A model generated the notes under the pieces. The model did not search any database. It was not told where the DNA came from and saw nothing but the letters and a program-made list of their open reading frames with translations. The position numbers were made by a program, and so were the translations under genes. Below, piece after piece: positions 1 through 64,000 of a DNA stretch of 64,000 nucleotides (position 1 is its first letter; every line of letters begins with the position of its first letter). The DNA is from Edaphochlamys debaryana (taxonomy: Eukaryota > Chlorophyta > Chlorophyceae > Chlamydomonadales), in contig JAEHOE010000089.1 in the NCBI GenBank assembly GCA_016858145.1, forward strand, positions 496,001-560,000. Direction: 5' to 3'.

Positions 1-3000
1 ACAACCAGCCCTCGCTCAGCAGGTCGGAGGGTGCCTGATCAACAGCAGGGGGCGGGTCACCGCCTCGCGCTGAGGGGTTCGGGGGCAGGGCAGGGCCTTG
101 CGGAGGGCACAGCTTGACTGGGCCTGGGCTCCCGGGTGTACGGCAGAGGGCAGAGGCTCGGTATCACCCCTCGTCCTTCAGTAACCCCTTACCGACCTTG
201 GCGTGGCCCCTGGGGTCGCCCCTATGGTGGCTGGGGCGAGTTGGCCCGCTGTCGCGGGGGGCATGGACCCGCAGGGCCTCATCCACAGAACCTCGGTCAC
301 CCCCACACACACCCCTCCGCTGTCCCTCTTGCCACACCACCTTCCCCTTAGCCCCTGGCCCCTCCCCTGCCCCCCCCCCCCGCATGCAGGTACAGCTACC
401 ACATGTCCCGCCTGCACTCCCTCATGACGGACCCGGGCAGCAGCACGTGGGCCAACATCGTGTCGTACTTCATGGTGCTCACCATCGCCATCTCGGTCAT
501 TGGGTTGGTTTCTCGGGCGGTGGGGCGGCTGGCCATGCGGAAAGGCGGACGGAGGGGTTAAAGCAGAAAGGGTGGAAGGTGGAGGGCTGGACCAGTGGGA
601 AGGGAGACGGTGGGAGCGAGGCCAAGGCTGAGGAGGAGGAGGGCCTTGGTGGGGGGACGGAGGATGAAGGCTTCAGAACTGACGCTGGGAACCCCCCTCC
701 GTTGTTGGCTTCTAACCCCTTCCCTCCGCCCTCTGCTGTCCCGCGTGCCCTTCAACCCTCTCCGTGTCTCCGCTTGACTGCAGGTCATTGGGTGAGGCGA
801 GGGCCCTGGGGAAGGCGGGGGGGGGGGCTTCGAGGCACGGCATGAGTCACGCTACGGAACCTCGCCTCGTTCGGCACACGTGTTGCCCACACGCTCCTCT
901 GCCCATGGCGTCTGCGGCCTTCCCATCTCGGTCCCCCCACCCCGCCTTTCCCCAGCTTCTGTCTGGAGACGCTGCCCGTCTTCAAGGCCGACTGTACGGC
1001 GATCCACGTGTTCTGGTACATCGAGGCGATCACGATCCAGATCTTTGCGATCGACTACCTGCTACGGTGGGTAGGCCGCTGTCGGACCCCACCCTGCGGC
1101 AGCGACCCACACTCTCATATGCGGGGAGGCTCTCAACACACGCAGCAGCAGCCGGTGGGCTGCCTCCCATCGCCCACCGGCCACCTCACCGCCAATCCCC
1201 CCCTCGCTCTGGACCTCGGTGCGCATCGGGCTCGCTGGCTGCCGCTCTATCTCTTCCTCCGCTCTCCAATGCTCCGAAAATCTCCCCCCCTATACCCCCC
1301 CCCCCAGCATCGTGTCCGCCCCCGACAAGCTCAAGTTCGTGATGGAGCCCTTCAACATCATTGACCTGGTCGCAATCGTGCCGTGGTGCGTACGGCACTA
1401 CCAATGGGGTGTACGTCATCGGGGTGCTGTACGGCGAGACACGACCACCTGCGCAACCCCAGCCCCCATGACCGGGGCATCGCCCCCGCATCACCTCAGC
1501 CCTCCCAAATGTCTTACCCCCCCTCCTGCCTCCCTCCCCCTCCCTTGCCTCTCCCCCCCATCCCCCCCCAGGTACATCCTGATCATCGTGACCACCGCCT
1601 CCAACTCCTCCGCCTCCTTCTCGGGCACCTCCGTGTTCCGGGTGGTGCGCCTGGCGCGGGTGTTCAGGGTGCTCAAGCTCGGGGGCAGGTGGGAGGGGAG
1701 GGGAAGGGATAGCGAGAGGCTGGGAACTAGAGCGTTATGCTTTGAGGCAAACGGAGTGGAGGGAAGGCGACTTCAGCGGACACCAAGCAAGACGACAGGA
1801 CGGGGCTCCCTCCTTTCACCCTGGCCCCCACGCACCCATTTCCCCCCCCCCCCCCCCCCGCCCCCCCCCCCCCCCCCAGGTACTCCAAGCTCATAGTGGT
1901 GCTGGGGGCGCTGCGCAAGTCGCTGGACATGCTGGGGCTCATGGTGGGACTCGGTCGGGGTGGGGGCCCGCCCCAAGGACAAGCACCCCGCCCCTTCCTA
2001 CCGTTGCTCCCTAACCGCCAACCGCTAACCCCCCAACCCCCCCAACCCCCAGGTGTTCTTCATCTCGCTGTGCATCCTGTTCTTCGCGACCCTCGAGTAC
2101 TACGTGGAGAGGGGCACATGGGACGAGCAGCTGGGTGAGGGGAAGGGGATGCGATGGGCAAGGCAGAGAGGGTAAGAAGAAAGGAAGGCGGGGACACAGC
2201 TACGGGGATGAGGGGCACTCAACTCATTCCCTCTCCGCCTCACCCACACCCCCAACCAGGCTACTACGTCCGCCCCATGGCCCCCCCCGGCACCACCACT
2301 GGCTCCGAACCCGTCTGCCCAGACCTCCTCATGCCCGCCTTCGCCCCGCCCGCCCCTCCGTCGCCCAACACGCCCCCCTCACCCCCCAACGCCCCCGGCA
2401 TCGACTGCCCGGCGGGCTGTACGGCGCCCGCCAGCCCGCCGCCCGTCAGCCCCTTCGAGAGCATCGTGTCAGGCTTCTGGTGGGCGGGGGTGGAGGCCTG
2501 GGAGGGACGTGGGGGACGGTGGCGGGGGGAATCCCCCGGGAAAACTGGCCTTGGGGGGGTATCGCCACGTGGGCGGCCGGCGGCCAGGGGTTGTGGGAAC
2601 AACAGGGGCAGCGCTGTGCCCTGAGCCACAGCAGTCGTGCCTCACAGGGCACGTGCGGGCAGAGTGGCTGACGTGGGGGGCTTGACGAGGCTCTACTCAC
2701 GCCCTCGGCTCCTCCCCCCCAACCCAGGTGGGCCATCGTAACGCTCATGACGGTTGGCTACGGTGACGTCACCCCGGTCACGGGGGCGGGCAAGTTCATC
2801 GCATGCCTGGCCATGATCTGCGGTGAGGGGGGGGGGATCAGATGGGCGGTGGGGGGGGGAGGGTGAGGACTCAAGGGCAGCGGGGAGAGCAAAGGGGTAT
2901 CGCTCCATTCTTGCCCTACCCGGTCCTCAATCCTTCGCCCTGCGCCCCCAACCCCAGGCGTGCTGACCCTGGCCCTTCCCATCTCTGTGATTGGCTCCAC

Positions 3001-5815
3001 CTTCTCAAGCGACTGTGAGGGAGAGAAGGGGATTCGGGAAGGGGGATCATCCTACAAAACAGGAGGGAATGGAGAGCCCGGGAGGGCAGGAAGGAGGCGG
3101 AGCGTCTCGGCTGGCCCCCTCCGCCGATACACGCCACTCCCAAACACACGCCTTTCCTCACCCTTTCTCGCCCTTGACCCCTCCGTTCCCCTCCTTCCCC
3201 CCCAGGGACCGCCCACCTGGAGGAGCAGGAGAAGCTGCAGCAGGAGCAGCGGCGGGGCGCCAAGCTGCTGGCCACCACCTCCCCCGCACTGCTGGAGTTC
3301 CAGGTGGGGAGCGGAGGGGGAAAGGGGCGGGGAAAGGGCGGGCTATGTGGCTATGTGTCCTGTGGAGTATGTGTGTGTTTGGCGACCATCCCGGGGATCG
3401 GACAGGTTGGCTTGGGCGGCGCAGGTGGGGGGACGGGCTCAGTACGGTATGTGCTGACCTTCTGTCCCCGGCCCGGGCCCCCGACCGCGGCCCTTCGCCT
3501 CCCGAAACCGCAGAAGCTGTTGGACGAGCACCTTACTAACGCCGCCATCCTGGTGGACACCAACCACGCGTCCGAGCTGGCGTTGGACGAGCGAGCGCGG
3601 GACGTGCACGAGAAGTGGGTGGGGTGGGGAGCACGGGACGGGGGAGGGGGGACGGGGGGTCAACACGCACGAGAAGGAGGCCATCGGGGTGGGGCGGGGG
3701 TTTGAGAGGAAGCTCTGGGCCCCCTACTGCTCTGTTTATCTGCTGCCTCCCTGCACAGGGGGAGGGGGCCAACAGTCAACCTCCCAACACCACCTCCATT
3801 ACCCAACCCCGTCCCGCCCACCCCACCCCACCCCCGCCCGCACCCCCGCAGGCTGCGGACGATGAAGGCCAACTTGGTCACTGAGGCCCGAGCGGTGGGG
3901 AACTGAAGGGGTGGGGGGCAGTGGGAAGGGCGACGGGGAAAGGGGAGCCACCACGCTCGCAAGGACCGCGAAACCCGGGCCCGGCCTGTCACGGCAACCC
4001 ACACGGTCAAATCTCACTTTTTGGCTACTTGCTTGGGGGTGCGTGAGTTCACTACCTCCATCCATGCCGTGCCACTGTGAAGCACCGCCAAGATCGCTCC
4101 GCCGCTCGGCCGCCTGCCGTACAGGATCTGACGCTGCGCCGCGCCGCCCGTACGGTTCCCGTGGGCGTGCCCATGGACCGAGTGTACGGCTACCTGCCGG
4201 AGGAGCACGTGCGCGAGCGTTACGCCGAGTGGGTGGGGTCCGGCTCCGGCTTGTGCTTAGGGGGGTTGGGGGGGGGGGGGGCAGGAGGGGGAGGAGCCGG
4301 TCTGGCTGCCCCTGTGCGGATGGGTGGAGGTGTTGGGGCGGGGTGCTGTGACGCGAGAGAATCTTAGCTCGCTTCGGTGCTGAGCCCTCCTTAGCCAACC
4401 CCTCCCCCTTCCCCCACCACCACCACCCCAGCCACAGCTTGCTTTCGCTGACCCTCCCCCTTCCCACCCACCCACCCCACCCCCCACCCCACTGCCCCCT
4501 CCCCCCAGGCTGCTGCCCGAGCTGGCCCCCCTGGCCGCCTCCCTGGGCTCCCGCGCCCGCCACACCGCCCGCATCGCCGCCGTCAACGAGGCGCTGCTGG
4601 ATGCGGATCTCACCGCATGCGGTACGGCAGAGATCGCGATGGGGCCCATGATGCGGATCGGCTTGGGCCAGCAGGAGCTGACGAGTTTCGCCTTGCCTCA
4701 GTTTGTTGGTTGTTGTTGACACTTGAGTTGCAGGATCCGTTGCTGTTCGCACCTTGCCCGCAACGCACTCTACCCATGCGAGGACTCTCACTGATCCAGG
4801 ACTCATGCCCTGCCCTGCCTGAGACCCTGTGCGCCCGGTCCCCATGCAGATGCGGATCACATCGCCGGGGATCACGATGCCGGGGATCAGCATCTCACCA
4901 CCATCGTGCGGGCCGTACGGCGGCTGGTGCGGAAGCACGCGGATCTCATCTTCCTCCTAAACAAGGTGTGTGCCGGCGGGGGAGAAGCTGACTGGCGGCC
5001 CTCCCTGCAATAACATGGACATGGCGCTTAAGCGTCCGCACCCCACCCCCTGAACCTTGGTTGAACTCACCCCTGCCCCGCTCGGCCCCACCCTGTGCTC
5101 GGCCTCACCCCTGGGCCCCACTCGGCTTCTGGTCGCCCCCCAGGACCTGCCGCTGAGGCTGAGGGAGGTCAGCGCCGAACTGACCCGCGAGCGCCAGCGG
5201 CTGGCCTCGCTCGAGGCAGCCGCCACCGCCCGCAAGGCAGCCGCCACCGCCGCCGCCAGTACGGCGCCGCCAACCGCCACGCCCTCCGCCGCCGCCAGCT
5301 ACTCGCGCCTGCCGCACCAACTGCCGTCGGTTGGGTCGCGGCTGCAGACGCTGCCCAGCAGCGGCCTGCCGGGCACGCCGCCGACGGTGCCGCCGCCAAC
5401 GGCGGTGGCGGCAGGTATCGGCGGCGGCGGCGAAGGCGGCGGGAGCACACGCGGAGGCGGCGGAGGCGGGGGTGGCGAGGGGATTCAGCTGCCGGGCTCT
5501 ATGGAGGCAGCAGCAGGGGCTGGGGGGGCGGGCGCGGGCGGGGTTGGAGGGGCGGAATCTGCGGGAGGGGTGGGGGCGGGGGTGGGGCCGGGTGGGGGTG
5601 AGGAGGAGGCGCCGGTGGCTGTGCGTGCGGCCTATGTGTGGAAGAACAAGGCAGCGCTGAGGGCGTCGCACCGAGCGGCGGCGCAGAAGGTGGCGGAAGC
5701 TGCGGCGGTGGCGGCGGCGGCGGGGGCGGGCGCGGCACGAGACCCTGAGGCTGGGCCCTCGGACGATCCGGGGGTGAGGCGCAGGGGCTCTTGCGGGGGA
5801 TGTCGTGCGGTCTGA
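1..5815 (+). CDS. Voltage-gated K+ channel (six-TM), 5'-truncated by window edge
   Basis: This is a pore-forming subunit of a Kv-type potassium channel in a membrane. Seventeen exons are visible: 1-22, 390-503, 956-1066, 1308-1385, 1572-1688, 1880-1943, 2053-2134, 2260-2479, 2728-2822, 2958-3014, 3206-3303, 3514-3614, 3852-3894, 4125-4228, 4509-4621, 4850-4965 and 5144-5815. Phases agree at every junction and all introns are GT-AG. S1 spans the 390-503/956 junction, S2 is in 956-1066 and S3 spans 1308-1572. S4 (exon 1572-1688) has the pattern [19 protein letters not shown], with basic residues every third position. S5 is in 2053-2134. The pore (2460-2822) reads [18 protein letters not shown], and S6 follows with [16 protein letters not shown]. 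The S5-pore turret carries a Pro-rich insertion of about 70 residues (2260-2450). The C-terminus is a short basic/coiled stretch, then an Ala/Gly/Pro-rich tail (5144-5815). I see no cyclic-nucleotide-binding domain. Kv assignment is firm; the subfamily and the true start are unknown. Confidence 0.9.
784..791 (+). other. Candidate 8-nt microexon in the K+ channel gene
   Basis: The last 8 nt of the S1 exon (GTCATTGG, 496-503) recur at 784-791. The copy sits directly after a pyrimidine-rich tract ending in CAG and before GTGAGG, a better donor than the GTTGGT at 504. Ending the upstream exon at 495 and using this microexon gives exactly the same protein. Either use is possible from sequence alone. 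Confidence 0.45.
1215..1300 (+). repeat. Dispersed intronic repeat, subfamily I, copy in K+ channel intron
   Basis: GCGCATCGGGCTCGCTGGCT, then a pyrimidine-rich stretch and CTCCGAAAATC, lies just upstream of the 3' splice site of the intron 1067-1307. Relatives are at 15818-15890 and, reversed, at 61905-61970. Confidence 0.75.
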
Positions 5816-8149
5816 GGCCGCCCGGTGGAGTATCAGGGGCGGAACATGCGGCTGCATGCCAGGGCCTACCTGTGCCCTCTCTCTTTCTCTTCCCGCCCCG
5901 CACCCACATCGACGCGGCCGACCCTCCGGCCCCTTGGCCCCCGCACAGCTCCTGTCGTACACCCTCCGCTCATTGCGCAGAGCGCAGAGGTGGCTTCACG
6001 CTGCGGACATGACGTGACGCGACGGCGTACGTGTCACTCCGGGCCCCCTCCTTCCCGCTCCCTGTCATCCCCCGCAGTCTGTCGCCATCGAGCTGGGGAC
6101 CTAGCGTGGGCCCCTCTGGGCCTGGAGCCTCGGGTGAGCGGGAGCTGATGACGGCGCGGGGCCCACGTGAAGCTCATGTGCCCACCTGGACCTGGAGGGA
6201 GTGCGGATGGCGGGGAGGACCGCCATGGCCGGATGGCATGGACCGTCGTCTGGACCTGGAGCTGTGTGCGGCGGGGAGCTGATCCACACGTACAGATCCC
6301 TGTGTGCATGCTTGGACGCCCCTGCTTGGAAGGCTGCGGTGGGCCCACGTGCATCGAGTCCCGCCCCGCCCATTAAGGCATGAGGGAACTTAAGGGAACA
6401 TGATAGCACCCACCCAACTGCTGTTGGTCGTAGAACCACTGCTAGGGGGAGCGAGGCACTTAACGTGGTACCACGGGGAACGCTGGTCGCGCCGAGCTTG
6501 GGCCTGTGGCAAGGCCAACTGTTGGTCGTTGGTCGTCGAACGACCGCAAGACGGGGGCACTACTGGCTGCAGGGCGGACTGCGGGGCGGACTGTACACAT
6601 GCAGGGCTGGAATTGTGTTCGTATTAAAGTAGTGACGCTAGCTGTGCTTTTTGGCATTCCCCCGCCTAATTTGTCGCGTAGAGGACTGGGCGGAGGAGAT
6701 ATGGACAGCTGTGTGTCTCAGGCCCTCATGGTCAAGTGCAAACTAATTGAGAGTTATGTGTAGAGCTCCCACTCATCCACTACTGCCAGAGTCACTATGA
6801 AACACCTGCAACGAGGACGAGCGCCTGTAGCAAGCTAGCAACTCGCGAGGGGCCCGACAGGAAACACTACTATCTCTGCTGCTTCCGACTACACCCCACA
6901 CTTCCCCCCAAGACGCTGCACACTGCCACGGCGCAAGGCCCAGCGCTTACAGAACATGCATAGCTGTTGGATAATGTACGCAAGCGCGGGTACGTCCTGA
7001 GCGCCTCTACCCTTGTAGAGGGTACTACATTCCACTTTGCTTGATCTGACAGTCGACTGTCAAATCGTCCGGCCGCCATGCAAGGCGGCAGGTCAGTCCG
7101 CCGCTGACCTTCAGCGCCGCCAGCACTCTAGCTATGCACATCTCTCCCCCTTCAGCTCAGCACACTGCAGGCCCCATTTCAACATACCTGTGAACTACCG
7201 GTGCCACCGATGCGCCTCGCCCCTGGCCCCAACGTCAAGCAACTAATAACTCGTCTAGCGAGCAGCACACAGCATCCTCAGCATCCTCAGTTGTTGTGGC
7301 GAAGAAGCCCAACACCAGCCGCGCAGGGAACTTATTACGTAGTAAGTACCCACCCCCGTCACTCGCATTGCATTTTGCTTCAACCCCCGCACGGCTCATC
7401 GGCGCCCAAGCAATTGGAGGCGCTTGGCAAGGTCTCATCCTTGACCCCTTCAACCCCTCATCGCCACTCATCAGGCCAGACCCGCGCCCCGGTGCACAGG
7501 GCCTTGCCACCTTCCAACGGCCTCAGCGCCATGTCCCCCCTCTGCGGCTCTGACCCCACCCACCAACACGCCTACGCTCCCGCTGCAACCCCGCTCACCC
7601 TCCCGCGTCCGCCTTGGCCTCCGCCCACGCTACCCTCCTGCTGGCGCCAGCGAGACTCCGGCGCCGGGCCGTCCCCGCCCAGGGCCGCTCGGGTGCACCC
7701 GGCAGAGACTCCTGGCGGTGTGCGGGTGCCGCTGAACGAGGGCCATCGCAGCTCTCCCCAGGCGCCCCTCGCCCGCCCCTGTCTTAACTTTCCCCCACAT
7801 CGGTCACAGCGGTGGTACGGACCGCACCGCGCCCCCGACCGACCCCTCAGTGTCCTGGGCCCCGGGCACACCGGCCTGCCTCCCGTGCCATCAGCGCCGG
7901 AGCACGAGGCGGGAGCGCATTGCTCGGGCGCTTGGGCACGAGTGGCAGATGGCGGGCGGGGGCGGGGCTTGGCCCTTGCGGGGTCCGGGCGCGACGCCAG
8001 GCGGGGCGCAGCGGCCCTGGCGTCTGGCGGCCCGGCTGCTGGGGGACACCCCCCGGCTGCGGTGGGCCTTACGCCGGGCGGCCCAGGCCGCCCGTGACAG
8101 GCCCTTGGGCCTCTGGCCCCCCGGGCACGCCGGGGTGGTCCTCAAGCCG
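5816..8149. other. Intergenic region, no gene recognised
   Basis: The stretch between the K+ channel stop codon and the end of the ankyrin-type gene's minisatellite shows no exon chain, conserved motif, RNA gene or terminal repeats that I can support. The open frames on both strands here are short or compositionally biased. It presumably contains the 3' UTRs of the two convergent genes. Confidence 0.4.
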
Positions 8150-8592
8150 CCCGCCTCCGCCGCTGCCCTGGCCGCCTCCGCCGCGGCCCTGGTCGCCTCC
8201 GCCGCTGCCCTGGCCGCCTCCGCCGCTGCCCTGGCCGCCTCCGCCGCTGCCCTGGCCGCCTCCGCCGCTGCCTGAGGGTCTACGCCGCTGCCTTGGCCGC
8301 CTCCGCCGCTGCCCTGGCCGCCTCCGCCGCGGCCCTGGCCGCCTCCGCCGCTGCCTGAGGGTCTACGCCGCTGCCCTGGCCGCCTCCGCCGCGGCCCTGG
8401 CCGCCTCCGCCGCTGCCTTGGCTGCCTCCGCCGCTGCCCTGGCCGCCTCCGCCGCTGCCTGAGGGTCTACGCCGCTGCCTTGGCCGCCTCCGCCGCTGCC
8501 TTGGCCGCCTCCGCCGCTGCCCTGGCCGCCTCCGCCGCTGCCTTGGCCGCCTCCGCCGCTGCCTTGGCCGCCTCCGCCGCTGCCTGAGGGTC
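8150..8592. repeat. 21-bp minisatellite with nested frame-shifting junctions
   Basis: Tandem 21-bp units (consensus GCCGCTGCCCTGGCCGCCTCC on the + strand, encoding AAAEAA(K/R) on the minus strand) are broken by a junction CCTGAGGGTCTAC. Junctions start at 8271, 8354, 8458 and 8583. The spacings of 83, 104 and 125 bp equal 4, 5 and 6 units minus 1 bp, so each junction shifts the reading frame by one. The proximal junction reads GTCCAC instead of GTCTAC and stays open in the gene; the next one gives TAG. Confidence 0.85.
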
Positions 8593-10348
8593 CACGCCCG
8601 CTTCGGCCTCAAACCAGCGCAGGACCGCCGCCGGGGCCTCCTTCTGAAGACAGAGCACGTACAGGCCAATCGAGTTGGGGCCGAAGGGAACACCGGCCCG
8701 GAGCAGGGCAGGCAGCAGCCGCCAGTCTCGGACTTCAATCGCCTTCTTGTACGGCTCCCCCATCAGCTGGGGGCAGGGGTGTGGGGTGTGGGGCGGGCGG
8801 AAGGGGAGGGGATCGGGTTTAGAAGAGCTTTTGCAGGGACCTCGAAGCATTCGTAACATGCCTGCAGCGTGCTACCCAGGGCCTCCCCTGTCCCGCCCTG
8901 CACCCTCAGCCCCCACAGCGGCCGCTGCCATCGCCACCACTCACCGGCTTGGGGCAGCCCGCCTCTGCAAGGAAGTCCAAGGACGTCTGGTTGCCCGACC
9001 CGACTGCACACTTCCACGCGTCCTCGGTCAGAGAAAAACCGTGGTCCAGGGCCCACCGAAGCGTTTGGACGCATCCAGCCCAAGCCACCGCTTCCCCGGC
9101 CTTCGGGAGGGCTTGCTCAAGCTCGGCCGGGGGCAGGCAGTCCGCGGCCCAGTCAAGCACGCCGAGCTGGGGACAGTCAAGTGCCCCGTCAACTATTGAA
9201 GCCCAGATATCCGGCGTAAACTCCATGGCCTCGCGCATCGCCTGCAGCACATCCACTCGTCCATCACTGGCTGCGCATCTGAGGTTGATTTCGAGGGGCC
9301 CTTCCTTGGCACGATCTGCCCGATCTGCCGGTACCAGTGACACTTCGCTCAGCAGCCAGCGCAGACCCGGTAGGTTGCCCGAAGCCGGAGCGAAACAGAC
9401 TGCCGTCGCGGTGGGGTGACAGCCATGGGATTGGAGCCACTCCATCCGCTCGATTGTCGCCTCCGGGTCCTGACCGGGGTGCTCCATGGCCGCCTGAAAG
9501 AGAGTGTGTTCGTGGAGCTCTTGAACAGAGCCCAGACCGTTCAGCTCCGCCTCTTGTGCGAGAGCCCACTCAACCCACTCCGCCTTGGCCCGCCAGTCCT
9601 TGGAGCTTTGGAGCGCAGACCCCATGATGGAACTCCATGAATTGCACCCCCACGGCGACACGTCACCCGGCCTTTGCTGACTGTACCGCTCCCACAGCCC
9701 CTGTACGGTGGCCAGGTCGCAGCCCTCGAGCGCAGAGCTAATAAGACTGCATTGACCGTTTACATCGGATCCCGTCTCTCCAGACGCGAGCTGCAACAGC
9801 CACTCCATCATCTCCACGTGGCCCTCGGAGGCGGCCCATCTGGCTGCGTTGAACAGGTTGGACCCACGCTCCGGGCCCTGCTCAAGGTGCTCCAGGCACC
9901 ACTCGAACACGGAACGCTCTCCTGACTGTGCTGCATAGCACAGAGTAGAGCGCCAGTCCGGTTCCTCCACCAGCCGGCCAGGCGCGGTGAGCCAGAGGCA
10001 CGTGCGCAGGTAGCCCCCACGAGCAGCGGCATTGAGCTGGGCTGCAGAGGGCTCCAGACCAGCTGCCTCCAGCGCCACCTCCAGGTTCGCCACGTTGCTC
10101 ACAGCGGCGTTGCAGGTGGTCAGCTGCTTGCGCCGACTATTGTTGAGGGCCCGGCAGGCCCCGGGCTGCGACCACTGCTGGGTGAAGGCCCAGGAGGGCA
10201 CGGGGTCACGCTGATCGATCGTGCCATGCTCGGCGAAGTGCGACGCCGTCTCCTTGTCGACCAAGCGCAGCAGCGTGATGCTGTTTGGCTGCAGGTGAGA
10301 TGCTATGACGCTGAGGACGTCTGGTCTCCAGATGAGCGAGGCGTCCAT
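8464..10348 (-). CDS. F-box-like / ankyrin-type protein with Ala-rich C-terminus
   Basis: Two exons: 10348-8945 and 8766-8464, phase-0 GT-AG intron, 568 aa. The N-terminus (WRPDVLSVIASHL, then LRLVDKETASHF) resembles the F-box-like start of the large ankyrin-repeat family expanded in Chlamydomonas and Volvox. The body holds degenerate ankyrin-like units (for example AAARGGYLRTCLWL, AASEGHVEMMEWLL, AASDGRVDVLQAM). Such proteins are thought to be interaction scaffolds, possibly substrate adaptors; that role is inferred. The last ~45 residues are encoded by the 21-bp minisatellite (AAAEAAKAAA repeats), and the stop TAG (8466-8464) is supplied by a repeat junction. The C-terminus therefore probably varies in length between strains. 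I chose the start because the F-box-like motif follows it at once. Confidence 0.75.
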
Positions 10349-11598
10349 TCGCGTCTGAAGACGACGGTTCGCTAGTAGTTGAGGCTAAGCACGTCTGACA
10401 GCAGGTAGGTGAGCCGTGTCCGCAGTTCTGTGTCGGCGTGCAAGGCGTTTGGAAGTCAACGAGCTGCTCTGAATGGAGCAGTAGCCGCCGTCTTCTATTG
10501 AGCAACTGCGCTTGAGTGCAAGCAGAAATGTGAAGCCGGAGGACACTTGCAAGTCTTGAAAGAGCCAGGCCACCCGGAATGACGAGGCCCAGCTCAGGCC
10601 CGTGCACGGGCACGTCGGGCCCAAGCAGAAGCCCTCCTGCGCGCAGGCGCCACCGCGCTCGAGGTCAAGCCATGGCCAGGGACCCGAGAGGGCCTGAGTG
10701 GGCGCATGTGGGCGGGCAGCCCCTGTCCAGCCTCCACGGGTCCATCCTGGGTCCATCCCACCGGCACAACCGAGACAGCTTTCACTGCAAGCGGACCTCG
10801 CCCTCAGCACGCTGACCGCTGCTACACTATTCCGTGGTGCACGCACTTTACCCCATACCAGGGGAACTGCCGAGGCGGAACGCGCGGAGGTGAGGGGCGA
10901 GCTGGGTGGTGCAAGGTGGGCGGATGTTCACGGGCCAAGGAGGGGAAATAGACAGGGGAGGCGAGTTACGCGAAAAGCAAGGCCAGCAAATGCAACAAGT
11001 GCACTGGTCGGCGACTATCCGCAGAGCGGCGTCACCTTACCAGGCGGCAAGGAGGGGGGAGGGCTGGGTTGGGGGCAGTGGCCGGGGACTGGAACAAGCT
11101 TGGAGGGGGGGTAGCCCCTTTTCAGCCTCCACAGGTCCATCCTGTCCGGTCTATCCCACCGGCACAACCGAGACAGCACTCTCTGCAACGAGACTGCAGG
11201 GGTGGCGAGGGCCCTGCGCGGTGAGAAGCATAGCTTCCCTGTGCTGGGGAGAATTTGTTTGAGGTCGGCATCCTTTTTATGCCGGAAAATAGTCATGTGT
11301 TGGGCTTTAGCGTGGCAAGGCCCGGCGGGGCGGGAGAAGCCGAGAAGAGCAAGGGGGGGGGCCGGGGGGCGCGGGGGGAAGTCCCTCCCCGTCGGTGCGT
11401 GTCGCGTCTCGACCCGCCTTGCCCCGACCTCGGCGATCGCCTCACCAGATGCGTTCCTGGACATACAAACCCACCACTCTATCGATCACCGGCTATATCA
11501 GGCTGACCTAGACCTAGCGACCTTCGCGCAAGCCCACTCGGCCATTCTCCGCAGCTTGTGACGCATCCGCGCACAAGTCCCCCAGCAACGCTAGATTG
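10349..11598. other. Intergenic region holding dispersed repeat sequence
   Basis: No gene was recognised between the divergent ankyrin-type and SixA-like genes. About half of it (10700-11200) is related to sequence near 44.1-44.4 kb (see the repeat entries). The rest should contain both promoters, but I see no convincing TATA box or operator. Confidence 0.4.
10700..11200 (+). repeat. Dispersed repeat, copy A (with internal partial duplication)
   Basis: Blocks here match the reverse strand of 44140-44400: GCGGAGGTGAGGGGCGAGCT, then the stretch GGCTGGGTTGGGGGC and its following GTGGCCGGGGACTGG, and a tail with CCTCCACAGGTCCATC. The tail itself occurs twice, at about 10725-10800 and 11107-11190. 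In both it runs into ATCCCACCGGCACAACCGAG. This looks like a degraded non-autonomous transposable element; class unknown. Confidence 0.6.
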
Positions 11599-13642
11599 AT
11601 GCGTACAAGTCTACTAGCGCGCTCAGGGCAGCGCGTAGCTCCGGCCGGTCGCAGTCGACCGAGCATCCTTGCACAAGCGCGACCAGGTGTCCATAAGCCC
11701 GAGCCGCAATCAACGGTTAGACGTCTCATCCTGCTGCGGCATGCCGACTCTGACGGCGCTCCGGAGGGCGTTCGAGACCACGACAGGCAAGTCGATCGAT
11801 TCCATGCGCCTCCTGGGGCCGAGCCTGCTCCGCATCGGACGCGTGTCAGCCAAAGGACGACAGCCTGGCGCTATGAAACCGGGGGCACCGGCAGGAGCGC
11901 GGGGGGCACACGGACCGTGGGCACCGGCGTGTCCCCATGCTCAGGGGGCCCAGGCCAGCACGCTGCGGCGCTCCCCTTCGCCCGGGGCCCAACACCTGGG
12001 TCGTTGTGCCAACCAGGGTCCACAATCCCAGCTCCATCTCGCCGCCCCCACCGGCCCTCACCATGTGACCCCACACACGCAGCCGGTGACCCATCCAAAG
12101 GCTCCTCCCTCCCGGTCAGCGCTTCGGTCCAGGGCCCCAAGGCCTAGCCAGGTGGCCTTCGCTCAGCTTCCCCTGCCCCAACACCCCCCGTGCCCTGCCC
12201 CAACACCCCTCTCCCTCCCCCCTCAGGCCCATCTCGGCGCTAGGCCGCAAGCAGGCCGCCTCCGTGGCTTCCCTGCTGGCGGCTCGCGGCTGGCTGCCCG
12301 ACCTGGTGCTTGCCTCCAACTCGCGGCGGACCAAGCAGACGCTGGACGAGATGCAGGAGGTGATGCAGGAGCTGGTGAGCGGGGGTAGGAGGGGGACCGG
12401 AGGGGGGTGGGAGAGGGGGGCGTGTGTGTATGGGCGGACGCGTGGGGCGTACGGCAGGCGCTGGACGAGATGCAGGAGCTGGTGAGCGGGGGTTGAAGGG
12501 GGTGGGCGGAGGGAGGTGGGAGGCTTAGAGAAGTTACGGGAGGGCTGGCGGTTGGGAGAGCGGCACGTGGGCGGGGGTGGCGGGTACTGGGCGGAAGCTT
12601 TGGAGCTGAGCCACGGGCAGTGCCGGTGCAGTACACGTCCCCAGGTCTTGTCTTGCCTGCTTCACCCCACCTGTCCGGTCATTCAACGGCCTGTCTGTCC
12701 GGTCTCTGTCCGGTCTGTGCCCGGTCCGGCCCCCCAGGCGGACACGGACGCCCACTACTACGGCTCGCTCTACACAGTGGCGGCGCTGGACGGACAGACG
12801 CGGGAGCACCTGACGGAGTGCCTGCTGGAGGTGGGGGAGGGCCTTGGGGGGGCTGTGGAGGCCCCGTGGTGGGGGAGGAAGCGAGCAGGGAGGAGGTGAG
12901 TACCGGTGGGGTGTGCTGACCCTGATTAGTGATTGCTAAAGTAAGGGTGGGGTGTGTGGCCGAGATGGGGTTGAGGCGGGCGGCTAGCGTGCTTGCGGGA
13001 GGTGACGGACAGGGTGCTCGGCTTGGGCACGGCAGGCGGGACGGGGCGCGGCACCCGGACATGGGGCGAAGCGAGCGCATCCACAGGAAGGGGCGGAGCG
13101 TTTGGACAACGGGGACTTTCGGGGCCCCACTCTCCTCCGCCTCCTCTCCAAATCACTATCTTCTGCTCCGCTGCAGGTTGCGGACGATCGGAGGACCATG
13201 TGCGTGATGGCGGTGGGGCACAACAAGGTGAGGGGAGCAGCGCGATATCACCTATATATGCACCTGTGCAGGCGGTGTGCTCAGCGGGTGGCAGCGTGCG
13301 GCGGATTGTCCGACAAACTTGCACTCCCCTACTCCCCACGCGTTTTGTCCTACACCCAACCCCCAACCCCTGCTACCCTTCCCTTGATGCGCATCGGGCT
13401 CGTCGGTCGCCGCCTTATCGTTTCCCGCTCGGACAAAACACCCCCGGCTAACCCCCGGCTAACCCCCCTGTCAGGGCTGGGAGGAGGCCGCCTCCCAACT
13501 GGCGGGCCAGGCCGTCAAGCTCCGCCCCGCCTCGGCGGCCCTGCTGCAGAGCGCCGCGGCGGCGGGGGCGTCGTGGCGGGACGTCATGGCGGAGGGGGCG
13601 GCCTGGGAGCTGGTGGCGCTCCTCGTGCCGCAGCCGGCCTGA
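11599..13642 (+). CDS. SixA-like phosphohistidine phosphatase (histidine phosphatase superfamily)
   Basis: Five exons: 11599-11786, 12227-12374, 12738-12830, 13177-13227 and 13475-13642, giving 215 aa. The core starts RRLILLRHAD (RHG-type motif with the phospho-accepting His), followed across intron 1 by DHDRPISALGRKQA, the typical SixA D..RP(L/I)...G..QA pattern. The second conserved His is in VMAVGHNK. The family removes phosphate from phosphohistidine or small phospho-substrates; the substrate here is unknown. About 45 residues rich in Arg, Ser and Ala precede the core and look like an organelle transit peptide. Intron 1 uses a GC donor (AG|GCAAGT at 11787). The downstream region 12458-12481 repeats the end of exon 2. 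Assignment is strong from motifs and consistent phases. Confidence 0.87.
12458..12481 (+). other. Intronic echo of SixA-like exon 2, possible 24-nt cassette exon
   Basis: A near copy of the exon 2 end lies 84 bp into intron 2. It is bounded by CAG on the left and GTGAGC on the right and encodes ALDEMQEL in frame. Inclusion would add eight residues without a frameshift. It could equally be a dead local duplication. Confidence 0.5.
12914..12940 (+). repeat. Short intronic repeat shared with sulfatase 2
   Basis: Partner copy of the 31819-31846 sequence, inside intron 3 of the SixA-like gene. The match is about 27 bp and perfect, and ends abruptly on both sides. Confidence 0.7.
13385..13440 (+). 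repeat. Dispersed intronic repeat, subfamily II, copy in SixA-like intron 4
   Basis: The sequence GCGCATCGGGCTCG, then CGCCGCCTTATCGTTTCCCG, lies near the 3' end of intron 4. Related copies are in introns of sulfatase 2 (38225-38275) and, in gene-sense orientation, the NAA40-like gene (57796-57845). Confidence 0.75.
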
Positions 13643-15339
13643 TCGGTCAAACAGATCAGATCTGCGATCTGCGACCTGCCGTACGGATCGCGCGGGATCG
13701 TTGGATTGGGCTGGGCGTGATGCAGGCAGGGATCTCGGCGGGCGGGCGACAGGGCGGAGGGCTTGCGAAGACCGGTGTGTCTTGAAGGAGGGCTCGACCT
13801 AATGCTTGGGAGACGGGCAATGTGGGGGAAAGGAGCGAGGCAGGTTCGGATTGGACCTAAGTCGTCATGTGCGTGCTGGGAGGAGTTTCCGGGGTCTGTG
13901 AGGATCTTAGCGGCGTCCTTAGCACGCAATAAGACCATCAGACACAGCGTCTACAACGCGAGTTGCCTTGAGAGTTGTCTTGCCTTGCGCCGAGGTCGGA
14001 TGAGGGGGCGTTAAATGGACCGGGCGCAAACAGCAGATGGCTTCTAGCGGTGTGTTGCCTCCATTGTCTTTCTAGGCGGGTAATGGAGGGCAAGGCGTCA
14101 TGGCCATAGAAGGCAAGGCCTCGTAGGGGGGTGGACGTCTGTCCGTGGACGAGGCGGAGTGGGAGTTGCGGGCTCTTCTTGCTGGGGCTGGGGCCCGCAT
14201 GCGTAGCAGGCAACTTTGCGCAGGGGCGGCGTACGTTGATTCAGCAGCGTTGGGCGGGAGAGCTGGCAGCTGGCTGGGGCATGCAGGCGGCCCGGGCTGT
14301 CGACCCGCTACCCGAAGAACAAGAGTTATGTGGGTGGCTGGTTGCAGATGGCTGTTGAGCCCAGGTCGAGCCACACCCTTTGTCAGGTCTCACCGCTCGT
14401 ACACACGTCCCCCGTCGCGCTACGTAGCCTCCGCTGCTCGCCTACGAGATTCGGCGGGCATAGCCCCCGTGTAGCACATCAGCAGCAAGGCAAGACTTGG
14501 AGCTGGATGGGTGCCGGCTGCCGGCCCCTGACTTGGTAGGTGCGATTCGCCAGATTCGCCACGCAGTGGATTCAAGATCCCGAGGGCCGAGTTCCAGCCA
14601 GGCACAGCACTCATTGCTTACAGCCGCAGGGCACAAGGCGCCCGCTACTCGAGTCCAGTCGTCACAAGCGTGACTCACGCCCGGGCCGTCCGGCCGGCTA
14701 GATGGTACGTCATTGCTATCAGTCCCACCGGAGCTCTATGATGCCGGCCCGGCCACCAAGGGGGGTTCGGTCCGTCCTCCATTCGCATTTGCGATCCACG
14801 CACCACACATAGAAAGGTCGGTCCGGATGACGGGCCCACAATCCCATCACACCCAGGTCCGCATCATAGGAATGCTCCTTTTGTCCTACGCTTCTAGACC
14901 TCATCCGAGGTTAACGCATACCTCATCACCAACGGTTCTACGCTTGCTGGCTAGATTGTGTAGGTTGGTCAAAACTAGGGCGGCGGGGCCATAGTTTAGC
15001 CGCTCGCTCGTCAGGCGCTATTGCCTATGGCTTGTTTCTTTCTGCCCACCGTCGTCCGCATTAGGTGCCCACGCTGACCCCATCCCATCCCACCGGTCCG
15101 TGCAAGTGCAACCACACACGCTCTCTTCGCACGCGGCTCTCTCCCGCATTCTCTCGGCACGCGCTCTCTGCAGGCCACGCCAACACTCACAGGCACCACA
15201 ACGCATCAACAGCAAAACACGACGACAGTGCATCAACAACGTATCTTGTTCAGCAACGTAGCTAGAGTTTCAAGGCGCTGGTAGCGTCAGCAGCCCAACA
15301 GCTGCTCGGCATGAGCATTAGCATCAGCTAGGTATTAGC
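13643..15339. other. Intergenic region, no gene recognised
   Basis: This lies between the convergent SixA-like gene and sulfatase 1 and should contain both 3' UTRs. I see no exon chain, RNA gene or element ends in it. Confidence 0.4.
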
Positions 15340-18300
15340 TTAGCTGCTCCACCGCGTCTTGGCACCCAGGCTCTTGTCGCCAAACTCGTTGTTGATTGGG
15401 TCGTAGTACTGCTGGCAGCTCTTCCATACGAACTTGGAGTACGCCGCGTACTTGTTGTCGTACTGGGTGCCCATGGCCTGGGGGGGATGGATGGGGGGTG
15501 GGGGGCACGGCGAGGTTGAGCAAGCAGTTGATGGAGTATCAGTACACCCGCCCTGGCCTCGAGCGGTTGCAGGGAGGTGACGCCATCATCCCCGCCCCCC
15601 GCTGCCCACCTGCTCCAAGCTCGTGACCGAGCCGTCGGGGTGCAGCCGGGCCCAGGGCGTACGGCACTCGGTCCCCTCGCAGTAGCCCATGACCTGTGTG
15701 TGTGTGTGGGGGGGGGGGGGGGGTGGAGGGGGTGGAGGGGGCTTCAGCCTCGCCCTGTTGCGCCACGCCAGCCAGCTCGATGTCATTCCTTCGTGCCCCC
15801 TCCCACCCCGGGAGGGGGGCTTGGGCTCGCTGGCTGTCGCTCCTTCTCTCCTTCCTCTCTCCCTTACTCCGAAAATCACGCCCCTCCGCCCCCCCCCCAA
15901 AGGGCCCACCTGCAGCAGGGCGTCCAGGCGGTTGATCAGGCGCTGCTGGTTGGGGTTGAGGCCCGCCTCCATCAGGTTGTTGATCTGTGGTGGTTGGTGG
16001 TTGGGAGTTGGGTGGTTGAGTGGGTCATCGCAAGAGTATAGTCGATCGTTGACCCCCCACCACTCCTCCCCCGTGACACATGCCGCCTGGCTCCGCCCCC
16101 CTCCCAACCCCCCCTTCCCAGCTCCCCCTCCCCCCCTCACCTCCCCCGGGTCGGCCCCAAGATCGAACAGCTCCTTGAAGTTGGTGGTGGTGGGCCACAC
16201 GCACCTGACAGGGGGGTGGGGAGGAAGGGGTGCGTGAGAGGACGGCGGAGGCGAGAACAACGGGGGGGCGAGGCCAAGAGATCGGGGCCCAAGGGACAAG
16301 GCGCAGTCCCAACTGGACCCCCTCCCCGGAGCCAACCCCCGGACCCACTCCAGCCTCACCAAATGGTGTACTTCCAGCACGTCTCTGTGCGGCCGTCGCC
16401 TGTGAGCGTGTAGTTGGTGCAGATGCGCACCGAGCGGTAGTCCTTGCGGGACAGGTCCTTGGACAGGGAGTTGATCCACATCTCCAGGGGCAGCCTGGGA
16501 GGTTCATGGGAGCACAGACCCCGTATGGTGAGAGGCAGCGGCACGCCTTCCGCCTCGTGGACCCTCCGGACGACTCGATTACTCAAATGAGCCTGGTGAA
16601 TCTTCCAAGATCCTGTTCGTCCTCGCCAAGCCAAGTCCCCGACCCCTCCTCTCGCTCCCCTTCTCCCCCGAGCCCCTCGTAGCACAAAGAGCCCCCGATA
16701 GGCACACCGCCTCTAGCAAGGCTCACATCTGGCGCAGGATGCCCGAGGTGGACGTCCAGTGCTTGGGGTTGGCGGGCACCGCGGGCGGCGGCGCCTGGGC
16801 GGGGGCGGCCTGGGCGATGCGGTCCAGGGGGAGCGGGATGCCGTCGAAGTGGTCGGGGGGCTGCAGGGGGGGGAGGGGGGGCGGGACGGGGAGGGAGAGA
16901 CGGGGGAGTGTGGTCAGCGGCGGCGTCAGAGGGTGTCCGGATGCGAGCCACGAGCCACGAGCAAGGACCGGCAGAGGCAGCATGACACAAGAGGAACCCG
17001 CTCGAAACACGGCAGTGCGAGTGCTAGACACACTTCAGTGCGAGTGCTAGAGCATGTCAGTGCGAGTCCGCTCACGTTTCCGCCCGCCAGCTTGACGAGC
17101 GTGGCCGTGACGTCCACCATGGTGGCCATGTACGGGTGTACGACACCCTGGGGGATGCCGGGGCCTCGCATGTAGAAGGGCACGCGCACGTCCTCCTCGT
17201 ACGGCAGCGTCTTGCCTGGGGTCGAAAGGGGGGTAGTGGAGGAGGCGGGTTGAGGTTTGAAGGGTCGTGGGACTCCCGGCCCTCAAGCAGCACCCTCCAC
17301 GCACTCTGTGCACCCTCCTCTCTGCAGGCGGCAGCGGTGCAAAACAGCGCCCGGGGCTTACCCTTGGACAGCGCGTGGTTGCCGAGGTGGTATCCGTTGT
17401 CCGAGGTGTAGATGATGTAGGTGTTGTCCAGGATGCCCTCAGCCTCCAACTTGTTCACTGGGGGGGTAAAGGGAATGGAGGAACGTTGAGGAGGTAGGTG
17501 GCACTGCCGCGGCTATGGCCCCCGTCCCCACGCCTCATCCCCACGACTCATCCGCCCCAAACCCGCAAGCAACTCACATACCCAATGCCTACCCATCCAC
17601 CCATGCCCCCAGCGCCCTCAATCGTTTACCCACCGCCTCGATCATGTCCCAACCAGTCCCAAGCGACTCATGCGCCCCAACCGCCCCATGAGCGCCCACT
17701 TGGCGCGTGGCATGACTCATCCTGACTCACCCACGGCCTCAATCATGTCGTCCACCGACATGAGCGACTCGAGGCGGCGCGCGTAGTGGTTGTCGATGCC
17801 GCGGGGCGCAAACGAGTTGTCGGGGCCCACGCCCAGGATGTTGGAAAGCGGCACGTCCCAGTTGGAGAGCTGGGGGTTTGGGGTTTGGGGTTTGGGTTTA
17901 GGGTTTAGGGAGGCGGACGGGGATAAGGGAATGTGTAGGGGAGGACAGGGTGAGAGGAGAGAGGCTTGGGGGTGAGGGAGAGAGTCGAGGAGGCAGGGTG
18001 GCGGACAGCGTGGAAGCTGCCCGACCCACGTGGCCGGAAGACCAACGCCACGCCGCCCTTGCCTCCCCACGCCGCCCTTGCCTCCCCCCTCCTCCCGCCA
18101 CCCCCCGATCCCCTGGCAGACCCGGAGGCGCTCACCCGCGGGACCTGCGCCTTGTCCCACTTGCCCCGGTACTTGGGAGAGGGCACGGGGGGCACGCACG
18201 AGCCACCGTCCTCCGCGCCCTTGGGGCAGGCCGTGTGGCAGGCGGCGGGGTTGATCTGCGGTTGGCGGTTGGTGGTCGCAGGGTGAGAGTGAGCACCGCC

Positions 18301-19799
18301 GCTTGGCAGAATGGGATGTGACGGCACCCCAACCCCCGCCGCACGCCGTCAACAGGAGGGCCTCGCATGCCGTACAGTCCATATCGTACGATCAGTGCCG
18401 TACCTGCAGGTAGAAGGGCGCGCCGGCCTTGACGGCGTCGTCAATGTAACCGACGGCGCGGTCAGAGATGGTGTCGGTCTGGTAGGCGTTACGGAACGAG
18501 TCCAGCTTCTTGCATTGCGGCATGAAGTCAAAGTCAATGTAGTCGTACACGGTCTTGTCGGTCAACGGGTCAAAAAGGTCCCAGCCCTTGGGGCAGTTGG
18601 CCGTGTCACCCACGGGCTGCAGCGGGCAGCAGGAGGGCAGGGCTGGCGTCAGGGAAGAGCCTCCGTGTGATCCTGCTTCACCCCGTTCCGCTCCGCCCCG
18701 GCCCCAACCCCGACCCCGCCGTCAGCCCGCCCTCTTCGTCAGCCCGACCCGGCCCTTAGTCATCATCTCACCACGTCGAACAGGTTGATGAACTTGCCCG
18801 TGAAGTACGAGCGGTAGCCCGCGGCCTTCAGGTAGTTGGGCAGCCAGTCGGCGTCCAGGTTCAGACGCTGGAACTTGCCAAAGCCGCCTGGCAAGGGGAT
18901 GGGAAGGAAAGTCAGAGGATGGGGCCGTGAGGTGGTGGCGTCAGGGCACACTTCAACCCGGCTGTCTCCCAGCCTCTGATCCGACCAGTCATCTACAGTG
19001 CACGGCCGTCTCCCATCCCTCCCCCCTCAACCTGGCTGTCACCAATCCCTTTTGCCCCTACCCCCACCCCCCTGTCCCCCTGTCCCCCATCCCTCCGGCC
19101 CCCCTCGTTCTCACCCTGGGGCGCCTGGTTGGAGGTGACGTTGTGGTTGTGCACGAACTTGCCCGTCAGCAGCGATACGCGCGAGGGGCAGCAGAGCGAC
19201 GAGGTGACGACGAACTGGGGGAGGTGCAGTCCCTTGTCGCCGATGAGGGCGTTGAGCTTGGGCATGTAGGCGCGGTGCGTGGAGTTGAGGAGGTAGTCCT
19301 GGTCATCAGTCATGATGAGGATGATGTTGGGGGGCGACCCGGGGGGCGGGCGCGGGTTGGAGGAGGGGGAGGGCTTGGGAGAGGGAGACGGCGAGGGGGA
19401 GGGGGAGGGGCTGGGAGAGGGAGACGGCGAGGGGGAGGGGGACGGGGAAGGGGAGGAGGCTGGAGGCGGGGAGTCCCGCTCCGCCTGGAGGGGGATCGGC
19501 GGGGAAGGGGGCACGGCCTGGTTCTTCCGGGGCGGCCGGGTGGGGAACGAGGGGCGGAACGGGGGCCGAGTGGGTCTCCGAGGTGGCCTGGCCCTGCCCT
19601 TAGTTGGCGAGGGGTCGGCCTCGGGGGATGGCGACGGTGAAGGCGAGGGGGATGGGGAGGGGCTGGGCGACTGCTTCATAGGCGGCGGGCGAGGCGGTGA
19701 CCTCTTTCGCCGCTGAGCCTCCGCCATCCCCAGGCATGATACTAGTAGGAGCGTAACTAGCGCGCCGAGCGCGGCTCTCCGCGCTGTTCTCCCGTCCAT
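15340..19799 (-). CDS. Sulfatase 1: secreted sulfatase with N-terminal (SP)n wall-type stalk
   Basis: Thirteen exons: 19799-19115, 18887-18772, 18616-18404, 18255-18136, 17869-17731, 17457-17362, 17215-17076, 16860-16727, 16494-16360, 16204-16141, 15984-15910, 15693-15610 and 15477-15340, giving 712 aa. All phases fit. Residues 1-28 are a signal peptide (hydrophobic GALVTLLLVSCLGMA). Residues ~30-155 are two (SP)n tracts and basic Pro-rich sequence, as in hydroxyproline-rich wall glycoproteins. The sulfatase domain starts NIILIMTDDQDY (metal-binding DDQ). The signature CCPSRVSLLTGK follows at residues 203-214; Cys203 should become formylglycine. TSDNGYHLGNH is the second metal-binding motif. 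The enzyme should hydrolyse sulfate esters outside the cell, with wall or matrix polysaccharide a plausible target; the exact substrate is unknown. The last four intron positions partly match sulfatase 2 at 29.9-41.9 kb. Confidence 0.9.
15818..15890 (+). repeat. Dispersed intronic repeat, subfamily I, copy in sulfatase 1 intron
   Basis: GGGCTCGCTGGCTGTCGCTC followed by a pyrimidine-rich stretch and CTCCGAAAATCACGCC matches 1215-1300. It lies antisense to the host gene, near the 5' donor of the intron between exons 11 and 12. Confidence 0.7.
17872..17910 (+). repeat. Short telomere-like tract in sulfatase 1 intron
   Basis: Repeats of GGGTTT(G) grade into GGGTTTAGGGTTTAGGG on the + strand, directly beside the exon 5 acceptor of the minus-strand gene. 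The last units match plant-type TTTAGGG telomere repeats. There are too few to call a telomere relic with certainty. Confidence 0.55.
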
Positions 19800-20813
19800 C
19801 GCAAGGACCGTTGTTGCAAGCGGTCGGCGTGGGCGAGCTAAACAAAGTGATCAGCGATGGTTTGCGCTGATGCGATGGAGTCTAACGTGGCCTGTGGTGA
19901 AGCTGGCCTTGGTAACTCCGGTCTACAAATGTATAGCGGCGCCTCCACCTATTGGGCTGGTGGGGCTGCTATCTAATTGTTAATAGGAACTAAGGGCGCG
20001 GGCGGCTCCGGACAAGCAAGAACGAGGCTCGCAGGCGAGTCTTAAGGGGAACGTACGATGCGCCCTGCTACGGGTGCCGCGCGATGGCGGGCACGCTTCA
20101 GGCGTCAGGAGGGAGCTGACTTACACTGATTCTGCGAACACTGGAACCCAAGTCGCGTATATGGCTGTCGCGGGGTCGGGTTCCGCGGCTTGGGCTGGGG
20201 TAAGGAGGAGTGAGGCATCCTTGACCGAGTTCTTGACGAGGGGCCCCGACGGCAAAATCAGGCTATGCAGACGCTCGACAGCAATGCTTATCAGCCTCCT
20301 CTATGTATGCACCAAGACACGGCATCTAAAGCCCTGACGCCGAGGATGGATGGATGAATTGGCGCGCCTGGGCGTCAACGCCGCCCGCCCGCTCTACCCA
20401 ACCCATTGCTCCTACTGGAATCACGTAGACTGCCTCGTGTCAATGCCTCTGCTGGGGCCGCTGGGGCCACACTTCCCGCGAAGTCAGTCAGCCATGCGGG
20501 CACTCGGCAGACGTGTGAACGCCCTCCAACGCGTGGGAGAGTCGGGCGTATTAAGTAGCGCGTGCTGTCAGGAGCACGCCTGAGCAACGCCGGCCTCGCC
20601 ATTCCGCGACGACGTCAGGTGGCACACCTGAGCACGCCCCGCCCCCTCGACAGCGGACCCTCCGCCCCGTCCGCCCTCTCCCGCCCTCCCCGGCCTTATA
20701 CTAGTCCACGACCCGTTCCCTGCCTGGCAACCCCGACCGCATCTCAACCTGCATCCCGGGCTCGCTTGAGCAACGTCTCCTGAGACCACATGATTACATT
20801 CACACACCTCCCA
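19800..20813. other. Upstream region of sulfatase 1, no gene recognised
   Basis: About 1 kb upstream of the sulfatase 1 start codon. It is less GC-rich than its surroundings in parts and presumably contains the promoter, but I cannot identify specific elements such as a sulfur-response site. Confidence 0.35.
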
Positions 20814-21299
20814 CTCCTGGGCAGTGTTGCTATCTTCCGTGGCGAAGGGTTCTGAAATCCCAGAACTTTCCTGGCCGGCTGGGCAAGAATGTTACGTGGC
20901 GGACAGAACTTTCTCGCCGCTAGGGATCAAAGTGTTACGGCCAGAACACCTTCCTGCGGACCCCAGAGAGGGGTTTCGATGCGGCGGAGGTGGGGCCCTG
21001 GTCCCACCTGCCCCTCCCGCCCCACTGGCGCCCCGTCACCTCAGCTGCCCACCCCTGGCAGGCCCTGGCTTGGCCTCCTACACCCCGCATAGCATCCCAC
21101 ACTGCCAAGTCACGGGCCCTGGGCCAGAATATTGGGGCCTTGTGGAAGCAAAATGTTCCATGGCGGGCAGAACTTTTGCGTCATTGGGGGCGGAAATGTT
21201 ACATTCTACCAGAACTTTTCGGTCAGAACGGCCGGAAATGTTCCAGCGTCCGTAACATTTCTGTAACTTTGTAACTATGATAGCAACACTGCTCCTGGG
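20814..21299. mobile_element. hAT-type MITE (non-autonomous DNA transposon) with 8-bp target duplication
   Basis: The element is 20822-21291 (470 bp). It starts CAGTGTTGCTATC and ends with the exact reverse complement GATAGCAACACTG, a 13-bp perfect terminal inverted repeat. It is flanked on both sides by the 8-bp direct repeat CTCCTGGG (20814-20821 and 21292-21299). An 8-bp target duplication and CAGTG ends are hallmarks of the hAT superfamily. No transposase frame is present. Internally, a motif containing AATGTT..., GGCGG(A/G)CAGAACTTT recurs near each end, as subterminal transposase-binding repeats often do. The perfect target duplication suggests a fairly recent insertion. Confidence 0.88.
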
Positions 21300-23193
21300 T
21301 GGCCGCCTGTCCTTACCGGTACCGCGGCAAGAGAGGGCGCAAGGCTCAGCCTGCCTCCTTCCCTCTTGGGTGAAAGCCAGAAGGGCACAAGTTTGTCTGG
21401 CCTTTGAGGCTTTGATCTTCAACACCAATGGAAACACAAAGCAGCACAGGGCGTCCAAGCACGAAACAGCCCCACGCACCAGATTTCACTCCGGCCCGCG
21501 GCAGGTAGAGGCGGCTTGCGGGACCCCGGTATGGCGGGGACCAAGCGCCTACGCTTCGTTGGTGTCGTCAAACCCACGCATGGCAGCGAGGCAGCCGGGC
21601 AGCCGGCGATCCGGGCGCCAGTGCGGCCCCGGCCCCGGTGTGTGTTCGTGTGTGTGTGTGTGTGGGGGGGGGTAGGTGGCGGGCCCAGGGGGGGGAAGAG
21701 GGGGTCGCGAGGGCAGGTAACACGCCAAGTGGGTTCTCACCATCCCACGCCCAGTGCGTGAGGCTGACTCATACCCGGTTCCCCCCTCCCATGTAGTACC
21801 CGGTCCCCACTTGCCATGCGGTACTCGTGTCGCCGGTCGGTATTGCGCAAACCGTCTTGGCGAAGTGCTTGGCGGTGGCAGAGGGGAAGCCCTCTGTTCA
21901 GTGATCCTAGCCGATATCGCCTACGGAACCTCGCCTCTGGCCCCGGGGTTCTGTGCACCTCTGCAACCCCCCACCAGGTCCCATCATTTCCCTCAGGTCA
22001 CGGCAGGCGGTGTGGCAAGCTGCCAGGGGCAGAGGGGAAGCCCCCCCGGGGGAGGCGGGCACAGCCCCCCCGAGGGAAACCCTGGATACGCGTTGTACAA
22101 ACCCACTACCCAACCCACTCCGCTAGGACTAGAAATGAGGTCGGCCAAGAGCAGCTGAAGCTATCCCAAAGATCCGAAGGCCCTGCCCATAAGAGCGGCT
22201 CGTGCACCCCAAGAGGCCCCAAGTGCCGGCCGAACCCCGGCCCCGGCCCCGCCACCAGCCTCTCTTCACGGCCTCCGCAATGACCGTTAAGCTCACTCAG
22301 GGCGCCCGCGGCTGTCGGTCTGCCCGGCCGCTGCCCCGCCGTGTGGCCGGTGGACAGAACCCCCCTGGCCCCACGAAAGCAACGCATGATTACCCATATA
22401 CGGGCCAGGACCCTTTGCCTCGGGCGCGCAATCGCCGCCCACCCAGTTCTTCGGTAGATATTCTACCCGAGCACTGGGGGACTCGGTCGGGCGGGGCCGT
22501 GGACCGTACGGCGCCATCTGCCTGCTCTGGGCTCGTTAGCTCGCGCGCCCACCAACTGCCGGGAGGGCTTGCCTGCTTGCTTGCCTATGGCTACGGGGCA
22601 GCAGCCAGGCACGCGTAGACGCCCCCAGGTCCCGGTCCCGGTTGCCCCGCTGCGCTCCCACACCAACACCCGCGCTTGGGCATGCCTGCTGAAGCGCAGT
22701 GAAAAAGCGTGTCATAAGGCAGTTGGAACACTCCCCATGCGGCGCCCAACTAAGGGTGTGCGCACCACCTGAAGAAGTTGGACGATCGGCAGCTGCATCC
22801 TGCCTGGCTGCCTTGGCTGGAAAATACTCTTGTTGTTACACGGACAAGTGCATCTGCCGTGAAACCCTTACGGACCGTGGGCGAAAGGGATGCGTGTCCA
22901 GAGAAGCAGGATTGCAGGAACGAACAAAGCAAGAACGACTGGGCCCCATGGACTGTGGCACACGGCCCATGTACGGCCCGTACGAGATTTCACGGCCGCC
23001 CCTCCAGTGCCGCCCCCCCATCGTCTGCAACCGCTGGCCACGCACGTCCAGAACCTGAGGCATTCCCCCGCACGCATCCCCTCACACAGCGTCAGGAGTC
23101 TCAGAATGGTGCTGCCCGGCCCAGCCCGGCACGGCACGGCCCAGCGCCCGCAACGTGCTCGCACCCAAGGGCTGGCACCTCGCTCCCGGCCTG
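21300..23193. other. Intergenic region, no gene recognised
   Basis: Between the MITE and the end of DcpS. It holds a GC-rich inverted motif at about 22025-22080 (GCCCCCCCGGGGG and AGCCCCCCCGAGG) but no exon chain that I can support. Confidence 0.4.
22836..22840 (-). terminator. Possible polyadenylation signal (TGTAA) of DcpS
   Basis: TGTAA on the minus strand, about 355 bp past the DcpS stop codon. TGTAA is the usual volvocalean poly(A) signal. Position is plausible for a 3' UTR; single pentamers occur by chance. Confidence 0.3.
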
Positions 23194-26100
23194 TTACGCC
23201 CCCTCGCCGGGCCCCAGCAGGCGCCACAGCTCGTCCGCCTCGCCCAGCTGGAACGTGAGCGTGCGCCTGTGTGGGCGGGGGGAGGGGACAGGGTGGAGGG
23301 TTTGAGGGTTTGAGGGTTAGACGGGGCAGGGTGGAGAGGTGGATGGGTGGAGGGTTTGAGAGGGCTTAAGGGGTTCAAAGGAGGGGGAGATGGGTTTGTT
23401 GGTGTGCGCTTGGCCCCCGCCCCTGCCCCTGCGAGGCAAGCGTGCGCCTCATGGGACGGGTGCGGGACGCCGCATGGGGACGCCGCATGGGGACAGGTGG
23501 GCGCGCAGGAGGAGGAATGAGCATGACGAAAGATCCATAAGGGCGCCGGCACACCACCAAGAGCAGCGGACCGGTGGCTTGACCCGGCCGGGAGCTCCCG
23601 AGAGCACCCCGTCCCTCTGTCCTCCCCCCGCCCTGACCGGCACTCGCCTGCTCCAGGCGTCGGACCCAAAGGTCTTAATGCAGTCTGCGGTTGAGGCGGA
23701 AACGGAAGAGAGTACACTAAGCGGCGGCACCAGAAATCGCAAGTACTCTCCACCAGCCTCTCCCCTCCCTTTCCCCTCTACCCCGCCACCCCTTCCTCAA
23801 CCGTGTCAAAACACACCATCTCCCGGGTTCCCCCTTCCTCCTCCCTCCTGTAACCCCTTGCCCACCGATGGCGTCGTCCAGCAGCACCGCCTTTCCCGCC
23901 ACCCCTTCCTCAACCGTGTCAAAACACACCATCTCCACCCCCTCAGCCTCCCTCACCGATGACGTCATCCAGCAGCACCGCCTTGCCCGCCGCCACCCCC
24001 CGGTGCTCGAGGGAGGCGTGGGCGAAGTGCACGTGCAGGTGGTAGTAGGAGGGGGGGTAGTGCAGGAAGACACGAAGCTGCGAGGGAGGCACGCCGTAGC
24101 GGGAGGAGATGGCCTGCGATGGGGGGGGAGGGGGGAAGGAGAGGATGGAGGACGGCGTGTGGGCAGGCGGGAGCGTCAGCGAGGAAGGCCCGACAGGGGC
24201 CGTGCCTGTGGCCGCCTCCCCCGGTACTGGTACAGCATACGACCCCTCACCCTACGCCCCCCGTTGCGCCCTCGATAACAGCTGGCAGCCTTCTTCAAAG
24301 ATATACTTTTGCCGCGACCCCCGCGAACCTTGAACAGCCCTTGGCCGCCCTTGTCCCGCACGCTCGCCAGCCGCGGCAGGCCCCTCACCGTACTTCTCCT
24401 CTAATGAACCACACCACGCATTCCGCATCCCGAGCCCGCCTGGCACCCCCTGGGAGGCCCGCAATCCGGGTCCCCAGCCTCCTAGTCCTTCCCATCGTAT
24501 CTGCCATGCACTGAATGCAGCACACATGATTGAGGTCGCACCTGGCACCCCTTGTCCCGCACGTTCTCCAGCAGCGGCAGGTGCTGGGCGGTGAGGTCCC
24601 GCATGCAGCCCAGGTCCCTGCGGTGGACCAGGGCCAGGCAGTAGAGCTGCTCGGGCTGCACCTGGTCCTGTCAGGGGGGGATGGAGGGGGGGGAGAGGGT
24701 AAGGGAGGGGGAGGGGGGGAGGGGGGACCAGGGCCAGGCAGTACAGCTGCTCGGGCTGCACCTGGTCCTGTCAGGGGGGGATGGAGGGGGGGGAGAGGGT
24801 AAGGGAGGGGGAGGGGGGGGGAGGGGGGACCAGGGCCAGGCAGTAGAGCTGCTCGGGCTGCACCTGGTCCTGTCAGGGGGGGAGGGCGGGGGGGGAGAGG
24901 GTAAGGGAGGGGGAGGGGGGGGAGGGGGGACCAGGGCCAGGCAGTACAGCTGCTCGGGCTGCACCTGGTCCTGTCAGGGGGGGATGGAGGGGGGGGGAGT
25001 GTTTGATCGGGCTGATCGGGATCGCGCCGACGGGAGGAGGAGGAGGGGGAGGGACTGAGGACCACTTAGACGCCCCATGCCTCCTGGCTTTGCTCTCCCT
25101 GCCCATGTCTGGAGGCATTGATGTATTGCAGGGGCGTGCCGGCCGTTACGCGGACCTGCCCTCCCTCCCTCGGCTCACGTGCTCAAGGGCGCAGCGTGCA
25201 GCCCGAGCGTAGTGCAGCCTCCTCCCCTGCCCTCTGCCCATGTCTGTCCACGTGCATCGCCTGGTTGCCTCCCCCCCCCCACGTGCTCACCCACTTGAGG
25301 TCGGGGTGCAGCATGAAGCCCAGGGAAGGGTTGGGGTCCTCAAAGATCAGCCGGTCGGCCTCTTTCTGGAGGGGCAACGGGGCGGGGCAAGGGGTGAGCG
25401 GAGTTACCAGGGGCCGAAAGAGCGCGCGGACCAGGGGTGCGGAGCCACAGTGAAGGAAAGGCGTGCTGACGTTAGGTGCCGAACAGGGAGGCAGGAACTT
25501 GCAAGATGAGTTCACGGGGCAAGGATGTTCGGGCGAAGGGTACGGGGCTGGCTGCTGGTGGTCTGGTCTCCTGGCCTCAGGGGAGGAGGGGCAAACGGGG
25601 CCGCGTGAGGCGGAGGTCCCCGCCGTACCGTACGCACCTTCTTCTCGAGGATGTTGTACACCCATTGCAGGCGGGCGGGCGGTATGGACCGGATGTACGG
25701 CAGCACGGTTTGCTCGTACAGCTCGGGTGTCTCGGTGACCTGCCAGTGCGTTGGAGCGGGGGCATTCCGGTTGTAGAATCTCGGCGACCGCCCTGTTTGG
25801 CTTAGATACCAGGCACTGCCTACCCCATACAAATGACGCACAAGGCGTCCGACAGAGCTGTACATTGCCGTGCAGTGCCGTGCAACATACCATGACGCGC
25901 TTCTGCGCCCGGTGCTTGGCGATGTGCTTGTCGGTGGCTGGGTAGATCAGGTCGACCGTAACGCCCGCCTGGGGGAGGGGGAGGGGGGGGGGAACGGCCG
26001 GGGATGTTCCGATGGGTGGCGGCGGGTGGTGGAGGTAAGCGGGAAAGAGGGAGAGGAGCCGTGGAGGGGCGGGGGCAACGTAGCCAGATGCAGCAACAAC

Positions 26101-29039
26101 TAACGTGGCTCCGTGTCACGGCTGCTTTGCAATGCAATGGCTGCCTGCAGAGGCGTGCAGAGGCGTGGAGAGGTGTGGAGAGGTGTGGAGAGGCGTGGAG
26201 AGGTGTGGAGAGGCGTGGAGAGGTGTGGAGAGGCGTGGAGAGGTGTGGAGAGGCGTGGAGAGGTGTGGAGAGTGCCCCGCGCGGGTAGTCATACCCTGCG
26301 CGACAGCCTGGCCCCAGAGCCTGCCCCCGGCCCAGAGCCTGCGCCAACAGCGGCTGCCCCCTCTCCACGGCCGTTACGCTAGCTGTGCTGGATCCTACCT
26401 GGGAGGGGGGCGGCGTGCCGACATACTGTGGCGGGGGTGGAGGGGTGGGAGGGAGCGCGTGATCACGGGCATGGTACAGGGTCGGGGAGTATATCACAAC
26501 GGTGGCCACACGCGCGGCGCTTGCCTCGGCACTATCTTGGCACTCGAGACGGACCCATACATCATGTCCACTGTATCATCCCATCCAGTCCCCGTGCCGT
26601 ACCTTGGAGTAGATATCGTTGGCGAAGTCGGGCGCGAGCGCCAACCGCTCGCTCGCCAGCTCGTCCAATCCGGCCTTGTCGAAGGGCTTGCGGCCGAGCA
26701 GCAGTACGGCAGGGTCGTCACGGCCCTCGAACCTGACAGGGGGGGGCGAAGGATCGGGGGATAAGGGGTAAGGGGGAATGAGAGGAGAGGAGAGGAGAGG
26801 AGAGGAGAGGAGAGGAGAGGAGAGGAGGGGATGCGCACGTCATTGGGGCCGATCGGTCCTCAACAACCAGGTCACTTCCTAGCTCACAGCTTCTGACCCC
26901 AAGTCCAAACCCACCGTCACGGGCCCCCCCACCCCCCCACACACATGCCGCCACCCCCCCCACCCACCCCCACACATGCCGCCACCCCCCCCACCCCCCC
27001 ACACACATGCCGCCACCCCCCCCCCCCAACCCCCACACATGCCGCCACCCCCCCCCCCACCCGCCCACACACATGCCGCCCACCCCCCCCACCCCCCCCA
27101 CACACATGCCGCCACCCCCCCCCACCCCCCCCCCCCCCCCACATGCCGCCACCCCCCCCCACCCGCCCACCACACATGCCGCCACCCCCCCCACCCGCCC
27201 ACACACATGCCGCCACCCCCCCCACCCCCCCACACACATGCCGCCACCCCCCCCCACCCCCCCCACACACATGCCGCCACCCCCCCCCACCCACCCCCAC
27301 ACATGCCGCCACCCCCCCCCACCCGCCCCACACACATGCCGCCACCCCCCCCCACCCCGCCCACACACATGCCGCCACCCCCCCCCCACCCGCCCACACA
27401 CATGCCGCCAACCCCCCCACCCCCCCACACACATGCCGCCACCCCCCCCCACCCCCCCCACACACATGCCGCCACCCCCCCCCACCCGCCCACACACATG
27501 CCGCCACCCCCCCCCACCCGCCCACACACATGCCGCCACCCCCCCCACCCGCCCACACACATGCCGCCACCCCCCCCACCCCCCCACGGTCTGATGCAGC
27601 GCCCCTGACCGCCGGTGCCTCCGGCCTTTTCCGCCTCCTCCCCTCCCCTTTTCCCCCTCCTCCCCTCCCCCCACCTGCCCAGCAGAGCCACGGTCTTGTG
27701 CAGCGAGTCCTCCCCCAGCACCTCGGTGACCTGACAGGGCAGGGGGGGGAGGAGGAGGGGAAGGGAGGAGGCCCAGGCGTGTGTGTGACGCAAGGGGTAA
27801 TCTGCCAGGGCTGCGAGGGCTGCGAGGGCCCCCAGGGGGGAGTAGGCTCCCCACCCCTCGGACAAGGCACACGGAGGGGAGGCGGGGTACGAGTATATGA
27901 CCGGGGCTACGAAGGCCGCGTGGGCCCAGGCGGCGAGTTCAGGCTCCTCACGGCCCACGGGAAACCCATTGGGGATGACAGGCAGCTCCCGCCCAGCAGC
28001 ATCGGGCCGAAGGCAACCCATATCACCGCTTGTGCTTTTTGGTGCCTTTGGGTGCCTTTGGGTGCCTTTGCACCAACCCACGCTACCCCCCGACTGGCCG
28101 TCGACCCTTCCTCACCAAGCCCCCCCCCCTCTGTTTGGAGGTTTGGATGTTCTGAGGGATACCACTGCCTGGCCTCCCCCTGCGACTATCATAGGGTCAG
28201 CACACCCCCTCGCCTTGTGCCCCTGGTGCCCCATCGACTGGCCGTCGCCCTACCCCCCATCAACCGCCCCCCCCCCCCTCCGCTTGAAGAGATGCCGCTG
28301 CCGGGCCTCCCCTGCCTGCCACAACCCCGCGACTTGCGGCGGCCTGCCTTGCGACATGCACACGTGACAGTGCGGCTGCCTGGGAACCTCGCCCCGGCCC
28401 CCCCGGGATCCCCTGCCCCCCAGACCCCCCACCGCCACCCCCCCAGGCCTCCCCGGACGCACGCCGCCCCCACCCTTCCCCCCGCTCCGACCCACATCAC
28501 CCAGCCTTCTGGGTTTGCTTTACTCGCCAGCTACATACCGGTAGGGTCCAACCCACATCAGAGAGCGCCGGCCCCGGATGGGCGCAATTCGGTATGCTCC
28601 CTGCCCGCTAGAAACTGGGATGTGGCTTTGCGTGCTGCAATGGTCGGCTGGCGGGCAGGACCCGTGCTATCGACACGATTCACTTCGGCCCGCTCCCGCT
28701 CCTCCTCTGCCCCCCCTCTCCCCCTCCTTCCCCCCTCATCCTTCATCAAGGAGGCCCGTTGAGCCCAGGCCAGGGCACCACAGCGTCTGCCTTTGCTTTC
28801 CGTCGCACACACAGGGCTTCTTCCTTTATCGATGACGTCAGGTGCGTGGAGGACTCCGGGTGGATGATGGGCGGGAGGGGCCAAGGAGGGACGTGTGCGA
28901 CCCGTGACGACCCGTGCCCCCACCCCTCCCGCGCCCGAGCCCGCCCCCCCCAACCCGCGCCACCCACCGTGAAGCCTTTCAGGCTGGACAGCCTGCCATG
29001 CACAGCTGCCTCAGCACCCTCGGTCGGCCCACTCGCCAT
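23194..29039 (-). CDS. DCPS: Scavenger mRNA-decapping enzyme DcpS (m7GpppX diphosphatase, HIT family)
   Basis: Ten exons: 29039-28968, 27730-27675, 26732-26603, 25968-25891, 25739-25638, 25365-25291, 24667-24542, 24113-23957, 23684-23648 and 23266-23194, giving 301 aa with consistent phases. DcpS hydrolyses the cap left after 3'-5' mRNA decay. The C-terminal HIT domain carries LRVFLHYPPSYYHLHVHF, whose HxHxH contains the catalytic His; other conserved blocks are IYPATDKH, LQWVYNILEKK, ADRLIFEDPNP and HRRDLGCMRDL. The protein is close to the usual family length, with a short N-terminus. The last intron has a GC donor (CAG|GCGAGT at 23647). Introns 2, 3 and 6 are swollen by minisatellites. The gene is divergent from sulfatase 2, with 874 bp between start codons. 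Exon 1 (24 codons) is the least certain part; it fits in phase and in KGF-like context. Confidence 0.9.
23771..23940. repeat. Tandem duplication with an echo of the DcpS exon 8 end
   Basis: CCTCAACCGTGTCAAAACAC occurs at 23795 and 23908, a period of about 113 bp. Between the copies, 23864-23911 is a diverged copy of the exon 8 end (LLDDAIG on the minus strand) followed by GTGGGC as a potential donor. The real exon end is 23957. Confidence 0.65.
24626..25010. repeat. ~101-bp tandem repeat built from the DcpS exon 7 acceptor
   Basis: Four copies start at 24626, 24726, 24828 and 24929. Each contains, on the minus strand, an acceptor CCCTGACAG followed by the first 14 codons of exon 7 (DQVQPEQLYCLALV), then a purine/pyrimidine-biased spacer. 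Copies 1 and 3 share GTAGAG and copies 2 and 4 share GTACAG, which suggests a dimer was duplicated. Only the copy at 24626-24667 continues into the full exon. Confidence 0.8.
26150..26275. repeat. Purine-rich minisatellite in DcpS intron 3
   Basis: About six tandem copies of a 20-bp unit GAGGCGTGGAGAGGTGTGGA lie in the intron between exons 3 and 4. No other function is visible. Confidence 0.85.
26780..26828. repeat. (GAGAG)n simple repeat in DcpS intron 2
   Basis: A GAGAG pentamer tract of about 45 bp, close to the exon 3 acceptor on the minus strand, where it forms part of the pyrimidine tract. Confidence 0.85.
26930..27595. repeat. ~31-bp minisatellite in DcpS intron 2 (about 20 copies)
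   Basis: About 20 copies of ACACATGCCGCC followed by a C-rich spacer of variable length. The array reads as long open frames on both strands (His/Pro-rich one way, Gly/Trp-rich the other) because it has no stops; these frames have no coding character. It makes up most of the 942-bp intron. Confidence 0.9.
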
Positions 29040-29913
29040 CGCCCGTGTTTGGCGGGATGGCTCGGCACGTCGCCCAACTTTCGCAATGTTCCTAATCCAC
29101 AGATTTGTGGACCATGTATGCAGAGACAGATTGCGGTGTAAGCCGTTCCCTGCTGGCGCGCCTGTCAGGAATGGCAGAAGCGGTCCCGAAGCCGGTCGCA
29201 AGCCCGCAGGGTAACAGCGTGGGGCCAACAGGTATGCCTTCCTACAGAGCATCCTACGCTGAAGACACTGGTGCACAAACACCGCGATGATCGCTTGGCG
29301 CCGGGCAAAACAGCGACCCGCGCCCGGCTGGGTCGCCCGCTCCCACGCCCCTCTGCAGCCATTTCCGGAGTGTCTTCTGATATGCAATGTGCAAATGCGT
29401 CTCTAACGGAGCGCTCCGCACGACGCGCTGCAGCAAGCAGGCGACTGAAGCCGGTGAAGGCGAGCAGCCGGCTTGCAGGTGCCCGGACAGCGCGTTGCAG
29501 AGCGAAGGATTATGCTTGTCACGTCCCGAGGCCTTTTTTTCAACACAGACTGAGTCCACAGGATGGTGGAGACCTGGGCTTGCGACGTCAAAAGACCCGG
29601 AACCCGGGAACTCGGGGGGGAAACCAAAGGCGATGGGTTTGGAGCGCCCGCCATCGGGCACCGTGCCGAAGGAAGCTGCTTCTCACTCGCGCCTCCGCCA
29701 GGCGACGACTCCTGCAGCGCTTGCTCCGCACCATAGGCTCGCGCTTCTAGCATACTCATAGGCAACGGCGTTAGAGGCCAGGGCAAAGAACCATGCCCTT
29801 GGCTCGGCGTCCGTAGAATCCAGTAGATACACCCGCTCTTAAGGATATAGAGTAGCTAGGCGTACATGGTAGAGCCGCGCGCGGGCCCTGGCGACCAGCC
29901 GGGGGGGCTACAG
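29040..29913. promoter_or_regulatory. Shared upstream region of DcpS and sulfatase 2
   Basis: The 874 bp between two divergent start codons must contain both promoters. I see no clear TATA box or known response element. The sequence is less G/C-run-rich than the flanking introns. Confidence 0.35.
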
Positions 29914-32900
29914 ATGCGATGTTCACGAGCAAGTATAGGCGCCTGCGCCGGCCGCTGTGCGGTATCATCACCTGCTGAGCGCCGGCGATGTCTACGTACG
30001 ATAGGATATGGCTCTCCGTGGCTAGCTCTGTGGCTGGCCGTCATCCTCTGTGCTTGGCGAGCCGCGTCTGCCTCGGCGTTTCCCAAGCCGAACTTCCTCA
30101 TAATCATGACGGTAAGCTGGACGGCACAGTGCGGGTTCAATGGCAGTTTTGCGTTGTCGGTTGGCAAGGGCAGCTGCCGGGGGTTGGCGCGAAGGGCGGG
30201 TTAGGAGCCATGCCGAGCATGCCGCATGCCCCGGCCTCGGCCCCTGTCCGCCGCTCTAGCCAGCAATATCAGCCCAGGCAGCAGCATCAACTCTGGACAT
30301 ACGCGCTGCATACAGAAAAGCAGCGCAGGAACTGCCCGCTCAGCCCGGAACCATAGCACTGCTGTCCGTCTGTAGTGCCAGCTGACCGCCCGGACCACCC
30401 CATCAGTAGCCCGGCCTGTCTCGATTGAGCCCAGCCCAAGGGTTGGCATTGGGAGATGCGACAAGCAGCCTACCGACCGGCCCCTTCAAGCACCGAGGGG
30501 CCGACGGGGGGTAGGACTGGGGCGAAGGGCGCCCTTTGAGCTTCCCCTGGGGCTCAGCCCCTGGCCGCGCCTCGACCGTGCCAGCCAGGCCCCAGCGAGG
30601 CCAATATGAGGCCCGGTGGACTGGGCCCCGTGAGGACTCACTTCCCACCGGGCCCCTTGAGCGCTCTCCGGGAAGCGATCAGCTCCTTCGGCGCCTTGCT
30701 CTGGGGCCTCCCAGGCTGCTGCCGGTCGGCTGTGTGGGATGTGTTCACGCACAGCCGCGGCGGAAGGGGCGGAGCAGCACATCCGGCCAGAGGGGCAGCG
30801 AGGGGCGTCTCTGGCGGCAGGGTCAGCCTCGAAGAGCCAGGCCGGAGCAGAGGGCGGTGCGTGCAGCGCCGGCATGCGGTTGGGGGGCAGACTCGCCAGC
30901 CGGGCGGGGCCGCTGTGGAACCGCCAATCCTGGCGTGGTGGCGGTGCCCCGGGGCGGACCGCAGTGGTCTGCCCGGCGAAGCAGCAACGCCCCTGGCAGG
31001 CGGCCGGAGTAGCGGCCCTCAGCCCTCGACCCAGTGCGTGAGGACCGGCCGCGGCGGCAGCATGGGCGCACAGCTGCCGCGGGCGGAGAGCGGCGGCCCC
31101 GAGGAGGGGATGGCGTGGGGGGCGGCCCCTCAGCTTCGTCCCACGGAGCAGAGGGCAGGCCAGGGAGCAGCCTGGCGTAGGCCGACCGTGGGCTGTGGTT
31201 GGCATTAGCCGACCCTTCCGCCCAGGGCCCCCCGCCGCCCGCCGGCAGTCAGCTGAGCGCCCCCCGCATCCCAGTACTGCCCCCCGCACTGCCACCCTCC
31301 GCGCGCCAGCCCCCGGTCCTCAGCCTCGGCCCGGGCAACGCCAAGCGCGGGAGCGGGGTGCGGCGCCCCGTCATACCGCGGCTCTCCAGCCGGCAGCCCG
31401 CAGCCCACAGCCCGCCAGCCACCCGGTCTCTGCCTTGCCCAGCCCCGTCGGGCTGGCTCCGGCAGCCGGCTGCACGGCGGTCCCCCTCGCACGCCTGCGC
31501 CTGAGCCACGGCCGGTACAAACCGTACGACCGGTACAGGCTTCGGGCCGCCATGCCAGCTGCTGGGCTTGCGGTGGCCTCAGCAGCGCACAGCCGCCAGC
31601 CTCTCCTGCTAGCCCAGATTCCCCTGCGGCACCGCTTGAGCCCAGGCCGTTGGCTGGTTTCGGCCGTTTTGGTCTTGGCGATCCCGTACAAACCGTACGA
31701 CCCCGTACTTGCCGTACGCAGGACGACCAGGACTACATGCTCAACTCCACGCACCCGCGGTACATGCCCAACATGAACGCACTCATCGCGGAGCAGGGGC
31801 TGCAGGTGGGGTTGTGTGTGTGCTGACCCTGATTAGTGATTGCTCAAGTACACCCAAAGCAGCAAAGAGCGAGAACTGTGTGTGTGCGTGGGGGGGGGGG
31901 GGGGGGGGGGGTCGGTTGGCGGGGGTTTGGGCGACGGGGGTTGGGCAAGAATGGGTGGGGGGGTGGGAGACAGGTTTTGGACGGGCTGCATGCAAGGGTC
32001 GTGGGGGCAGCAGCTCAAGTGCGGGGGGGGGAGGTCATGCGGCCTGGAGCTGGACGGGCAAGGAGGGCTGGGAGGGTAGGTGTGCCCCCATGTGGGTCGG
32101 GGGTCGTTGACGGGTGGGCCGCCTTCTATCCTCGTCTCCAACCTCATCCTCCTCCCCCTCCCCACTCCACCACCACCTCACCCCCCACAGCTCCGCCAGT
32201 TCCTGGTCCCCACCGCCGCCTGCTGCCCCGCCCGCTCCATCCTCATGACGGGGCGCTACGTGCACAACAACAACGTCACCTCCAACATCGAGCCGCACGG
32301 TGGGGGGGGGGCGGGGGCATGTGGGGGCGGGCGGGCTCATGTCAGCGGACCGCCAGCGGATCGTCAGCGCCAGGCAGGCATGCGGAAAGCGGGAAGGGCG
32401 CCCAGCTCGCATCCCCTCCTCGGGTGGACAGTTCGCAGGCGCTGGGCTGTCGTGCCCCGTGCACGGAGACTGACGGTTGCATACCGGTACTGATACATTC
32501 TCCGAAACGCGCATCCCCCCGTCTACGACCACGCCCCCAGGCTCCTTCTGGAAGTTCATGGCGAACAACTACGATGACGACTACTTCCCCACGTGGCTCC
32601 AGGTACGACACACCTGTCGTACCGCACTAAAACGCTGTCGTACAGATCCGTGAACGGAGTGGGGGCATGGTTGGGGTGTGCGACTGTGGGCCATGCATGC
32701 ATCACCCCCCACGCCCCTTCCCCGGCCTCCCCTCCTCCCTCCTCCCAGCGCGCGGGATACCAGACGTACCACGTGGGCAAGTTCCTCAACGCCATGGATC
32801 TAGATGATAGCAGATTCAGGTATGGCAGGATGGGGATGGCGGCGCAGAAGTGTACGGCAGAATTCCATCGAGCCGGGTCCCGTCTTGCCGGCAGCTGCCC

Positions 32901-35900
32901 ACCACCCCTCCCCCCGCCTGCCCTCCCCCACCCCCTGTCAGGTGCCCCAAGGGCTGGGACTCTTGGGACGCCCTGGTGGAGCCGTACGTGTACATGTACT
33001 ACACGCCCGCCTTTAGTAAGAACTGCGGACCGGTCAAGGTGCGTGCGGCCGCGCATGGGCTGATCTGAGCGTCGCGTCAGCGGAGGACGTCAGCGAGGGA
33101 GGGAGGGGGGGGGGGCTGTCAGTGTCCCAGGCCCCAGAATGACAAACACTCCCCCCTCACCCCCTCACAGTACCACGAGAACGAGTACTCGACCGACCTC
33201 ATCTCCGCCAAGGCGGACGCGGGGCTGCGGGAGGCGGTGGCCAAGGGGCAGGGCGCGGGGCCGGGGGGCGCATACAAGCCCTTCTACATGCAGGCAAGGA
33301 GGGGGGAGGGGGGTGGGGGAGAGAAAGGAAGGGAGGGGAGGGGAAGGGAAGGGGGGTTGAGGGCCTGCTCGGTACTGTGCGTGTTTTTCTTCCCCTCAGC
33401 GACTGGCCCACATCCTTCCCTTCCTTCATGCCCCTCGACCATCCCTGGCCCCGCCTCCCCCCCCTCCAGGTGACCCCCATCGCGCCCCACACCCAGTGCG
33501 ACATGGTCAACGATAGGGGCGGCTGCGGCTTCCCGGTGCCGGCGGCGAGGCACAAGGACATCTTTGCGGGTGGGGCTGATGGGGGGGCGGGGGCGGGGGG
33601 GGGGGGGGGGAGGGGGCGGCGGGACCGCAGTTTGGGAATAGGAGAATGTGGTGGGAGCCGCATGGAAAAAGATTTTGTGTGTCTGCTCGCCTTAAGTGCT
33701 GACACTTCTCTCCCTCCCCTCCCCCCCTTCCCCTCTTACGTAAGACGCCCTGCTGCCCCTCAACCCCAACTTCGACGTCCCCGCCTGGCCCCAGCTGGGT
33801 CTGGACGACGAGGTCAACAACCCCGGGGGTGAGCGGTTGGGGTGGTTGTGCGGTTGGCGGTTGAGGTGGTTGGCGGTTGATGGCGCTCCGTGCCCCAGAC
33901 CCTGGTCCAACCCCACGTCACCACCCTCACCAATAAGCCCTGCAACTGTTTCTTCCACGCCTCCAACCAAACACAACCCCTGCCCACACACCCCTTCCCA
34001 TTCTCCCCTCTCCCCACACCCATCCCCCCTGCAGCCGTCCAGAAGAACTACCTGGCTCGCATCCGCTCGGTGGCGGCGGTGGATGAGATGGTGGCACGGC
34101 TGAGTGAGCGATGGGGGGCGGCAAGGGGCGGGGGGATAGGGGAGAGACTGGGTCAGCGTCCAGGCCTGAGGCCACGTGGGCGCAAGGGGGGCAGATGCAG
34201 GGGGAGGAGGGGGTTGAACGTAGGACAGCGTCACGATCGCGCCCGCCACAGGGGTTACGCCCTGCCAGACTCTCGCACCTCCCAACGATTCCACTCGCGT
34301 CCCACGAATCCCACCCCTAACGACGTCTCCCTTCCCTGCCCTTCCCTCTCCCCCTCCCCCCAGTCAACACGCTCCAGGAGCTGGGCCAGCTTGACAACAC
34401 CTACATCGTCTACACATCGGACAACGGGTACCAGCTGGGGAACCACGCGCAGGTGGGGGCTGGGGTGGGTGGGTGGGGAGGGTTGCTGGGAAGAGCGGGT
34501 TCGCTGTAGGCAGCGTTGGGCGAGGCGGGGGCTTTGCGGCGCTCCTGGGGGCCTCCCCCTCGTGGCTGACAGGGGCTTGGGGGGAGGAGAGGCAGTTAGG
34601 GTGTTCGGCGCAGTCAGTGTGGGGGTGACGCAGCCAGCACGTGAGCATGCCAACGTGGGCTGACGCGTCCCCTCTCCTCCATATCCCCCACACCCCCGCA
34701 GGCCAACGGCAAGCAGTTCCATTGGGAGGAGGTGGTGCGGGTGCCCTTCTACATCCGAGGTGAGGGATTGGGGGGGACGGGTGGTTCACGGTGCGCTGCG
34801 GAGCAATGCACGGGTTCGCCCGGGGGTGGCCCTGCCTCGACTGCCGGCTCTCCTCACCCCCCCCCCTCTCAAACCCCCCTCCCTCCCTTTCCATCCCCTC
34901 CCCTTACCCCTCCCCCCCTGTCAGGTCCCGGCATCCACCCCGGCATGGTGACCGACTGGCAGGCCAACACCGTGGACATCCCCGCGACCGTCATGCGGCT
35001 CACGGGGGCGGGCGTGCCGCCCATTGCCGACGGCACGCCCATCCCCTTTGAGGAGCTGCTCCCCTCCTTCGAGTACCCCTACACACTCACCCCCGTCGCA
35101 TGGCCCCCCATGCCATCCAAAGCCCCGCCCAGCGCCGCCTCGCGCGGCGGCCGGAACGGCCGCCGCCTGCTCGGATCTGGATCCTCCGCGTCTGGATCTG
35201 GGTCGGGGTCGGGATCTGGGTCGGAGGCTCGAACCGGGGGTTCTCGCAAGATGGGCGATGTGGTGCTTTTTGAGGACGACTTTGAGCTGCCCGACCTGCC
35301 TGGGCAGCCCGCGGGCCGGCGGCTGAAGCAGGTTGAGACGTTCAACTCCGGAATGCGAGAGATGTGGGTCTGGGTGGGGGTGGGGCGTCTGGGTGGGGGT
35401 GGTTGGGGGGGCGGGGCTAGCTGTAGGTGCGATTTGGAAGGGGGAGGTGCCATCGTGTGGTTGCATGCGAGGTTATGGGAAGGGGGAGGGGGGATACGGA
35501 TGCGGCGAAGGGGATGCCGTCGTGCGGGGGCAGGGTGGGACGGCCGCAGCCTAGGTCCGCCCCGGCTACCCGCGCAGACCCTTCCTCCCGGAGAAGGCAA
35601 CACAAGGCTGAGCGGGTCAAGCACCCTCCCCTGCCCCCCCCCCCCCCTTTGCCGCCTCCTCAGGGTGCCCATTGAGATGTGGGGCCACGCATGGGACCGC
35701 CGGATCAACATCAAGGACTACCGGGCCATCCGGATCTGTACGGGATATCTGGCCTTCAGCGACAGATCCGCCTACATGAGGTGAGATCACGTCCCCGTCA
35801 TCCTGCCCAACCAACTAGTCCGGTACCCGGCCTCTCACCCTCCACACTCCACCCACTCAGCTTTGTCTCTCGACTCCCTTTTCCCGTTCATCCTGTCAGG

Positions 35901-38900
35901 TCCTACATAAACGGCACGTTTGGGTGGGGCGACACCTTTTACGGCAGCGCCGCCCGCGCCTACGCCGGCCCGGGGCTGAACGGCGGCATCAACATGTACG
36001 ACTACAAGCGCCCCAGCCTGGCGGGCGCACAGGAGCCGTACGATCAGTACGGCGTGGCGGGCCACCGCCGCAGCACCGCCGAGGTGGGCCGGGGCGTGGG
36101 GGGCTGCAGAGGCGGGTGCGGGTCACTGGGATGGGTCCTTGTCGTCCCCCGGGCAGCAGGCCCTCTATCCTCTAGCCCTCTTACCCACACCTGCCCTACC
36201 AATACCGCCCCTCTTGACAAGCTCGGCACACACACACAGGCACTTTTCTCGGCCTTTACACGAGCAGCCCTGAACACACCCGTTGTAGCACCTGGCACCT
36301 GGTTATCGCGCATAAACCCGAGCATCTAAACACCCCCATGGTCCTCTCAGGAGGATGCGCGGGCCATGGAGCTGGAGATGGAGCGCCACGTGGAGCGCGT
36401 GTTCCAGGAGCTGCGCGCGCGCCGTACGGCGGCTGGATCTGGATCTGGATTTAAATCTGCCGCCGCAAAGCCCTCCAAGTCGTTCACCGTACGGCTGGAC
36501 ATGACGTACACGGAGGCTCTGGACGAGGACAGGTGCGAGGGGGCATGGGGACGAACGGGGCGGAAGCCCAATCGTCCACTCCACATCCCAAGCCTCTTCA
36601 GGGCACGCCCCACGTCCCCTTCCCCTGACCCCTCATCCGTCATCTGTGTCCCCGGCCGTACTGTGCGCCTGCCGTACAGGTGGGCCGAGCAGCAGGACGC
36701 GCTGTGCCTGTACCTGACGGTGGCCACGGGCGCGGGCTCGTGCGCCGCCGCCGCCTCCACGTGGGTGGCCCGAGACGGCCGCTCGGCCTCCCTGGCGGCG
36801 GCCCTGGGCGCCCCGGGGCAGGGGCTATCGGCCAGGGACTTTGAGCTGGCGGTGAGGGGGGGGGCGCGGGTGGGCTTGGGGTTGTGGGAGGGAGGTGGCA
36901 CCAAGGGACGGAGGTGGAAGGGGCGGGTCAAGGGGCTAGCAGGGGCTGGCGGGGCAGGCGGGGCTGGCGGGGCTGGCGGCGAGGGGAGTTTGATTCGCAT
37001 GGGTCAAGTGACAACTACGGGGGCAGCACACGCGGGCGGGGCTCTAGGCTCCAATGCGCGTGCGGCGGTGAGGTGGAGGTGGGTTGGGCCCCAGCGCTCG
37101 GGTGGCGCAAGTGGGCCCCTCCGCTGCGTCTCAAGCGTCTCATCTCATCCCCTTGATCCCTTGATCCTGACCCACAGGTGTACGACGCCGTACGCGACTT
37201 CCGCCAGTACGTCCCCGGCCGCCACATGACTCACTTCAACGTGGCGACACTGACCGCCGAGCTGGCGCTCGTCCCAACCGCCACCGCCGCCGCCGCTGAG
37301 TCAGCCGACGCGCCCGCCGACGGATCGCGGGTCCTTATTGGCACCAACCGCCGCCGCAGCCTGATCGAGTTCTCGGTTCTCGGATCCGAGAATCAGACTC
37401 AGCCCTCGGCCTCCCCATCCCCATCCCCCACCTCAGCACCCACCTACCCCCCGTCCTACGGACCCGCCTACCCCCCGGGTCCATATGGGTATGGCGCATA
37501 TCCTCCCCCCGCTTACGCCGCCCCCGCCTACCCGTCCCCGCCCGCCACCGAGCCAGCCACGTCATCGCCGCCGCCAGCCAGTACGACAGATGGTACGGAA
37601 GATGGCAGTGGAAAGGATGACGGGGTGATCTCGGGATCCGAACCGCGCAGCAGCGAGATCCCGGCTGAGGAGGCAGTCTCGCCAGCGCCCGGTTCGACGA
37701 AGGCCGGCAGTTCGGGCTACCCGCCGTACGACCCAGATCCGCCGTACAGCCCGGATCCGCCGCGGGAGCCCCCCTCGCCCCGGCCGCCCCCGCGGGGCCC
37801 GTCCCCGCCCCGGCCCCCGCCCCGCCACCCGCCCTCGCCCCGCCCTCCCCCGCGCCATCCCCCCTCACCCCGGCCGCCGCCGCGCAATCCGCCCTCGCCC
37901 CGGCCCTCGCCGCCCCTTCCCAGCCCCAAGCCGCCGTCCCCGTCTCTTCCGCCGCGCCCCCCAGTGCCCACGCCGCCGCCCGCGCCGCCGCTGCGCCGCC
38001 AGCTGTACCTCACCTTCTCGTACGACACTCCCATGACGCCGGCGAGGTGAGATGCAGCCCTGAGGTCATGCATTCTGCCCTCCGATCGCTACATGCTTGA
38101 AAGCGGAAGAAGGACGGGGTATACTTATGGTTGACATAGCCGACAGGCTCATTTCACACGTGCCCTTTCCAACCCCCATCCGACCAACCCCCTGACCGCA
38201 ACGCCCCTCTGCCCCCCTAACCTTCCGGGCTCGCCGGCCGCCGCCTTATCGTTTCCCGCTCGAGATCGTAACCCGAACCTTACCCCACGTCACCTCACCC
38301 CACCCCCCAACCCCAACCCCCAGGTTCACGGAGCAGCAGGGCAACACCTGCCTCAACCTGCTCCTCTCCACCGCCTCCGCCTCCTGCGTGCCCCTGGCAG
38401 CGGGCCAGCCGGGCGGCCCCTCGCTCGCGAGTGATGGCAGCTCGGGCTCCTTCTCCGTCATACTCACACAGGTGTGTGCGCGCGTGCAGGAGTCAGCGCT
38501 GTGCTGATCAGTGACTTACGCATCAGTGGCTGACTGGTAGAAGTGGCGCGTACTTGTAACTGCTTAAGCTTTAGGTCCTGCGCCGTACCACTGACCGTGA
38601 CCCCTCCTGGCGTGTCCTCGCTCGTCACCGCAGGCCCTGTCCGTGTCGGCTGCGGTGTGGCAGGAGCGGGTGGGTTGGGGTTTGGGGGGGGGACTGCGGA
38701 CCGGACTGACCACGGAGTAATTCATGCTGAAAAGAGCTGCGGACGGGACGGAGGAAGGCGTGCAGGAAGCAGCCTGTGCCGCTTGGCCCTGAAGGTCCTC
38801 AAGTGATGGCAGGCCGACAGCCCCATGCTGACCGTGCCTGCCTGCCGTACCCCCTGCAGATCCTGGATCTTCAGAACAACACGGACACGTACCTACCAGA

Positions 38901-41888
38901 TTCGTACAAGTCCCTGTTTGGGATCACAGCCCTGGCGGTCTCGTGGCCCTCCCCGCCGCCTCGGCCGCCGCCCTCGCCGCCGCGCCCGCCATCGCCGCCT
39001 GTCCCCATAGCATTGCTGACCGTCACCCTGCCCATCAAGCTCATCATCTTCCCTGCCGTACTGGCGGGAATCGTTGATGCGCCATCGACGTACATGGCGG
39101 TGCTGGCGGCCGTGATCTGCCCCAAGATCATGGCAGATCCCGAGATCAAGGCGTTGGCGGTTAGCTGCTCCGTGACTGACCTGGAGCTGCGCGACTTCCC
39201 GGCGGTCGGGTACTGGGGCTTAGTAACGGACGACATTACTAAGGTGGCCGATCTCAAGGATGCAGTCGAGCCGGTAGGTAACGTGCGCAGCAAAGGGGTC
39301 CAGGGGCCAGCAGCTGTGGGTTTTGGGAGAGAGGGAGGGGAAAACTATAAGACGGAGTAGTATCCTTATCTGGCCGTCATGTCTGTCTTGACTTCCCCTT
39401 GCTTCCCGCTCCACCCCTTCCTATCTTGCAGATTCGTCGCCAGCCCCAGCCCCTGTTCGAGGGCCTGAACAACGTGCTGGGAATCGCCGGCGTCGCTTCT
39501 ACCTACATTCCCCCGCCGCGGCCGCCGTTCCCGCCTCGCCCGCCCTCGCCGCCGCCCCCCTTCCCCAGCCCGCCCTCGCCCGCTCCCCCCACGCCCCCCG
39601 AGCCCCCGTCCCCGCGCCCGCCCCGCCCCCCGCCGCCCTCCCCCGAGCCCCCCTCGCCGCGGCCCCCCGGCTACCCGCCCCACACGCCCCCGCCCTCACC
39701 CCCTGAGCCCCCCGTCACCCCGCTCCCACCCGACCTCAAGCAACCCCGTGTGCCCGGCTGGAAGGCCCCCCCCGCCTCCCTCTCCCCGGCCCAGCCCCCG
39801 GCCCCCGCCCAGGCCCCCGGCCCCGCCCCCGCGCCCGCCCTCACCCCGCCCCAAGCCGCCCACCCCGCCGCGGCCGCCCGCGCCGCCCTCCCCCGCGCCC
39901 AGCCCCCCCGCGCCGCCGATCGTACTGAACGTACACATCGCCTCCAACTACTACCTGCCAACCAGCGAACTGACGTACCAGAGCCAGCTCGGCAGCACGT
40001 GCCTGTTTGTGAAGTACGCCGTATCGGTGAGGCAGCGAATGGGGTCGGGTCGACGCCCAGGGCGGCGTGCGAGGGGGGCGAGGGGGGCTGCGGATGGGCT
40101 CGCGTGCGTCCCTTTCGGCAGGTACCGGTACCGAAGGTGTGCGTTTGCAGCCCAACAACTCCGCCCCGTAGCAGCGGCATGCGCGCCAAGCTCCATCCTT
40201 TCTCGCCTCCCTTCCTGACGGCCTTGCGCGGAAGCCCCTCCGCCCCCCTCCCTCACCTCCTCACTCATCCCTCCCCCCTTCTTGCCTCCCCCCCTCCCCT
40301 CTTGCCCCCCCCCCAGGCCTCTGACTGTGTGGCCACCTCCCTAGAGGACCCCGCCAACGGCACCTTCTCGGTCTTCACGCTCACGCTCACGCAGAGCATG
40401 ACGCTGTCGGCGGCCGAGTTCGCGCGATACGTGAGCGATGTCGGGTTTAGGCTGACGAGCGATGTATCATGGCTTGTCTATCACATCATAGAATGGCTTC
40501 CCGACGCAGTCTTGCTCTGCGCTGTTAGTATTGCGACTGCCTCTTGACTTTGTTTCCTTGTGTGCGCAGGTCGCGGGCTTTGTCGATAACCCCGTCATCC
40601 TCAAGTCCAGCGGCTACATGTCGCTGTACATGATTGAGAGCCTCAGCGTCACCTGGCCCCCGCCCCCGCCCTCGCCGCCGGCCCCGCCGAACCCGCCGAA
40701 CCCGCCGCCCCAGCCCCCCTCGCCGCCGTCGCCGCCCCCGATCCCTCCGGGCCCCCCGCCCTCCCCCGAGCCGCCTTCGCCGGGGCCGCCGCCCAGCCCG
40801 CCCAGCCCCCCGCGGCCTCCGATGTTCCCGCCGCCGGACCCGCCGCCGCCCAGCCCACCGCCGCCGGACCCGCCACCGCCGTCGCCCCCGCCCCCGGCCC
40901 CCCCCGCCGCCCAGCCCACCTCCGCCCAGCCCGCCTAACCCGCCGCCGCCCAGCCCCTCGCCGCCGCCCCCGCGGCCGCCTGAGAAGCGTGACGCAAAGG
41001 TGGGCTTTGGGGAGGTTACAGAGGGTCATAGAAGGCCGCGGTCGCAGAAGCAGGGCACAGGAGGTTTCAGTGTAATGACTAATCTGGTATCTCGCCGTCC
41101 ATGGGTTCCCCCAACCCCAGATCGGCACGTGCTACAAGTACGTGTCATGGTGCATGGATGGCTTCCGGGAGCTGTACGACCTCGTCCTTGATCCGTACGA
41201 GCTGGACAACAAGTGAGATCTCACGACATGACGTGCTTGATCTTTTGGCGTTGCTTGCATGCAGCGGTAGTGAGGTTGCCCCGAGGGCGTCTAGGTCGCT
41301 GTGGCGGGGTCTCCGATCAGCCCATGATCCACGGAGGGCGTCTAGGGCGGACCCACGGCGCACGGCGCAAACCCTCCCCCGCTTACTCACCCCTACCCCC
41401 CTCAGGGCCACCACCGCCCCCCCGGCCCTGGTGGACCGTCTGGACGCGCTCATGACCGCCGTGGGCTACTGCCGGGGGGGGCTGTGCGACAACCCCTACC
41501 AGATCCTGCACCCGGACGGAGCAGTCACCAGCTTCGAGGAGGTGGGCCCTGGGGGCGAGACGTGCGGGGCGGGGCGGGGTGCTCTGGGGGCTCTCTATTG
41601 GCGGGGGCTGACCGGGCTGAGGCTGGGCTGAGGTCCTGGGGGGTGGGTGGGGTGGCGGGGGACCTGGCGATGGTTGGCGTGAGACGCGGCTGGCCCGGCT
41701 TCTGGCTTACTGCCGTACCTCCCCCCGTGTTCACGTGTGCCGTACAGGCCATGGACCCCAAGTACGACGCGCTGTACGCGGGTCTCAAGAAGTTCCGGTT
41801 CGTGCGCTGCGCCAACAGCTACAACCTGGCCAACGAGGACAACTGGTACCTCTCGGCGGGGCACCCCACCGCCACGGGCCGCCGCTGA
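29914..41888 (+). CDS. Sulfatase 2: sulfatase interrupted by Pro-rich stalks and four repeated modules
   Basis: Twenty-seven exons: 29914-30111, 31722-31805, 32191-32299, 32541-32602, 32749-32819, 32942-33038, 33171-33293, 33470-33569, 33745-33828, 34035-34103, 34364-34452, 34702-34759, 34925-35363, 35664-35780, 35900-36083, 36351-36532, 36680-36851, 37178-38046, 38324-38471, 38634-38669, 38860-39273, 39432-40026, 40317-40430, 40570-40999, 41121-41212, 41406-41541 and 41748-41888; about 1,736 aa. A hydrophobic segment (LALWLAVILCAW) precedes FLIIMTDDQDY. CCPARSILMTGR at residues 105-116 is the formylglycine signature and TSDNGYQLGNH the metal site. After IRICTGYLAFSDRSAYMR the fold is left for ~1,050 residues of PPSPRPP stalks and modules, then resumes at CYKYVSWCMDGFRELYDL. 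Exons 22 and 24 each hold one extra base in a C8 run. The exon 7 donor is GC. The start may instead be 29866. Probably a matrix-borne sulfatase; substrate unknown. Confidence 0.85.
30112..31721 (+). other. Large first intron of sulfatase 2
   Basis: A 1.6-kb GT-AG intron, by far the largest in this gene. It is GC-rich and open in several frames by composition, but none of those frames shows a domain or a codon pattern like the real exons. It may hold regulatory sequence; nothing specific is identifiable. Confidence 0.55.
31819..31846 (+). repeat. Short intronic repeat shared with SixA-like gene
   Basis: GTGCTGACCCTGATTAGTGA and the following TTGCT are identical to 12914-12940 in intron 3 of the SixA-like gene. 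Both copies lie in the sense strand, within the first 110 bp of an intron. Confidence 0.7.
38225..38275 (+). repeat. Dispersed intronic repeat, subfamily II, copy in sulfatase 2 intron 18
   Basis: GGGCTCGCCGGCCGCCGCCT then TATCGTTTCCCGCTCG, located in the 3' half of the intron 38047-38323. It matches 13385-13440 and the reverse strand of 57796-57845. Confidence 0.75.
39763..39775 (+). other. Apparent +1 frameshift at C8 run in sulfatase 2 exon 22
   Basis: The Pro-rich frame before GGCCCCCCCCGCC and the Pro-rich frame after it differ by one base. Reading the run as seven C joins KAPPPPSPRPSP smoothly and restores phase to the exon end. Every other exon of the gene is in phase. A sequencing error, a strain polymorphism or a real mutation are all possible. 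Confidence 0.75.
40896..40908 (+). other. Apparent +1 frameshift at C8 run in sulfatase 2 exon 24
   Basis: An identical GGCCCCCCCCGCC context. Read literally, translation stops at TAA 40936-40938, before the last sulfatase block. With seven C, the PPSPPP register continues to EKRDAK and the donor at 41000. Confidence 0.75.
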
Positions 41889-43604
41889 TCGCGTGAATCA
41901 ATCAACTGATGCTCACGCTTGAGCGGGTGGTCGTGGGCCGCTGATGGAACTGCAGGGACCTGCTGGGCTGAGCTCAGCAGGCCTAACGGATCATCAGGTG
42001 ATATCCAGTGGGCCAACTAGTAGGGCTGAGCTATGCTGACCTGAGTTGACAGGCTCAGCAGCTCAATAGCGAACCGAGCTGAGGACTGGGCACGCACGTC
42101 CTTTGTAGTTCGTAGGCGTTACGGGCAACGGGGGAGGAGGCAGGAGGCGCAGGGGGTGGTCGGTGCCCGGCGGCGGAATGGCAGGATAGGGGCGCCGCAG
42201 GCAGGCAGGGGTGCATGTGCATGGTCCTGATCAGCAGATGCAAGATGGACAATATTCATGGTGCTTGTCGGTAACCCGCGCGGGTTGGTTGTGGCTTGGG
42301 CGCTTGGAGATGGGCGTCAGAGAGGAGAGACCGGAAGAGCTTGGCTTGCCGCAGGATTGGGCTGACTGGCTATGCGACGGCGTTTTGCGTGTTTTGACGT
42401 GTTATGGACGGCCCTCTTGCTGCTTTCGCTTTTCCTTGCCGCGGACGAGGCATGGGACTTGACGTACTATCTAGCTAGCTTCCCGTCCAGGTGCGGCGCG
42501 CGGGTGCTGTGTCGGGACTGTGCCGTACGCCGGGGTGGCCACTGGCCGTACGTGACTCTTAACGTCATCTTAGCTCCTTCTTACGCATGCGGTAAATGTA
42601 TTCAGTCCAGTCGGATGGAGGAAGCGGTAGCGGAAGACGAAGAACCGGATAAAGTTGCTTGTCGCTCAGAACGTGCCTTTGCTGCCGTGCTGTGCGGAGC
42701 GGATGTGTGACGGGCTGGAGGGAAGGGACGGCTGAGCAGTGGCTAGCACTCCAGCCGGCTGAGCCCGGGGCAATGCGGGGAGCGGCGTACATGTGATGCA
42801 TGTGCGCGGTGGATTGGTCATGCCGTCTCTGCATGGTGAGCAGATTGGGCCACCAGCCGGCCTGCTGGCTGACGCATGCCCTTGTAAGCAGCATCGAGGC
42901 ACGTGCGCTTGCCTGCCCTAGTCGGCAACACCCCTGGACGCAAGTTCATTGCATACCTGTCGGGCTATTGTAGCCGTGAGTCTGACCAGGGGAAAGGGGA
43001 ACTGGGGGACGAGGTTGCGCGAAAAGCAAGGCCAGCAGAATGCAGACCCAGGTTCCATTCCAAACAATCGGGGACTGACCAGGGTATGGCCGCAGTGCCC
43101 GTGCAGCGCACAACAAACAGCACCATGCGGAGCGATACGGTAACACAAAGCTGATCGACGTTATCCTTGGGGAGAATTGGGGGAGAGCATGTCAGCGCCA
43201 GGCCTGGGCGACGGCCCAAGTCGCTTCCTGAACCCAACCTTCCGAATCCCCCGCTGCCCCAAGTCCCAACCCCAACCCCAAGGAGGAACCGCGTCAACAG
43301 CTCCTGACCACAGGCGTGTGGCATGCTTGCGGGGGCTGGCGTCAGCGGCCCTGGCGACGAGCACGGGCGTCAACCAAGGGCAGGAAGGCTTACCCCTCCT
43401 CTCTTGCCTTGCGCTCTTGAACATGGGTGAGGGTTTTCTGTTCCTTAGGAGTGTTTGTGGAGCATACCATTTCGTCACCGGTGCTCTGCCCGGTGCTGAC
43501 CGGAGGCCTATGACCCGAGGGCGGCGATGCTTGGGAATGCATAGTTGCGTGAACACTTGCTCAAGGGCAGTTGAGGCCGTCCATCTGGGAGGTCTCTGGT
43601 TCAA

Positions 43605-43718
43605 CCAGGCTTTTAAGGATAGTACTACAATCAAATCGTACACATGAAAGGACGAGCGCATCCAGGCTTTTAAGGATAGTACGACAATCAAATCGTACAC
43701 ATGAAAGGACGAGCGCAT
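43605..43718. repeat. 57-bp tandem duplication
   Basis: Two adjacent copies (43605-43661 and 43662-43718) of a unit starting CCAGGCTTTTAAGGATAGTA and ending GACGAGCGCAT. They differ at one position (ACTACAA versus ACGACAA), so the duplication is recent. Confidence 0.9.
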
Positions 43719-44139
43719 CCAGCGCATAGGCGTTACCCAGAATTCGAGATGGAAGGCTCCTACAGGGCAATGGTTCCGGCTGTCACCGGGGGTTCCCATG
43801 AGAGGTTCCCACAGGCAGTGCTCACCGGGGAACATCAGGATGCGATGGTTATCCCACCAAAATGCCCCTAGCGTCGCACGGGCAACCAGAGGGCCACTAA
43901 GACATCCAGCAGAACATCAGGCCGTGGAGGCTGCCGCCTGTAGCAGTAATACGACACCCCTTGCGCCGTCGTCGTACCAGGCGTGCAAGGAGCGAGAAGA
44001 GGATGTAGAACCTCCGTTAGAGGCAGGCCCGGGGGATGGTCCTTGACCCATAACCCGTTCGAACGTGGGTAGGTACACTCGCAACACCGCTAAGAAAGCC
44101 AAGCACACAACCGAGGTCACTACTTTCGCAGCTTTCAAT

Positions 44140-44400
44140 AAGTGTTTGCAAGGGTGGGATAGATCCAAGATGGACCTGTGGAGGTTGGAAAGGGGCTACC
44201 CCCCCACACAGGTCTGCGAAGTCAGCGGAACACGCCCTACGCCACAACCAAGCGCTTCGCTTCGTTGTTTTCTTCTACCAGTCCCCGGCCACCGCCCCCA
44301 ACCCAGCCCTCGCCCCTCCTTGGCGCGTGAACATCCACCCTCGTGGCACCACCCAGCTCGCCCCTCACCTCCGCGCGTTCCGTCTCGGCATCACCCCACA
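44140..44400 (-). repeat. Dispersed repeat, copy B
   Basis: Reverse-strand relative of 10700-11200. It shares GCGGAGGTGAGGGGCGAGCT, the GGGCTGGGTTGGGGGC block and the GGGTAGCCCCTTT/CCTCCACAGGTCCATC tail, with different sequence between blocks. A further shared fragment, GCGAAAAGCAAGGCCAGCA, occurs at 43018 and at 10971. Confidence 0.6.
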
Positions 44401-45333
44401 CGATCATTACGCCCGGCACTCGGAGTTCGTTCTTGACATCGTGATGCTGCAGACGTCGCCTTTGACGTCTGACACACTGATGCTCGCAGGGTAAATGGTT
44501 ATATGCCTTGTCTCATGGCAGGAAAGCCGGGGGTCTGCAGGGCATTCCCCGCTTTCAAAACCCGTTACTTGGTCCGAGCAACAGGATAGACGGGTATACA
44601 TCGGGGCCCCGTCCCAGGCCGTCCCCCAACCAGTGCTGGTATCTTACCCTCCGCACCCGCCAAGCTCTGCAAGAACGGCCCCCCCGGAAGGCTCGTTTCC
44701 TTCTTGCCATGAGCAAGAACGGACCTCCCAACAAGGCCGTTCCGCCCTTGTTGGGCTGGCCGCATGCAGCCCCCACGCCCTACGCAGCACCACGTCCCGC
44801 TACTCCCTCATGCAACCTCACCCCGCATTGCGGCTAGGGCCTGCATGTCCCAAAGTCCCTTGCCCTACGGCTGGACCGCACGCAGCCCTCACACGCCTCA
44901 AAGCCTTCTGTACCTAGTGCAGCCCCACCCAGCATCCCGGCTGGGGCCCCGTGGGTCCCCACACTCTTCCCCTACGGCTTAGCCCTGCCTGCGCTTCTGC
45001 TGCATCCGTACCCCACGTCCTGGGCTGTGTACGCCTGGCAAGATTGGTGACCTGTCAAGACCCCAAAACCTTCTTGCCTAGGAGAAAGAACGGGTGGCTG
45101 GAAACGGCTGAACCGTCCAAAGCGTGGCAAGAACGGGTGCCAGTTTTGCCCAATCCGCTCTTGAAAAGAGCCGAAAAGAGCGAAAAGAAGAAGATACCAG
45201 CACTGCCCCAAACCCCCACCCGTGCCCCCGTATGCACCTGCCCTGCGATACGGTACGCCTTGCTTTCAGCCCCCACGCCCGACACACATGTGCAGGGTGT
45301 GCAACGCAGCAAGCGTGCCACGCAAGATTCTTT

Positions 45334-45391
45334 GGGCTGAGCCCCCGGCGCGTAGCGCCTGGCGCGGAGCGCCAGCCGGGGGGCGCAGCCC
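45334..45391. repeat. GC-rich three-way-junction palindrome
   Basis: GGGCTG and CCCCCGGC on the left pair with GCCGGGGG and CAGCCC on the right. Between them are two small hairpins, GGCGC-gta-GCGCC and TGGCGC-gga-GCGCCA. Similar motifs follow at 45470-45510 (GGGCT-c-AGCCC and CGCCCCC-gt-GGGGGCG). GC palindromes of this style are known from volvocalean organelle genomes and their nuclear copies. Confidence 0.75.
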
Positions 45392-46872
45392 TCCAGGATT
45401 ACCCCTTGTCGGTGTCCGTCCGTCCGTGTGTGCCTGCGTCACGCATAAACACTGAGAGCAGGGAAACTGGGGGGCTCAGCCCTCGTTTTCCGCCCCCGTG
45501 GGGGCGCCCGCTTGTCCTTCGAAGCTCTCACGGTGCAGGTCGGGTGCCTTTCCCACACCCAGGCAAAGAGCAAGGCAGCGCCAGCAGCCGTTGTGAGCTG
45601 CAAAGCTGAACCAATTATTCTTGTGAACCTTGCAGCAGTAGTCCGGCGGTTTGCGAGCTTGCTCAGATTCGCGCAACAGGAAAAATTACACGAGTGTTGC
45701 AACGATCCGACGGCATTCCGTCTTCAACCTCCGCATCTCGGCCTTAACCGACCTTGAACCCCCCTGTCATCGCATACGTTAGGCTCCTTTGGCCTGATCT
45801 CATTCGTTGTTGATTGACCCCCTCGACGCACACCAACACGCCACCACAGCCGCACGTACCCGGAGCACTGCACCCAGGACAGCACTATGCAGATCTTCAC
45901 AGCGAAGCGCGCATGCGACACGAAGACCCCGCGGACCCAAACACTGCGTCCGACCACCAAACAACCTCAAGCAGCTAGCTATGCAGGGACAGCAAGCAAA
46001 GAATCCTACCCCACAGAAGGTGGGCCGACAAAGCGGCCAGCCCGTCACATGGCGCGCGTGCAATGCGCACACAGAGCACAACAGCAAGCAGAGCCGTACC
46101 GCGAACAGACATGCTGAACCCGTCCCTCTTCGGTTAGTCTTCGTCCAAGTCAGCGCAAGTCGTATGTCACATATTGGTCATAATGTGTCAGGCCGTGGGG
46201 CTTCATCCCCAATTTGGACAGTAGCGGCCGCTAGCCCAGCAAAATCGCCAACCGCACAACACCTGCAGTGTAGCCACACGCTGAAGTCTGCAAGTGCACA
46301 CGCCACCTCTCTTTCTCGACCCCCTCAATGCTGAGCGCTCTCCCATACCCCTTCCTCATCATTGGTCGTCACGCGACCTTTATCCCACGAAGCTCCCACA
46401 GTCACGACGCCTTGCGCCGGCTGTCCCTCACGGTCTCGCTCTCTCAAGGAAAGGGTCTCCTCCCATGCACGCACACAGACACTCACTGCACACTCCGCAA
46501 CAGGTAGGGGGTCGCCTCCAGAAACAAATCCAGCTCCAAATGGGTACAGGGTCGAGGTTCGAGGTCACAGGAGAGTGATGCGCCAGCGGCACTAGGCCGC
46601 ACGGCTCGCTTGTCCACCGCCCCGTCTCCACAACTCCACGGGCAGGGACCTCCACAACATGCGCCGATGGATAGGGTGCGCCACGTCACAGCCCACGCGC
46701 TGCGTCCGCCACCACCGCCGCCGCAGTCAGCTCGACCCCGGCGGTCCGTCGCGGTAGCGAGCGCCGCCGCGCGCCCAGCAAGCTCCGCCCGCCGGCCCAA
46801 GCCCCGCCACGCGCCGCTCCAGAGCTACGCCTGAAACGCCCGGGGGCGGCTGGGCCCGAGCTCCTGGCCGCT

Positions 46873-49418
46873 TTAGTCCGAGCGGGTGGCGGCCACGGGG
46901 CCCACGAGGGGTGCGGGCGGCACCGGCACAAGCGCCGCCGAGGCCTGGCGCCGCGCGTGCTCCTCCAGTTGCTCAAACACCATCTCGCCCACCTGCAGCG
47001 GGAAACGAGGCAGGGTGAGGGCAGGGTGAGGAGCATAAAAATACAGAAACCCGACCAACCCCCACCCATACAGCCAGGGCTTGTGATCGCCTTGCCCACC
47101 TGACACCCCTCACATCCACACCGCGCGCAACCAGTGCTGCCCCTTCCGGCTGTTCCGCCCGCCCGCCCTGGCGCCGTTAGCCCGCCCCCGTCCGCTGTCG
47201 CCCCGATCCACATCCGTGGTGGCACGCCCGCCGCCGCCGCCCGCCCGCCACCCCCGCCACCACCAGCCGCGGCCGCGCAGTGGCCCCACCTGGCGACAAG
47301 GTGCACACGCCAAGCCCCCGATTTGGTGCATCGATCCCCATCATCAACCCCACCCTTTGCATACCCGACAGAACGGGTCTGAGACTCCCTCGCACATATA
47401 TTCCCACCCCGCCAATTTAATGTTGCTGCCCCTTTACCAGCACACCCCATTTTCCCGCTGCCTTATCGCCGCTACCTGCCCCTATTTCCCCCCCGCCCAT
47501 CCAACCACCCCCGGCCCCACCTCGAAGTGGTCGAAGTGGCCGTCGTGGTGCAGGCGCTGCGCATACTCATAGCCCAGCTGCATGATGTGCTTCACCTCCT
47601 CGTACTGCTTGAGCGACAGCATGTCCATGCGGCCTGGCGGGAGGGAGGGGCGGCGGTTAAGTCCAGTCTCGACGCCCGGGAGGGGCAACGCTGTCTCAGC
47701 CATGTGTCTTCAGCTCCCACTGATTACCAGAATCAACATTTCACAAGACGCCCACCCTTCTCCCCCTCACCCTTGCGCACGAGCTTGGTGTCCATGAAGT
47801 AGTCAAAGATGATGGCCGAGCCGCCCGCCTTGAGCAGCTCAGAGTTGTCTGTTGGGGGGCAGAGGGGATATGAGAAGCGGTGAGTCCAGCTGGTGTGCTC
47901 ATACCCACACCCTCAGCCCGCTTGACAGACACGCTCAGCCCCCCAACTTTGCGTTCCCGCTCCCTCAGTGCACCCACCCACCCACCCCTCCTCCACCGCC
48001 CACCCCTGCCCTCACCGTTGTAGAAGAAGTCCGGGAAGGAGCCGTCCACGCAGTACTTGCCACGGCAGTGCCGAGCAAACTTCAGGTCCAGCAGCATGGG
48101 GATGTGCGCCGAGGCCATGGCGCAGTTGATCAGGTCCTGCTTATCCACAAAGTCCGAATGCCCGACCTGCAAGCGCGTTAGAATGCAACATTCAGCGAGC
48201 CTGCGCCATGCAAGTGAAGCCCTGCGACTGCTAGACACGGGGAGAAACCACCGGTCGGGTCCTGGAGACAGGGGGGCAAGGACTTCGCACGGACAGTGGG
48301 ACACACCTGAGCCATGTTGGGCAGAGTCGTGACAACGATGGTGATCTTGCCCCTGTGGATAGGACAGGGGGCGAGGGGCGCGAGACATGGTCAGGGGGAA
48401 GCGGTGCAGGGGGGGAACCTCGTGTCGATCGGAGGGGTCGCCGGCACGTGCGTGTGGGCGTTTGTGACGCCGCATGGCCCGTGACGACTGCAACAGCCAG
48501 GCCGGCCGTTGAGAGCTTAGCTCGCAGCGCCGGAACGCAATGGAATGCTCGCTAAGCACCCCTGGGGACGACGTAGGCCCGAGGAGGCAAGGGATCGCCG
48601 CAACACGCACCTGCAACGTTCCGCGGCGTCCGCAGGCAGAAGGTCGTCGAGCCACTCCTCGATAAGCTTCCCCCAGATGCCGACAAAGCCGAGCGGCCGC
48701 TCCCAGATGCCGTACTTCACCGAGAGGTCGTAGGCGCGCTGCAGCACGGTGTCGGCCGGCACCCCGCAGCATGCGAGAACCGCCGCGAGCGCACCGCCGC
48801 TGGCACCCGCCATCGGCGTGTTGGTGAGGTCGTAGCGCTCGGCGAGGTACTTCATGGCACCAAGCTGCGCGGGCGGGAAGGATGTTGCCGTTTCAAGTGT
48901 GTGCCGAAGCAACGTAGTCACAAAGCAAACACACCTGCCAGAAGAAGAAGATGCCTGCTCCAGCCCAGGACAGCGTCGTGGCCTTGGTCTTGGCGCTCAC
49001 TGCGTGCGGTCGGAAGCCAAGCGGGCGGCAATCGGGTCAGTGGATGTGCGCTCACGCCCTGGCCGCCCCTACGTGCGACACCGGTCCCATATCACTGTTG
49101 ACTCCATATCGTAACGCACGACACGGTCGGCCAAGCCCTCGGGCGCGCACGGAACAGACTCGAAGGCCAATCTCGCTCAGACCTACCTCGCGGCTCAGCG
49201 CTGAGCATCCCAGCAGGAGCCGGCAGCGTTGCAGCAGCCTCGTTCTGGAAGCTCACGACGGTCCGCGGGCGCTGAGCTGCCGGTGACGCGTTGAGGCGAG
49301 GAGCTGCTGCCCGCCGGCCCGTCGCCCGAGTCGGAGGGAGCACCGCGCGGGCCGCGCCCGAAGTGGAGGTGGCCAGGCCGCTCTGCTGGCGCTGGTGCAT
49401 CTGACAAGTCCGCTGCAT
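46873..49418 (-). CDS. Patatin-like phospholipase / lipid acyl hydrolase, likely plastid-targeted
   Basis: Eight exons: 49418-49187, 48999-48935, 48864-48611, 48352-48307, 48166-48016, 47848-47771, 47633-47521 and 46992-46873, giving 352 aa; all phases fit. Patatin-like enzymes release fatty acids from glycerolipids using a Ser-Asp dyad. LSWAGAGIFFFWQLGAMKYL gives the oxyanion-hole region. MAGASGGALAAVLA carries the nucleophile in a GxSxG motif (GASGG). VDGSFPDFF supplies the catalytic Asp (DG motif). The first ~75 residues are rich in Ala, Arg, Ser and Thr with almost no acids, as in a chloroplast transit peptide. A second in-frame ATG at 49400 is possible. A role in membrane lipid turnover is inferred from the family only. 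Confidence 0.88.
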
Positions 49419-51393
49419 CTTGATGCGCGTGAGGCCTACGCCCTGCTGTTGCACAAGTGATTGATTGAGCGTCCGCGGTCAACGCAGGCTACTTAGCTGC
49501 TCAGGTGTCTAGGGCTTCGCTTCGGGATGGGCGTCGGGGGTGGTAGCGCTTGCTCGTGCGCGTGTGTGTTCGTGAGGATCAGCGGAGGGCTTTGGTGAGA
49601 GGCAACCCCAGTTTGGAGCTGGCGAAGTAGCGGATAGCTAGGCTATCGCTTATTGCGGTGTGTCAGCTCAAGCCCGTTGCGGCCCATAAAGCCCCAGGCC
49701 GGTCCCATCGCGGTCCCATTCCGATGCGAGACAGGACACGCGCCCACCGCCCAGCTGCCCCCTGGCCCCCCGGGGCCTCTCCGACCCGGCTAAGCCTAAT
49801 GTGCACTTGAAATATCGCTCATGGAAGACCCGCAAGCGCAGCCTCCGCAGAGGCCCCGGCAATGCTTCTGTGCAGACGTGCCCGCCGACATGGCGCAAGT
49901 GCCCGTGCTCTCGCGGTTTCGCGCGCGCGCTGGCTGCTTGGCAGCCGCCGCAGCAGCCCAAGCAGCAAATAGGACTCTATACTATCCAGTGCAGGATGTG
50001 GCCCGCAAGCTGGGCAAGCGCACGCGATGACGCTCCTCGCGCGCCGCTCAGCCCGCGAATCGGCCCAGCTCATCCGGCTCCCCCGCTTTCCCCCCCCCCC
50101 GCTGCGCTTCGTTGACGTCTTCTTACCCCCCCCCCTGCAGCATGCCAACAGCGAAGGCTAACGTTTGCCGCTGCTCAGCCGCATCCCGGCGAACGTCGTG
50201 CACGATGTGCTAGGGCTGTTGAATGCGCACTCCAGTAAGAAGAGTCATGAGACCCCAACACCTACGTTTGCAACCCCCCGCAAGACGCAGTCTCGAAGGG
50301 CTAGAGGGCTTGGAGCTCCTCTCAGTATCCATGCGCTGGCAAGCCAGAGGCAACCATCCTGGGAAAGCCCTGCGTGCTGGCGTGTATCGGGGTGGACTCG
50401 GCAGCCAGACTTCTGCGCAGTCTGCACAGGAGGAATCAGGGGGATTAGGCCTGGCTGCACGTCAGGCGGGCCGCGTATAGACGTCTGCCAGTCGGCATCA
50501 CGCACGCAAAACCGCACAGCGGGTAGCAAATTACAAGTTGCCAAGGTACATGGCGGCACTCGTGGCCGCGGCCGGGTCGCGCGTTCGTGCTGCGGCGAGG
50601 GCAGGCCCTGGGGCGCCCTGCACGCCACTCCAGGCACCCACCAACCCCGCACGCACCTTCCACGCGAGCCCACATCATGCTACACATGAAGAGACCCACC
50701 CGTACAAGGATTTAAGGTCTGTCGTTATGCCCAAAGACTTTGTCAAAGACCCAAGACCGAGTCATAGAGCATTGGGGGCCACAATCGAGGGATATATGCA
50801 AACAGGCTTCGGTACACGCCGCAACACGACAGCGCGCGAGCCCCTCGTGTCAGGCAACGGGGCGGTACCCCTTGCCTACCCCTTGTAAATGCATAGCGTT
50901 GTGTCCCATCATCCACCGATACCATGCCCAACCACCACCCACCCACCCGAACACCAAAAGCCACCAGTACAAAGACGTCGGTCGGGTGCTGCCTTCGCAC
51001 GCAGACCCTGGGGCCGTAGCTCATATCCGAGCCGCCCACTTGTGCCATCTGATTATGGTTTTGCGCCAGCCCGCTTTGTCGAACCAAGATGAAGAAGCGT
51101 CCACACGAGCGGCAGTCACCCGCTCCAGTCACCTTCCGTGCTCATCCACCAGCGCCGTGCCTCACTCACTAACAAACGACCCTCGGCCTACCAGAGCCCT
51201 CGAGCTGTGCGGCGTAGCCATGCCTAGCTCCCGCCCACAAGCCACACGCGCGAGGCATGAGCACGCTCAGCCCATCCTGAAGGACCCGTAGGCCCCTCCC
51301 CACACGAACATACTAGCTACAAGAACCGAAGACGCGACAAATTCTGACGCAAGTCCGGTCCGTGGGCCCCTCGAGAGTCGCGTCCAGCGTCAG
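49419..51393. other. Intergenic region; one weak small frame
   Basis: Between the 5' end of the patatin-like gene and the 3' end of the small gene. A 69-codon + strand frame at 49821-50030 (starting MEDPQAQPPQRP, ending QDVARKLGKRTR) has a plausible start and mixed composition, but no recognised domain. I would not call it a gene without transcript evidence. Nothing else is supported. Confidence 0.35.
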
Positions 51394-52440
51394 TTAGGCC
51401 ACGGTGGTCTCCTCCGAGGGCAGGGGCGGCAGGGGCTTGAAGAGGATGTTGCCCTGCATCGAAGTTTCGGGGAGGGGGCACAGCTGAGACCCGTCTGTCC
51501 AAACCCACATGACTCGCATCAAGGGAGCGCCGCCATCAGGAGGGCTATGCTCCACCCGCTGGCACGGCCCCGCTGTCAGCCCTCTGCCCCACCCTTGGTA
51601 CCCCTGTGCCACACCTTGTGGCCATGCTGCTTGCCAATGCCAGCGTCCCCTGGCCGCCCCGAAAGAGAGCGTGGCTCCCCGCTGCTGGTCCTCCCACTCA
51701 GCGTGCGTGTGCGTTGCGAGACCTGACGACCAGCCTGCGCCTGCGTGGGATGCCCGCGTGGAGGGGAGGAGGAACTTTCAAGCTTTGCGACCAGCGAAGC
51801 AGACCCCGAGGCAACGACCGTGCAGCAAGCAGCCACGGGCCAGGGTTCCTTCAAGGCCAGGGTCACGGCAGGTGCGGAAGCATATGAACTTGTGCCCTCG
51901 GCCAGCCCCGGCAGCAGTGCCGGCAGCAGCGCCCACGCAGGGCAGAACACCAGCTGACTCCTGGCACCCCTTGATAGCAAGTAAGCAAGTCGGGGGCCGC
52001 GGCGTTGCGAACGACGTCCGAGTTTGATGCTGCCGTCGGATAAAGCCGCTGTGGTTGCACTCCCAAGCCCGTCGCCTTCAAAGCCTGAAGGAGCGCGATG
52101 GCTACCGAAAAGCACCACTCTTCCAAGCGGGGGTCTCTCGCAGCTTCATTTCGGGGCTTACCGGCAGGTTCGTCGGAGAGGCTGGGCGCTTCCCATAGCT
52201 GTAGGTGGGGTTGAGAGCCTGCAACAGAAGAGCACGGCCGGGTTCGCAGAGGGTTCTCCAAGGAGAACAATGCGGTCTTCCACGGCAGCTGCGGCCCAGC
52301 GCGAGGCCGCGCTCGCGCGGTAGACCCACCGCTTGGAAGCGCTTCATAGCCATGACCACGTTCCCAAACAGCTTCCAGCGCGCCTGGTTGGCCGCGTGCT
52401 TCTTGCCGGACTCAGTGCGCTCTTTGCCCTCAACGTCCAT
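51394..52440 (-). CDS. Small 75-aa protein of unknown function
   Basis: Three exons, all phase 0: 52440-52330, 52218-52162 and 51453-51394. The first encodes MDVEGKERTESGKKHAANQA and continues RWKLFGNVVMAMKRFQA; the second encodes ALNPTYSYGKRPASPTNLP; the third ends LPPLPSEETTVA and stop. The protein is charged, has no signal peptide or membrane segment, and ends in a Pro-rich tail. I do not recognise a family. Short basic proteins with a YG.RP.SPT-like stretch occur among ciliary microtubule-associated proteins, but that is only a guess. An extra phase-0 exon inside the 708-bp second intron cannot be excluded. Strict phase agreement and good donors (GTGGGT, GTAAGC) are the main support. Confidence 0.5.
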
Positions 52441-54230
52441 GGCTGCGATGCTTGTAATTGATGTCAGTGATTTGGTGTGCGAAAGTGTGCAAGCGAGCTA
52501 ATGACTCTTGGTCGCCGACGGGGCCAGGCCTGAAGGCAGGTGATGGAGCTCGTGGAATCTTTTCGCGGCGCCGTGGCCCTCGTGCGCAGTCGTCGACAGT
52601 TCTCGGCCAAACGCTTTGCTTGGCAGCTAGGCAACGCAACGTCCTGTGCTGCGCGTGACAGACAGGCCAGGACTCGGGGCCGCCCGCACGAACCTGCGCT
52701 GGACGACACCGCCGTCTCGGCGCCACCCCGCGGCAGCTGCCCGGGGCTGTCGCAGCCCTCCTCAACATCAAGACGCCCCTCCCTCCTCCGAAACCCAACG
52801 AGCGCGTCGTCACTTTGCTGCAGCAGAAAGTCCTTGATGCCGCGGCCGCATCACGGGCCGTTCCGAGAGAGGTTCCGAACCGTCGCCCCGGTTGGTGCCA
52901 CTTCTCACATCGGTGGTTACACTACCAAATCCTCTGCCCTCTGCCCACGGGGCCCTGCCCGCTGGGCCTGCCTAAGCTACGCCTCCTCGCAGGCGGCGGT
53001 AGAACACTCGTACATGCGGAACGCACACATCAGCCTCCAGGCCGCACTGGGAGCGGGCGGGCTGGGGCAGGGCAGGTGAACCCCGGGGGCAAAGGCAATG
53101 TGTCTGCACCCCTCCGCTGCTCTGCAAACGCCCCTCTTCAGATGTCTCTGCCCCCACAATCCTGTTGTCATTGCCCCCTCCCTCCCCTTGCCCCGCATAA
53201 CGGGCTACTATCGGGCTGCTGGCTTCCGTGTCTGCATGGATGCAGACCCCAGCACCCCACACGCAACCCGGGCCCTCCTGGGAGCTAGGACTGACGGCCG
53301 TGCGGCGCGTGCCCCATGCATGCACTGACCCAGAGGCTTCATGTCGCCCCCATCTGTGCCCTTTCATCACCTGGAGCCGAGCGCAACCTCGTTGTGCTTC
53401 GGTCACCGCGGTTGAGCGGTTCCCAGCCAGATGTGCCCCCGCAGTCTGCCGGTGCTTGCCATGGCCCCTGCACGCTTCTTGCCCCTACGCACCGCAGCCC
53501 GTGCCACCCGCGCTGCCACGCAATAACCCCTGCGCAGTGCCGTACTCATGCCTGCAGCCGTGAGGCCTGCAATACCCTGAGCCTCCGCCGCCCATCACGC
53601 ACGCCCTCCATGCGTCAAAACTGCCCCATGGCATCGCCATCCGCTATCCGCTTTCAGTTGTCAGCCTCCAGTGCTTTGCCCGGTACCCAGCTTGCAGCTA
53701 CGCACATACGACTTCCCCTGCTGGCTAAATCTAAGCAGCGGACACGCGTCCCTAGTATCCCTGCACTCACATGATGCTACACAGTCTAGCCTACAAGCAT
53801 GCATCCTTTCACATTGCCGCTGCCATCCCTTTTACTCAGTCGTATGAGCTGGCCTGCTCTCACCGCTGCGCCGAAGGTCCGGTTCCTGCTGTTTGCTGCA
53901 CTGCGCCAAGCGTCCCCGATTCACCCATGATTCCCGAGCCCAAGAAGCCATCCCTTGCCACACATCTCTCTCTTCAAGGCGCCCTCTCTCCATCCTCTCC
54001 TGCCTCGGCATGCCTTGCCGGTGCAGCTGGCTCGCCCCGGCTGCTGCCAGCGGTGCGCGCGGCGGGGGACGGTCGGCAGCGGCGCACTGCCCCCCCACCA
54101 GGCCCCGCCCGCGCAGGGCCCCGCCCCTCCAGGGGCCCAGCCGCCCCCCAGGACGCGCAGTCCCCATGGCCAACGGTACCACCCCATCCTGCCTCGCCAC
54201 GCTTGCCACCGCCCCTGGCCCACGGCCCCG
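52441..54230. other. Intergenic region, no gene recognised
   Basis: Upstream of the small gene and downstream of the acetyltransferase gene. Open frames here are short or overlapping on both strands. I found no motif, RNA gene or element ends. Confidence 0.4.
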
Positions 54231-54960
54231 CCTACGCCTGCCCTGCTGGCGGGTCGCTGAACCCCGCTGGGGCGCCCGCGGGGGCCTGCGCCTCTGCTGC
54301 AGCCAGCTCTGCCAGTGCCGGTACGTGTGCCCCCGCTGCTATGTGAGCGCAGCCGAGCGGCGGCGCAGGGCCCGGCTCCTCCAGCTTAGTCGGGTTGGAT
54401 GCGACAGTGGCGTCCGTGGCGTCCGTGGCGTCCGTTTCCGCGTTGGCTTGCGGTGCGTTGGAGCTCACGCACATCGCCGATGCCTGGCAGGCCGACGAGA
54501 GCAGCAGCGCGGGCCCTGCCGGTGCACCTCTTGACTCAGGCCCGCACCGAGGGTTGGCCGCCTGGGGCTCTGGCGCTTCTGCCAGCGCAGCAGGGGCATG
54601 GAGCTGGGGCTCCTGCGGGGCAGGGCATGGGGCATGGGGCTCCGCGCCCTCCACCGCCGCCGCCGCTGCCGGCTCGTGCAGCCCACCAGCGGCTTGGGAC
54701 TCAGGCGGCGCCGCTGGGGCTCTGCGGCATCGACGATCGCCGCCGCCGCCGCCGCCGGCTCCGCCAGCGCAGCAGCGGCATGGGCCTGAGGCGGTGCCGC
54801 CTGGGGCTCTGCGGCGGCGCCCGCCGCCGCTGACGGCTCCGCCAGGGCACCCCCACAGCCGGCCGCTCCACACGTGGGGGACTGTGAGACGAAGGCCATG
54901 GGCTCAGTGCCCTGGGGGGCGTCTAGGTCCATCGCTCGGGGCTCTGCGGCCTCCACCGCC

Positions 54961-54991
<31 letters not shown>

Positions 54992-55115
54992 GCTGGTAGG
55001 GGCGAGGCGGCGGCAGCAGCCCAGCCGCACCCGTGGCCTCCGGCTGACCGCAGGGCGCCTGCTGCAACACCCCCAACTCGCCGACCCCATCCATTGCTTC
55101 AGCTGTTACCCCCAG
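54231..55115 (-). other. Ala/Pro-rich coding-like sequence after the NAA40-like stop
   Basis: Past the NAA40-like stop codon the minus strand stays open in one frame (55094-54465) rich in AEPQ/AAA. A second, shifted frame (54873-54232) then has the same AEP-rich style and ends ...PPAGQA with a stop. It contains a 9-bp tandem repeat reading DATDATDAT (54409-54440). It could be further tail sequence of the same gene through a skipped stop or intron, a pseudogenised extension, or simply biased DNA. Confidence 0.4.
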
Positions 55116-58100
55116 CTAGTGCGTTGGCGGCGGCGGGAGCGGGAGCGGTGGGCTGGCGGCGGCCGTGGCCTGCAGTGGGGCGCCGGCATCCAGCGTCGGT
55201 CCCACCCCCACGACTGCCAGCGCTGTGGGATCCGGCGGTGGGCCGAGGGGCGTAGCGTCTACTTCCATCGGTCCGGCGCCCGCCGGCCAACCGCATGCAG
55301 ACCCGCCCGCGAGCTCCAACGGAGGCCGGAGGTCCTGCTCCCTTGCCGCCGCCGTGGCCAGCTCTCCAGAGCCGCCTCCCAGCACCGGCCCCACAGGCGG
55401 CAGGGCGCTCGCTAGCGGCGCGGGGCTGGGGCTCCGTTGGGGCGGACGGCCAAGCGGACTCGGTCCCTGCCGGTGCCCCTGCTCCAGCCCCTGCCCGAGC
55501 CCCGAGACCGACCCGGGCCCCTGCTCGGGCTCAGAGCTGCGCGGGCGCTTGCTGCCCACAGAGCCGTCCAGCGGCGGGACGGAACCGCTGCGGTGCGGCC
55601 CCGACCAGAAGGACGGGGGCGGGTGGGGGCCGCCGCTCTGGAGCGGAGGGGGGGCAGGGGAAGGCGTGCGCTGCGCGCCCGGAAGCGGCCGCGCCTCCCC
55701 CTGGCCATGCGGCCCCTCCGCCCCGTCCTGACCCGGTGGCGAGCCCTGCCCGTACCCCAGCCCCTCCTGCATCGCCTCGACTTGCTCCTGAGCCTGCGTC
55801 TGCACCTGCCCCACTGCCCTCTCCCGCTGCGGCTGTGCTCGCTCCGGCCCCTCGCAAGCTCGCTCCGGCCCCTCCACCACTCTCCTTAGCGCCTCCCCCT
55901 GCGGTGATGCTCCTCCCAGTCCAGGGGCGCCAAGGGAGAGGTCGGCCCCGCCGCAGGCGCCACCGGCCGCCTCGCCGCACGTCCCCCCGACCGATTGCGG
56001 CTCTCCGTCCGTCTGGCTGTAGCTGCGCTTGAGGGGCAACGACAGCGGCAGCGGCAGGGGCAGGGGCAGCGCTAGCGATTGGGGCGGGGATGGGTGGCCA
56101 ACAGTGTCCGGCTGCTGACCACCCGCCAGAGCCGCGGCTACCGCTGGCCCGTGTTCGGGTTCCGGAGGCAGCGACCGGCCGCAGTCCCCGGGCTCCGGCG
56201 GCGGCAGGGGCTGTCCCGGGGGGTCTGCGGCCTCGCCTTCCACGCCTTCCCCAGCCAAGAGCTGCTGCCTGTGTGGTGACAGCAGCGGCGGCTGCGGTGG
56301 CGGTGACAGCTGCGGTTGCCGGGGCGGTGACATCAGCGACGGCTGCAGTGGAGGCAGTAGCGGTGGCGGGGGCGGTGACACTAGTGAGGGCTGCGGTGGT
56401 GGCAGGAGCGGTTGCGGAGGCGGCGGCAGCAGCGACGGCTGCGGCTGCTGCTCTGGCCCCGGCGCCGCCGTGGGCGCCGCCAGTGGCTCGTCCAGCTCCT
56501 CGGGGCCCTGCGGCGGCTGCGGCGGGGACACGCCCGCCCCCGGCTCGTGCTCCTCCGCGGCCGGCGGCGGCGGCGGCTGCTCCGAGTCCCGGGTCCGGAG
56601 CGCCGCCGGGCTCCGACCCCGCGCCTCAAACCCGCTCATCCGTGCCTCCGCCGCCTCTGCTGCCGCCACGGTCTCGGCCCGCTGGGCCTGCGGCACTGGC
56701 AGTGCCTGGCCGGGTGCCTCTGGGGCGGTCTTGCACATGATCAGGTACCCCGCCCCGCCCTCCTGGAAAGCGGGGCTGCCCTCCGCCGGCCCACCCCGCT
56801 CCACCGGCGCCTCAACCGCCGCGCCGCCGTTGGCCGTTGCGACGGTCCCGACGGTTCCAACCGCTGCGCCGGTTGGCGCGGCGGTTGGGAGTTGCGTGAC
56901 GGGCGACGTCTCGTCCAGGCGGTAGCCCAGGCGCGTGTAGAAGGCAACCGCCGGGCGGTTGTCCGTGAACACGGTGAGCATGACCTTCCTCATGCCAGCG
57001 GCCCAGGCCTGCAGCCAGAGGGTGTGCCAGTCGCGAGCGGGGAGGGACCGCTGGTTGAGGTGCGCGCCTGCTTGCTTGCCAGCCCCACAAGCTCGCCGGC
57101 AGCCCCGCACGTCTCATAGCTGGTTCACCTCTTGCCCCCCTGACCCGCAAAGCCCGCCCCTCCCACCCGAGCTTGCGGCCCTGTGCGCACGCTCCCGCCT
57201 ACAGCCCCCCCCCCAGCCCCCTCTGCGCCCCCCTTCCCCTGGCCAGCTCGCCAGCTCTCACGAAGCCTGCCCTTATTCCCTCCCCTCCCCTCCTCCGCCA
57301 TCTGCCCCCACCCCTCCCGGCCCCTTCACCAGCTGCTGCAGCTGGGGCTCGCGCCCAGTGAGCCGCCTCACGCAAAGCCTGCCCATCCCTCCCCTCACAC
57401 AGTCACAGCCCCCCCTGCCCCCACACCTCCCGGCCCCCCACCCCCCCCTGCCCCCTCACCAGCTGCTCCAGGGCCTCCATCAGCTCACGGCCCAGGCCCC
57501 GGCCCTGCGCGCCGCGGACGACCTGGGGGCAGCAGAGGGGGGGGGGCGGGTGAGGCACAAAACGCCGGCCCCCCTGCCTGCTCCTCGCTGGATAGCAGCG
57601 GCGTGCCACGGTTGAGGCCAGGCATTGCCTTGGCTGACCGTGCCCCGACCCCATCACAGCCCCTGCCCGTTTCCCTCGCCACCCGCCCCCGCCCCCCCAC
57701 CCCCACACCTGCAGCTCGTAGCAGTAGGCCACCGGGTCGCCCTCCACCTCCTCAAACCTGGGAGGGGGGAAGAAGGAAGGGAGGGGAGGGGTGTGTTTTC
57801 GCGCGGGAAACGATAAGACGGCGGCCGGCGAGCCCGACGCGCGGGAGGGAAGGGGGGACGCGGGGGAAGGGGCCTGGCGCGGCGATGCGGCCCTGGTACG
57901 GCAATATGGAGGGGATGCTACCGGACTCGGCAAGACGGCTGAGCGTGCTGGACCAGCCGCCTCCCGAGGCCCCAGCGGTCCTGGCGACCGGGGCTCTGCG
58001 CTTCCGCCCGCCCGCTCCCCGGGGCATGCCCTACGGACGAACCGCTCCCCAGCCCCCGCTCCGCCCCGCGCTCCCGCCCCCTGTCGTTCCGCCCGACCCC

Positions 58101-59102
58101 GCAACCCCCCCCTGCACAGCCCCGCTCCCCCCTGCACAGCCCCGAGCCGCAGCCCCGCGCCGCACCGGTAGTTGATGTACGCCAGCGGGGTGCGGCCAGG
58201 CGCGGCATCCCGTGCCACCAGGAAGCGAGAGAAGCGCTGCGGAGGGCACACATAGGGCCAGGAGGAGCCAGGATGCGGTGTCGAGGGCCGCGAGGTTGAG
58301 GAGCAACTGGCCGCGAGGTTGAGGAGCAACTGGCCGCGAGGTTGAGGAGCAACTGGCAGATACAGCCCGTCTCTGCACCCAGCCAACCCGGTATCAGCAT
58401 GCCCGGCTGTGCGGGCACTGCCGGGCTCCCGTGCCCAGGCTTTGTCCGTGCCCAGGCCATGGTCGGCTGGATGGGTCTGACTGGGTCTGACTCACCGACT
58501 TGAGCTGCTTTCGCTTCTTGGCGTCGCTCCAGCCCCACACACGCTCATACAGGGCGTGCATGTTCTCCCTGCGCAGTGGCAAGGGGTGGTCAGACGGCTG
58601 GCCCGAGAGCAGATGCGTCCTCAGTGGGGCATAAGCCAACAGGAGAGAAATGGGGGGGAGGGGAAGCTCGCACCTGCAGACGTCCAGGCACCAATCGTGC
58701 AGCTCCTTGGGCATGGCGTCGGCATGGAAGTGGCAGACCTGGTGCGACCGTCCGTTGGAGCCGCATTGTTGGCCCCAAGCCACCAGGTTCTCCAAGGGAT
58801 CCTTGAGCTGCGCAGGGCGGTCGCGGGGGAAGGGGGGGCTGGATGGTGCAACTACAGAGGCGCCACGAGCAGGAGGGGTAGAGGAGTCCGTTCGGCAAAA
58901 AGCCACAGGCAGGGACATGGGAGTCGGCCGACCCGGCTTGACCCACCTCGCGGGCCTTCCGGAGAATCGCCCTCACAAGCGCCAGCTTGCGGCCGACCTG
59001 TAGAAGTGACAGGGAGCGCCTCTTGGTGCCTGGCACAGAAGCCGAATTCTTGCTTCGCGTCAACTGACCGCCCCCGTCGAAAGCTATCTAGGGTCATACC
59101 AT
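55116..59102 (-). CDS. NAA40/NatD-like histone N-terminal acetyltransferase with ~540-aa tail
   Basis: Eight exons: 59102-59100 (the ATG alone), 58997-58947, 58807-58674, 58568-58496, 58236-58166, 57757-57709, 57522-57460 and 57008-55116, giving 778 aa with consistent phases. NAA40 acetylates the N-terminus of histones H4 and H2A. Matching blocks are the M(V)GRK start, NMHALYERVWGW, AYINYRFEEVEGDPVAYCYELQ, the acetyl-CoA loop VVRGAQGRGLGRELM, KVMLTVFTDNRPAVAFYTR, LGYRLDETSP and GYLIMCK. The enzyme domain ends near residue 240, the usual NAA40 length. Everything after it is low-complexity Pro/Gln/Gly/Ala sequence. The start is inferred: no other in-frame ATG follows the upstream stop. The gene is divergent from tRNase Z. 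Family call is strong; the tail and exon 1 need transcript support. Confidence 0.83.
57796..57845 (-). repeat. Dispersed intronic repeat, subfamily II, copy in NAA40-like intron 5
   Basis: On the minus strand CGTCGGGCTCGCCGGCCGCC then GTCTTATCGTTTCCCGCGCG, near the 3' end of the host intron. Same order and orientation relative to the gene as the copies at 13385 and 38225. Confidence 0.75.
58285..58353. repeat. 23-bp tandem repeat x3 in NAA40-like intron 4
   Basis: Three identical units beginning GCCGCGAGGTTGAGGAGCAA, at 58285, 58308 and 58331. Lies within the intron between exons 4 and 5. Confidence 0.9.
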
Positions 59103-59468
59103 GCTCTTGCCATCGCAGGACACCTCCGCGACAGCGCGTTGGCACCCCGGGCGCAGCGGGCTCGGGGGGAGGCTTCAAATTGAGCGAGGTGGGTCGCTGT
59201 GTGTGCGTCGCGGCCTATGTGTGGACTACACAAATGAATTTGTGGTGCGCTGTCGTGTGCGACGGCTGTCTACTGTCGCGCAATGAGCGAACGAAGCACC
59301 CGAGCCAATTGCAAGTGCTTCCAGCGCAGAGCGCGCAGCACAAGCAGTGCTCAGTGCTCACATAGTTAGAGACACCGCCCTCGCTATCTTTTACAGCGAG
59401 CTGCAAGGACGCACTCCCTCTGTCGAAACACCTTGCTGCGAGCGCGGGCAGTCGCCCGACCCGCAACC
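59103..59468. promoter_or_regulatory. Compact divergent promoter region (NAA40-like / tRNase Z)
   Basis: Only 366 bp separate the two start codons, so the 5' UTRs and promoters must share this space. It is less GC-rich than the genes beside it. No TATA box is evident. Confidence 0.45.
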
Positions 59469-62400
59469 ATGTTCGCTAAGGTCAAGCAAGCGATCCAGGA
59501 GCATACACAATCCCATGGTACGCAACTTGGCCACGCGCGCACTGGGGGCGATTGTCGTCAGGGTAGGCGCCTACCCTGTCGTGGCCCTTTGCCCCCGGTT
59601 CCCTCAGCTACGGACTCGGCCGCAGCATCCAGTGCTGGCCAGGCGGCGGTTCCAGTGTCCACACCGCCTTCTGCTGCACCCCCGGCCGCGCCATCCTTAC
59701 CCGCGGATGGCGCGGCGGGGGTGCAGGTGCTCAACCCCCCCGCGCTCATGTCGGACAGCCGGCAAACCAAGATCTCGGTGTGCGGTCTGGAGCTGGAGGG
59801 CATCAGCATTTCGGGGCAGGTGGGCCCACGGTGGGCCTAGCTGGGCCGCGATGGGTGCAGGCCCACAAGCGGGGGGTGTTGGCCCCTGGGGTTAGTCGGC
59901 GGGCTCGTCTCACGGGGCACGCTCCCGACACGTGAGACACGGTGAAAGCGGCAGGTTGTTCTTTGATGGGGGTCGGCGGAAAGGGCGGCAGCAGCATGCG
60001 GGGTCGACGGGGAAGGGTGGCATCAAGTACGGGGCAAGCGCCCGTAGGCAGGCCCGGTCGGGCCCAGGACAGGCCCACGGGTTGGGGCCCAGGGCCGTGG
60101 GTCAGGCCAGTCCAGGGTCAGGGCGTGTCTGGGTCTGCGCTGGTTGATTTGCACTGCAGGGCTGGGCGGGGATGATGGGCAGAGACTTGAGAGAACCGCC
60201 GTACACCCCTTACTCCCCCTGCAGGAGACGAGCATCATCTTCCCACGGGGCAAGTGCACGTTCGACGTTGGACGCTGCCCACAGGTGCGGCAGAGGGGGG
60301 AAGGGGTATGGTGTGAAGGGGAGGGGAAGGGAGGCGTGCGCATGGCCGCAGGAGGCGTGTGCAGGACCGCAGGGGACATGGGCAGCCAACAGCGGGGCTG
60401 AGCTATGGCGCAAGCACGAGCAAACGCCAGGCCCCCTGCTCCTCTCCTCCCCTTCCCTGTTCTTCCGCCCTCAGCCCTCTCATTTTCCCCCATCCCTTCT
60501 CACCCCCTTTCTCCCCTTCCCCCCCTGCAGCGGGCCTGCTTCCAGCCAGTGGTGCTGCTGAGCCACACACACCTGGACCATGTGGGGGGTGGGTGGGGGG
60601 TGGGGTGGATTAAAGTTGGGGGTGGCTGGGGATGGGGGGTGGGGCGTGATTGGGTGTGTGGCGAGGGATGAGTGGGTGGCGGGGTTGGGAAGAGTAGGGG
60701 TTGGGTAAGCGGTGGTTGGGGCCTGAGGGCCAGAAGTGCGCTATCATCCCCTTCCCAGCTGCGGACAACCATGCGCCGTTGCGATGATCCCCGGTGGGCC
60801 ATCCTCGCTCAACTCCAACCGTCGCCCCCGTCCCTCCCACCCCCAGGCCTGCCCTTCCACGTGTGCACACGTAACCTCCTCAAGCTCCCCCCCACCCACG
60901 TGGTCTGCCCCAAGGTGAGGGGCGGGGGGGGGGGGCTTGCAAAGGGACCAAGGGAGGAGGGTAGAGAGGAAATGGTTGGGAGGGAGGGGGTGGAGGGTCT
61001 ACCGGTAAGCAGAACCCTATGGCCATGGCTCCTCTGCTGCCCGTGTTGGGGAGCGAAGGAGGCCTGACGGGTATGGGGACCCATGCAACCGGCTCCATTC
61101 TCTCAGCAGCGTCCCCTTTACAGCGTCGACATGTAGCTGCTGCTGCAATTACCCTACCTGCCTCCCCCCCCCCCCCCTGACAGGGCATGGGGGAGCGGAT
61201 ACGGCGGTACGTGGACATGGCTCAGGAGCTGCAGGGCCAGCCGCCCATCCCCTTCGAGATCACGGAGCTCGAGGTGAGATCCAGATCTAAGGATCCGAAA
61301 TCCGCGTTCTTGAAGGCATTCGTGTCGCACTCTGGCCCTAACGGAGCGTGCGGGTTGGGTGAACACCTGTAACATCTGTCTGTCTGTCTGTCTGCACTTA
61401 GTTACGCATGGTGTGATGCCCCCCTTCTCGCCTTCCTCACCTTACCTCTCCCTTGTGGTCCCTCACTCCCTCCCCTCACCTCCCTACCCCGCCAGTCCGG
61501 CCAAGACTTCACCCTCCCCAGCGGCTTCATCGCGCGGCCCTTCCCCACCACCCACCTGATCGAGTCGCAGGCGAGGAGGGGGATGGGGGAATGGGGGCAG
61601 GATCTTGGGGTTAGTGGAGAACACGGGGGGCGTCGACTGAAGTTCCGACATGCCCCCTCCCCCCGGTATCCCCTCCCCCATAAGTAAGCTACCTTGGCTG
61701 ACTTTGTTCGCCGCCTGCCCGTCTCTCTCGCGCCCCTTCAGGGCTACGTGCTGTACTCCCAGCGGCGCAAGCTGCGCTCCGACCTGCAGGGCCGCAGCCA
61801 GGAGGAGGTACGGCAGCTGCGGCTGGCGGGGGAGGAGGTGACGGACCTGATCGAGGTGAGGGGGGGAGGGGAGGGGGGAGGGAGGGGGGCCTGGAGGGGG
61901 TGATTTACAGAGCATGGGAGAGGAAAGGGAGAGAAAGGGTAGCAGCCAGCGAGCCCGATGCGCACTGAGGAGCAGAGGGCCGAGGCATAGAGGGGGGAGG
62001 GAGGGAGGGAGGCATGGGTGTGGGAGGAGGGCAGGGACCTGGTCGAGATGGGCACGGGGCAGTGGGGGCAGGGGCCGGGAGAGGGGGTGGGGTCGAGGGT
62101 GGGGTGGGGAGTAGACAGCCGGAATCCAAGCAGAGACGCAGGGCCGCATGAGTGCCTGGTTGCGGTGTCGGGTGAGGGTGTCAAGTGACGGCAGGAACAT
62201 GGAAGCGGTGTTCACAAATCCCTCAACCCTCACCCTCTCCCCCTCTCAGGTCCCCGAGATCGCCTTCACGGGTGACACCACCTCCCTCTTCCTGGACGGG
62301 GACAGCCCCATACTGGCGGACGCGCTCAGGGCCAAGGTGCTCGTCATGGAGATGACGTAAGCGGATGACCCATGCTTTACTCATGCGGGCCGCCCCTTTC

Positions 62401-62873
62401 AGCTCTTCACATTCAGCTTCCATCCCTCGTCGAGCTCGTCGCCCCACTTCCTAAGCCCTCCTCCTCCCCCTGCCCCCCCCTCCCCCCTCCCCCTCTGTCA
62501 GGTTCCTGTGTGACGACGTGACGGTGGACGAGGCCCGCGAGAAGGGCCACATGCACCTGGCGGACTTCGTGGGGCGGGCGCACATGTTCCAGGTTGGGGA
62601 GGGAAAGGGGGGGGGAGGGGGGAGGGATGGGAGGAGGGCATGCGCGGTGATGGGGATGGGGTGCAGGGGTGCGGCGGGGCTTTGGTGGAGGGTCAGGGAG
62701 TTAGTCAGGCTGGCACTTAGCCTTCTTTATCCCTGTCCCCGCAGAACGAGGCCATCGTGCTCATCCACTACTCGCCCCGCTACAAGCGCACCGACATCGT
62801 GCAGCAGCTCAACACCATGCTGCCGCCCGCGCTAGCGGCCAAGTGCGTGCCGCTGCTCAACGGCATCGAGTGA
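59469..62873 (+). CDS. tRNase Z, short (ELAC1/TRZ1-like) form
   Basis: Eleven exons: 59469-59517, 59608-59819, 60225-60284, 60531-60588, 60847-60914, 61184-61273, 61496-61570, 61742-61855, 62250-62356, 62502-62592 and 62745-62873, giving 350 aa; every phase fits. tRNase Z cuts the 3' trailer from precursor tRNAs using a zinc metallo-beta-lactamase fold. SHTHLDHVGGLP is the zinc-binding HxHxDH motif, PEIAFTGDTTS supplies the bridging Asp, and GHMHLADF a further zinc ligand. ETSIIFPRGKCTFDVGRCPQ is the conserved opening of the domain. The first ~80 residues (Ala/Pro-rich after MFAKVKQAIQEH) extend the usual ~280-residue short form and could be a targeting region. The exon 7 donor is GC (CAG|GCGAGG at 61571). 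Confidence 0.92.
61905..61970 (-). repeat. Dispersed intronic repeat, subfamily I, copy in tRNase Z intron 8
   Basis: On the minus strand GCATCGGGCTCGCTGGCTGC, a pyrimidine-rich stretch, then CATGCTCTGTAAATCACC. This is antisense to the host gene and near the 5' end of the intron, the same arrangement as the copy in sulfatase 1. Confidence 0.7.
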
Positions 62874-63786
62874 TGACGCAACCGTACGGCGTACGGCAGT
62901 TCGTACACGCATGTGGGTCTCGTCGTACCGGTACGGCGGAGGCTGGGTGGCGGATGCGACTGGGCGTTTGCGAGGTACATAGGCAGGATGGCCAGATCAT
63001 TCGCTGTGACTTGACGGGGAACGGGCTTCATTCGGGACTGAGGCTGGGGGGCCGAGGGCGGGCGGTGTTCATGGCACGGGCTGGGGCGCAGTGAAGTGCG
63101 CACACGGGGATGAAGTGGCGTGACAGTGGGACCGAGCGAGGTACATGAACGCAGGCGAGCACAGGTTAGGGCTTAGGAGAGGCAGCAGGCAGCGGCAGCT
63201 GGCTGTGTGGGGGCACAGCGCCATCGTGTGCGGAAGAACCCGTCTAGACCCGGACGTTTGGTCTCAGGTCTGCATAAAGGTGCACTTATCTGGACGGCTC
63301 GGACGGCCCCATGAGCAATGGGGTCTACTCGGCGGGAACCCGGGGGCTAAAGGCCACGCCCAACTGCGGACGTACGAGGGCATGCTGGCATGCATGCGGG
63401 CATTGCCGGGAAACCTGGGTCCAGCCACACACGGTTAGATTAGCCGTGCGTAGGCCTGTTGCAGGGGTGCACGTAGGCCTGTAAGACACACAACACGGCC
63501 TTCTCGCTCGCCACCACCTTCATGCTGCCGTACGTGCTTAGTTCTCCACGTTCCTTCAACGAATTACTAAGGCCACTAGCTTAGGCCCTGGGCGAGTCAC
63601 CTTAACCATGTGCGCCAAGTCCAACACGTGCACCACCCTCAACCCCTGCCCCTTCGCAAGCGGATGCATGCCATCGTACAGAGCCCACCCCGAATCCCCG
63701 ACAGCACGGCAACCGTCCAATTGGCCTGCAACCCAACTACACGCCCACTTGCGCCCAACCCCGGTAGGACGACAGCCACAAGTGTC
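62874..63786. other. Region between tRNase Z and the partial gene
   Basis: It should hold the two convergent 3' UTRs. A TGTAA at about 63483 could be the tRNase Z poly(A) signal, roughly 610 bp after the stop. No gene was recognised. Confidence 0.35.
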
Positions 63787-64000
63787 TCACGCATGCGCCT
63801 GCAGCGCCGCCCCACAGCGCTGCGCAAAGGCGGTCAGCTCCAGGGGGTGCAGCCAGGCAGCGGCCCTGGCGTGGGCCTGGGCCTGGGGGTGCCCGGCAGG
63901 GCCGCCCCCGCACGCCGCCCGCAGCCGCTGCGCCGCCTCCCAGGGCGCCCGTGCTCCCGCGTAGTCCCGTGCGGCCTCGCTCGCCAGCTTCCAGCCGTCC
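63787..64000 (-). CDS. 3' end of an unidentified gene (partial)
   Basis: An open minus-strand frame enters from the right edge and ends at TGA 63789-63787. It gives about 70 residues, Ala-rich but mixed (WKLASEAARDYAGARAPWEA, then a Gly/Pro loop, then WLHPLELTAFAQRCGAAL). The pattern of helices with spaced Trp, Leu and Cys looks like a real C-terminus rather than a compositional frame. No family is recognised from this fragment. Confidence 0.45.
   Translation of the reverse strand, partial: DGWKLASEAARDYAGARAPWEAAQRLRAACGGGPAGHPQAQAHARAAAWLHPLELTAFAQRCGAALQAHA

What the first reader, a model, noticed from the sequence alone, without database searches (positions are those of the whole stretch)
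29914..41888. Sulfatase whose catalytic fold is interrupted by a ~1,050-residue extracellular-matrix-like insertion
Seen: sulfatase blocks align with the neighbouring sulfatase 1 up to RAIRICTGY, stop, and resume at CYKYVSWC...FRELYDL, which matches CWKYTIWC...FKELFDL in sulfatase 1. In between lie Pro-rich stalks and four repeated modules, in phase apart from two C8 runs. Known: volvocine matrix proteins use PPSPRPP-type hydroxyproline-rich rods, and their sulfatases are secreted. Inferred: one polypeptide is both enzyme and matrix component, with the insertion in a surface loop so that the fold can still close. I know of no described sulfatase with this architecture.
Basis: partly seen in the sequence, partly recalled or inferred. 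Interest (0 to 1): 0.92.

Follow-up and report, generated by a model that had tools for sequence, protein, structure and literature searches.

The report
Sulfatase with giant matrix-like loop
A secreted sulfate-removing enzyme of a volvocine green alga carries about a thousand extra residues of proline-rich rods and small two-cysteine modules looped out of one hairpin of its own fold, a layout seen in five species, which suggests an enzyme that carries its own matrix anchor or spacer.

Summary
The gene at 29914-41888 (+) has 27 exons and reads 1,736 residues if one C is skipped in each of two C8 runs. A family-S1 sulfatase runs to the strand DYRAIRICT, is interrupted, and resumes at TCYKYVSWC, 1,064 residues later. 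The order is complete in a Chlamydomonas schloesseri model and partly present in models from C. reinhardtii and two Volvox species. A structure model of the C. reinhardtii protein closes one sulfatase fold across a shortened insert; a sister paralog shows the site to be a beta-hairpin turn.

Corrections: the first ~40 loop residues are shared with sister paralogs; the new part is a phase-0/phase-0 cassette, exons 16-24 (986 residues). Three modules are related, the fourth not detectably. No module matches pherophorin. Animal SULFs carry a large insertion in the same sheet, one turn earlier, so the principle has a precedent. Nine literature searches showed me no description of this architecture. 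Matrix anchoring is inference by analogy with SULF.

The parts
29914..30111 (+). exon 1: start codon, signal-peptide-like segment (by eye), first strand (PKPNFLIIMT)
   Evidence: similar start in P0002; absent from the NCBI model P0001, which starts at exon 2
31722..35363 (+). exons 2-13: sulfatase catalytic core (DDQD 67-70, CCPAR 105-109, GKFLN 161-165, APH 253-255, SDNG 351-354, GKQFHWEE 365-372) and a Ser/Gly-rich linker (site A, about residues 424-528)
   Evidence: (PF00884, 148.7 bits, residues 59-410)
35664..35780 (+). exon 14: strands VPIEMW and DYRAIRICT, last blocks shared with sulfatase 1
   Evidence: equivalent strands seen in the sister model
35900..36083 (+). exon 15: start of the loop; segment up to about GPGLNGG matches the shorter loop of sister paralogs
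   Evidence: P0112, P0113, P0114, P0117, P0121
36351..40999 (+). exons 16-24: inserted cassette, residues 629-1614 (986 aa), entered and left at phase 0
   Evidence: phases
36480..37273 (+). module m1 (residues 672-778, introns included), 2 Cys
37397..37996 (+). stalk 1 (residues 820-1019), 40% Pro
37997..38952 (+). module m2 (residues 1020-1128, introns included), 2 Cys
38634..38669 (+). exon 20, 12 residues ALSVSAAVWQER inside m2
   Evidence: present in NCBI model P0001 and aligned in P0002
38953..39006 (+). stalk 2 (residues 1129-1146), 72% Pro
39007..39509 (+). module m3 (residues 1147-1261, intron included), 2 Cys, not detectably related to m1/m2/m4
39510..39918 (+). stalk 3 (residues 1262-1397), 61% Pro; holds the first C8 run
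39766..39773 (+). C8 run where the reading frame changes
39919..40662 (+). module m4 (residues 1398-1502, introns included), 2 Cys
40663..40999 (+). stalk 4 (residues 1503-1614), 69% Pro; holds the second C8 run
40898..40905 (+). C8 run where the reading frame changes
41121..41888 (+). exons 25-27: C-terminal block IGTCYKYVSWC...RELYDLVLDPYELDN...stop; completes the sulfatase C-terminal subdomain
   Evidence: equivalent block of the C. reinhardtii ortholog is placed in the sulfatase fold
15340..19799 (-). neighbouring sulfatase 1: 13 exons, 712 aa, Pro-rich stalk near the N-terminus, site-B loop of 13 residues

Best explanation
A secreted-type formylglycine (family S1) sulfatase, of the branch that holds GNS, animal SULF and volvocine arylsulfatases, whose C-terminal beta-sheet has acquired a very long loop. 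Shown by sequence and models: a single gene, its order found in models of five volvocine species, insertion in the turn between two adjacent strands, fold predicted to close in the C. reinhardtii ortholog. Inferred: because both ends of the loop leave and re-enter at one hairpin, the stalks and modules project from the enzyme as a closed loop tens of nanometres long without breaking the active site; the proline-rich rods (probably hydroxylated and glycosylated) and the two-cysteine modules hold and space the enzyme in the hydroxyproline-rich cell wall or extracellular matrix and may present sulfated matrix glycoprotein to it, much as the HD of animal SULFs gives substrate recognition and cell-surface retention. 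It would thus work like a SULF without being one.
Against: No transcript, peptide, localisation or activity data were available. The modules match no known matrix domain and were found only in this enzyme in the search made. In the one model that holds pieces of them they are mostly below pLDDT 50, so that they are folded domains is not shown. Two frame breaks in this copy. The closure model is of a C. reinhardtii gene model that dropped the stalks and the strand CYKYVVW, so closure was tested with a shorter insert than the real one, and no predicted aligned error was available. Module identity (26-50%) is much lower than that of the enzyme, which would also fit a tolerated spacer.
Confidence: 0.6

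Rival explanations
1. The insert is a passive, tolerated expansion in a permissive turn. The enzyme is an ordinary secreted sulfate-scavenging arylsulfatase, and the stalks and modules do little.
For: This turn and the neighbouring linker vary in length across volvocine and other green-algal paralogs: site B 13-102 residues in the 21 of 22 proteins measured, and long Pro-rich stretches at site A in P0007, P0008, P0009, P0013. m3 is absent from both Volvox models. Modules are less conserved than the enzyme and not modelled with confidence.
Against: Three related modules with two cysteines each, in the same order: m1 and m2 in all five species' models (in pieces in C. reinhardtii), m4 in four. 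A drifting low-complexity loop would not be expected to keep them.
Confidence: 0.22
2. Splicing switch: the cassette is optional. Skipping exons 16-24 joins exon 15 to exon 25 in frame and gives a compact enzyme like the sister paralogs, so the cell can make a free and an anchored form.
For: Exon 16 starts and exon 24 ends at phase 0; the joined form would have a loop of the sister type.
Against: No transcript data; phase-0 introns are common in this gene (several inside the cassette as well), so symmetry alone is weak; skipping from exon 14 to 25 would shift the frame.
Confidence: 0.1
3. Two or three genes misread as one, or an assembly artefact.
For: Two frame changes; HRGP-type DNA is hard to assemble (recalled); the NCBI model leaves out stretches of the stalks around both frame changes, as if they were introns.
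Against: An independently assembled C. schloesseri genome encodes the complete order; C. reinhardtii and two Volvox models agree as far as they go; the C-block is needed to complete the fold.
Confidence: 0.03
4. This E. debaryana copy is a recent pseudogene broken by two indels, although its orthologs are functional.
For: Both frame changes are present in the sequence given, and the assembly was corrected with Illumina reads (PMC8226300, passages).
Against: Both lie in C8 runs, a common error class of long-read assemblies (recalled), and all else is intact: splice sites, catalytic motifs, third-position GC after each break.
Confidence: 0.05

Closest known systems
Animal extracellular sulfatases SULF1/SULF2 (SulfAtlas S1_6)
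   Same: Family-S1 sulfatase of the same branch; catalytic domain, long central insertion, then a C-terminal block homologous to the one here
   Different: The SULF insertion is the basic HD (PF12548), upstream of the NNTYxCLRT strand, i.e. one turn earlier; here the insertion lies between the YRAIRICT and CYKYVSWC strands and is made of Pro-rich stalks and two-Cys modules
Volvocine sister sulfatases (C. reinhardtii CHLRE_10g430200, C. schloesseri HYH02_006009, E. debaryana HYH03_004257/004258, C. incerta HXX76_003654)
   Same: Nearest relatives in the tree (98/92); enlarged loop at the same turn, sharing about the first 40 residues
   Different: Loop of 68-102 residues, no modules, no Pro-rich stalks in it
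Volvocine sulfatases with a Pro-rich stretch at site A (C. reinhardtii CHLRE_02g085850, E. debaryana HYH03_012011, C. schloesseri HYH02_007813, V. africanus VaNZ11_003273)
   Same: Sulfatase core split from its C-terminal sheet by Pro-rich sequence inside one predicted protein
   Different: Main insertion before the I-E-x-W strand, low-complexity, no repeated modules seen by eye; site B is 13-59 residues
Chlamydomonas/Volvox arylsulfatases (V. carteri Q10723 is in S1_6)
   Same: Same sulfatase branch (PMC5066984, passages; PMC4659905)
   Different: In the related Tetrabaena protein P0005 the site-B turn is a few residues
Pherophorins and other volvocine HRGPs
   Same: Pro-rich rods separating cysteine-containing modules (family layout recalled)
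   Different: No PF12499 match in the modules although the family is abundant in this genome

Membership tests
Formylglycine-dependent sulfatase (S1 / PF00884) | PF00884 domain over its cut-off | tested here: met
   148.7 bits against cut-off 25, residues 59-410
Formylglycine-dependent sulfatase (S1 / PF00884) | C-x-P-x-R signature and metal/active-site residues | tested here: met
   CCPAR 105-109, DDQD, GKF, APH, SDNG, GKQF present; matching columns invariant or nearly so in an alignment of 32 related sulfatases; residue roles recalled
Formylglycine-dependent sulfatase (S1 / PF00884) | complete sulfatase fold including the C-terminal subdomain | tested here: met
   C. reinhardtii ortholog model spans 5g2v 27-520; the E. 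debaryana protein itself is over the modelling limit and was not modelled
Formylglycine-dependent sulfatase (S1 / PF00884) | Cys-to-formylglycine conversion and sulfatase activity | not testable with these tools
   needs protein
SulfAtlas subfamily S1_6 | groups with GNS/SULF/volvocine arylsulfatases | tested here: inconclusive
   SULF proteins are hits at about 1e-45 and C. reinhardtii/V. carteri sulfatases fall with SULF and GNS in print (PMC4659905), but no SulfAtlas model was run and no GNS was in my tree
Animal SULF | hydrophilic domain PF12548 | tested here: not met
   no PF12548 match at E up to 1, whereas the animal SULF hits carry it
Animal SULF | insertion upstream of the NNTYxCLRT strand | tested here: not met
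   the long insertion lies downstream of the equivalent strand; a linker of about 100 residues is also present upstream (site A)
Pherophorin | PF12499 domain | tested here: not met
   no match in the whole protein or in the five single modules given; positive control 127 places in the genome, 150 of 171 candidates scored
Hydroxyproline-rich glycoprotein rod | long Pro/Ser-rich stretches of SP and PPPP type | tested here: met
   four stalks of 18-200 residues, 40-72% Pro, 2-15 SP each; PPPP in stalks 3 and 4 only
Hydroxyproline-rich glycoprotein rod | proline hydroxylation and O-glycosylation | not testable with these tools
   needs protein

The most novel reading that the evidence does not exclude
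A dual-role protein: a matrix-remodelling sulfatase that is itself built into the volvocine wall/matrix by a ~1,000-residue closed loop, acquired as an exon cassette in a hairpin turn and convergent with the SULF hydrophilic domain of animals, so that enzyme-plus-matrix-anchor sulfatases arose independently in two lineages with elaborate extracellular matrices.
Probability: 0.35. Interest if true: 0.8.

Novelty: new variant of a known kind. Interest (0 to 1): 0.6.

Why it matters
If true, volvocine algae evolved, within the same sulfatase branch that gave animals SULF1/2, a sulfatase with an internal matrix-type arm at a neighbouring turn. It would be a second, independent case for the rule that this C-terminal sheet is where a sulfatase can gain a substrate- or matrix-binding arm, and it offers a genetic handle (C. 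reinhardtii and two Volvox species have the ortholog) on whether matrix sulfation is edited in place. It also shows how gene models hide such proteins: four of the five orthologous models are cut short or leave out stalks.

Tried and rejected
Pherophorin origin of the modules: rejected on Pfam. Weak Pfam hits of single modules (MARF1_LOTUS 17.8 bits, Catalase_C 13.7 bits) are below their cut-offs and were dropped. Other genes with the modules in this genome: searches with m2 and m4 returned only this gene's own exons (3 of 3 and 3 of 3 places). Other proteins with the modules: 4 of 4 hits belong to this sulfatase clade, but only the 7,996 candidates sharing most words were scored, and P0002 itself was outside that search's length limit, so longer or much shorter carriers are not excluded. 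hhalign of the SULF piece before the HD aligned only up to the DG motif, so the strand before the HD was matched by eye (8 of 10 SULF rows used, 5). hhalign of the ortholog set against the sister set aligned only up to the start of the loop; no second alignment for the C-block was printed. Homologous intron at the 3' edge: the sister paralog's loop intron is phase 1 and 8 codons upstream of the TCYKY codons, so it does not match. NCBIfam: only weak sulfatase/esterase models, all below cut-off. Sequence search of the PDB with sulfatase 1: 75 matches, 60 shown, none named as an animal SULF. The fold searches cannot speak about the modules: the sulfatase fills the list. Literature: nine searches (0, 19, 3, 171, 16, 6, 5, 0 and 12 papers), of which one search was for the genome and for SULF; in the listings and passages seen I found no description of this architecture; the library lacks most subscription journals. 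Papers seen: PMC3890690 passages; PMC4659905 passages and part 1 of 2 of section 10; PMC5066984 passages; PMC8226300 passages; all others only as search listings. In the tree I used 35 sequences chosen by hand out of those found, P0221 not among them; catalytic cores were cut by a simple rule, five rows had no start motif and several ran past the core. No tRNA and no Rfam match in the window.

Full report
What was checked. The window lies at G000:C89:496001-560000. The NCBI protein HYH03_013450 of Edaphochlamys debaryana matches the gene and comes from a contig of 572,341 bases, the length of C89, so I take the organism to be E. debaryana. Splicing by GT-AG (one GC-AG) gives 26 exons; the NCBI model showed one more exon of 12 residues at 38634-38669, which aligns with the C. 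schloesseri ortholog, hence 27 exons and 1,736 residues, with one C skipped in each of two C8 runs. Exon 1 (signal-like segment) is my addition; the NCBI model starts at exon 2. The NCBI model leaves out stretches of stalks 1, 3 and 4, two of them around the C8 runs, and so is 1,483 residues long.

The interruption. PF00884 covers residues 59-410. The strand YRAIRIC (547-553) and CYKYVSWC (from 1618) are 1,064 residues apart; in sulfatase 1 the same two points are 13 apart. In between: a segment shared with sister paralogs (to about residue 590-600), a charged, helix-like stretch (628-652, by eye), module m1, stalk 1, m2, stalk 2, m3, stalk 3, m4, stalk 4. Each module has exactly two cysteines. 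m1, m2 and m4 are related to each other; m3 is not detectably.

Is it one gene? C. schloesseri HYH02_006053 (1,859 aa) encodes the whole order without a break; the C. reinhardtii model XP_001702487.1 (825 aa; an early model, recalled) has the sulfatase, pieces of all four modules and the C-block with the stalks left out; V. reticuliferus (m1, m2, m4; model ends in m4) and V. africanus (m1, m2; partial) agree as far as they go, both without m3. In C. schloesseri the orthologs of sulfatase 1 (HYH02_006037) and sulfatase 2 and a sister gene (HYH02_006009) are on contigs of the same reported length, 1,969,436 bases, with close gene numbers, which suggests a conserved neighbourhood. Exons 16-24 begin and end at phase 0, so the module array is a symmetric cassette; since phase 0 is common in this gene this is only suggestive of how it was acquired.

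Evolution. In the 35-row tree of catalytic cores four sulfatase-2 orthologs form one clade (100/100), sister (98/92) to a volvocine group with a 68-102-residue loop at the same turn (5 of 5 members measured: 68, 71, 80, 101, 102), and apart from the sulfatase-1 group of 10 rows. In that group five rows were measured (13, 13, 15, 18 and 42 residues, the last in Astrephomene), one row failed, and four more can be counted as 12-13 from the sequences printed. The likely path is tight turn, then loop of about 70-100, then cassette of about 1,000.

Comparison with the known. Animal SULFs have catalytic domain, HD and C-terminal region; the HD is not needed for arylsulfatase activity but is needed for heparan sulfate recognition and cell-surface localisation (PMC3890690, passages). 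An alignment of C-terminal pieces sets NNTYxCLRT of SULF against NNTYKAMR of fungal sulfatases and DYRSVRIC of sulfatase 1, with the SULF HD upstream of that strand; here the insertion is downstream of it. SulfAtlas puts GNS, SULF1/2 and the V. carteri arylsulfatase in S1_6 (PMC5066984, passages); C. reinhardtii and V. carteri sulfatases group with SULF and GNS in PMC4659905, which does not discuss this architecture in the part read. It is a variant of the sulfatase-with-inserted-arm plan, not a SULF and not a pherophorin.

How it probably works, and how sure. Architecture: about 95% sure. Anchor or spacer function: inferred from composition, the signal-like N-terminus and the SULF analogy, about 60%. 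The closed-loop geometry follows from the hairpin site; stalks of 18-200 residues as polyproline rods at 0.31 nm per residue would span about 6-62 nm each (rod geometry recalled). Passive spacer and splicing switch remain open.

Noticed in passing
window 15340-19799 (-): Sulfatase 1 has a Pro/Ser-rich stalk of about 125 residues between signal-like segment and catalytic domain (by eye), and no identical protein appeared among the 120 best of 2,998 hits, so it may be missing from the NCBI gene set.
   Followed up: partly
G000 (whole genome): Only one weak match to the formylglycine-generating enzyme family PF03781 (26.4 bits, C67) in a genome with 20 sulfatase-domain exon matches; PMC4659905 also found no SUMF in C. 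reinhardtii or V. carteri. How these algae make formylglycine is unclear.
   Followed up: partly
G000:C12:1456217-1468121: At least three sister sulfatase copies close together; one (C12:1461093-1461535) has a phase-1 intron in the site-B loop, in the other two the loop matches as one piece.
   Followed up: partly
P0009, P0013, P0007, P0008: Other volvocine sulfatases carry long Pro-rich stretches at a second point, before the I-E-x-W strand (site A); C. reinhardtii CHLRE_02g085850 is one.
   Followed up: partly
P0005, P0006: Two models (Tetrabaena, E. debaryana HYH03_009405) read as two sulfatases in a row; fused neighbours or true tandem enzymes.
   Followed up: no
window 26924-27587: Minisatellite of about 20 copies of a 31-33-base unit; another of about 21 copies of 21 bases at 8151-8584.
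   Followed up: no
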